From: Dehalococcoidia bacterium
GTDB taxonomy: Bacteria > Chloroflexota > Dehalococcoidia > Lucifugimonadales > Lucifugimonadaceae
Length of the DNA: 38,098 nucleotides
Direction: 5' to 3'
Assembly (NCBI GenBank): GCA_026421185.1
Contig: JAPKCH010000014.1
Span: forward strand, 1-38,098
The position numbers were made by a program, and so were the translations under genes. Positions within the stretch are counted from its first letter, which is position 1. Every line of letters starts with the position of its first letter. The notes under the pieces were generated by a model, which was given only the letters and a program-made list of their open reading frames with translations, was not told where the DNA came from and searched no databases. Below are positions 1 to 38,098 of this stretch, in pieces.

Positions 1-1322
1 TCGGCACGATTTGTGATCATCCAGGCCTTTGTTGGGCCTTTATCGATATCGGGGTAAACGTGGCCAGTGTTAGCGAGGATTTCGTCTCGGGTCGGTGACT
101 CGGCAGTTGGGTCGTCTAGACCTCCGGGGTCGCCAACGGGCCATCGGTTTGGCTCAAAATTGTGGATGTAGAGGAAGTCTTTTGTGCGGATCGAACGCAT
201 CGGGTAGGGTAAGCCTTCTTCGACGGTTGCGTTGCCGCCGGTGATGGTTGAAGCGGTGTGGCGTTCACGTCCGGTTACGACGAAGGATCGATCAACTTCG
301 ACCTGTCCGCTAAGTTCAGATTTGAGAAGCGGAAGCAGGGAATTACCTGTCATTTGATCGGGTAAATCGACTCCGGCTGCTTCGAGAAACGTGGGAGCGA
401 GGTCCATCAGGTTCACGAAGTCATCGACTGTGCGACCTGCAGTAATTTCTTTCGGCCAGCGGACGGCCATCGATACTTCAGTACCGAGGTTGTAGAGATT
501 GCATTTTGCGCGAGGGAAGCCGGGGATTCCGTGATCGCCTGAAACGACGATCATCGTGTTGTCGAGTTCGCCAGCAGCTTCGAGCTTGGCGATTATTACG
601 CCGAGTCCAGCGTCGACCGCCTGAGCCTCGCCGAGATAATCGTTGAAGTCTTCACGAATCTCGGGGACGTCGGGAAGGAAGTCGGGCATGCGTCCTTCTA
701 GATCGTCTGGATCTAAGTTCCAGAGGTCTTTTCCTGAGCCTTGTTCCCAAGTTCGGTGCGTGTTGGTAGGACCCCACCAGTAGCAAAATGGTTCGTCTTT
801 GTTGGGTCGAGATTCTAGGAAGCTATCGAAGTTGTCGCCGGTTTCATCGAGCAGTTCCTGCTTCGCATCTTCGATCGATTGGCCGACGGGTCGAGCTGTG
901 ACCTCTTCTGAGAATCGGTTGTAACGAGTTCCTGACGATTCGTACGCCGTTCTCGCACCGCCGTATGGAGCGTTGACGGTCAGGCCGGGCGACCAGACCT
1001 TGTAGGTGTAGCCGATGTGGTAGCCGGCCTGTTCGAGAATTAGCGGGTAGGTGGGGATGGTTTCGTCCCAGCGTGCACCTTGAAGAATTGCGCCAAGACC
1101 GGTTTGCCAGAAGTATCGACCGGTGAGGATCGAGCTGCGACAGGGTGTGCAGCTTGGCGCGGGGACGTTTGCGTTTAGGAACAGCGTTCCTTCGTTTGCG
1201 ATGCGATCGAAGTTTGGAGTTTCGATGAGTTCGTGAATCGTCGATTCGCCTGGCTGGTTTCGGTAAGCGCTGGCGTATCGGCCCCAGTCGTCGGCGAAGG
1301 CAAAAACAATGTTTGGGCGCAA
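1..1322 (-). CDS. Sulfatase (formylglycine-dependent), C-terminus cut off by the window edge
   Basis: Arylsulfatase/alkaline-phosphatase superfamily enzyme that would hydrolyse a sulfate ester; substrate not predictable. Counted from the chosen start, the metal-binding pair is D11-D12 in FAFADDWG. The sulfatase signature CTPCRSSILTGR begins at C58, the cysteine matured to formylglycine in this family (C-x-P-x-R). A second metal motif SGDHG lies near residues 261-265. The last codons run off base 1, so at least 440 residues are present and the end is missing. The start is TTG at 1320-1322, six bases after a GGAG; the MRPNIVFAFADDWG opening fits the family. An in-frame ATG at 1359-1361 would add 13 residues but lacks a ribosome site. 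No signal peptide is seen, so it looks cytoplasmic. It is followed upstream by the lipoprotein gene on the same strand. Confidence 0.93.
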   Translation of the reverse strand, partial: MRPNIVFAFADDWGRYASAYRNQPGESTIHELIETPNFDRIANEGTLFLNANVPAPSCTPCRSSILTGRYFWQTGLGAILQGARWDETIPTYPLILEQAGYHIGYTYKVWSPGLTVNAPYGGARTAYESSGTRYNRFSEEVTARPVGQSIEDAKQELLDETGDNFDSFLESRPNKDEPFCYWWGPTNTHRTWEQGSGKDLWNLDPDDLEGRMPDFLPDVPEIREDFNDYLGEAQAVDAGLGVIIAKLEAAGELDNTMIVVSGDHGIPGFPRAKCNLYNLGTEVSMAVRWPKEITAGRTVDDFVNLMDLAPTFLEAAGVDLPDQMTGNSLLPLLKSELSGQVEVDRSFVVTGRERHTASTITGGNATVEEGLPYPMRSIRTKDFLYIHNFEPNRWPVGDPGGLDDPTAESPTRDEILANTGHVYPDIDKGPTKAWMITNRA

Positions 1323-1409
1323 GATAGTCTCCGTTAGGTGTGAACTCCACTGCTGGAACATAGAGGCAGTTGCGGACGGATTATACGAACGAGCGGCCTG
1401 ATTAAGTGG

Positions 1410-1967
1410 TTAGTCACTGATGGTTGCAGCGAGTGATTCTTTGATTCGTTCGCAGGCTTTTTGCGATTGTTCGACCCAATCGCCTTCACAGAGAATGATG
1501 ACATTGTCGTAGATGGCGTACTCCCAGTAAAAAGCCTGATAACTCCCTCCTTCGACAAGTTGCTCGCGCTGCTATTTGTTGCCTGCTGTCCACATCATTT
1601 CATCGGTCACCATGACGGCGTTTTCGCCTACGGTATCCTCAACGAAAGTCGTTCCGAGGCTAACGGCCTTTTCATGAGAATTGTAGAAGCATAATTCGTA
1701 ACTGATAGGATCGATGCCGTTGTCTTTTTGGAACCCGTGAACTGCTGCTATGGCACCATTGAGGCCTTCGACGTCATATGTTTTGACCACTTTGAATCCG
1801 ATGTTAGCGAAATCACTAACTTTGAATGAAGTAGCGATGGGGTCGATTCCTACGTAGGTAGATTCTTCAGTTTCTTCACTATCGCCACAAGCAATTAGAA
1901 GGGTCGGAATGGCGAGCGCAAGCAGTAATGCAGAAATTGATTGAGTTAATTGGTTACGAAATTTCAT
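1410..1967 (-). pseudogene. Small lipoprotein with an in-frame amber codon; same domain as the cassette in the second permease
   Basis: The N-terminus is a lipoprotein signal: basic start, hydrophobic stretch, lipobox LIAC with the lipid-anchored Cys at residue 27, then an acidic linker. A domain of unknown function follows (GFKVVKTYDV, AVHGF, YELCFYNSHEKA, VGENAV). Translation meets TAG at 1572-1574 after 131 residues. The same frame continues for 53 more codons to TAA at 1410-1412, and this tail (YAIYDNVIILCEG, SQKACERIK) matches the second half of the homologous domain in the large permease (FDYIVVGNMVLLCQG, SIQACADLM). The stop therefore splits one domain. Either the gene is recently broken, the stop is read through, or the base is an assembly error. 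The 131-residue product would still carry signal and half the domain. The ribosome site sits in a hairpin at 1971-1994. Confidence 0.8.
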
Positions 1968-1970
1968 AGC

Positions 1971-1994
1971 TTCTCCTGAGTCAACTCAGGAGAA
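1971..1994 (-). promoter_or_regulatory. Inverted repeat that would hide the lipoprotein gene's ribosome binding site
   Basis: Perfect 11-base inverted repeat (arms 1971-1981 and 1984-1994, spacer CA). Read on the minus strand it ends three bases before the lipoprotein ATG, and the arm nearest the gene contains the only Shine-Dalgarno match (AGGAG). Folded as RNA it gives about a 10-bp stem with a four-base loop and sequesters that site. Function as a translational switch is inference; it could also be a DNA operator. Confidence 0.55.
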
Positions 1995-2073
1995 AGCCGG
2001 CTGGGAATATCGACATCACCGGATACAGTAATTGATTGAAGTTATATGGTATTGGATGCGATTTGTTTGACGG

Positions 2074-3231
2074 CTAAATTTCGTAGCGTTTGAGCAGATT
2101 CTTGGCGATGATTAGGCGTTGGATTTCGTTGGTGCCTTCACCGATGATCATTAGCGGTGCGTCGCGGTAATAACGTTCGATTGGGCTGTCTTTTACGTAG
2201 CCCGCACCGCCGTGAATTCGCATGGCGTCGAGGGTGACTTCGGAGCAAATTTCCGATGCGTAGAGCTTTGCCATTCCTGCTTCTTCGTCGACCCGGTGGC
2301 CTTGATCTTTTTTTGCGGCGGCGTCACGCGTCATAAGGCGCGCCGCGTGGATTTTGGTTGCCATATCGGCGAGCATATTTTGTATAGATTGACGAGTTGA
2401 GATTGGCCGGCCAAAGGTTTCGCGTTGCTGGGCGTATTTGATGGCTGCTTCGAAGGCGGCTTGTGCGACTCCGATGGCCCGTGAGGCGACATTAATACGT
2501 CCGGTTTCGAGTGAATCCATCACTTGATAGAAGCCTTTACCTTCTTCTTTGCCGAGCACGTTTTCGGCGTTGATACGATAGTCGTCGAAGATGAGTTCAG
2601 TGGTGTCGATACCACGGTAACCGAGCTTGTTGAAATCTTTGCCCGAAGTGAAGCCGGGGCCTTTTTCGGCTATGAATCCGGTGATGCCTTTATGTGCTGG
2701 ATTCGTGTTCATATCGGTTTTGGCAAGTAATAGAAATACGTCGCCGTTTCGACCATTGGTGATGAACTGTTTTGTTCCGTTGATGACGTATTCTGCGCCG
2801 TTTCGAACGGCTTTCGTTTGCATTCCAGCAACGTCAGTTCCGCCGCCGGGTTCGGTGAGGGCGAGCCCGCCTCGTTTTTTGCCGTATGCGAGATCGGGGA
2901 GCCACTTTTTCTTTTGGTCTTCGGTTCCGTATTTGGTGATGCCCCAAGTGAGCATTGAGTGAGAGCCGATTGGGCCGGTAAGTGACATCCAGCCTTTGGC
3001 GAGTTCTTCGAAAACCATTGCGAATGTTGTGACATCAACCCCGAGTCCGCCGTATTCCTCTGGCACGGTCATGCCGAACAGACCCATCTCGGCCATTTGG
3101 TCGAAGAGGGCGGTTGGGTAGGTGTCGTCTTCGTCATGTCTGGCAGCGACGGGTATGGCTTCCCGTTTTACGAAGTCACGGACGACCGCGAGTAGCTGGG
3201 TACGGACTTCGAGCATTTGATCGGTTGGCAT
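2074..3231 (-). CDS. Acyl-CoA dehydrogenase
   Basis: FAD-dependent alpha,beta-dehydrogenation of an acyl-CoA, passing electrons to ETF; cytoplasmic, in fatty-acid or branched-chain degradation. With the start used here it has 385 residues, the usual family length. Visible marks are the FAD/substrate signature ALTEPGGGTDVAGM, the second signature region around GGAGYVKDSPIERYYRD, and the C-terminal GEGTNEIQRL that carries the catalytic glutamate of this family. The frame is open for 28 more codons (to 3315), but that extra stretch is Ser/Pro-rich and unlike the family, so the ATG at 3229-3231 (MPTDQML) is preferred. The ribosome site is weak. It ends in TAG. The acyl chain cannot be assigned. 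Confidence 0.93.
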   Translation of the reverse strand: MPTDQMLEVRTQLLAVVRDFVKREAIPVAARHDEDDTYPTALFDQMAEMGLFGMTVPEEYGGLGVDVTTFAMVFEELAKGWMSLTGPIGSHSMLTWGITKYGTEDQKKKWLPDLAYGKKRGGLALTEPGGGTDVAGMQTKAVRNGAEYVINGTKQFITNGRNGDVFLLLAKTDMNTNPAHKGITGFIAEKGPGFTSGKDFNKLGYRGIDTTELIFDDYRINAENVLGKEEGKGFYQVMDSLETGRINVASRAIGVAQAAFEAAIKYAQQRETFGRPISTRQSIQNMLADMATKIHAARLMTRDAAAKKDQGHRVDEEAGMAKLYASEICSEVTLDAMRIHGGAGYVKDSPIERYYRDAPLMIIGEGTNEIQRLIIAKNLLKRYEI

Positions 3232-3454
3232 GTGGGGTCTCGGCTGGCTTAAATCCCTAGGCGACGAACTGGACGTCAATTGATTCGAATATTCGCAGAT
3301 ATGACGTAGGTACATATTCTGCCAGAAATTAGTCCGATTTATCGAAGTGAATGAACACCCCGTTCGTTGTAGATAAGCAACGTTGAATGAATAATCGGTT
3401 CGATGGGAACCCGTTGACTCTTCGAGTTCTAATTGTTAACGGTGAGTTACGTAC

Positions 3455-4543
3455 TCAGCGTCCGTCCATGTCGATTGCGAGAGCTGCACCCGCTACACAG
3501 CAGGTGCCGTCGTTTGAGTGGGCGAATGATTTTGATGTTGCGTTTACGAACCTTACTAATAGCAGCATCACAGGAACTTCGACGAGAACGCCTACGACCG
3601 TCACGAGTGCTGCGCCAGAATTAATCCCAAAGATCGAAACGGCGGCGGCTACTGCGAGTTCGAAGAAGTTCGAGGCTCCGATTAACGCTGCTGGCGCGGC
3701 GATGTCGTGGGAGAGTCCCCAGAATTTTGCGATTGCGTAGGCGACTCCAAAAACTAGGAATGTCTGGATAATTAACGGGATTGCGATGAGTCCGATATGC
3801 CCGGGGTTATTAAGAATTATTTCGCCTTGAAAAGAGAACAGTAAGATGAGGGTTAGTAGTAACCCGATGATCGTTACTGGTCCGAGTTTTGGCAGGAATG
3901 ATTCTTCTAGCCAATCGGATCCTTTCGCTTTGATCAGCCATTTCCTTGAAAGGTAACCAGCTGTAAGAGGGGTGACTACATACAGAACAACCGAAAGTAA
4001 AACTGTGTCGTAAGGAACGGTGATATCGCCTATGCCAAGTAAAAGGATGACGATTGGAGCGTATGCGAACAGCAGTATGAGGTCGTTCACTGTGACTTGG
4101 ACGAGTGTGTAGGCAGCGTTTCCTTTGGTGAGGTAGCTCCAGACGAAAACCATTGCTGTGCACGGTGCGGCACCAAGCAGTATGGCTCCAGCGACGTATT
4201 CAGATCCGAGATCGCCGTCTATCCATGGTGCGAAGAGGACTTTCAGGAAGAACCACGCGACCATGAACATGGTGAATGGTTTTACCAGCCAGTTGATGAT
4301 GAGGGTTAGGGCGAGTCCTCGTGGTCGCTTGCGGACGTCGATGATGCTGGTGAAATCGATGCGGACCATCATCGGGTAAATCATGAACCAGATGAGGATG
4401 CCTATCGGGATTGATACCTGGCTGACTGAGAGCTTGCTGAGAGTGTCTGGGAATTCAGGCCATAGTTCGCCCAATGCGACTCCGGCGATGATACAGAGTG
4501 CGACCCACAGGGTGAGATATTTCCCGAAGATACCTAGTTGCAA
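3455..4543 (-). CDS. acr3: ACR3-type arsenite efflux permease
   Basis: Bile-acid/arsenite transporter superfamily (BART) member of the ACR3 branch, exporting arsenite. It is 362 residues, with about ten hydrophobic segments. GAAPCTAMVFVWS carries the conserved family cysteine, and GASNFFELAVAAA is typical of the ACR3 C-terminal half. The only available start is TTG at 4541-4543, directly preceded in frame by TAA and without a clear ribosome site. No arsR regulator or arsC reductase lies next to it, so it is a stand-alone arsenic resistance gene here. It ends about 140 bases beyond the acyl-CoA dehydrogenase start on the same strand. Confidence 0.92.
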   Translation of the reverse strand: MQLGIFGKYLTLWVALCIIAGVALGELWPEFPDTLSKLSVSQVSIPIGILIWFMIYPMMVRIDFTSIIDVRKRPRGLALTLIINWLVKPFTMFMVAWFFLKVLFAPWIDGDLGSEYVAGAILLGAAPCTAMVFVWSYLTKGNAAYTLVQVTVNDLILLFAYAPIVILLLGIGDITVPYDTVLLSVVLYVVTPLTAGYLSRKWLIKAKGSDWLEESFLPKLGPVTIIGLLLTLILLFSFQGEIILNNPGHIGLIAIPLIIQTFLVFGVAYAIAKFWGLSHDIAAPAALIGASNFFELAVAAAVSIFGINSGAALVTVVGVLVEVPVMLLLVRFVNATSKSFAHSNDGTCCVAGAALAIDMDGR

Positions 4544-4703
4544 TTACTTTTTATTCTGCTGGTATGAAAGTTTGCGAAAATACGAACTGTAGCAATGAGC
4601 GGTTTCCCTGATGTTAACGACGAGTTTGTTTCGTGAGTGATTCGTCGTATCAGGTGACATTACTGAAACGATGTTAGCGATAATAGATCATTGCGATGAT
4701 CGA

Positions 4704-5954
4704 TCAGTCTGTGCCGGTTTCCTGTTCTAGTGATGTGGACTTGCTCATTGCGGGGTAGATGATGAACGCTATGAACATGAAAATGATTCCGATTGATGCG
4801 GTAAGCAGGACTGCTGTAGCGGGATCTAGAATGTTGGCTAGTAGGCCTATTCCGAGTTGTCCAAACGGTCCTATTCCTATGAAGACAGCGATCGATCCGA
4901 TCACTCGTCCACGCATTTTAGGGGACGAAGCGTAGATCATAATCGCGCTTTGCATTGTGGCGAATCCTGACATACCCAGACCGGCGAAGAACAAGATTAT
5001 CAGCGTTAGCCAGTACGTTGTTGATTGTGAAAATAAGACGATGGCAATCACAAAGAGCAGCGATCCCCACATGTAGATGCGTGTGTAGTGGCGGGGCTTA
5101 GCAAAGACGGCGATTAGAGCAGCTCCGACGAACGCACCGGCTCCTTCAACGGATTGCAGCACTCCAATCAGGACATCGCTTACTTGTAGAACTTGCTTGG
5201 CAACTACCGGTTGTTGGCTTAGGTATGAGAAGCCGAATACGTTGAGGATTAGCGTTACACCGAGCGTACCAATCATCACTTGGCTTTTTCGTATGTACTG
5301 AATTCCTTCGATTATTTGAGTTTTGGGTCCTACTGGTAGCTCATTCGATGTTAGTCCGTGGTATTTAAGGCTAACCGCGATTACGGCTCCGATTAAATAG
5401 AGCAAAAAACCCAACAGGAAGCCGCCCTGTGCTCCGATGGTTGCCAGAAATACTCCGCCCAGAAATGGGCCAATGATTCGAAATAGGGAATTGGTTGTTT
5501 GTTCGAGTGAAACGGCGCGCCCGACTGATGAGCGAGCGACGACTTCACCTATCATCGTTCTGCGAACAGGGAATTCACTCGCCATCACGGCTCCGATTAG
5601 GAAGCTACCGAGTGCTAAATGCCAGTATTCAAGTTGATCAGCGATGATCAATAAAGCTAGTACTACGGAGACAATAGCCTGGATAACTAACCCGCCTGTC
5701 ATCAGGTATTTCCGGTTGAGTCGCTCGGCGATTACGCCGAATCCGAATCCGAACAACATCGGCACGAATCGGAGAAAGAAAGTAACCGATACGAGAAATG
5801 GTGAATCGGTTAATTCAAGGGCGAGCAGGGCTACGACGAGCATTTCGAGCCACATCATCGTGCCGGTCATCCAGCCGATGGACCATAGGCGTAAGAACTG
5901 TCCGTTGCGCAGGAGTTTTGGTTGTGGGGGGGAGGTAGTCGTTTGCGTGGCTAT
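4704..5954 (-). CDS. MFS transporter (drug-efflux-like), apparent AUA start
   Basis: Major facilitator superfamily protein with about 12 membrane segments; substrate unknown. The first in-frame ATG (5868-5870) lies inside the first membrane helix, and the conserved entry LLRNGQFLRLW lies upstream of it, so translation must begin earlier. The open frame upstream holds no ATG, GTG or TTG at a suitable place. It does hold ATA at 5952-5954, overlapping the stop of the DUF952 gene as TAATA, one base from the common TAATG overlap. From that codon the protein has 416 residues, a normal MFS length. The simplest reading is a G-to-A change in the start codon, or genuine AUA initiation by translational coupling. 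If AUA is not used, the product would be a 388-residue protein lacking the N-terminal motif. Confidence 0.85.
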   Translation of the reverse strand: MATQTTTSPPQPKLLRNGQFLRLWSIGWMTGTMMWLEMLVVALLALELTDSPFLVSVTFFLRFVPMLFGFGFGVIAERLNRKYLMTGGLVIQAIVSVVLALLIIADQLEYWHLALGSFLIGAVMASEFPVRRTMIGEVVARSSVGRAVSLEQTTNSLFRIIGPFLGGVFLATIGAQGGFLLGFLLYLIGAVIAVSLKYHGLTSNELPVGPKTQIIEGIQYIRKSQVMIGTLGVTLILNVFGFSYLSQQPVVAKQVLQVSDVLIGVLQSVEGAGAFVGAALIAVFAKPRHYTRIYMWGSLLFVIAIVLFSQSTTYWLTLIILFFAGLGMSGFATMQSAIMIYASSPKMRGRVIGSIAVFIGIGPFGQLGIGLLANILDPATAVLLTASIGIIFMFIAFIIYPAMSKSTSLEQETGTD

Positions 5955-6292
5955 TACAGCTTGACGGGAATTAGATTGGCAACGGGGATGGAACCGTAAA
6001 TATGAGGATACTGATCGCCATTGCTAGCTCGTTCTATTTTCAGATTAGGGTGATCGCTGACTGAAGATAATTCCAGCACTAGATAGTCAGAACGATTCGC
6101 ATAGTACGTTTCGAGGATGTCGATTAGTTGATCGTCGAAGCAGCAGTGGGTGAAGCCTTCAGATTCAAAAGTCGATGGCTTATAGGTTCCGGTGGTTGCC
6201 GTATTGTTCCAGTCTGTGAGATTCGCTACGTGAAGAATACGACGTTGAATTTTAGGTGATTCGGGCAGAATTTTGTTCTCAGGTTGATCGTT
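5954..6292 (-). CDS. DUF952 family protein, start codon not identifiable
   Basis: Small protein of the DUF952 family, usually about 110 residues and of unknown biochemical role. The match is clear: RILHVANLTDW at the front, the family's FESEGFTHCCFDDQ motif, a middle LVLELSS strand, and the closing PHIYGSIPVANLIPV. The reading frame is open from 6292 (just after TGA at 6293-6295) to TAA at 5954-5956. No ATG, GTG or TTG occurs before the conserved part; CTG and ATT are the only near-start codons. The start has been lost, or is non-canonical, or a base near 6290 is wrong. It overlaps the MFS gene and is probably transcribed with it. Confidence 0.72.
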   Translation of the reverse strand, partial: NDQPENKILPESPKIQRRILHVANLTDWNNTATTGTYKPSTFESEGFTHCCFDDQLIDILETYYANRSDYLVLELSSVSDHPNLKIERASNGDQYPHIYGSIPVANLIPVKL

Positions 6293-6353
6293 TCAGCGTA
6301 TCGATTGTTTGATTGTAAACATAGGTGTGGCGTTATTGTTTTGGCCTCAGCCT

Positions 6354-6369
6354 CCTTCCCGAAGGAAGG
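6354..6369. repeat. Short hairpin after the ceramidase-like gene
   Basis: Perfect 6-bp inverted repeat CCTTCC / GGAAGG around a CGAA loop, 24 bases past the ceramidase-like stop codon. No T-run follows on either strand, so it is not a classical terminator. It resembles the dispersed intergenic palindromes also seen near 13.15 kb. Confidence 0.35.
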
Positions 6370-6393
6370 AAAGCCGTCGGACCAAAAGAACAA

Positions 6394-7770
6394 TTAGCGC
6401 CACAGAGCTTTTACGGCATCGGTGCAAACGTCGATTGTTTCTTCAGCGGCACCGGCTGCCATTGGTGTTGTAACTACTTCGTAGCCGCCTTCTTCAAAGT
6501 TATCAGCCATTGGCATGTAGCCCATGTATCCGTTTGTGTATCCGCTGAACAGTGTCTGTTCGGCTGGCGATGCGTCTTTCACAGCGATACCAATTTCGCA
6601 GAAGGCTTCAACAGGAATTGCAACAAGTGCAGCAGGACCGATTCGCATTGCTTGCACGGGCATTGCCATTGGTCCATCGGCAGTGCGAACAGCGTTGCTT
6701 AGTACGAATCCAGCGCGTTTTGCATCGGAAACAGCAAGTTTAATGTTGTCTTGAGTTTCGTTCTGTCGAGCACTGTTTAGTGTTTCGACTGCCTTGTCGT
6801 AGTCGGCTTGAGCTTCGCCTACTGAAGGGAAGTCCCCGACCGGGAGTGTGGCTTTTGTATTGACGACTCTCAGGGTGTCGTCAGGTTCACCAGCAGGGTC
6901 GTCTTCATACATTCCAAGATCCGCACCAGACTGAACTACTTCAACGAGACGTTCTTTTCGTGGGACAGGGTCGATTTCGAGTCGGATGCGTGCTGATTCT
7001 AGACCGAGTCGTTCGCCGAGCCATTGTGCGACTGCAACTTCACCGATGAAGCCGTGTGTAGGTCCGCAGTTACCGGCGGCACCTTGTAGGAAGAGACATA
7101 GTCCACCACCGTATTGCTCGACAACTTTTCGAGCGTATCCGGGGTAGTCAGGTGAGAGAAGCTTGTTTGCTGGGCCAAGAATTGTTGGGTGGCAAGCGAA
7201 GTTGAGCAGAGTTGCGATTGGTGTGCCATCTGTGTCATTGATGGCGACGATTCCAACTTCTTGATCGACTACGCCGTCCCACTGGCGGCCTGTGAACAAT
7301 GTGCCGTCGCTAAGGGCTGGTCGACGGTTTACGTTGATCGTACTTGAGCCTTTGCCGACTCCCACATGAGCAGGCTTTGCGTTGTGGCGAGCCGTGTTGA
7401 CGGCGCTAGCGACTCGTTCAGGAAGTGAATCCCAGTAGGGGCCGACCAACTCCATCCCTTCGTCGAGCCATGACTGTCGGTTGACGGGACCCGAGTGGGT
7501 GTGAGTTGCGGAGAGTCGGAGGTTTTCGGGTTTTATACCGGCTACTTTTTCGACTTCAGCTCGGATTTCTGCGTCGTCATCGTTCAAGAGGATTCCTATG
7601 TCGAGATCGACGATTGCTATTTCGAGGTCTCCGTCAGTCACGTAGAGCGCTGTGGCGTAGAACGGCATGTCGACGCCTTCTGCGCGCTGGTGAGTTGCGG
7701 CTCCCCAGCCTGCGTGGGCAATACCTACGGGTGGAGTTATGTCTGTGCGTCCGGCGCCGGCTGTGAGCAT
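6394..7770 (-). CDS. Neutral/alkaline ceramidase-like metal hydrolase, probably not a true ceramidase
   Basis: Belongs to the neutral/alkaline non-lysosomal ceramidase family (zinc amidase fold). Zinc-type motifs are visible: SATHTHSGP with H90 and H92, and FACHPTILG with H194. Known neutral ceramidases have a catalytic serine in an N-R-S-P motif; here the corresponding place near residue 148 reads NRRPAL, so that serine is absent. At 458 residues it also lacks the C-terminal domain of true ceramidases, which are around 650. No signal peptide is present, so it is predicted to be cytoplasmic. A related but different amide or ester substrate is likely. Start ATG 7768-7770 gives the family opening AGAGRTDITPP. 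Confidence 0.85.
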   Translation of the reverse strand: MLTAGAGRTDITPPVGIAHAGWGAATHQRAEGVDMPFYATALYVTDGDLEIAIVDLDIGILLNDDDAEIRAEVEKVAGIKPENLRLSATHTHSGPVNRQSWLDEGMELVGPYWDSLPERVASAVNTARHNAKPAHVGVGKGSSTINVNRRPALSDGTLFTGRQWDGVVDQEVGIVAINDTDGTPIATLLNFACHPTILGPANKLLSPDYPGYARKVVEQYGGGLCLFLQGAAGNCGPTHGFIGEVAVAQWLGERLGLESARIRLEIDPVPRKERLVEVVQSGADLGMYEDDPAGEPDDTLRVVNTKATLPVGDFPSVGEAQADYDKAVETLNSARQNETQDNIKLAVSDAKRAGFVLSNAVRTADGPMAMPVQAMRIGPAALVAIPVEAFCEIGIAVKDASPAEQTLFSGYTNGYMGYMPMADNFEEGGYEVVTTPMAAGAAEETIDVCTDAVKALWR

Positions 7771-8006
7771 TTCGATTGGGTTCCGTTAATGATGAAAATT
7801 GTTATGTCATTAGACCGAGGAATTTACCACTCTGTATCGGTGTGTGGGTGGTTGCGAAGCATAGATTTTGAGCAGTTAGTAGCGTTAGGTACTATTAGTC
7901 ATATGAAGGCGTACGCGATCACTGTGGCGTTATTATTTGTTAAAGTTTGACTTCTTGATCACTTGTCAATGGGATTCAATATTTGAGGGCTTCGGCAGAG
8001 ATACCT

Positions 8007-8282
8007 ATGGCACTAAAACAGCGACTTCTTTATTTGAGCGCGCAATCGACCGATCCACGGTCTCTAGCGCTTTCTCAGGCTTTGCATGAGCCGGTACGAG
8101 ACACGATTGTCGAGATTGATCCGATGAGGACGAGTCTTGATTACGAAACTGTGCATGACGCTGTTTGCGATGGGTGGCGAGTAGTTCACTTCCCAGATCA
8201 GCGCGGATCGCTTGATGGTTCTGATATCGAAGTTTTTGGGTATCAGTTCGTTTTAGAGAAGTTGGATCAATTTGATGACTAG
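8007..8282 (+). CDS. Small conserved-looking protein, DUF4177-like
   Basis: A 91-residue cytoplasmic protein without signal or membrane segment. The C-terminal half (HDAVCDGWRVVHFPD, then YQFVLEK) recalls small DUF4177-type proteins, in which a GWxVV strand is followed by a FxFxK strand; the resemblance is weak. The ATG at 8007 is preferred over an upstream TTG at 7983 because the extra eight residues add nothing recognisable. Its TAG stop (8280-8282) overlaps the start of the next gene by eight bases, so the two are almost certainly co-translated. Function unknown; a partner role to the dioxygenase is inference from the overlap alone. Confidence 0.6.
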   Translation: MALKQRLLYLSAQSTDPRSLALSQALHEPVRDTIVEIDPMRTSLDYETVHDAVCDGWRVVHFPDQRGSLDGSDIEVFGYQFVLEKLDQFDD

Positions 8283-9120
8283 TACAACCGATATTTCTGT
8301 AGAAAATTTACTGACTGATTATCAAGTTGCCAATTTCGTCATCAATGGATATCACATTGTTGAACCACAGTTTCCTGCTGATTTTCACTCGAAGGTTTAC
8401 TCCGAACTTGAACTGCTGCCAATGAATCCAGGCGACGAAATCAACAAGGTGATTCCGAAGATCGATCAGGTGTACGAACACCCTGCCGTTATTGGTGCGT
8501 TGTCGAGTTTGTTGGGCAGAGATTACACGCGGGCAGCGCACAGGCATTGCCATAAAAATCACCCAGGCACTCGAAGTCAGGCGTGGCATCAGGACAGTTT
8601 GAACATTCCGACGTTGGACGAGGGGCATGGTCGGGTTTCGGATCACGTGCAGAGCGTGCTTGTGATGTACTATCCGCAGTATGTTGGTTCGAATATGGGC
8701 CCTACAGCGTTAATTCCAGGGTCGCACTTGTTCACCGCAGCTGCCGATAGAAACGCTTCACACGGTAATTTTAGAGATCAGATCGTGGCTGTTGTTCCAG
8801 CGGGTACCGTTTTAATTCTTCACTACGATATTTGGCATGCAGGTACTGCGAACACGAGTGATCAGATTCGTTACATGGTGAAGTATTTGTTCGAGCGCGC
8901 TAGTGAATCGACAGAGCCGACCTGGAATCACGATCCAGATAAAGACGATCACATTTTCGAACGATTAGAGCATGATGAGGCGGCTTTGATTCAACGATCA
9001 CTGGTGTCGAAACGCAACTATCGCCGTACTACGATGTGGAACAACTTGGCTGGCAATGCTGGGCTGAAGTACGAGTATCACGACAAGTGGTCTGGCGACT
9101 GGCCTCAACCGAATAAATAA
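8275..9120 (+). CDS. Phytanoyl-CoA dioxygenase (PhyH) family Fe(II)/2-oxoglutarate oxygenase
   Basis: Non-heme iron, 2-oxoglutarate-dependent hydroxylase of the PhyH family. The iron triad is visible as H105-x-D107 in WHQDSLN and distal H188 in YDIWHAG; R199 (QIRYMVKY) fits the 2-oxoglutarate-binding arginine. The protein is 281 residues, the usual length, with no signal peptide. The start ATG 8275-8277 is directly preceded by an in-frame TTG and overlaps the end of the small upstream gene. The substrate is unknown; members of this family in marine bacteria hydroxylate diverse carboxylates. It ends in TAA at the foot of a strong terminator. Confidence 0.9.
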   Translation: MTSTTDISVENLLTDYQVANFVINGYHIVEPQFPADFHSKVYSELELLPMNPGDEINKVIPKIDQVYEHPAVIGALSSLLGRDYTRAAHRHCHKNHPGTRSQAWHQDSLNIPTLDEGHGRVSDHVQSVLVMYYPQYVGSNMGPTALIPGSHLFTAAADRNASHGNFRDQIVAVVPAGTVLILHYDIWHAGTANTSDQIRYMVKYLFERASESTEPTWNHDPDKDDHIFERLEHDEAALIQRSLVSKRNYRRTTMWNNLAGNAGLKYEYHDKWSGDWPQPNK

Positions 9121-9173
9121 ACATCGGCACGGCATTTGTGTTGATTACATGAATGTCGTGCCGATGTTTATTT
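9115..9173. terminator. Strong, probably bidirectional, intrinsic terminator
   Basis: Inverted repeat with 22-base arms, 9115-9136 and 9152-9173, matching at 21 positions with the remaining pair a G-U wobble. The arms have AT-rich outer ends (AAATAA / TTTATTT) and GC-rich cores (CGGCACG), so T-rich tails arise in both directions. The PhyH stop codon lies in the left arm. It would end the small gene/PhyH transcript. Confidence 0.8.
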
Positions 9174-9404
9174 GCTTCTCATACTTAACGCATTGCTTAG
9201 CGGCGGAATCAGACTTAGCGTTGTAGTGATGGGGAAGTAGTGCAGGTCGTCTAATTATGGCGACTTGTGATTTCGGATCGAAAGTAAACAATGACCAACG
9301 AAGCCGCTATTCTTTCTGGCTGGAATTACGGTCTTATTGGCGACGATTCTCGGTAATCTTCGGGCCTGACGGGTGCCCGAGGTTATTGTGTACTGCGCTG
9401 ACTG

Positions 9405-10022
9405 TTACTTCAGTGGGCTGAAGGGGAACGGCATGAAGAGTTGGTTTGCTTGAGTTCTTGGCTTTGGTGCGTTTTTTGGTGGCCATACGCCTGTTTCGAC
9501 GGCTTCTTTGCGTACTCGGATCCGTTCTTCGAGCGATGGATATGCCCAGAGGTGCGCCCATTTATTGAGTCCACCAAGTTCGGTGTACCAAGCACCGATG
9601 AACGGTGAGAGTTTTTTGCGTTCTTCGATCGCCTTGCCCCAAGTATCGATCACCTGTGGGGTTTCGCCGGTGGCGTAGGTGTAGGTTCGGAGTTCGTAGA
9701 ACGGTCCTTGCGCGCCAGTGATTGACTCATCGTTGAATGGCGCAGGGAAGTAGATGTCTGCGGATTGCTCGGCGAGTAGGTCGCCTGTAGGAGGTGGCCA
9801 TCCGGTGATGCCGGTAGTTTCTTCACGAATTGCCTGTCGTGCGTCGAGGCTTTCGTATGGCCAGATGTGAAGCGCCTGGTTTAGCTGTCCGAATTCGGAA
9901 TAGAAGTATCCGAAGATGTCGGAGTGATCAAGTCGACCGCCAGCGAGGGATTTGGTGAGGGTCGCTTCGTACTTCGGCAGATTACCGGGGAAGAGGTCGT
10001 AGGTTCTGAATTCGTAGATCAT
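9405..10022 (-). CDS. NIPSNAP family protein with two tandem domains
   Basis: Two ferredoxin-like NIPSNAP (dimeric alpha/beta barrel) domains in 205 residues. The first opens IYEFRTYDLFPG and the second opens FYELRTYTYATG near residue 105. Each is followed by a shared pattern, YFYSEFGQLNQALHIWPY and WYTELGGLNKWAHLWAY. Bacterial NIPSNAP proteins lack a firmly known activity. The frame extends to 10100, but family proteins begin at the MIYEFRTY methionine, so ATG 10020-10022 is chosen. It follows ilvD by about 80 bases on the same strand and may share its transcript. Confidence 0.88.
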   Translation of the reverse strand: MIYEFRTYDLFPGNLPKYEATLTKSLAGGRLDHSDIFGYFYSEFGQLNQALHIWPYESLDARQAIREETTGITGWPPPTGDLLAEQSADIYFPAPFNDESITGAQGPFYELRTYTYATGETPQVIDTWGKAIEERKKLSPFIGAWYTELGGLNKWAHLWAYPSLEERIRVRKEAVETGVWPPKNAPKPRTQANQLFMPFPFSPLK

Positions 10023-10101
10023 TTTTGTAGTTTTGGCTCCGGGCGTCATTGGTAGACTGCGCTTTATTTTTATCTGGTGTTGCCGCTGTGCCGTCGGCAC
10101 C

Positions 10102-11829
10102 TTAGCTTGTGGTTGCGCCGGTTGAGGCTGGATTTACTAGTTTGATGTACTTGCTAAGGACACCCTTGGTGTAAGGAGGTGGTTTTGGCTGCCACTTGTC
10201 GAGTCGAGCCTTCATTTCTTCGTCGCTGATCTTTACGTTCAGCTCGAAGTCATCAAGGTTTACCTCGATTTGGTCACCATCTTGAACAGCGGCGATAGGT
10301 CCACCAATTGCCGCTTCAGGACCGATGTGACCGATCATTGATCCGTGGGATGCGCCCGAGAAACGACCATCGGTCATCAGCAATACTTTTTCGCCGAGTC
10401 CCTGTCCAACAAGAGCTGCGGTAACGGAAAGCATTTCGCGCATTCCGGGTCCGCCCTTGGGGCCTTCGTATCGGATGACGATTGCGTCGCCTTCGTTGAT
10501 CGTCTGCTTCTGGAGGGCTTCCATTACGCCTTCTTCACCATCGAACACTTTTGCAGGACCGCCGAATGTCTGCCCAAACTGGTGTCCGGCGACTTTCAGC
10601 ACGCAACCGTCTGGTGCGAGGTTTCCGAAGAGAGTGACGAGTCCGCCAGTGGATGAAATTGGTTCTTCGACCGAGTGGAGAACTTTGCTTGGCTCTGGGA
10701 CTTTCACATTGGCGAGGTTTTCGGCAATGGTCTTGCCGGTGACTGTCATGCAGTCGCCATGAAGTAGACCAGCGTCGAGGAGTCGCTTCATAACAACGGG
10801 GATGCCACCGAGTCGATCGATGTCGAGCATGACGTAGTCGCCACCGGGCTTCATGTTGGCGATGAGCGGAGTCTTCATCGATATGTCGTGGATATCCTTG
10901 AGGGTTAGCTCGACGCCCATCTCGGCTGCAATTGCTGGGAGGTGGAGCGTGGTGTTCGTGGAACCACCCATCGCAACAACGACAGTAACTGCGTTTTCAA
11001 ATGCTTCACGGGTGAGAATGTCGGAAGGCCGAATGTTTTTTCGAAGCAGGTTCATCACAGCGTGACCAGCTTCACGTGACGAAGCGGCTTTGCGCTGATC
11101 GACGTTTGGCTCGGAGGCTGATCCGGGAAGGGAGAGGCCAAGGGCTTCACCGATGGATGACATGGTGTTTGCTGTGAACATTCCGCCACATGAACCAGAA
11201 CCTGGGCATGCGTGGTTTTCGATCTCTAAGAGTTCGCCGGCGTCGATCTTGCCGGTCTGGAACTGTCCTACTGCTTCGAATACGTTCTGGATCTGGATGT
11301 CTTCGCCATTAAGCGAGCCTGGAAGAATCGATCCACCGTAGATGAATACGGAAGGAACATTAAGGCGCGCCATCGACATCATTCCGCCGGGGAGTGATTT
11401 GTCGCAACCTGCCACTACGACCAGCCCATCGTAGCGTTCGGCGAACACGACTGTTTCAATTGAGTCGGCGATGACTTCTCTCGAAACAAGCGAGCCACGC
11501 ATGCCTTCGGTTCCCATTGAAATAGCGTCGGAAACAGTGATTGTTCCGAATGTGAACGGGGTTCCTTCAGCTGCAAAAATTCCACGCTTTACTTCTTCAA
11601 CAAGTGGGGCAATTCCTGAGTTACAGGGAGTGACTTCATTGTGTGTGGAAGCGACTCCAACGAATGGGGCGGCGATGTCTTTATCGCTAAGTCCCATCGC
11701 TTTCATCATCGAACGATGAGGTGCGCGTATTGCGCCTTCGGTGGTCTCCCAGCTACGCCATTTTCCGGGCGCACGCTTTGAAGAGCGGGCTGAGTCGAGT
11801 TTTTCTTGAGGATCACTTGTTGTAGTCAT
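10102..11829 (-). CDS. ilvD: Dihydroxy-acid dehydratase
   Basis: Converts 2,3-dihydroxy-isovalerate and -methylvalerate to the 2-oxo acids in valine, isoleucine and leucine synthesis; cytoplasmic iron-sulfur enzyme. The protein is 575 residues, the full family length. Key marks are C69 in TPCNSG, C142 in GCDKSLPGG (K144 is the family's metal-site lysine), and the [16 protein letters not shown] block with C208 and C214. The C-terminal [10 protein letters not shown] loop is also present. One cysteine in each of the three motifs is expected to hold the cluster. It starts at ATG 11827-11829. No other ilv or leu gene is adjacent. A related sugar-acid dehydratase (IlvD/Edd family) is possible in this catabolic setting, but the overall match favours ilvD. 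Confidence 0.93.
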
Positions 11830-12171
11830 ATTATTAGTTTTTGGTTGGTTTTTCGATGATTGCCGATGCAGTTATCGAACTTGAATCACTGTGTTTTGCG
11901 ACCCGTAATGGTACACGCTATGGTGAGGGTCCACTGTGGGAAGTTTTTTGTATGTGGGGTGATGTATTGTGTCGTTGGTTCGAGTATGTACGTTTGTAGT
12001 GTGTATACGCCGCTGACGTTGCTGGATGGTGTGCTCGCCGTGTTACGCATGTTGGCGAGAGCCTCAGGATGACATCTGGGATTTAGACGAAATTGGATAG
12101 ATTGCCTAATCTGTCGTAGCGTTGATTGCCACGTCGTTGCGTTATCGCAATGACATTAGGAGGAGCTTTGT
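11830..12171. other. Divergent intergenic region between ilvD and the SMP-30 gene
   Basis: No credible gene in 342 bases. It should hold the promoters of both divergent genes, though no clear -35/-10 pair stands out. Its right end contains a dispersed palindromic repeat (12124-12154) and the GGAGGAG ribosome site for the SMP-30 gene, nine bases after the palindrome. A CTCAGGATGACA stretch near 12063 is also reminiscent of bacterial intergenic repeats. Confidence 0.5.
12124..12154. repeat. Dispersed palindromic repeat, copy 1
   Basis: Begins with the 13 bases GATTGCCACGTCG, found again exactly at 14007-14019. Its second half folds as a 9-bp stem (12133-12141 with 12146-12154, one G-T pair, TTAT loop). 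It resembles the GATTGCCACGTCGC...CGCAATGAC type of intergenic repeat known from many bacterial genomes. It ends just ahead of the ribosome site for the SMP-30 gene. Confidence 0.6.
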
Positions 12172-13092
12172 ATGGTTTCGAACTCGATTGAGCTTGTTGC
12201 GGATAATCTGTTTTTTCCTGAAGGACCAAGATGGCGTGCCGAGGAACAGAAGCTTTATTTCAGTGATGTGATGGCAAGCAAGGTTTCTCGTGTTGACGAT
12301 AAAGGTGCTGTCGAGACTGTTTTTGAGCCGGGCGAGTTTCCTAGCGGATTAGGATTTTTAGATAACGGCGATTTGCTGGTGGTTGCCACTGATAGTCATG
12401 CGATAGTTCGTTTGACTTCGGATGTTGTTCTCGCAGGTGGTGCGAAGCGATCGGATTCAATCAAGTACGCTGATATTTCGACTCCGTATGGCACTGGTAA
12501 TAACGACATGGTTGTTGCTCCAAACGGTAATGCTTACGCTGGGGCGTACTTGCCGGGATTGAGCGAGGAAGTTCCACCGGGGCCTGCTAATCCACCAACG
12601 TTTGGAAATTTGGTACTGGTGCGTCCGGATGGTTCGGCTCAGATTGTGGCTGATCGTGTTTGCTTTCCGAACGGCGGTGCGATTACGCCGGACGGCAAGA
12701 CGTTGATAGTTTCCGAGACGTTCGCTTTCACTTTGACGGCTTGGGACATAGAGGATGATGGGACGCTTTCGAATCGCAGGCCATTTGCGAATCTGGCGGC
12801 ACCGACTGATGGCATTAGTCTCGATGCTGAGGGTTGCGTTTGGGTGGCGTGTCCGTATTTCTCATACGGCGATTCAGGCGGTTGGGTTCGAGTTGCCGAT
12901 GGCGGTGAGATTAAACAGGTAATTGCGCTTGAAGACCGCGATAAGAGTGCTTACGCGTGCATGCTCGGTGGCGCTGACGGTCGCGATTTGTGGCTGTGTG
13001 AATCGACCGTTTTAGGGCGTGATCGTTTTCAGGGTGATGGCCGTATTCGCAAGGTTCGTGTTGATGTGACGATGGCTGCGGGGCAGTGTTAG
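12172..13092 (+). CDS. SMP-30/gluconolactonase-like lactonase
   Basis: Six-bladed beta-propeller of the SMP-30/gluconolactonase/LRE family, likely hydrolysing a sugar lactone with one divalent metal. The expected metal ligands are visible: E17 in FFPEGPRW, the asparagine in VCFPNGGAITPDGKTL, and the aspartate in APTDGISLDAEG. It is 306 residues, a full-length family member, with no signal peptide. The start ATG 12172 follows an excellent GGAGGAG site at seven bases. It stands alone on the plus strand. Sugar-acid metabolism is supported by the AraD1-like and Fe-ADH genes elsewhere in the window, but its substrate is not determined. Confidence 0.88.
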   Translation: MVSNSIELVADNLFFPEGPRWRAEEQKLYFSDVMASKVSRVDDKGAVETVFEPGEFPSGLGFLDNGDLLVVATDSHAIVRLTSDVVLAGGAKRSDSIKYADISTPYGTGNNDMVVAPNGNAYAGAYLPGLSEEVPPGPANPPTFGNLVLVRPDGSAQIVADRVCFPNGGAITPDGKTLIVSETFAFTLTAWDIEDDGTLSNRRPFANLAAPTDGISLDAEGCVWVACPYFSYGDSGGWVRVADGGEIKQVIALEDRDKSAYACMLGGADGRDLWLCESTVLGRDRFQGDGRIRKVRVDVTMAAGQC

Positions 13093-13143
13093 CGGACGAT
13101 ATGGTTTAGCGCGTCGTTGGACGACTCGACTCTGAGTTGTAAT

Positions 13144-13183
13144 CCACCCTCACCTCAACCCTCTCACAGGGGGAGAAGGAGCA
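13144..13183. repeat. Dispersed intergenic repeat (CCCTCACCTCAACCCTCTC type)
   Basis: The stretch CACCCTCACCTCAACCCT, then CTCTCACAGGGGGAG, resembles a short palindromic repeat widely seen between bacterial genes. It lies between two convergent genes and is weakly palindromic (CTCTC / GGGAG), so it may also slow polymerase. Only this copy is clear in the window. Confidence 0.45.
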
Positions 13184-13188
13184 GCTAA

Positions 13189-13848
13189 CTAGCCGGGCGT
13201 GATGCGCCATGAACTGAGGTGCTTGGCATCGAGTTCGGTGGTGTCGAGTCGAATCATCAGCGCGACCATATGATCGAGGGCTATGGCCTGTGCGAGAGTG
13301 CCACAGTCGACTGGTTTGAATCCGATTTCTCGAATTAGTTCGGCTACGACTTTCATCCCATTTTTATCGTCACCGGCATAGTGAACATCGCGCGGACTGT
13401 TAGTGGAATCTATCGGGTTTTCAAATGTCGCTGCGAAGTTGGTTTTGAAGGCAGCGATCACTCGTGCGCCTTCGCCGATGATTGATGCCGTGACTTGTGC
13501 GCCTGAGTCGCCATTGTTTGGCTGTGCGCCGAACGGGTTAGTTATGTCGATAACTATTTTAGTTCGGAGCGATTCCCTGAACTTCCTAGCAGTGGGGGCA
13601 ACCTCTTTATAGGGCAGCGTAATGATTACAATTTCACCAGCATCGATGGCTGCTTGATAACCCCAGATTCGAGATTCGTGTCCGACTGCATCGTGGAAGT
13701 CGTTTTTAGATTCGGGTAGACGTGATCCGAAGGCTACGAAGTGCCCGGCTGCCATGAACGATTTACCGAGAGCGAGTGCCATATTTCCGGTGCCAAGGAT
13801 GGCGATACGGGATTTGCGTGTTGGAGTGGACGGGGTGAGTTTGGTCAT
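13189..13848 (-). CDS. NADPH-dependent F420 reductase-like oxidoreductase
   Basis: Rossmann-fold protein of the F420H2:NADP oxidoreductase / pyrroline-5-carboxylate-reductase-like group, 219 residues. The dinucleotide-binding loop ILGTGNMALALGKSF is at residues 17-31. Later family features are IVIITLPYKEV, VIDITNPFG and a VIAAFKTNF segment near the middle. It could transfer hydride between NADPH and F420, but some members use other substrates and no other F420 gene is in the window. The ATG start leaves an unusual Thr/Pro-rich 12-residue leader before the first strand. It is convergent with the SMP-30 gene and ends in TAG. Confidence 0.82.
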   Translation of the reverse strand: MTKLTPSTPTRKSRIAILGTGNMALALGKSFMAAGHFVAFGSRLPESKNDFHDAVGHESRIWGYQAAIDAGEIVIITLPYKEVAPTARKFRESLRTKIVIDITNPFGAQPNNGDSGAQVTASIIGEGARVIAAFKTNFAATFENPIDSTNSPRDVHYAGDDKNGMKVVAELIREIGFKPVDCGTLAQAIALDHMVALMIRLDTTELDAKHLSSWRITPG

Positions 13849-14202
13849 TTGTGAGTGGTTTTTTTTGATCGTTCTATGCCTACTTTCCGTCGTTATGATC
13901 CTGAGTAGTATTTACACTTGGGACCAGATTTGGCGAGAGGCTTAGGGTCACATTTGGTTCAGTTGGGGCTTAGTTGGTTTGTTCTTCTAGTTGCGTCGCT
14001 GCTGCTGATTGCCACGTCGCGTCAGGGCACTCTCTTCGTAATGGCAATAGTCAGGCGTTTCGGGGCAGTCATGGGATGGTAGGTATTTTGGTTGGATATG
14101 TATACCGTTTGCGCGGTTGTGGGAGTAATCTTCGTGTTCGCAGCGACTGACTGTGCAGTATGAATAATAAAAAATCCTTCGGGATCGTGAGATTGATCAT
14201 AA
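13849..14202. other. Intergenic region with a dispersed repeat
   Basis: No convincing gene in 354 bases between the divergent F420-reductase-like and aldolase genes. It contains copy 2 of the dispersed repeat (14007-14048). No promoter could be assigned with confidence. Confidence 0.45.
14007..14048. repeat. Dispersed palindromic repeat, copy 2
   Basis: Starts with the same GATTGCCACGTCG as the copy at 12124. Arms ATTGCCA (14008-14014) and TGGCAAT (14042-14048) enclose a diverged centre. The shared 13 bases and the palindromic layout make common origin likely. Confidence 0.55.
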
Positions 14203-15303
14203 ATGACTGATTACCTTCCATTGCCAGGCACTCCTGTTGAGGAGCTTGATACTCCGTGCATCGTTGTCGATCTCGATGCTGCTGAGTCGAATATCGCAAA
14301 ATTGCAGGCAGCAGCCAACGAGATGGGCGTCGACGTTCGACCTCACTCGAAGACTAACAAGAGCCCTTATTGGGTTCGCAAACAGATCTCAGCCGGAGCC
14401 ATTGGCATTTGCTGTGCGAAGGTCGGGGAGGCTGAAGTGATGGTCGAAGCTGGTGTGCCGGAAGTGATGATTCCGAACCAGGTTATAGGCAAGCGCAAGA
14501 TCGCTCGATTGGTAGCACTTGCACGTTCCGCGAGCATTATTGTTGCAGTTGAAGCTTCGGCCAATGTAGACGATCTTTCAGAGGTTTCGAGTGCGGCTGG
14601 TACCGAGCTTGGTGTGATTGTGGAAGTAAACGTTGGCATGGATCGATGTGGAGTTGATGGCAATGGCGCCGTCGAACTCGCAAAGCAGATCGATATCGCA
14701 CCAGGTCTTAGATTCGACGGTCTTATGGGCTATGAAGGACACACAGTTGCAGAGCGGGATTACGAGACTCGTAAGATAAACGCCGAGCAGGCGATGTCGA
14801 TTCTTACCGGAGCAGCCGATCAGATTCGTGCTGAGGGCATTGAAGTTAAGTTGGTTTCGGCCGCTGGCACTGGTACCTACAACATCTCGGGTCGTGTCGA
14901 TGGCGTTACCGAGCTTCAGTGTGGTTCGTACATTTTTATGGACGGCGACTATCTCGAAGTGCTCAACGATTTCCAGCCTGCACTTTCGGTTATGGCGACT
15001 GTCATTTCACGTCAGCAGGAGAACATTGCGATAGCCGATTTTGGTCTTAAATCGATTTCTGTGGATCGCGGTATTGCTGAGGTTATTTCTCCTGCCAATG
15101 CGGAGGTTGTGGTGCATTCTGAGGAGCACACCAAGATCGAGCTTAAGGATGAGGCCGCTCGGTCGCTGAAGGTTGGCGACAAGGTAAGTGTGCGTCCGAT
15201 GCACGGTGATACGACTATAAACTTGCACGAGTACTATTTCGGAGTTCGCAATGGCAAGCTTGAGCAGGCCATACCGATCCCAGGCCGCGGCAAGTTCAGG
15301 TAA
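14203..15303 (+). CDS. D-threonine aldolase-like (DSD1 family) PLP enzyme
   Basis: Fold-type III PLP enzyme with an alanine-racemase-like barrel and a C-terminal metal-binding D-serine-dehydratase domain. The PLP lysine is K50 in RPHSKTNKSPYW, matching the RPHxKTxK motif. Near the end, MHGDTT carries H334 and D336, the His-x-Asp pair used by D-threonine aldolases, where D-serine dehydratases have His-x-Cys. That favours aldolase over dehydratase. GLMGYEGHT and SAAGTGTYN are further family blocks. It is 366 residues, full length. The start ATG lacks a good ribosome site. Likely role: cleaving D-3-hydroxy-amino acids to glycine and an aldehyde. A strong terminator follows. Confidence 0.9.
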   Translation: MTDYLPLPGTPVEELDTPCIVVDLDAAESNIAKLQAAANEMGVDVRPHSKTNKSPYWVRKQISAGAIGICCAKVGEAEVMVEAGVPEVMIPNQVIGKRKIARLVALARSASIIVAVEASANVDDLSEVSSAAGTELGVIVEVNVGMDRCGVDGNGAVELAKQIDIAPGLRFDGLMGYEGHTVAERDYETRKINAEQAMSILTGAADQIRAEGIEVKLVSAAGTGTYNISGRVDGVTELQCGSYIFMDGDYLEVLNDFQPALSVMATVISRQQENIAIADFGLKSISVDRGIAEVISPANAEVVVHSEEHTKIELKDEAARSLKVGDKVSVRPMHGDTTINLHEYYFGVRNGKLEQAIPIPGRGKFR

Positions 15304-15327
15304 GTCGTTTAGGTACGTAATTGAATG

Positions 15328-15359
15328 ATCTCCCTTTCGTTTTGGAAGGGAGATTTTTT
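15328..15359 (+). terminator. Intrinsic terminator after the D-threonine aldolase-like gene
   Basis: Perfect 9-bp stem ATCTCCCTT (15328-15336) / AAGGGAGAT (15346-15354), nine-base loop, followed by a T-run to 15359. It starts 25 bases past the stop codon. Confidence 0.88.
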
Positions 15360-15487
15360 GCTTAATTTTGGGCGATGTATGAGAAGCCGATTAATCCAGA
15401 TATACAGATGTAGTCGTCTAAACGGTGTTATCGAAATTCGTATCGACGAAAATAAATTTGATAGTGCGATATAACAGTTTGATGTGA

Positions 15488-15579
15488 GGTCGAGCTTTTC
15501 GGCGATTCCAAGCTCACTGTTCTACAGGCAATTCTCGACCGTAAGACCCATCTCGTATCCGAAAAGCGAGATGGGTCTT
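15488..15579 (+). ncRNA. Candidate structured RNA or attenuator upstream of the SDR gene
   Basis: Four exact pairings lie within 92 bases: GGTCGAG (15488-15494) with CTCGACC (15534-15540); GAGCTT (15492-15497) with AAGCTC (15510-15515); a 13-bp hairpin 15543-15555 with 15567-15579; and GCTTTTCGG (15494-15502) with CCGAAAAGC (15559-15567), which lies in that hairpin's loop. The last pairing would give a pseudoknot or an alternative fold excluding the hairpin, the layout expected of an attenuator. No long T-run follows the hairpin, and no known riboswitch class was recognised. Orientation is assumed from the downstream SDR gene. Confidence 0.4.
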
Positions 15580-15612
15580 GTGTTGTGAGGCACAATTTAT
15601 CTTTATGACTCT

Positions 15613-15618
15613 TATAAT
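15613..15618 (+). promoter_or_regulatory. Possible -10 promoter element for the SDR gene
   Basis: Exact TATAAT 45 bases ahead of the SDR start codon. No good -35 hexamer lies 16-18 bases upstream, so support is partial. If real, transcription starts after the hairpins and they would not be part of the SDR leader. Confidence 0.35.
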
Positions 15619-15663
15619 CTCGTCGGTAGATATAGGGCGTCACTTGGAAATTAAGGAATCGGA

Positions 15664-16491
15664 ATGTACGGACTTGATGGCAAAGTTGCGATTGTTACTG
15701 GTGCTGGTGGTAAGGCCGGGATTGGTAGAGGGATCGCAACTCGATTGGCGGCTGAGGGTGCGGCGATTGCGGTTTGTGATTTGAACGACAATGGCACGCC
15801 TGATTGGGGGGGGCTTTCAGCAGTTGTTGACGAAATAAACTCGACTGGTGGTCGGGCGATCGGGCTGACTGGAAGCGTTTCGGAATCGGGCGATGTTGCT
15901 TCTATTGTTGAAGGCGCTATTTCCGAGTTTGGTCAGGTCGATATCCTTGTGAACAACGCTGGCGCGCCGGCAGGACCTGATCGTGTGAATGTAGTGGATC
16001 TTCCAGAAGAAGTTTGGGATCTTGTAATGGGGGTGAACCTGAAGGGCACGTTCTTGATGTCGCAGGCGATATCTCGTCACATGATTAATCGTCGCGGCGG
16101 CGGAAAGATCATCAACATGTCGTCGGTTTCTGGGAAGGTCGGAAACGCTAAGTTCGCTGCATATTGTTCGTCGAAGTTTGGAGTGATTGGGTTTACCCAG
16201 TCTTTGTCTCGTGAGATGGCTGAGTACAAGGTGAATGTGAACGCTATTTGCCCTAGCTTGGTCGAGACTGAGCGGGTGTTCGGGATGGCGTCGGCGTTGA
16301 AGCCGGATGATGAGACTTCGACCGAGGATTGGCGTGACGAGATGGTGGCGCGGACGAACGAGGCGAATCCGCTGGGTCGTATTGCTCAGGCGAAGGACGT
16401 TGCTGATGTTGCGGCGTTTCTAGCGTCGTCGCAGGCAGATTATTTGACTGGTCTGGCGATTAACGTCGCTGGGGGATCGCACATGGGATAG
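15664..16491 (+). CDS. SDR-family oxidoreductase
   Basis: Classical short-chain dehydrogenase/reductase, 275 residues. The cofactor loop TGAGGKAGIGRG is at residues 12-23, with a two-residue-longer glycine motif than usual. D39 at the end of the second strand (VCDL) suggests NAD(H). NNAG at 97-100 is present. The active site is S153/S154, Y167 and K171 (YCSSK). The C-terminal GLAINVAGGSHMG is typical of the FabG-like group. The start ATG has AAGGAA at six bases. A substrate cannot be named; the neighbouring ADC-like enzyme and second SDR suggest oxidation of a hydroxy-acid or ketone in the same catabolic area. It ends in TAG. Confidence 0.92.
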   Translation: MYGLDGKVAIVTGAGGKAGIGRGIATRLAAEGAAIAVCDLNDNGTPDWGGLSAVVDEINSTGGRAIGLTGSVSESGDVASIVEGAISEFGQVDILVNNAGAPAGPDRVNVVDLPEEVWDLVMGVNLKGTFLMSQAISRHMINRRGGGKIINMSSVSGKVGNAKFAAYCSSKFGVIGFTQSLSREMAEYKVNVNAICPSLVETERVFGMASALKPDDETSTEDWRDEMVARTNEANPLGRIAQAKDVADVAAFLASSQADYLTGLAINVAGGSHMG

Positions 16492-16596
16492 CAAAGCTAG
16501 GTTTTCTGAAAGATTGGTTATTGTGGGCTGACTGAGAACGATGATGTTTCGGATCGATTCAGGGGCACGAAGGAATCATGAGAATAGGCCAGTAGC

Positions 16597-17418
16597 CTAG
16601 TACAGGATGTGTTGGTCGCTCAGGTCTTTGCCGCCGGTTGAGCGGGACAGGGTGCCGCCTAGGACTTCTTTTACTTCGAGATCGGCGAAAGCATTTACCA
16701 CTTGGTAGAACGTTGGGAGGTCCTCCCAGCGTGCTTGGTTCCAGTTGATAGCGCCATCACCCACGAGGTCTTCGTGAACCACAGCGTTCGAACCTTCAGC
16801 CGGGGTGATCACTGCGTACTGCGAGTCAGGGGTTCCCCATTCGCCTGTTCGAGGTATGTACTTGTAGTGGAGCTGACCATCGACTTTTTCAGCGGGCTTT
16901 GGTTCTGTGCGCTGTTTAAGGTTCGAAACTTCCATATCGAGGAAGTTGAACCCGAGCCATGAAGCTTGTGTTCCGGCTGAGTCTCCAACGACTCGAATGT
17001 CTGGAAGTTCACAGTAGATTTTTGAAAATCCTAGTTCTTCGCGTCCTGTGATAATCGGGTCAGCTAGGTTCTCCCAAAGAACAGTTAGGAAAGGCCCGGT
17101 AGCGGTGTCCTTTTCGCCAGTGAACTTAGCGGGAATGGTTACGCCAAGCACTGAGTAGCCACGACCTGCGAGCCATTCTATTTCGGTCATGTTGGTTTCG
17201 TTGACCGTGACGATAGGATCTCCATGAAGTGAGAATCCGGGCGGTAGCAAGTTCTCAAGCTGCTCTGCATTCGAGAGGAACGACACGCTCATTGAAACGG
17301 ATTTCGGACTGTTTATTCCGTCAAAACGTCGACCTTCATGACCCCTACGAGGTCCTGTTGCAGGGCCGAAGTGTGTTGGCATTCGGTACATTTCGCCGGG
17401 TTGGAATGTGTAAGACAT
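16597..17418 (-). CDS. Acetoacetate decarboxylase-like protein
   Basis: Member of the ADC superfamily, 273 residues. Family features are the MTEIEWLAGRGYSVLGVTIP strand block and GREELGFSKIYCELPD, where E127-E128 and K133 correspond to the Glu pair and the Schiff-base lysine of acetoacetate decarboxylase. Other ADC-like enzymes of this kind act as aldolase-dehydratases or hydrolases on oxo-acids, so the true reaction is open. Cytoplasmic, no signal. It lies convergent to the first SDR, with 105 bases between the stops. The start ATG is preceded by a weak site. Confidence 0.85.
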   Translation of the reverse strand: MSYTFQPGEMYRMPTHFGPATGPRRGHEGRRFDGINSPKSVSMSVSFLSNAEQLENLLPPGFSLHGDPIVTVNETNMTEIEWLAGRGYSVLGVTIPAKFTGEKDTATGPFLTVLWENLADPIITGREELGFSKIYCELPDIRVVGDSAGTQASWLGFNFLDMEVSNLKQRTEPKPAEKVDGQLHYKYIPRTGEWGTPDSQYAVITPAEGSNAVVHEDLVGDGAINWNQARWEDLPTFYQVVNAFADLEVKEVLGGTLSRSTGGKDLSDQHILY

Positions 17419-17747
17419 TTTTCACTTTTTCATTAGGAGCAGGATTGAGCGTTCGTTAGAGTTCGAAGAGTAAGATGCTGACGGTTTTAGCAGATAAATT
17501 AAATTGCCAGAGTGTTGCGTCAATAACTGATCTATAGTCGATCTGTTGGTAGATAGAATTTGACAATGAATTATCGAAATCGCCGAATCCCACCCTGCGT
17601 CTGTTGATTAGCGTAACCCCGAAGTATTGCTTTACCTGCTTCGTTTTTCATGAGCAGGTAGCGGTTAGCTTCGAGGAACTCAGCACCGGTTACCTATTCG
17701 ATTACCTGTATGAATGACTCCGTTCAATTGGAAATGTACGGATGAGT
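17419..17747 (-). other. Intergenic region with a possible gene remnant
   Basis: 329 bases without an intact gene. On the minus strand around 17581-17697 about 40 codons read like protein (TGAEFLEANRYLLMKNEAGK, then AILRGYANQQ) and end in a stop. They directly follow an in-frame TAG behind further plausible codons (FIQVIE). This looks like the C-terminal scrap of a decayed gene of unrecognised family. Confidence 0.3.
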
Positions 17748-18563
17748 CTATACGTAATCGAAATCTTCGAGAATGTTGCCGATGATGCTCTGAGGACCTG
17801 CAGCCATGAGTCCGGCATCAACGGGTAGCAGCACGCCAGTGATCCAACGTGATTCTTCGCTGGCAAGAAACGTTGCTGCCATAGCTATATCTTCAGCTCG
17901 CCCTTCGGTTCCGAGGGGTGCGATTGTTCGTCGGAGCTCTCGCATAGGACCATCGTAGGCTTCGACCATAGATGTGAAAATCATGCCGGGAGCAATGCAG
18001 TTGACTCGAACATTGTCACGTCCGTGATGAACGGCCATCGCTTTAGTGGCTGCGATCATTCCACCTTTGGCTGCGGCGTAAGGAACGTTCTTTGTCATTG
18101 CGGCGCGTATACCATCAACCGATGCGATGTTGATGATTGACCCACCGCCGTTTTTGATCATTTCAGGAATGGCGTATTTTGATATGAAGACCATGCTTTT
18201 AAGGTCGACATCCATGACTCTATTCCATGTTTCTTCAGTTACGTCGGGGACGGCGCCGGGGCCACCAATGCCGACGCTGTTCATGAGGATGTCGAGCTTG
18301 CCATAACTTTCTATTGCCGCTTCGACTAGTGATTTGCAGCCCGATTCTTGAGCTACATCAGCGAGAAAGTATGAGGCTTCTCCACCTGCTTCATTGATTG
18401 CTTTCTCAGTCGCTTTAGCGGCAGTTTCGTCCATGTCGACGATTAGCACTTTTGCACCGTAGGATGCGAATAGTTTTGCGGTCGCTACTCCCACGCCAGC
18501 GATATTCTCTGAGCGAGTTCCTGCACCAGTAACAATTGCGACTTTATTTGCGAGTCGAGTTAT
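17748..18563 (-). CDS. SDR-family oxidoreductase, apparent AUA start
   Basis: Classical SDR of 271 residues from the proposed start. The cofactor-binding strand and loop (NKVAIVTGAGTRSENIAGVG) lie upstream of the first conventional start codon (GTG at 18492-18494), so a GTG start would delete the glycine motif. Upstream in the same frame the only sensible start is ATA at 18561-18563, four bases after a GAGGTG Shine-Dalgarno, giving the normal SDR opening (M)TRLANKVAIVTGAG. The next in-frame codon but one upstream is TGA. Active-site YAAAK, NNAG-equivalent NSVG and VDMDE (NAD preference) are visible. The start has either mutated from ATG or is a weak AUA start. The substrate is unknown. Confidence 0.87.
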   Translation of the reverse strand: MTRLANKVAIVTGAGTRSENIAGVGVATAKLFASYGAKVLIVDMDETAAKATEKAINEAGGEASYFLADVAQESGCKSLVEAAIESYGKLDILMNSVGIGGPGAVPDVTEETWNRVMDVDLKSMVFISKYAIPEMIKNGGGSIINIASVDGIRAAMTKNVPYAAAKGGMIAATKAMAVHHGRDNVRVNCIAPGMIFTSMVEAYDGPMRELRRTIAPLGTEGRAEDIAMAATFLASEESRWITGVLLPVDAGLMAAGPQSIIGNILEDFDYV

Positions 18564-18813
18564 TTTTCACCTCATGTCCGGTTTCCCGGATCAGAAATTT
18601 AGTACACCAAACGTTAACATTGTGAGGCAAGCGACGTTAGTTCGCTTTGACCCACCGGCTTTACCGTAGGATAATTCGCCAGCCGGAATTGTGACACAGT
18701 TATGAGCGATTTTCACTAGGGACTTTCGGTCAGGGCAAAGGCAACGCGTTGTTTAGGCGGGTTCGGCACTGATCGAAATTATGAATCAAGCACGTTTAAG
18801 TAAGGATTCAACG

Positions 18814-19830
18814 ATGAAAGCTGCAGTAATGCGCGGGAAACAGAAGATGGTTGTTGAGGATATTCCTACTCCAGAGCCTGGTCCGAATCAGGTGCTGGTG
18901 AAAATTCGGTATTCAGCGCTGTGTGGTTCAGATGTTCATCGTTTCCAATATGGAATGGCGAACGATGGTTCGGTTCTGGGCCACGAGTACATCGGTGAAG
19001 TTGTGCACGCTGGTCGAGATGTTACTCGACTGAAAGAGGGTGACCGGATAGTTGGCGGCGGTGGCACACCTCCGTCCGGAACGGTACTGCCGAGTTATCC
19101 TAATGATCGATACAGTGCCCGCACCGTTGGTATCGAGACTACTCGTATAGGTGGATTCGCTGAGTACATCGCCATGGACGAATGGCGGCCCCTGTTGATT
19201 CCCGAAGGTGTGAGTGATGACCTTGCCGTTTTAGCTGAACCTGCTTCGATTGCGGTTCATGCAGTTCGCACTTCGAAGTTCAAGCTTGGAGATATGGCTG
19301 TTGTGATGGGGGCGGGACCGATTGGACTGCTCATAATGCAGGTACTTAAGGCTGCAGGTGCCGCTCAGGTGATTGTTTCTGAACCATCAGAAGCGCGTGC
19401 TGCTGCGGCTCGAGATCTTGGTGCCGATCTTGTGTTGAATCCAATCAAAGAAAATGTTGTCGATCGTGTTCTCGAATTATCGGGTGGACCGGGCGTCCCA
19501 GTTGCATTCGATGCCGCTGCTGCCAAGCCTACTTTTCAGCAAGGGCTAGAGATGGTTCAGCGTGGTGGGCAGTTATTAGTTGTTTCGATGGCGTGGGAAG
19601 ATGTTGATCTACAAACTGTCGACTGGATAGGTCGAGAGGTCGAGATGAAGGCGGCTTACGGCTCGCTACCAATCGATTGGCGTACGGTGCTGAATTTGAT
19701 GCAGCGAAGGCAACTTTCAGAGAATTCGATGGTGACAAGCGAAAGCTTCATAGGTTTGGACGATATGCAATCGTCGATGGAGCGATTGATGGAGCCTGAT
19801 GAGCACGTGCAATTGGTGCTAGTTCCATAG
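18814..19830 (+). CDS. Zinc-type MDR alcohol/polyol dehydrogenase lacking the structural zinc site
   Basis: Medium-chain dehydrogenase/reductase, 338 residues. The catalytic zinc site is visible as C37 in SALCGSDVH and H57-E58 in LGHEYIGEV. The usual four-cysteine structural-zinc lobe is absent; that stretch reads GGGGTPPSGTVLP instead. The Rossmann loop MGAGPIG is followed by a VIVSEPS strand with Glu at its end, favouring NAD. It looks like the sorbitol/threonine dehydrogenase group. The frame begins at 18781, but MKAAVMRGKQ is the family start, and the ATG at 18814 has AAGGA seven bases upstream. It is divergent from the second SDR. The substrate is probably a polyol or hydroxy-acid, not specified. 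Confidence 0.9.
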   Translation: MKAAVMRGKQKMVVEDIPTPEPGPNQVLVKIRYSALCGSDVHRFQYGMANDGSVLGHEYIGEVVHAGRDVTRLKEGDRIVGGGGTPPSGTVLPSYPNDRYSARTVGIETTRIGGFAEYIAMDEWRPLLIPEGVSDDLAVLAEPASIAVHAVRTSKFKLGDMAVVMGAGPIGLLIMQVLKAAGAAQVIVSEPSEARAAAARDLGADLVLNPIKENVVDRVLELSGGPGVPVAFDAAAAKPTFQQGLEMVQRGGQLLVVSMAWEDVDLQTVDWIGREVEMKAAYGSLPIDWRTVLNLMQRRQLSENSMVTSESFIGLDDMQSSMERLMEPDEHVQLVLVP

Positions 19831-19954
19831 ATCATTTGGGTCTTATTCAGATAGTAGTCAGATGATGTGGGCTAATCACTAACAACGGTGAGAGTTCATA
19901 TTTTATGAATCTACGTTTACGCCGTGTGAAATTTTTTAGAAGACTAAAGCAGTC

Positions 19955-20809
19955 TTACATTTCGAGAAGCTTGGCTAATTCTTCACCTTGCTCTTTGCAA
20001 TAGTCGAAAATGATTTGGGTGTCCCACCCAATGCAGAAGTCAATTACACCAGCGTCCATGTATGGCTTAGCTTCTTCGAAATGAAATATTTCCACCCGAG
20101 GTCGAACCCCCATTTTGATGGCGGTTTCATTGACGTGTTTTTGAACTTTCTGAATTTCAGGCTGTTCAGCGTCAGCGTATAGACCTTTGGTTACTGAGTA
20201 GTCCGATGGTCCAAACTGGATCATATCGACTCCATCGACAGCGAGGATTTCCTCAAGACTGTCTATTGCTTCGGCTTTTTCAATCATGAGAGCCACGACG
20301 CCTTCTTGGCGCTGCTTCACGCCCTCTTCAAGCGTCGCACCGATTCCATAGCCAACATCTCGTTTCCAGCCCGCACCTGCCACTCCGCCAGAACCGGGTG
20401 TTTCGTGGCGAGATGCTGCGACAGCCCCTCGGGCGTCATCAGCAGTTCTGGTGTCGGCGAACAGAAGGTTTTGGATGCCTGATCCGTTGGCTCTGCTTGC
20501 CAGCCATTCCTTTGGAACTTGTTCGATTTTCATCATCGAAGTCATGTGGTCAAACAGATCAACAGCGCGTGCAAAGTTTTCCAGTGAGGCTAGGTCGTAA
20601 GGCGCATCTTCTCCGGAGAATTCGATGTAATCCATTACTCCGGTGTAGCCAATTACTTCGACCATTGCCGGCCAAACCGACATCTGGTGCGTCCCGATGG
20701 TCGGTTTGCCGTCACGCAATTTATTACGCAGTACGTTAGTGGTGGTTTTTTTGAGACTTTTGGAGTCGATGGATCTTACAATGTTCGGGTTTTGATTGCT
20801 GATGTTCAT
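19955..20809 (-). CDS. HpcH/HpaI aldolase/citrate lyase family protein
   Basis: TIM-barrel class II pyruvate aldolase family (HpaI-like), 284 residues. It would cleave or form a 2-oxo-4-hydroxy acid with a divalent metal. Visible blocks are the opening LRDGKPTIGTHQMSVWP, the metal/substrate region VALMIEKAEAIDSLEEIL with its glutamate, then DGVDMIQFGPSDYSVTKG. The C-terminal DAGVIDFCIGWDTQI is also family-like. The first 20 residues before the barrel are extra. It lies 20 bases after the M81 gene on the same strand, so the two are likely one operon. Confidence 0.87.
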   Translation of the reverse strand: MNISNQNPNIVRSIDSKSLKKTTTNVLRNKLRDGKPTIGTHQMSVWPAMVEVIGYTGVMDYIEFSGEDAPYDLASLENFARAVDLFDHMTSMMKIEQVPKEWLASRANGSGIQNLLFADTRTADDARGAVAASRHETPGSGGVAGAGWKRDVGYGIGATLEEGVKQRQEGVVALMIEKAEAIDSLEEILAVDGVDMIQFGPSDYSVTKGLYADAEQPEIQKVQKHVNETAIKMGVRPRVEIFHFEEAKPYMDAGVIDFCIGWDTQIIFDYCKEQGEELAKLLEM

Positions 20810-20829
20810 GACAATGTCCGAGCAGTTGA

Positions 20830-22323
20830 TTAGCTGCGGCTGAAGACCTCAGTTTTAGGCTTGAACTCGGTATCGAGCTCAAGCGGGTAGATCGGTCGAG
20901 CGCAGATGGTGTGACCGAGCGTTTTCAGGTTTGCACTGGTTGCTCCAGGGGCGTCGACGTTGAAGTTGGCTTCTACCCAGTCGTCGAAGAACGCTGGTTC
21001 GCAATGAGGCGACTTCACGATCGTGGAATGGAAGTCTTTTGGATCTAGTCCAACTTTGAAGAACAGCCCACGGTCGACAAGCATCACTGTTTCGGTGGTG
21101 ACCACGAGCGTGAGATTGCCTGATTTGAGTACAGCTGATGGACCGATTGTCGGTTCGTATTTCCACGTTTCGCACTTGAATGTTCCATCGGTGAGCGCTT
21201 CGACAGTCCATTCTAGTTCAAGTGGTGCGAACTGCGGATCGTGTGCTCCGCCGACTCCCATTGTGAACGTTGCTCCCACGCCTAATTCATGTGCCTTTGC
21301 TGCTGATCCTGGATCGGCTATTGGGGCAAGAATGGTGTGCGGGAAGTTGGCACGAATCATCTCGGAGATGATGGCGTTGGAATCGCCGGATGAACCAGAG
21401 CTTGGGGCATCAGCAGCATCTGTGAATGCGATTGGTCCTGCCATCGTGGCTGCTTTTGCGACCGATTCTTCAATACCGATGAATTGTCCCTGCATGATGT
21501 GGCGGTTGGGCCAGAAATCGTTAGCCATTTGAAGAGCGTGCTCTTCGGCTAAAGATTGGTTACCGTCGGTGAATACGTATGCCTGACTACTCAGTTCGGG
21601 AACATCGGTGAACGGGTTGCATATGAAAAATCCAGCGGAAAGCACTTCTGTATTTTCATGAAGTTTTTTGGCGTATCGGATTTGTGCGCCGAACGCGCCC
21701 TTCGCGGTGATTAGCTCGTTTCCTCGGACGATTGCTGGAACCTGCACTCGGGCGGCGACAGGCTTCACACCGTCTTTCAATATACGGGTGAGCATTCGTG
21801 CGGCGCGTTTGCCAGTGTCGCTGAAATCGACGTGTGGGTAGGTATGGAAAGATGCGAGACCATTGATATTTTTAAGCATCTTGGCGGTGAGGATTCCGTG
21901 GAGGTCCATCGTGATGACGATAGGGACTTCTTCACCGAGGATTTTTCGTGCTTCTTCGAGGAGATAGCCTTCAGGGTCGAGTAGTTCTGTGGTTCCCATT
22001 GCGCCGTGCATTGAGAAGAAGACTCCATCGATTTTTCCAGCGTGCGGCTTCAGCGCGTCAAGGAATTCTGCAGCGATGCGCATAAACGCACTGTGGCGAA
22101 GTGGCCCAGCGGCTGTACCTTCGGCGTCATAGGTGTAGACGACTTCTAGATCGTCACCGAATGCTGATTGCAGTTCGGCTAGCGCACCACCAATTTGTGA
22201 ATCCTTGCCTTCGTGTGTGGCTCTGATCTCGTCACCACGAAGGTAGTCAAAAAAATCGTACTCGCATGGTATTGGGTTGAATGTGGATATCTCTTGCTGA
22301 CATCCGCCGATCAGAATTCGCAT
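20830..22323 (-). CDS. M81 family metallohydrolase (MlrC-like)
   Basis: Member of the MlrC/M81 family, named for microcystin-degrading MlrC but widespread in bacteria with other, mostly unknown, substrates. It has 497 residues. Family features are the opening MRILIGGCQQEISTFNP, FFSMHGAMGTTELLDPEG, and the zinc-ligand blocks ITMDLHG and HTYPHVDFSDTG. The C-terminal domain contains DAADAPSSGSSGDSN and the ADPGSAAKAHELGVG repeat-like block. The frame is open to 22389, but MRILIGG is the family start. It is cytoplasmic and upstream of the HpcH aldolase gene. Cleaving a cyclic or amide-linked compound whose product feeds the aldolase is inference. Confidence 0.88.
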   Translation of the reverse strand: MRILIGGCQQEISTFNPIPCEYDFFDYLRGDEIRATHEGKDSQIGGALAELQSAFGDDLEVVYTYDAEGTAAGPLRHSAFMRIAAEFLDALKPHAGKIDGVFFSMHGAMGTTELLDPEGYLLEEARKILGEEVPIVITMDLHGILTAKMLKNINGLASFHTYPHVDFSDTGKRAARMLTRILKDGVKPVAARVQVPAIVRGNELITAKGAFGAQIRYAKKLHENTEVLSAGFFICNPFTDVPELSSQAYVFTDGNQSLAEEHALQMANDFWPNRHIMQGQFIGIEESVAKAATMAGPIAFTDAADAPSSGSSGDSNAIISEMIRANFPHTILAPIADPGSAAKAHELGVGATFTMGVGGAHDPQFAPLELEWTVEALTDGTFKCETWKYEPTIGPSAVLKSGNLTLVVTTETVMLVDRGLFFKVGLDPKDFHSTIVKSPHCEPAFFDDWVEANFNVDAPGATSANLKTLGHTICARPIYPLELDTEFKPKTEVFSRS

Positions 22324-22655
22324 CGTAAAAGTGCCCCGTGCCTGAGTAATCAAATAAGTAGCGTGTCGAGAGAATGTATCAGCGAACACGGTGGTTTAGC
22401 GATTGAGTTAAGTTGAATTTTGTGCTCAAAAGCAGCTATTGCTGCGATTCACACTGCTTGATGGCGTCGGTACGAAATTAGGATGTAGAAGCAGATAACT
22501 CGTCTTGATATGGGGGCATGTTTATAGGCAGTATAAGTGCCGATAAACATGTGTGGAATTGACGATTGTTGCTACGGTTGGGGGAGTATATTCTGCGGGT
22601 CGTTTATTTTTTTGAATAGACTATTGAAGATTTTCTAGAAAGACGCTGCATAAAA
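22324..22655. other. Divergent intergenic region between the M81 operon and an MDR gene
   Basis: No gene in 332 bases. It holds a near-perfect inverted repeat at 22517-22551 (listed separately) that would suit a shared operator. A T-rich patch (TTTATTTTTTTG) lies near 22605. Confidence 0.5.
22517..22551. promoter_or_regulatory. Inverted repeat, candidate operator between divergent genes
   Basis: Arms CATGTTTATAGGCA (22517-22530) and TGCCGATAAACATG (22538-22551) match at 13 of 14 positions around a seven-base spacer. The place between two divergent catabolic genes fits a regulator site; no regulator gene is nearby. A hairpin terminator would be out of place here, since no gene ends on either side. 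Confidence 0.45.
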
Positions 22656-23645
22656 TTGAAAGCTGCAAGACTCGTAGCCCCACAGATATTTGACTTTATT
22701 GAACTTGATGAACCGACCCCGGTAGACGGGCAAGTCAAGATACGAATCGAAGCTACTTCGGTTTGTGGCAGTGACATACACGGTATTTATCAGGGTGCAA
22801 CTCCGGAAGAGGATTACCCGCTGGCTCCAGGCGTTCCGTGTCATGAGATCGCCGGAACTATCGTTGAGTCGAAGACCGATGAACTCAACGTAGGTCAGCG
22901 AGCTATCGTTTTGCCTACTCGGGGTATGGGTGGACTTTCTGAGTACCTCGTCCAGACTCCCGATCGCGTACTTCCTGTCCCTGAATGGGGTGGGATCGAC
23001 GAATGGGTTATGTGTCAGCACACCGGTACGGTTCTCTACTCTGTGAAGCAGATGGGCAACGTTGCTGGAAAGCGCATTGCGGTTTTGGGGCAGGGCGGAA
23101 TTGGTCTTTCGTTTTCGATGCTTACCGAAAAGATGGGTGCGATGCAGGTAATTGGTATCGATCCTGTTGAAACTCGACGTGAGAAGGCGCTTGAGATTGG
23201 CGCTACGAACACGATCGACCCTTCTAAAGACGATATGTACGAAGCGCTTGAGGACCTTACAGACGGTGAAGGTATCGACATCGTTGTCGATGCTACTGGC
23301 GATCCTGAAGGCTTTGGCCAGTGTTTGAAGATCGTAAAGCGATGGGGCACATTTGTTAGCTTTAGCCTTACGGGTTCAACCGGCAAAGTTTCTGAGTTTC
23401 CACACCAAGAGTTCATGTTCAAGGCCGCAACGATTATTCCAACTCAGGTTGCAGCTACTTCTCAACCGACTAAGGACATTCGAGAAATTATTGCGCTCAA
23501 GGAGCGTGGTTGGATTGATCCTGGTTTGCTGAAGAGCCACAACGTTGATTTCAGCGATGTGCAGAAGGCTTATGACATGTACGCAAATCAGGCTGAAGGC
23601 GTTATCAAGGTCGTTATGGATCTGAACGGTGGCGGCAAGGCTTAG
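22656..23645 (+). CDS. Zinc-type MDR dehydrogenase lacking the structural zinc site
   Basis: Second medium-chain dehydrogenase, 329 residues. Catalytic zinc residues are C37 in TSVCGSDIHG and H63-E64 in PCHEIAGTIV. No four-cysteine structural lobe is present. The cofactor loop is LGQGGIGLSFSM, and the second strand ends in IGIDPVE with an aspartate, favouring NAD. It is shorter than typical sorbitol dehydrogenases. The start is TTG at 22656-22658 in AAAATTGAAAGC; no ATG or GTG fits, and the ribosome site is poor. It is divergent from the M81/HpcH operon and may belong to the same pathway. It ends in TAG. Confidence 0.88.
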   Translation: MKAARLVAPQIFDFIELDEPTPVDGQVKIRIEATSVCGSDIHGIYQGATPEEDYPLAPGVPCHEIAGTIVESKTDELNVGQRAIVLPTRGMGGLSEYLVQTPDRVLPVPEWGGIDEWVMCQHTGTVLYSVKQMGNVAGKRIAVLGQGGIGLSFSMLTEKMGAMQVIGIDPVETRREKALEIGATNTIDPSKDDMYEALEDLTDGEGIDIVVDATGDPEGFGQCLKIVKRWGTFVSFSLTGSTGKVSEFPHQEFMFKAATIIPTQVAATSQPTKDIREIIALKERGWIDPGLLKSHNVDFSDVQKAYDMYANQAEGVIKVVMDLNGGGKA

Positions 23646-24139
23646 GTACTCGTGTAGCTACGCGTCATTGAGGTGACTTGGTCGCCTTTTGCAATCTAGC
23701 TAGTAGTGCTCGTCATCAGATGACTCGGCTCCGCTTCGTAATCTCCCCCTTCGTCGGCACGAATATGATTAGGGTTGTGTTCGCCGATAAATCGTTCAGT
23801 GAATCCGTGAAGTTGATCGGGTCCATTGAAGTGCAGTCTGCCCATTTTCACAGGCTTGTAACCGACTGCACCTAGCGAGCGGGGGGATGTTGGTAGAGCA
23901 GAGTGAAGATACTGGGAGGTGGCCCAACGTGGATGCTGCCCTCTGAGGATTGCTGCTCTTTATGGCATGTAGATCGGAGAGGCAAAGTAGGAATTTTCTA
24001 AGATCACTCAGCGAGCCGCGAGCGCCTCTGGGTTTGGGGTCCGAATTACGGTATCGCCTCAAGCACCAATGACGGCAGGGTTGTCATCGTCAGATTCGAT
24101 GAAGAGGATTTTTGGTCGAGCCGTGTTAGTGGAGATTCG
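23646..24139. other. Long intergenic region, content unexplained
   Basis: 494 bases without a recognisable gene between convergent genes. An 88-codon open frame (23796-24062, minus) has a composition unlike its neighbours and no family resemblance, so it is not called. Repeats include GTGCAGTC / GACTGCAC near 23830-23871. On the minus strand near 24062-24120, about 20 codons (RPKILFIESDDDNPAVIGA) read like a protein end and could be a remnant. Confidence 0.35.
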
Positions 24140-24712
24140 TTAGCTCCAGATAGTTACGTCTTTTACTGAGGCACGTTTCACTTCGGGCTGTTTAGCTTGC
24201 TGATCATCAGGGTAGCCGATGTAGAGCGCTCCTACGATGTCCCAATCGGGTTCGGCTCCGATAGCGGTTCCGACGTCGGCTAGGCATGGCTTACCTGTGC
24301 TCCAGCCGACTCCTACACCGAGCGAATGGGCGGCGAGCATTAGGTTTTGAATTGCGCACGAGGTCGCTGCGTAATTTTCTTCGGTGACCTCGTCGTTTCG
24401 ACCCTGCATTGAGTAGACGTACATAAATGCAGGTGCGTCGAGTATTTCTTTCTGTGCAGATTTTGCGCTTGATGTACGACGTTCAGGATTGGGGTTTTTG
24501 ACGTTTTCGTACGTCCAATCGTGAACGATTTGAGCCACTTTATTGCGCATGGTGCCGTCTTTTCCTAGAACGATAAATCGCCAAGGTTCAGTGCTGCGAT
24601 GATTTGGTGCCCAAGTGGCTGCTTCGATTAGTAATTCGAGTGTTGAATCGCGTACAGGTGCTTCGGTGAAATCTCTTACGGTGCGGCGTGCCCGGATGGC
24701 GTCGAGGACCAA
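24140..24712 (-). CDS. Nitroreductase family protein
   Basis: FMN-dependent nitroreductase-fold enzyme of 190 residues. FMN-contact pattern RARRTVRDF is at residues 7-15, WAPNHRSTEPWRFIVL follows near 34, and the C-terminal GVGVGWSTG and GALYIGYPDD blocks are typical. It probably reduces quinones, flavins or nitro compounds with NAD(P)H; some members act as dehalogenases or flavin-destroying enzymes. The start TTG 24710-24712 is the only conventional codon near the conserved front; the frame remains open for a few codons further (NDNRTTP) without a better start. Convergent with the second MDR gene. Confidence 0.88.
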   Translation of the reverse strand: MVLDAIRARRTVRDFTEAPVRDSTLELLIEAATWAPNHRSTEPWRFIVLGKDGTMRNKVAQIVHDWTYENVKNPNPERRTSSAKSAQKEILDAPAFMYVYSMQGRNDEVTEENYAATSCAIQNLMLAAHSLGVGVGWSTGKPCLADVGTAIGAEPDWDIVGALYIGYPDDQQAKQPEVKRASVKDVTIWS

Positions 24713-24797
24713 TGGTGTTGTCCGATTGTCATTGAGAGGTAAAAAGTATTGAGAATGATACAGGCGTTTAGGCCTGACGAAGGGTTCGCTATTGGGT

Positions 24798-25511
24798 TTA
24801 GTGTGAGCTATTCACCCAGTCGTCTTGGGACGGTAAGTCGGTGGGATCCTCCGCACGTTTCAGGTAGAACTCGTGCATTGGCATATATGCATCGTAAGCT
24901 GAGCGCAGATCAGCTATGGCGTTTTCAGAGGCGTCGACCCGAACATCGATAGGGAAGTTTTCGCCGGGACTTCCGATCATGAGGCAAGCTGAGCGTTCTG
25001 GAAGATGCGCACCGTTTGATCCAGATTGACCTCCTGCTTTTTTACCCGCTTCCAGAGCGCATATTAGTCGATCGGCGATAGAAGGGTTTGCATCTTCTAT
25101 ATTCCTTGGGTTTTCAAACTCCGCAGCCATTTTTTTTAACACGTCATCGTTGTCGAGAAAGTTTCCAACGGCGGTGCAATTTTCACCGTTTACATTGCCA
25201 CTGGATGATTTGATGTTTTTGCCAGAGTGAACAAGGGCATCGCCTTCAGGGAGCAGTAGAGCTACTTGTCGGAATTCAGGATGGTCGTCGTTTGCGAGGG
25301 CCTGCATGAACGATTCGAGAGGTTCGATGCCGTCTTCGATCAACTCCATTATTTCTTCTGCGATAGCTGGATTAGTGGAAGCCTGAGATGTCACAACGCC
25401 AATTCCTGAAAGGATTCGCGGGCATGTGGCGCCAACTGCCAAGGAATAAGTAGCGATAGATATGCCGAGTTCGCCAGTTTTGGGGTCTCGGCCAAGAATT
25501 GAGAAAGTCAT
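24798..25511 (-). CDS. DUF1028 family protein (Ntn-hydrolase-like)
   Basis: DUF1028 member, a family assigned to the Ntn-hydrolase superfamily but without an established substrate. The front MTFSILGRDPKTGELGISIA and GATCPRILSGIGVVTSQAST are diagnostic. A long stretch QALANDDHPEFRQVALL and the closing PIDVRVDASENAIADLRSAY follow. It is 237 residues, near the family norm. The start ATG 25509-25511 is unambiguous. It precedes the nitroreductase on the same strand with 85 bases between them, so they may be co-transcribed. Confidence 0.88.
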   Translation of the reverse strand: MTFSILGRDPKTGELGISIATYSLAVGATCPRILSGIGVVTSQASTNPAIAEEIMELIEDGIEPLESFMQALANDDHPEFRQVALLLPEGDALVHSGKNIKSSSGNVNGENCTAVGNFLDNDDVLKKMAAEFENPRNIEDANPSIADRLICALEAGKKAGGQSGSNGAHLPERSACLMIGSPGENFPIDVRVDASENAIADLRSAYDAYMPMHEFYLKRAEDPTDLPSQDDWVNSSH

Positions 25512-25767
25512 GACTATATGTTAATAATTTTCTAAGAAATGTTAGGTGTAATCTGCTGTGAGCGATTCGCTGCCAAACATTAGTGACGATCTTCTACTAG
25601 TGTCAAATGGCATCAGTTGGGTATTCTGAGACTGAAATAGATGAATTGTTGGCATCAATGGTCATCGGAATCGAATAGAATTTACCGACGTTGATTATGC
25701 ACTTCCTAGCAGGCCTATTCTGCTCCCATGGCGCTGTCCACGTAGCTATGTCTGGTATTTACTGAAT

Positions 25768-28700
25768 TTGCTTATATTCCGTAGGCGCTTACGTGCCGAT
25801 TTTTATCAAATGTTCGCCCTAGTGATGGGCGTGCTTGTGATGACGGCTATCCTCGCTGGTGCGCCGATGTATCTAAGTTCAATCGAGTCTCTGGGACTAC
25901 GATCCACTCTAGTAACTCTTTCAGCGTCAAATAGGAATATGCAGATTGTTGTCGAACAACTTCCGCTTACGAATAGTTCTGTTTCAGCTGCTACCGAACG
26001 TGTTCAAGTCGCACTCGATGAGCTGGACGACCTTGTCGTAACTGTTGGCCAGGAATCGCACACTAGACCACACTTTTGGGCAACTGATTCAAAATCTATA
26101 GTCGGCGGCTTGAAGCCTGATCTAGCGATACTACAGCGATTTGATAATTTTCTCGACGAAGTAGATATGCTCGAAGGGCATGAGCCGCAATCGATAGTAC
26201 TGCAGGAAGAAACGTATCTCGTAGCTGAAGTAGCGGTGCCTGCCGAGCGGGCCGAAGAATTAGGAATTGGCGTAGGCGATGAGATATGGCTTTCACCAAA
26301 CCCTCTTGATCCGCCATATTTGATGGCGAAAATAGTTGGTGTGTTCCATCCGAAAGATCTTGAATCAGAGTTTTGGTTGGGCTTAGGACTTGAGGTGACG
26401 GAGCCCGGTCGGCCTGCTGGAACAGCTGCTCGGTACATGCTGCCATTGTTCTTCACCCGAGATGGTTTATTTAATTCTGTGACAGGCGGAGCTGCTTCGA
26501 TCGGCACCAATCGATGGTTGATTCAGCTAGATCCTGTCCTCTTAGAACGTCAGAGACCAGCTTTTACGGCTGAACAAGTCGATGATGTGGGGCATGCACT
26601 CCGTCGTGGATTGCCAGAGTCTAAGGCGATAACAGCTCTTGAGAATCCACTCAGATCTCTTGGTAAAAAGATTGCGTTTGCTCGAATTCCAACGTTGATG
26701 ATGGGGGGAGTATTGCTGCTGGCAGCTGCTTACTATTCGATCATGGCTGCAGGTGCGCTGACTACTCGCCGACGTGTTGATACCGCTCGATTGTCTGCGC
26801 GTGGTTCGGGACGCCGGCAAGTTGCGTTTATGTTTTTCCTCGAGTCATTAGTTTTGGTGATACTCCCTGCTGTTACTGCACCGGTCTTAGCGTTAGGCGT
26901 CATAAATTTAATAGGATTACTGCCTGAGTACAAAGCGATCACATTAGGTTCGAGCATGCCGGTTTACATGAGCTGGCAAGCGTTCGCTTGGTCACTTATC
27001 GGTGCACTAATCGTTGTCTTGTACATGCAGTGGTCTGTGTCGAAAAGCGGTGGTCGAATAGTTGCTGATGCTCACGTATCGAGTCGACGGGTTGAAGGTA
27101 AGCCTTTCTTCCAACGCCAGTATCTGGACTTTTTATTTTTCATTTTTGGTGGCGTAATTCTGTGGGACTTATCAACTGAGTCATCGGTTGCTACAGCTAA
27201 AGAGGGTAGTGAAGCTATCGTCACAATTAATCCACTATTGATATTCGCACCGGCGATATTCCTCGGTGTAGTTGTGATGCTTTCGTTGCGATTATTACCA
27301 CCGATTGCTCGATTACTCTCAGGGATCTTCTCGAGGCGTGGACCGGTGTGGCCGCATCTTATTGCTGCGTTGTTTGCGAGAATTCCGCTTACTTACGCTT
27401 GGCCTGCTGCGATTATCGGCATGGCTGCTGGAACGGCGATGCTTTCGGCGACAGTTGCGTCAACTTTGCAACAAGGTTCTGTTGATCAATCGGGGTATGA
27501 GGTTGGCGCTGACCTTCGTGTATTCCCCGTTGATTTGAATAGTGGTTCTCGAACCAAAGTACTTGATCAGGTACGTAATATTGACGGTGTAAAGGAAGTT
27601 TCGGGAGGACTTAGAACTACTGGCGAAATCCGACTCGGCGGGCAGGGTGCTCCGTTCGAATTCCTTGCTATCGAACCTGATGAATTTAGTGACATCGGCG
27701 TATTCCGAGGCGATTACGCTGAGACCGATCTGGTTGAATTGGTCGAGAATTTGGGCCCAGTTTCGTTTGTAGAACCACTGGTAGTTACGGAACATGCTCG
27801 TCGAATCGGATATCGAATGCGTTCAGATATGATCGAACGGAGAATTCGGGCGAGCGTCAAATTGATCGATGCTGATGGCCTTTCACACACGGTCAATCTT
27901 GGGCCCGTTTCGAGTCGGAATTGGCAAGTTAGATTAGGTGATATTCCTAAGGTCGCATCGAGACCTGTTGAAATCGCCGGTCTCACATTTTTTGAACTGA
28001 CGCCAGACGAACTTGGCACGCAGGTGACTATTCAGATCGACGACTTGATGTATGAGTCGGCAGATTCGAGTGAGCTTGTAATTATCGACGGATTCGACGG
28101 CGATGTTGCTGAATGGAACCCATTGGCATCTTCCGAAGGTGTTGATACTCAAACGTCAGGATTCGGATATATCCGTAACAGTGATGGTGTATTCCAAGCG
28201 GACAACGGTCTGCAAATAAGTCTTGGAATTGGCACTGATCTTGGAACTCGAGGGATTGTTCGTTCAGCTTCGGACGTTATACCTATTTTGTTGAGTACGA
28301 CGGCTTTGGAATCGAACAATGTTGTAGTTGGTGACAATACTGTTATCCACGTATTTGAACGTTCGATTCCTGTGGAGATAGTTGGATCTACTGATTACTT
28401 CCCAACCCTGAGTCCTAATGATGGCGGGTTTGGTGTGGTTGATGTTTCTCAACTTTGGGCGCATTTAGCATTGAGTAGCGCAAACTCTGCTGGTGTCGCC
28501 TCCGAGCTATTCATCGGGCTTGATGAGGAAGTTGATGAAACGGTAAAGAATGCGATTTCATCGACGGTTGGTGGCTTGCATAGCGTTGTCGATCGGGAAG
28601 AGATTCAACTATCTTCAGTAGTCACTCCGCTGGCTGTTGCTGGTTGGCGCGGAGCGTCGATTGTCACAGCGATATTGGCTGTTTGTTTAGCGGTGCTTGG

Positions 28701-29073
28701 ATTCCTGACATTTGCTCCAATGCGACCGGCTGGTGATCATTTCAATCTGGCTATATTGCGAGCACTTGGAGTGCGTAAACGTGGGTTAGTGATGATTAGC
28801 GTTCTCGAGCAGTTGATGATTTTAGTAATTGGAATTGGTGCTGGAGTGGGGACTGGGCTGATTATGGCCCGTATCGCTGTGAATACTGCATCACAGACCG
28901 CTGCAACCGTGATCTTGCTTCCACCAATTGTGTTCTCCACGACATGGAACTACGTTGGTGGTTTGGTAGCAGCGTTATTGTTGGTGTCGGTACTTCTCGT
29001 TATTGTCGATTCAATTGCTGTTCGCAGCATCAATGTGGCCGGTACGCTACGTAATTTAGGGAAGAGCGGCTGA
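25768..29073 (+). CDS. Large FtsX/MacB-type ABC transporter permease, first of a pair
   Basis: A 1101-residue permease with a duplicated FtsX architecture. It has an N-terminal helix (residues 15-35), a large extracytoplasmic domain (to about 310), a block of helices near 310-510, and a further helix near 545-565. A second extracytoplasmic domain extends to about 950, and three terminal helices follow (WRGASIVTAILAVCLAVLG, LEQLMILVIGIGAG, and one near 1065). Such permeases work with a MacB-like ATPase, often moving lipids, lipoproteins or peptides, or acting mechanically. The only start is TTG at 25768-25770; the frame is open above it without ATG or GTG. It is one base from the second permease start, clearly the same operon. 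No ATPase gene precedes it. Confidence 0.88.
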   Translation: MLIFRRRLRADFYQMFALVMGVLVMTAILAGAPMYLSSIESLGLRSTLVTLSASNRNMQIVVEQLPLTNSSVSAATERVQVALDELDDLVVTVGQESHTRPHFWATDSKSIVGGLKPDLAILQRFDNFLDEVDMLEGHEPQSIVLQEETYLVAEVAVPAERAEELGIGVGDEIWLSPNPLDPPYLMAKIVGVFHPKDLESEFWLGLGLEVTEPGRPAGTAARYMLPLFFTRDGLFNSVTGGAASIGTNRWLIQLDPVLLERQRPAFTAEQVDDVGHALRRGLPESKAITALENPLRSLGKKIAFARIPTLMMGGVLLLAAAYYSIMAAGALTTRRRVDTARLSARGSGRRQVAFMFFLESLVLVILPAVTAPVLALGVINLIGLLPEYKAITLGSSMPVYMSWQAFAWSLIGALIVVLYMQWSVSKSGGRIVADAHVSSRRVEGKPFFQRQYLDFLFFIFGGVILWDLSTESSVATAKEGSEAIVTINPLLIFAPAIFLGVVVMLSLRLLPPIARLLSGIFSRRGPVWPHLIAALFARIPLTYAWPAAIIGMAAGTAMLSATVASTLQQGSVDQSGYEVGADLRVFPVDLNSGSRTKVLDQVRNIDGVKEVSGGLRTTGEIRLGGQGAPFEFLAIEPDEFSDIGVFRGDYAETDLVELVENLGPVSFVEPLVVTEHARRIGYRMRSDMIERRIRASVKLIDADGLSHTVNLGPVSSRNWQVRLGDIPKVASRPVEIAGLTFFELTPDELGTQVTIQIDDLMYESADSSELVIIDGFDGDVAEWNPLASSEGVDTQTSGFGYIRNSDGVFQADNGLQISLGIGTDLGTRGIVRSASDVIPILLSTTALESNNVVVGDNTVIHVFERSIPVEIVGSTDYFPTLSPNDGGFGVVDVSQLWAHLALSSANSAGVASELFIGLDEEVDETVKNAISSTVGGLHSVVDREEIQLSSVVTPLAVAGWRGASIVTAILAVCLAVLGFLTFAPMRPAGDHFNLAILRALGVRKRGLVMISVLEQLMILVIGIGAGVGTGLIMARIAVNTASQTAATVILLPPIVFSTTWNYVGGLVAALLLVSVLLVIVDSIAVRSINVAGTLRNLGKSG

Positions 29074-29074
29074 T

Positions 29075-32000
29075 ATGGGACCACGAGCATTCATGGGATT
29101 TGTTGGCCGTCGAACTCGTTCGCATTGGCCAATGCTGACAGTCGTTTCGGTTGGTGTAGTAGCTGCGGTTGCGACTATCGCCGCCAGTGTTATTTATTTT
29201 GATTCGCTTGGTGATATCGCTCTAGAGCGTGAGATCTCGACTGATGGCGGCGCTAATCACGACATTGTGATTACCGGACGTGAAATTGGGATTGATACCG
29301 CTAGCAATAGCGAAATTCTTGAATTAGTCGATTTAGCGGTTAGAGAAGTTGCTTCATCAGTCATCACCGATTCAACGGTTTCGTACGGTTCCCCTACATT
29401 ACTTATCGAGCAAGAAGAAGGTCTTAGCACTGAAGAAACGGTAGATGATTCTTGGCGAGCAGTTATGTTCAATACGCCTGATCTACAGACCAATTCAGTG
29501 CTGACGACAGGTGAATGGCCGACTGAAAAAGTGAGTTTTGCTGAGCCAGGGCAGATGCTTATTGAGGCGGCAATCGATGAGTCAGCGGCAGAATCGTTCG
29601 GTCTCGTTACTGGTGATGTCGTAGTTGTCGCTCCGTTCTGGGATGACATAAATGATTCGATCGCAGTTCGAGTTTCCGGTACCTATGTTCGTGGTGAACA
29701 GGATGCTAGATTCTGGAAAGATCTCGACGATCAATTTGGTCTGGATGATACGGATCTTAAGTTCCTGCCGTTTGTTCCTAATTCCAACGTTTTTGAATCG
29801 AACATAGGTCGTTATTTTCCTAGTATGTCGGTTAAGTATTTCTGGCGTTACTACGTTGATTCTTCTCGTGTGCAGGCATCGACTGCTAACAAGTTGTTGT
29901 TGGGGTTCGAGGAAATCAAGGCTCAATTGCAGCCGAAGATCAGCAGCTATTCCCAAGATATTCCCCTTCAAGATGTATTAACCCGAAACCAGCAGCAGAC
30001 GTTCTTCAGTCGTTTGCCTATGATGGTTGTGTTCTCGGTTATCGCTGCTGTTGTTCTTTACTTCGTTGCCACGATGTCGATTCTAATGGTCGAGACACAG
30101 GCAAGCGATATTGCACGATTGCGCACCCGTGCTGCGACAGTTCGACAAGTGGTCGGCGCATTTGTAATTGAGGGTGCAGTGGTCGCATTGCTTGCGATAT
30201 TGCTTGCACCGCCAATTGCAGCGCTAGTTGTGAAGTGGATAGGCGTGATCCCACTATTTAGTGAACTGAACGGCGGTAATCCGCTTCCTGTAACTCTTGG
30301 TCAGACGGCGTACGTTGTGTCGGCGATTACAGGCTTAGCTGGATTCATTGCGATGGTAGTTCCTGCGTCGATGTCAGCCAAGAAAACTGTTGTTAGTAGC
30401 GTGCGTGAATCGACTCGACCTGCGGCGCAAAGTGCGATGCAGAAGTACTACCTTGATGTAGCTTTGCTTGGTCTGCTTCTTGTATTTGCTTCTCAGCTCA
30501 CTAGTGAAGGTTCGTTCGTTGATGTTCCGGGCGTGGGAGCAGCTCAGGTCGATAAGATCAACGTGGTAATGCCAGCATTGGTTCTAGCGTTCGGCGGCTT
30601 CGTAGCGTTGAGGGCGTTCCCGGCGTTGGTTGAGGTGGTTGCGATATTGACTTCCTTACCTCGTATATCGAGTCTCGTTTCACCTGCAATTACTTTGGTT
30701 CTGTGGCAGATGGCGAGGAATCCTCGTCACTACTCACGGCTTTCACTATTGATGATTTTGACTGCTGGGTTAGGCGTATTTGCATCGAGTTTCGCTGGGA
30801 CATTGGACGTAAGTGCCGCCGATAGGGCGAGATACCAGTCCGGGGCGGATCTACGAGTAAACGGTGTTTCTTACACGAACCGTGTTCAGGCAGGAGATAC
30901 GTTTCGGCGAATCGATGAGACTCCGGGTGTGGAATCTGCGGCTCCGGTGTTCAGGACGGTTGGTGTCGACTTGACCGCTGATGTTGGAAGTACGTTCACA
31001 TTCTTGGGAGTAGATCCTGAGCCGATGGCGGGGATTGCATGGTCCCGGGATGATTTTGCTTCGAGTTCACTCAGTAGTCAAATGACAAGCCTCACAGATT
31101 CTCGATCAGGTATTCCAATCCCAGAAGACACACTCTTTGTGACGGCGAAGGTTCGCCCGACCGCTCGTCGTGCTGACTCGCGTGTTACAGCACGGCTAAG
31201 CGATTCTACCGGGCGATTGTTCACACTAAATCTCGGGTCATTATTGCCGAGGTCTGCTTCAAAAATAACCTCAGCCAAAGATATAAATAAGGCTTTCCTC
31301 AACAGCGTAGGTCCGGGATATGGTGCCTCACCTCTTCATATGGCGGTCCTGACAAACAACAAAGAAATTGCTGGACTTCTTATTGATAACGGCGCTGATA
31401 TAGACACAAAGGCGAAGGACGTTGATGCAGGTACACCATTACATTGGGCCGTTTATATGGAAAATAGAGAAATGGCGGAATTACTGATTGAGCGCGGTGC
31501 CGACGTCAATGCTGAGAACAAAGCGGGCTACAGGCCGATTGATTTCGGATCAGAAGGTTTTGTTGGACCCGAATGGTTTGATCGAGAAAACTCTGGCTTC
31601 ACTCTCTCAATCGTAAAGCCCGATGCTAACTTGAATTTACTGAAGGTAGACCCATCGCCTAAGATCTACACACTACAGAGCCTGCTCGATGTTGGCTTTA
31701 AGACGAACAGGACTTACTCAGTTGTCAATCTTGAGAGTGCAACTGGGGCTCATCATGGGTTTTACGGTCGAGATCCATACAACAGGCTTGAGTACGAGGT
31801 GCGTTTCTATCCAACGCACGCTGAAGCCAGTGATGTTGGAATTGATTTTGCTGATGAGGTTATAGGAGAAGATGCCGTGGCTGAGGATCTCCAGCGGTGG
31901 CAGGAGGGTTTTGGAGAACGACGCCAGTGCACTACAAGAGGTCGCCGCTGGCCACCTGATTGCGACAATCCTAAATATTTTGACTACATCGTAGTCGGAA

Positions 32001-33496
32001 ATATGGTGCTTTTATGTCAGGGAAAAGACTCCTCGAGTTCTATTCAAGCCTGTGCCGACTTAATGCAAGCCATTGAGGGCAAAGGGTTGCCAATTAGTGG
32101 CCAGATTGCTGAAACTGAGGAAAGTAAAACAACCGCAGATCTTATTGCGTCACTACAACAGTTCGAAGTTGTGACCTCACTAAAGGATGAGGAAATATTT
32201 GAAGCCATCTTAGAATCTGATACAGCTGCCATAAACCGGTATTTAGGATTAGGCAGTTGTGAGGTAGTTGAAGCGGCTTTGCCACCAAAGTGGTGCATTC
32301 TTTCTGGTTCTTTAAAAGGGATCGACTACACCGCCATTAATCCCGCTCCGCCGTTCCGTTTAGAGTTCATTGGTGTGGGTCTGCCGAACGTAGAACGTGC
32401 CAGGTTCAGTCGAACTGATCCCCCTTTCCTGGATGCAGGATCGTTTGAAATTGATGAGTTAGCTTTTGTACTAGAAAGCGGCGTTACACAAGTTGTTGAA
32501 GACTTTAACGAGGATTCTTCATGGATGACTGTTGAACCCGGCTTGAACCAGTATGGTGCCAGGCTTGAGCCTCTTCTTGCGAAGCCTTCAGGCAGCGAAG
32601 ATGATGAGAACGCTGTACTGCAGGACCAAAGCATAGCTGTGATGACGTGGAATCCGGTTGTAGTTACTCAACTGCGTGGTGTGACGGTTGGTTCCGAGAG
32701 TGCCCCAATTCCGGTTATTGCTAGCACAGGATTTATGGATCGTGGCGGATATAACGTCGGTGAGCGGATCAACGTCGATGTGCAGGGGGCAAATGTTCCT
32801 GTTCGACTTGCCGGGATTGCCGACTACTTTCCAACACTTGATCCTGAATTTTCTACTTTTATAGTTGCTGATATTCGATCGACTTGGCTCGCTTTGAACG
32901 CAAACAAAATGCGAAACGCTGAGCAGGCGAACGAAGTTTGGATTGATACGGGCGATGCTGCGCCTTCTGAAGTTGCCAACGCAATTAGGGGTAGAACTAC
33001 TGTTCCACCTTCATTTATTGCGCAGGATCAGTTACTTCGTGATGCTGCTGTCGATCCACTAATTTCCGCCGGTTGGCGTGCATTGCTGGCGATTGCGTTT
33101 ACCACGGTTCTTGCGGCAAGCGCGGTTGGCTTCCTTGTGTATTCTCAGGTCACTTTCGCTTCACGTATGACGGAATATGCTGTGGTACGTACGCTGGGTC
33201 TCACGACTCGTCAGGTACTTGGACTGGTTACGCTCGAACTGTTAATGGTTTTAGTACCAGCGGTTCTTGTCGGCGGTTTGCTCGGAATGCGCATGGGGGC
33301 AACGATCATTCCATTCCTTGTAACTTCGGGAGAAGGCGTACTAGTTGTGCCGCCGGTAGTGCTCAGTGTCGATTGGCAAGCCGTTGGGGTGTTGGTTGGC
33401 GTGATTGGCGCAATATTCCTTGCGATTTCAGTAGGTTTGATCTCATCCGTACGCAAAATATCTCCACCTAGTGTGATGCGTATGGGACAGAACTAA
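29075..33496 (+). CDS. Large FtsX/MacB-type permease with an in-frame ankyrin/lipoprotein-domain cassette
   Basis: Sister of the upstream permease: same two FtsX halves, terminal helices and motifs (IADYFPTLDPEF versus STDYFPTLSPND). It is 1473 residues; without residues 725-1069 it would be 1128, close to the sister's 1101. The extra block lies in the second extracytoplasmic domain. It contains two ankyrin repeats (ASPLHMAVLTNNKEIAGLLI, TPLHWAVYMENREMAELLIE) at about 740-825, then a domain at about 860-1002 shared with the lipoprotein at 1410-1967, then the front of another ankyrin-like helix pair (IFEAILESDTAAINRYL) cut short. Removing the block leaves NLGSLLPPKWCILSG, which aligns gap-free with NLGPVSSRNWQVRLG of the sister. 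The frame is open throughout, so a fusion protein could be made. Start ATG, two bases after the previous stop. Confidence 0.85.
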   Translation: MGPRAFMGFVGRRTRSHWPMLTVVSVGVVAAVATIAASVIYFDSLGDIALEREISTDGGANHDIVITGREIGIDTASNSEILELVDLAVREVASSVITDSTVSYGSPTLLIEQEEGLSTEETVDDSWRAVMFNTPDLQTNSVLTTGEWPTEKVSFAEPGQMLIEAAIDESAAESFGLVTGDVVVVAPFWDDINDSIAVRVSGTYVRGEQDARFWKDLDDQFGLDDTDLKFLPFVPNSNVFESNIGRYFPSMSVKYFWRYYVDSSRVQASTANKLLLGFEEIKAQLQPKISSYSQDIPLQDVLTRNQQQTFFSRLPMMVVFSVIAAVVLYFVATMSILMVETQASDIARLRTRAATVRQVVGAFVIEGAVVALLAILLAPPIAALVVKWIGVIPLFSELNGGNPLPVTLGQTAYVVSAITGLAGFIAMVVPASMSAKKTVVSSVRESTRPAAQSAMQKYYLDVALLGLLLVFASQLTSEGSFVDVPGVGAAQVDKINVVMPALVLAFGGFVALRAFPALVEVVAILTSLPRISSLVSPAITLVLWQMARNPRHYSRLSLLMILTAGLGVFASSFAGTLDVSAADRARYQSGADLRVNGVSYTNRVQAGDTFRRIDETPGVESAAPVFRTVGVDLTADVGSTFTFLGVDPEPMAGIAWSRDDFASSSLSSQMTSLTDSRSGIPIPEDTLFVTAKVRPTARRADSRVTARLSDSTGRLFTLNLGSLLPRSASKITSAKDINKAFLNSVGPGYGASPLHMAVLTNNKEIAGLLIDNGADIDTKAKDVDAGTPLHWAVYMENREMAELLIERGADVNAENKAGYRPIDFGSEGFVGPEWFDRENSGFTLSIVKPDANLNLLKVDPSPKIYTLQSLLDVGFKTNRTYSVVNLESATGAHHGFYGRDPYNRLEYEVRFYPTHAEASDVGIDFADEVIGEDAVAEDLQRWQEGFGERRQCTTRGRRWPPDCDNPKYFDYIVVGNMVLLCQGKDSSSSIQACADLMQAIEGKGLPISGQIAETEESKTTADLIASLQQFEVVTSLKDEEIFEAILESDTAAINRYLGLGSCEVVEAALPPKWCILSGSLKGIDYTAINPAPPFRLEFIGVGLPNVERARFSRTDPPFLDAGSFEIDELAFVLESGVTQVVEDFNEDSSWMTVEPGLNQYGARLEPLLAKPSGSEDDENAVLQDQSIAVMTWNPVVVTQLRGVTVGSESAPIPVIASTGFMDRGGYNVGERINVDVQGANVPVRLAGIADYFPTLDPEFSTFIVADIRSTWLALNANKMRNAEQANEVWIDTGDAAPSEVANAIRGRTTVPPSFIAQDQLLRDAAVDPLISAGWRALLAIAFTTVLAASAVGFLVYSQVTFASRMTEYAVVRTLGLTTRQVLGLVTLELLMVLVPAVLVGGLLGMRMGATIIPFLVTSGEGVLVVPPVVLSVDWQAVGVLVGVIGAIFLAISVGLISSVRKISPPSVMRMGQN
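31244..32283 (+). mobile_element. Inserted cassette inside the second permease, flanked by TTGCC copies
   Basis: The sequence between TTGCC at 31244-31248 and TTGCC at 32279-32283 interrupts the permease by 1035 bases (345 codons), so frame is kept. Close to the ends are imperfect inverted repeats: GCTTCAA then AACCTCA on the left (31256-31273), TGAGGTA then TTGAAGC on the right (32260-32274). No transposase or integrase is encoded. Calling it mobile is inference from the clean junction and the repeated domain elsewhere; five-base direct repeats can occur by chance. Confidence 0.45.
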
Positions 33497-33531
33497 CGGA
33501 TTCTGTATGGGTCGGCGAAAGATTCGTCAAA

Positions 33532-33853
33532 ATGAAAGGGTTAAGATTAGTTTCTGTGGAAGTATTACTTTCGATCGAAAATCTGACGAAGCGATATCAG
33601 GGGGCGTGGTATTAAACGACGTCAGCTTAGAGGTTTCTAACGGTATTACTGGAATTCTTGGTGTGAATGGCGTGGGAAAAGTACGGCGATAAAAATCGTT
33701 TTGGGCCTGCTTTAACCTACGTACGGGTCATCAAAAATTCTTGGTGAAACAGCTGCTGAAAATATCAACGTTCGCTCTCGGCTCGGCTACATGCCTGAGC
33801 ACGAATGCTTACCGTCGAACGTGACGGCAGCTGAGTTCCGGACTCATATGTAG
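33532..33853 (+). pseudogene. Wrecked ABC transporter ATPase gene
   Basis: Remains of the ATPase that should power the two permeases. Frame 1 starts at ATG 33532 and gives LSIENLTKRYQG. A missing G in the run 33600-33604 shifts the frame, and the next frame gives VVLNDVSLEVSNGITGILG and the Walker A start VNGVGK. A missing A in the run 33677-33680 shifts it again to STAIKIVLGLL. TAA at 33713-33715 then stops it. The same frame continues with VRSRLGYMPEHECLPSNV, a typical post-Walker segment, and ends after TAAEFRTHM at TAG 33851-33853. No Q-loop-to-Walker-B part or signature motif follows, so about two thirds of the gene are gone. Homopolymer losses could be sequencing error; the stop and truncation are harder to explain that way. 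Confidence 0.88.
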
Positions 33854-33898
33854 GTTATTGGTATTTAATTTTTGACAGATCATACAGTCTTACTCGAG

Positions 33899-34756
33899 TC
33901 AGCCTGTTTGCTGATCATTCTCTTCAAGTGAGTAGTACTTGTGATCAATATTTGCGTCGGTAACGTTGACCACTCGAAAGCCTGAAGGGTCGTCTCCGAA
34001 TGGATATCCAACCGGACCTGAAGTTACGACTTCAATACCGTTTTCTGAGGCGTAATTGTTTCGATGCCAATGCCCAGCGAAATTGGCTTCGATGCCATGA
34101 TCAGCAGCTATCTCGAGAAGCGGTTTTCGATATTTCTTTTTGATCGACCACGGATTATCAGGTTCGTTACCCGATTTCACGAACAACGGATGGTGGCTGA
34201 ACAGAATTATTCGTTTAGCGCTTTGTTTACTCGCCTTAATCGCTTCATATTCAACAAACGCCAGTTGGGCTTTTGCTTCTTCAGTAACTGTTTCAGGTGA
34301 AGTTAGCACTGTTGAATTAATGACTAAGAATCGAACGTCTCCATGCGAGAATGCGTAGTAATCGGGACCGAAGTTTTTACGATATATGTCGATTAAATAC
34401 TGCTCAGGCGTGTTGTGATCTTCAGAGATATCGTGGTTGCCCGGTACCCAGTGAAGATCGATTGAATCGTCAAGAAGGGCTGCAATTCGTTTTACCTCTG
34501 AAACTTGTTCATCATTGTCAGCCTCGTTGATCATGTCGCCGCACACGACTACGAAGGCTGGTTTTATCCAATTGGCGCGTTCAATTGCTTCGGTAAACAA
34601 TGCCGTTTCAGGAGCAAAGCCTTCGAATTTCTTTGCTTTACGGAGAATTAGACCTCGTTCGGCAAGTGCCGCTACCTCAGCGTCAGTCTTCCCGCTGCAA
34701 GCCGCGAATAAGCCGAATTGAGGATCGGCAAGTTGAATGAAAGAAAAGTCGCTCAT
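33899..34756 (-). CDS. CPPED1-like calcineurin metallophosphoesterase
   Basis: Two-metal phosphoesterase of 285 residues. The metal motifs appear in family order: ADPQFGL (D-x-Q form as in CPPED1-type proteins), VVCGDMINEADND, VPGNHDISED, LFSHHPLF and FAGHWHRNN. The protein is cytoplasmic with no signal. Substrate could be a phosphoprotein or a small phosphate ester. The ATG at 34754-34756 is chosen over the preceding TTG. It is convergent with the broken ABC gene, separated by 45 bases. Confidence 0.9.
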   Translation of the reverse strand: MSDFSFIQLADPQFGLFAACSGKTDAEVAALAERGLILRKAKKFEGFAPETALFTEAIERANWIKPAFVVVCGDMINEADNDEQVSEVKRIAALLDDSIDLHWVPGNHDISEDHNTPEQYLIDIYRKNFGPDYYAFSHGDVRFLVINSTVLTSPETVTEEAKAQLAFVEYEAIKASKQSAKRIILFSHHPLFVKSGNEPDNPWSIKKKYRKPLLEIAADHGIEANFAGHWHRNNYASENGIEVVTSGPVGYPFGDDPSGFRVVNVTDANIDHKYYSLEENDQQTG

Positions 34757-34874
34757 CAATTGAAATTAGTATCTCTTCCTTAAATTTTCATTGCGATATT
34801 GAAATGTATTCGATCTAGATTGCAGACCGTTAACCAAATCGAAGATAATTTACGATGCAGCATACCTTTTTGAC

Positions 34875-35279
34875 GTGTTGAATATATCGCTTCAGGCCCG
34901 TATTTCGTCAGATGAAAGTAATTTAGATTCGGTGCGGGCTTAGCGTTACGAACGATTTGAACGTCGTGAAGAGGTTGTGCTCGATCAACGAAATCGAGTG
35001 AACATTATTCACACTCTTCCTGGATCTTCAAACAGGCCGTTTTGGCATCCTGATTACGATGAGTGGTGGTTCCTCGCTAAGGATGAAATCGAGTGGAAGA
35101 TCGGTAAAGACGAACCGTTTGTTGCGAAGCGCGGCGACATTGTTTTTGTTGGGTCGGGTAGACCGCACGCCATCCGAACAGTGGGTGAGAAAAGCTCTAT
35201 TCGGTATGCAGTGACAACACGGGGCGTTATTCACTACTTTCTAGACAATCCTGGGCATCCTCGACCGCCTAAGGATTAG
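34875..35279 (+). CDS. Cupin-domain protein, front part split off by an in-frame amber codon
   Basis: Single-domain cupin resembling 3-hydroxyanthranilate dioxygenase-like proteins: RPFWHPDYDEWWFLAKDEIE with the metal-type His and Glu, KRGDIVFVGSGRPHAI with the second motif. From GTG at 34977 the frame gives 100 residues, enough for the barrel. The same frame reads sensibly further upstream (ARISSDESNLDSVRA), is broken by TAG at 34941-34943, then continues RYERFERREEVVLDQRNRV without a gap. This suggests the gene once began near 34875-34880 and lost a Glu or Gln codon. The functional product today may start at GTG 34977. Metal binding and a ring-cleaving role are inference. It is convergent with the Fe-ADH gene, four bases apart. 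Confidence 0.7.
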
Positions 35280-35283
35280 TGGT

Positions 35284-36570
35284 CTACCAAAGTTGCATTG
35301 AATCTTTGAATAGTTCGGTTAGTTCTGACGCACCGGTTGGTCGGGGAGCGAGTTTGGTTACTCGGTGTTGTGGCAGAGTGCCTTCGACCAGTGCGGGAAT
35401 GTCGTCGACTGTGTAGCCGACTCCGACTAGGCCGTTTGGCACGCCGATTTTCTTGAGAATGTATATTAGGCGTTCAGCGATCAGGTCACCAGCTTCTTCG
35501 GGGCTCGCACCGTTCACATCTGCTCCCAGTAATTGGGCAGCGCGCATGTGACGCTCGGGATTCGATGAGGCTGTGTATCGAAACACTGCTGGTGCGTTGA
35601 GGATGACTGCCATCCCATGCGGAATGATTGCTTTTCCTACAGGGTAACCTTCAGGTCTGTATTCCTTTACGAGTCCTGATACTGGATATGACATGCCGTG
35701 GGGTAAGTGAACTCCTGCATTTCCAAATCCAACCCCTGCGAACGTTGCAGCCATCGCCATGTTGGTTCGAGCTTCCATGTCGTCGGCATCTAGAACGGCG
35801 GGAAGAATGCTGTTTCCGACCATTTCCATAGCCGCCAATGCCCACACATCGCTAATAGGATTTGAACCCTGATATGCAGGACGATGCGCTGGAGTCATAG
35901 GGGCTTCGCGCTGTGAATACGACAATGCTGTGTAGGACTCAATGCCGTGGCATAGAACATCGAATCCGCTACATGCTGCAACCATTTTTGGTAGCGAACG
36001 AGTGTTTTCGGGATCGACTAATCCGACATCTGGTCGAAGTGACCGGTGCGCTATTCCAGTTTTTGCACCAAGCTCTTCGTAGTCAAATATAGCGACTCCG
36101 GTCGTTTCACTACCTGTGCCTGCAGTAGTCGGAACAGCTACCAGTGGTTTCAGATCACCGGGTACGGGCGTTCCATTTCCTATAGGTGCGTTGACGTATT
36201 CTAGGAATTCAGCGGGATAGGTTGAGTAGAGATTTGCGACTTTAGCGGTATCGATACTTGATCCTCCACCAACTGGTAAGAAGCCATCGAAATTGCCATC
36301 CACTGCGAACTTGCTCGCCTCTTTTAGTGAGGCGTCGGTAGGTTCGACGCTGACTTGATCGAAAACGGTGAAATTGATGCTTGCCTGCTTCAACGATTCG
36401 ACCGCTGTTTGCACAGCTTGACTATTAGTCATTTGGGGATCGGTAACTACTAGAACACGTTTTGCACCGAGTCGCGCCAGTTCGTATCCTGCTTCACTTG
36501 TGATTCCTGGTCCAAATTTGATCGATGATGTGTCGATTGTGAAAGCGGATTCGGTATGTGGATTAATCAT
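35284..36570 (-). CDS. Iron-containing alcohol dehydrogenase, hydroxyacid-oxoacid transhydrogenase-like
   Basis: Group III Fe-dependent ADH of 428 residues. The opening SIKFGPGITSEAGYELARLG resembles hydroxyacid-oxoacid transhydrogenase (ADHFE1/HOT). The cofactor loop PVGGGSSIDTAKV, PTTAGTGSETTG and the metal ligands in SGFDVLCHGIESYTA and GVHLPHGMSYPVSG are intact. Expected reaction: oxidation of a 4-hydroxy acid (such as 4-hydroxybutyrate) or an alcohol, possibly with 2-oxoglutarate as acceptor. Start ATG 36568-36570. It is divergent from the AraD1 gene with 149 bases between them. Confidence 0.92.
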   Translation of the reverse strand: MINPHTESAFTIDTSSIKFGPGITSEAGYELARLGAKRVLVVTDPQMTNSQAVQTAVESLKQASINFTVFDQVSVEPTDASLKEASKFAVDGNFDGFLPVGGGSSIDTAKVANLYSTYPAEFLEYVNAPIGNGTPVPGDLKPLVAVPTTAGTGSETTGVAIFDYEELGAKTGIAHRSLRPDVGLVDPENTRSLPKMVAACSGFDVLCHGIESYTALSYSQREAPMTPAHRPAYQGSNPISDVWALAAMEMVGNSILPAVLDADDMEARTNMAMAATFAGVGFGNAGVHLPHGMSYPVSGLVKEYRPEGYPVGKAIIPHGMAVILNAPAVFRYTASSNPERHMRAAQLLGADVNGASPEEAGDLIAERLIYILKKIGVPNGLVGVGYTVDDIPALVEGTLPQHRVTKLAPRPTGASELTELFKDSMQLW

Positions 36571-36719
36571 ATTTTGAACGAACGTTGGGGCTTGATTAGG
36601 ATTGGAATCAAAAGGATAGCTGAATAAGTCGTGTGACCAAAGTGTTTCGAGGGCGTAGTATTTCCAATATAAATTTCCACCGTTTAGTTCAAAATCAAAG
36701 AGTGAGATAAGAGAGCACT

Positions 36720-37763
36720 ATGCGAGTAGTTCAGTTTGTTATTCCGGGTGAAGGACGTCGAATTGGAATTGTCGACGGTACAGATATTGTTGATGTGACT
36801 TCGTCGAACGGATCGTTAACTTCAGTATTTGACGTGTTTGAGGCCTCGCAATCTGGTAATGCGTCGTTCGATGACACACTTGCCGGGGCTATTGGTGATG
36901 ACGCTTCGCGATTGGACTACGGTGATTTACTTGCTGCTAAAGTCGGCGGTGATTCTGCATATTTGATTGCACCTTTCGATCATCCTGACACCCATCGCGT
37001 GTTGGTGTCGGGTACAGGACTTACTCACACTGGAAGTATGAAATCTCGCAACCAGATGCATTCTGGTGACGAGACGCCTACTGAAGAACCAGCTACCGAT
37101 TCAGCGAAGATGTTCCAGATGGGTATTGAGGGCGGTAAGCCTGCTGCCGGAGAACGAGGCGTTTCGCCAGAATGGTTCTACAAAGGGAATGGAACGATTG
37201 TTCGTGGCCCCGGTGAAGGATTGGAGATTCCTGCGTTTGCACTTGATGGAGGTGAGGAACCTGAACTTGGTGGATGCTACTTCATAGATAAAGCAGGTGT
37301 TCCTCGTCGAGTTGGTTTTGCACTAGGTAATGAGTGGGCTGACCACGAAACTGAACGCATTAATTATCTCTACTTGGCACCTTCTAAATTGCGTTCGTGT
37401 GCTTTAGGGCCTGAACTTGTAACTGATTTTGCATTTGATGAACTGGAATTGGAATGCACCGTAGAGCGTGATGGCGAGAAGATTTACGAAAGTGGGCCAC
37501 TGTATTCCGGCGAAGAGTACATGTCGCATACTTTGGCGAATTGCGAAGATCATCACTTCAAATATCCCCTTCACAGGATTCCCGGAGACGCACACGTTCA
37601 TTTCTTCGGAACGAGCCAATTGAGCTACAGCACTCGGGACTGGAAGTTCCAGCCGGGGGATGTGATTACGATTTCTGCGGCAGGCTTTAGTGCGCCTCTG
37701 ACGAATACAGTGGTGGGTGGTGACCCATCAGAAGGTCGAGCCATTCGGGTAGTGAAAGCGTAG
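36720..37763 (+). CDS. AraD1/GguC-type FAH-superfamily protein
   Basis: Fumarylacetoacetate-hydrolase superfamily protein of the AraD1/GguC group, 347 residues. Diagnostic are VLVSGTGLTHTGSMKSRNQM, SPEWFYKGNGTIVRGPG, and the acidic metal-binding GGEEPELGGCYFIDKAG where FAH enzymes bind Mg or Ca. The closing DWKFQPGDVITISAAGFSAPLTNTV is also family-like. Members of this group occur in sugar-acid (L-arabonate-like, 2-oxo-3-deoxy acid) operons, but the exact reaction is not settled. The start ATG follows an AGAG site at five bases. It is divergent from the HOT-like dehydrogenase, which could act in the same route. Confidence 0.88.
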   Translation: MRVVQFVIPGEGRRIGIVDGTDIVDVTSSNGSLTSVFDVFEASQSGNASFDDTLAGAIGDDASRLDYGDLLAAKVGGDSAYLIAPFDHPDTHRVLVSGTGLTHTGSMKSRNQMHSGDETPTEEPATDSAKMFQMGIEGGKPAAGERGVSPEWFYKGNGTIVRGPGEGLEIPAFALDGGEEPELGGCYFIDKAGVPRRVGFALGNEWADHETERINYLYLAPSKLRSCALGPELVTDFAFDELELECTVERDGEKIYESGPLYSGEEYMSHTLANCEDHHFKYPLHRIPGDAHVHFFGTSQLSYSTRDWKFQPGDVITISAAGFSAPLTNTVVGGDPSEGRAIRVVKA

Positions 37764-37906
37764 CTGCGGAGCGACACGCTGAAGTCTGTGCACTTCGCAA
37801 CTTTAGTGAGTAACGCTATGCCTACTCTGCTGAGGACATAGATGCTCAATATCTGCCTAACTGGTTGGGATGCCTGTTGTTCAGTGTCGAAAGCCCTCTG
37901 CGGTGT

Positions 37907-37948
37907 GACTATCGGCGCAGTAGCTTTGTAGCTAAGGTGCTGATAGTC
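37907..37948. repeat. Imperfect inverted repeat between AraD1 and the last gene
   Basis: GACTATC...TAGCT and its near complement AGCTA...GATAGTC, 19-base arms with about 15 matches around a TTG-centred loop. It could be a weak terminator for the AraD1 transcript (no T-run follows) or an operator for the gene starting at 38045. Confidence 0.4.
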
Positions 37949-38044
37949 CCCAATCTGGATAACTGCCTTTTGATGCTAGTTAAGTTTTATTTGAACCGTC
38001 CGTATTCAGTTGTGCCGTCCGACCGTTTGCTCTAATATCTCAGT

Positions 38045-38098
38045 ATGCACAATATTAAATTCTTATTACTTCTCGTCGTTCTAGCTGCGATATCAATA
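38045..38098 (+). CDS. Start of a secreted or membrane protein, cut by the window edge
   Basis: Eighteen codons from ATG at 38045 run off the window: MHNIKFLLLLVVLAAISI. A lysine followed by an unbroken Leu/Val/Ala stretch looks like a signal peptide or lipoprotein leader. No clear ribosome site. Family unknown. Confidence 0.45.
   Translation, partial: MHNIKFLLLLVVLAAISI

Follow-up and report, generated by a model that had tools for sequence, protein, structure and literature searches.

Genes and features of the window

The window, by which we mean the whole 38,098 nt stretch of DNA analysed, belongs to genome G000 of the SAR202 genus Ca. Lucifugimonas. It carries a broken lipoprotein gene and, some 30 kb away, a pair of genes for FtsX-type permeases, the second of which contains a block of ankyrin repeats and a DUF6810 domain. 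The features are as follows.

1411..1967, minus strand: stand-alone DUF6810 lipoprotein gene, broken (signal peptide, lipobox LLIACGD, PF20650, in-frame TAG)
1572..1574, minus strand: in-frame TAG truncating the stand-alone gene at codon 132 (sequence reading)
25768..29073, plus strand: first FtsX-type permease of the pair, 1101 aa, without insert (PF02687)
29075..33496, plus strand: second FtsX-type permease, 1473 aa, with the insert in its second extracytoplasmic domain (PF02687, hydropathy topology, LolE-like fold)
31271..32254, plus strand: inserted block, residues 733-1060, 328 residues (absent from eight orthologues reading across the site; present in four species)
31271..31549, plus strand: ankyrin repeats 2 and 3, residues 733-825 (Pfam Ank; profile positions 75-163 of canonical ankyrin lipoproteins)
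31637..32074, plus strand: DUF6810 domain, residues 855-1000 (PF20650; AlphaFold mean pLDDT 91.6)
32186..32254, plus strand: half repeat DEEIFEAILESDTAAINRYLGLG, residues 1038-1060, read as the displaced ankyrin repeat 1 (profile comparison, rejoined-query matches)
33497..33860, plus strand: frameshifted ABC ATPase remnant after the second permease (77% over ATPase residues 60-121, internal stops; three-frame reading)

The second permease has two FtsX halves in one chain and matches PF02687 over two stretches (36.3 bits; cut-off 25.5), as expected of an FtsX-like protein. Hydropathy places its second extracytoplasmic domain at residues 575-1336, a loop of 762 residues bounded by predicted helices that end at 574 and start at 1337. 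The AlphaFold model of this domain (mean pLDDT 70) matches the fold of LolE of LolCDE with a Z score of 16.4-16.8 over 189-191 residues, and the match is spread around the insert over the whole domain (model range 1-745), so that the host domain is LolE-like in fold. Against TIGR02212, the NCBIfam equivalog for LolC/LolE, the permease scored only 19.3 bits (cut-off 362.45); it has the FtsX permease domain in common with LolE and LolC, but is much longer, has two FtsX halves per chain and bears the insert. Cultured SAR202 strains have a monoderm envelope and lack peptidoglycan synthesis genes (PMC10444878), and Lol-type release to an outer membrane is therefore not expected.

No cognate ATPase gene was found in the window beside the two FtsX-type permeases (25768-33496). 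The ABC ATPase gene of which a remnant follows the second permease is intact after the same permease in uninserted relatives (G013, G014, G004 and others). The ABC-2 genes that come after that ATPase are gone in all four insert carriers and also in two of the eight other genomes; with a Fisher p of 0.06, a link between this loss and the insert is offered only as a remark.

Two regions of the window belong to one family

An earlier note on this DNA had proposed that the stand-alone lipoprotein and the permease contain the same domain, and our comparison bears this out. Permease residues 855-1004 and the 185-residue stand-alone frame, read through its stop, align over 144 residues with 28% identity and 50% positives (BLASTP, 75.5 bits, E 1e-22), which rules out chance similarity, and the shared motifs that had been quoted were found in matching order. 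Profile comparison, the test that had been suggested for homology, placed both regions in PF20650 (DUF6810): the permease copy scored 134.9 bits (140.5 in the genome search), and the stand-alone copy 79.3 bits up to its stop and 116.4 bits when read through (genome search), all above the Pfam gathering cut-off of 25 bits. Because both regions match PF20650, the domain is one already catalogued, though of unknown function, and not the undescribed family for which it had been taken. Five residues (E54, R56, N122, C127 and C139, in permease-copy numbering) are invariant in 77 aligned DUF6810 copies, that of the permease included.

The extracytoplasmic location proposed for the domain in both contexts agrees with the lipobox of the stand-alone copy and with the position of the permease copy within an extracytoplasmic domain. 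Treating the two copies as a pair was justified in so far as they are homologous, but they are only two of about 20 DUF6810 hits in the genome. The suggestion that the domain occurs alone, with ankyrins or inside transporters also needs narrowing: the first and last contexts stand, whereas the ankyrin case is the same protein as the transporter case, since no other ankyrin fusion was found.

A clean insertion in one loop of the permease

The earlier note had missed two properties of the permease region: orthologues lack the block, which is a clean insertion, and DUF6810 separates ankyrin repeats whose order is rotated. In eight orthologues, whose host parts are 72-80% identical, the sequence continues through the site without the insert. 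Its carriers are four of the 19 genomes of the genus (G000, G008, G011 and G001), and in these four metagenome-assembled genomes (MAGs) it stands in the same frame with conserved junctions. Judged from these alignments, residues 733-1060 are a clean in-frame insertion into one loop of the LolE-like domain. An assembly chimera is ruled out by the junctions and frame common to the four MAGs. The gene order around the permease is the same in carriers and uninserted genomes, apart from gained or lost neighbours, and this likewise rules out that the inserted permease occupies a paralogous or foreign locus.

Within the insert, ankyrin repeats 2 and 3 come first, followed by DUF6810, a linker and then DEEIFEAILESDTAAINRYLGLG. 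Our searches found no free protein combining ankyrin repeats with DUF6810.

Ankyrin repeats in rotated order

The insert matches Pfam Ank with two repeats at 56.2 bits, above the cut-off. The same repeats, with the same unusual signature DIN.aF....GA.aLHlAV.knn, are found in small ankyrin lipoproteins of the same order (L145-L149), which differ in being free lipoproteins with the repeats arranged 1-2-3 and without DUF6810. Against a canonical profile made from five ankyrin lipoproteins of this order, the N-terminal part of the insert matches positions 75-163 in all four carriers (106-114 bits), and the C-terminal part matches positions 53-73 and 54-73 in G011 and G008. The two parts thus follow one another in swapped order with adjoining profile ends (75-163, then 53-73), as in a permuted domain, although the C-terminal part taken alone is below significance. 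When the query was rejoined in canonical order, with DEEIFEAILESDTAAINRYLGLG first, contiguous matches ran across the join in ankyrin lipoproteins of 186-212 aa from other genera and families of the order, the best being in G050 (43% over positions 7-118), with four more at 36-40%. Rejoining also added 2-6 bits to the Ank_2 score and extended the match further towards the profile start. On the strength of the swapped profile matches and their adjoining ends, the ankyrin domain appears to be circularly permuted, with DUF6810 as the connector bridging its ends.

Selection, a second capture and probable spread

Synonymous sites are saturated for most pairs of genomes, and dN/dS is reported from one unsaturated pair, G011-G008 (dS of 0.26-0.63 across insert and host). 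In this pair dN/dS was 0.09 for the host, 0.20 for the insert and 0.07 for DUF6810, with 0.23 for ankyrin repeats 2-3 and 0.27 for the 26 codons of repeat 1. Selection on the insert is purifying.

Four permease copies of DUF6810, one from each carrier, form one clade (support 100/100). The permease of G001 contains a second DUF6810, which is 80% identical to that genome's own stand-alone copy; it groups with the stand-alone copies of G002 and G016 (99/91) and was therefore captured separately. Between G001 and G000, identity reaches 88% at residues 686-745 (67-77% with other genomes) and 72% at residues 1046-1105 (55-65% with other genomes). G001 is closest to G000 mainly in the insert and the adjacent sequence, and elsewhere is about equally far from all genomes. 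This local likeness, together with a host tree in which the carriers are not united (weakly supported), points to homologous recombination as the means by which the insert and its flanks appear to have spread.

DUF6810 as a lipoprotein family

DUF6810 is specific to one lineage: among the genomes searched, these lipoproteins are confined to a single SAR202 family. The window genome has 21 hits (about 20 copies), its genus mates have 4-26 each, and other genera of the same family vary; none was found in 23 genomes from other families of the order, and matches among 400 genomes drawn from the phylum were confined to two, both of the same family. A scan of named genomes returned only Chloroflexota MAGs and Ca. 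Lucifugimonas marina JH1073, a result that assigns the window to SAR202. Carriage by viruses was not confirmed in any viral contig, and there was no PHROG match. A lipobox is present in every one of the 116 non-permease copies examined (strict pattern in 101, recognised by eye in the other 15), and in a monoderm envelope such as that described for SAR202 isolates (PMC10444878) these lipoproteins would be expected on the outer face of the cytoplasmic membrane. Whereas the other copies of the Pfam family that we examined are free lipoproteins, the permease copy lies without a lipobox in a polytopic permease. A literature search returned no mention of DUF6810, and nothing relevant on SAR202 lipoprotein paralogues or on ankyrin or LolE fusions.

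Arrays of five to six DUF6810 lipoprotein genes were seen at L116:8990-12488, L117:7929-11807 and L228:4378-7519; these arrays, in G000, G013 and G001, adjoin an oligopeptide-type SBP_bac_5 lipoprotein and an ABC importer. At L091, L092 and L104-L107 (minus strand), lipoproteins of ~400 aa combine a C-terminal DUF6810 with a cysteine-containing region, ECLxxELG...CG; a region of this type also builds a neighbouring lipoprotein of 330-400 aa.

The AlphaFold prediction for DUF6810 is confident, and its best fold match is the extracellular sensor of PknH from Mycobacterium tuberculosis (4esq), which is also extracytoplasmic. This match is weak (Z 5.8 over 113 residues, rmsd 4.3; Foldseek E 0.11), carries no sequence signal and is a lead only. 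The mycobacterial TiME domain scores lower (Z 4.5), and a sequence-profile search found no solved structure related to DUF6810.

A proposed recognition module

With moderate confidence, we favour a reading in which a permuted ankyrin/DUF6810 lipoprotein module was captured in a loop of an FtsX permease in Ca. Lucifugimonas and serves there as an attached recognition unit. The module would combine a small ankyrin lipoprotein with a DUF6810 lipoprotein, both from extracytoplasmic families, and would have entered one loop of the LolE-like domain in frame. Ankyrin repeat 1 would have moved to the C-terminal end, with DUF6810 connecting repeat 3 back to repeat 1; such a rotation would bring the start and the end of the block together, which insertion into a single loop requires, and repeat 1 would pack on repeat 2. 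The module may then serve in recognition, permanently attached to the permease and presenting a partner or ligand to it, a task that free DUF6810 lipoproteins would perform elsewhere. Our best guess, drawn from the arrays beside an importer and from the permease fusion, is that envelope transporters have DUF6810 lipoproteins as recognition partners, one of which may have become a fixed part of this permease; the argument for partner recognition is one of fusion logic. The domain capture itself is real and somewhat surprising, joining a known permease superfamily to a known, uncharacterised domain. A wider proposal, for and against which we find the case evenly balanced, sees a mobile cassette in a naturally permuted ankyrin solenoid whose ends are closed by a second lipoprotein domain. 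A LolE-type permease domain would have captured this cassette, which would have been extended once by a further capture and moved from species to species by homologous recombination, so that a diffusible lipoprotein partner became a covalent part of the transporter.

The rotation could be illusory, if two ordinary ankyrin repeats and DUF6810 were inserted and the C-terminal helical pair were an unrelated linker or part of the host. The 23-residue repeat-1 fragment by itself indeed scores below zero bits against the canonical profile, and residues 1038-1060 are modelled with low confidence, as two helices with a pLDDT of about 40-50. However, the summed alignment score of the fragment is 519 against 336 +/- 27 for shuffles, with none of 2000 joint shuffles as good; the profile ends are exactly complementary (73 and 75), and the fragment is conserved in all four carriers and absent from the uninserted orthologues. 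Given in addition the matches of canonical proteins across the rejoined point and the gain and further reach in the Ank_2 comparison, we consider an insert without permutation quite unlikely. It is also unlikely that the insert is a tolerated passenger, lipoprotein sequence received by recombination into a permissive loop with no functional gain. Such a view would suit the absence of the insert from most orthologues, and its fast-evolving linker (37-46% around residues 1001-1060, G001 vs other carriers), but the reading frame is open in all four copies, DUF6810 has a dN/dS (about 0.06-0.10) as low as that of the host, and G001 has gained a second DUF6810.

As to mechanism, DUF6810 might instead be a small-molecule sensor of the PknH type that, in the permease, gates transport by ligand, which would be compatible with the insertion. 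We regard this as possible but doubtful. The fold matches to PknH and TiME, the two invariant cysteines (model positions 127 and 139) and the arrays that three species have beside a binding protein and an ABC importer of the peptide type speak for a sensor, but a Z score of 5.8 is within the range of chance arrangements, the Foldseek E-value is 0.11, and no sequence profile links the domain to any solved structure.

The capture gives the family a wider interest. DUF6810 represents a large lipoprotein expansion in dark-ocean SAR202 bacteria, and its fusion to a LolE-type permease offers a first hint of the partner class. The insertion suggests that a rotated order allows a repeat solenoid to enter a single loop although its ends are distant, and inserted and uninserted orthologues can be compared within one genus.

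Decay of the stand-alone copy

The stand-alone gene had been described as a lipoprotein gene 30 kb from the permease. It does have a signal peptide and a lipobox, but is broken by the in-frame TAG, and two of the motifs quoted for it, YAIYDNVIILCEG and SQKACERI, fall past this stop. In G008 the same slot, between an acyl-CoA dehydrogenase upstream and a sulfatase downstream, is occupied by a homologue with 46% identity as far as residue 130; its 3′ half is lost, and it continues in frame into the sulfatase, giving a frame of 406 residues. This fusion (L130:1357-2574, plus strand) joins the C-terminal half of the sulfatase to the DUF6810 lipoprotein. No DUF6810 copy lies between the acyl-CoA dehydrogenase and sulfatase genes of G011, G005 and G001. 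As the breakage differs between the window genome and G008, the gene at 1411-1967 is, from its sequence, a paralogue decaying independently in two species. That it still functions, through read-through of the TAG or as a lipoprotein cut short at 131 residues, is very unlikely: the family's conserved residues are kept in frame past the stop, but the truncated product would lack the last third of the domain, the G008 orthologue has been destroyed in another way, by deletion and fusion, and internal stops are absent from nearly all of the other DUF6810 copies listed. Another copy in the window genome, L013 (G000:C19:1753-2076), has an internal TGA, and decay of DUF6810 paralogues is thus not limited to the window.
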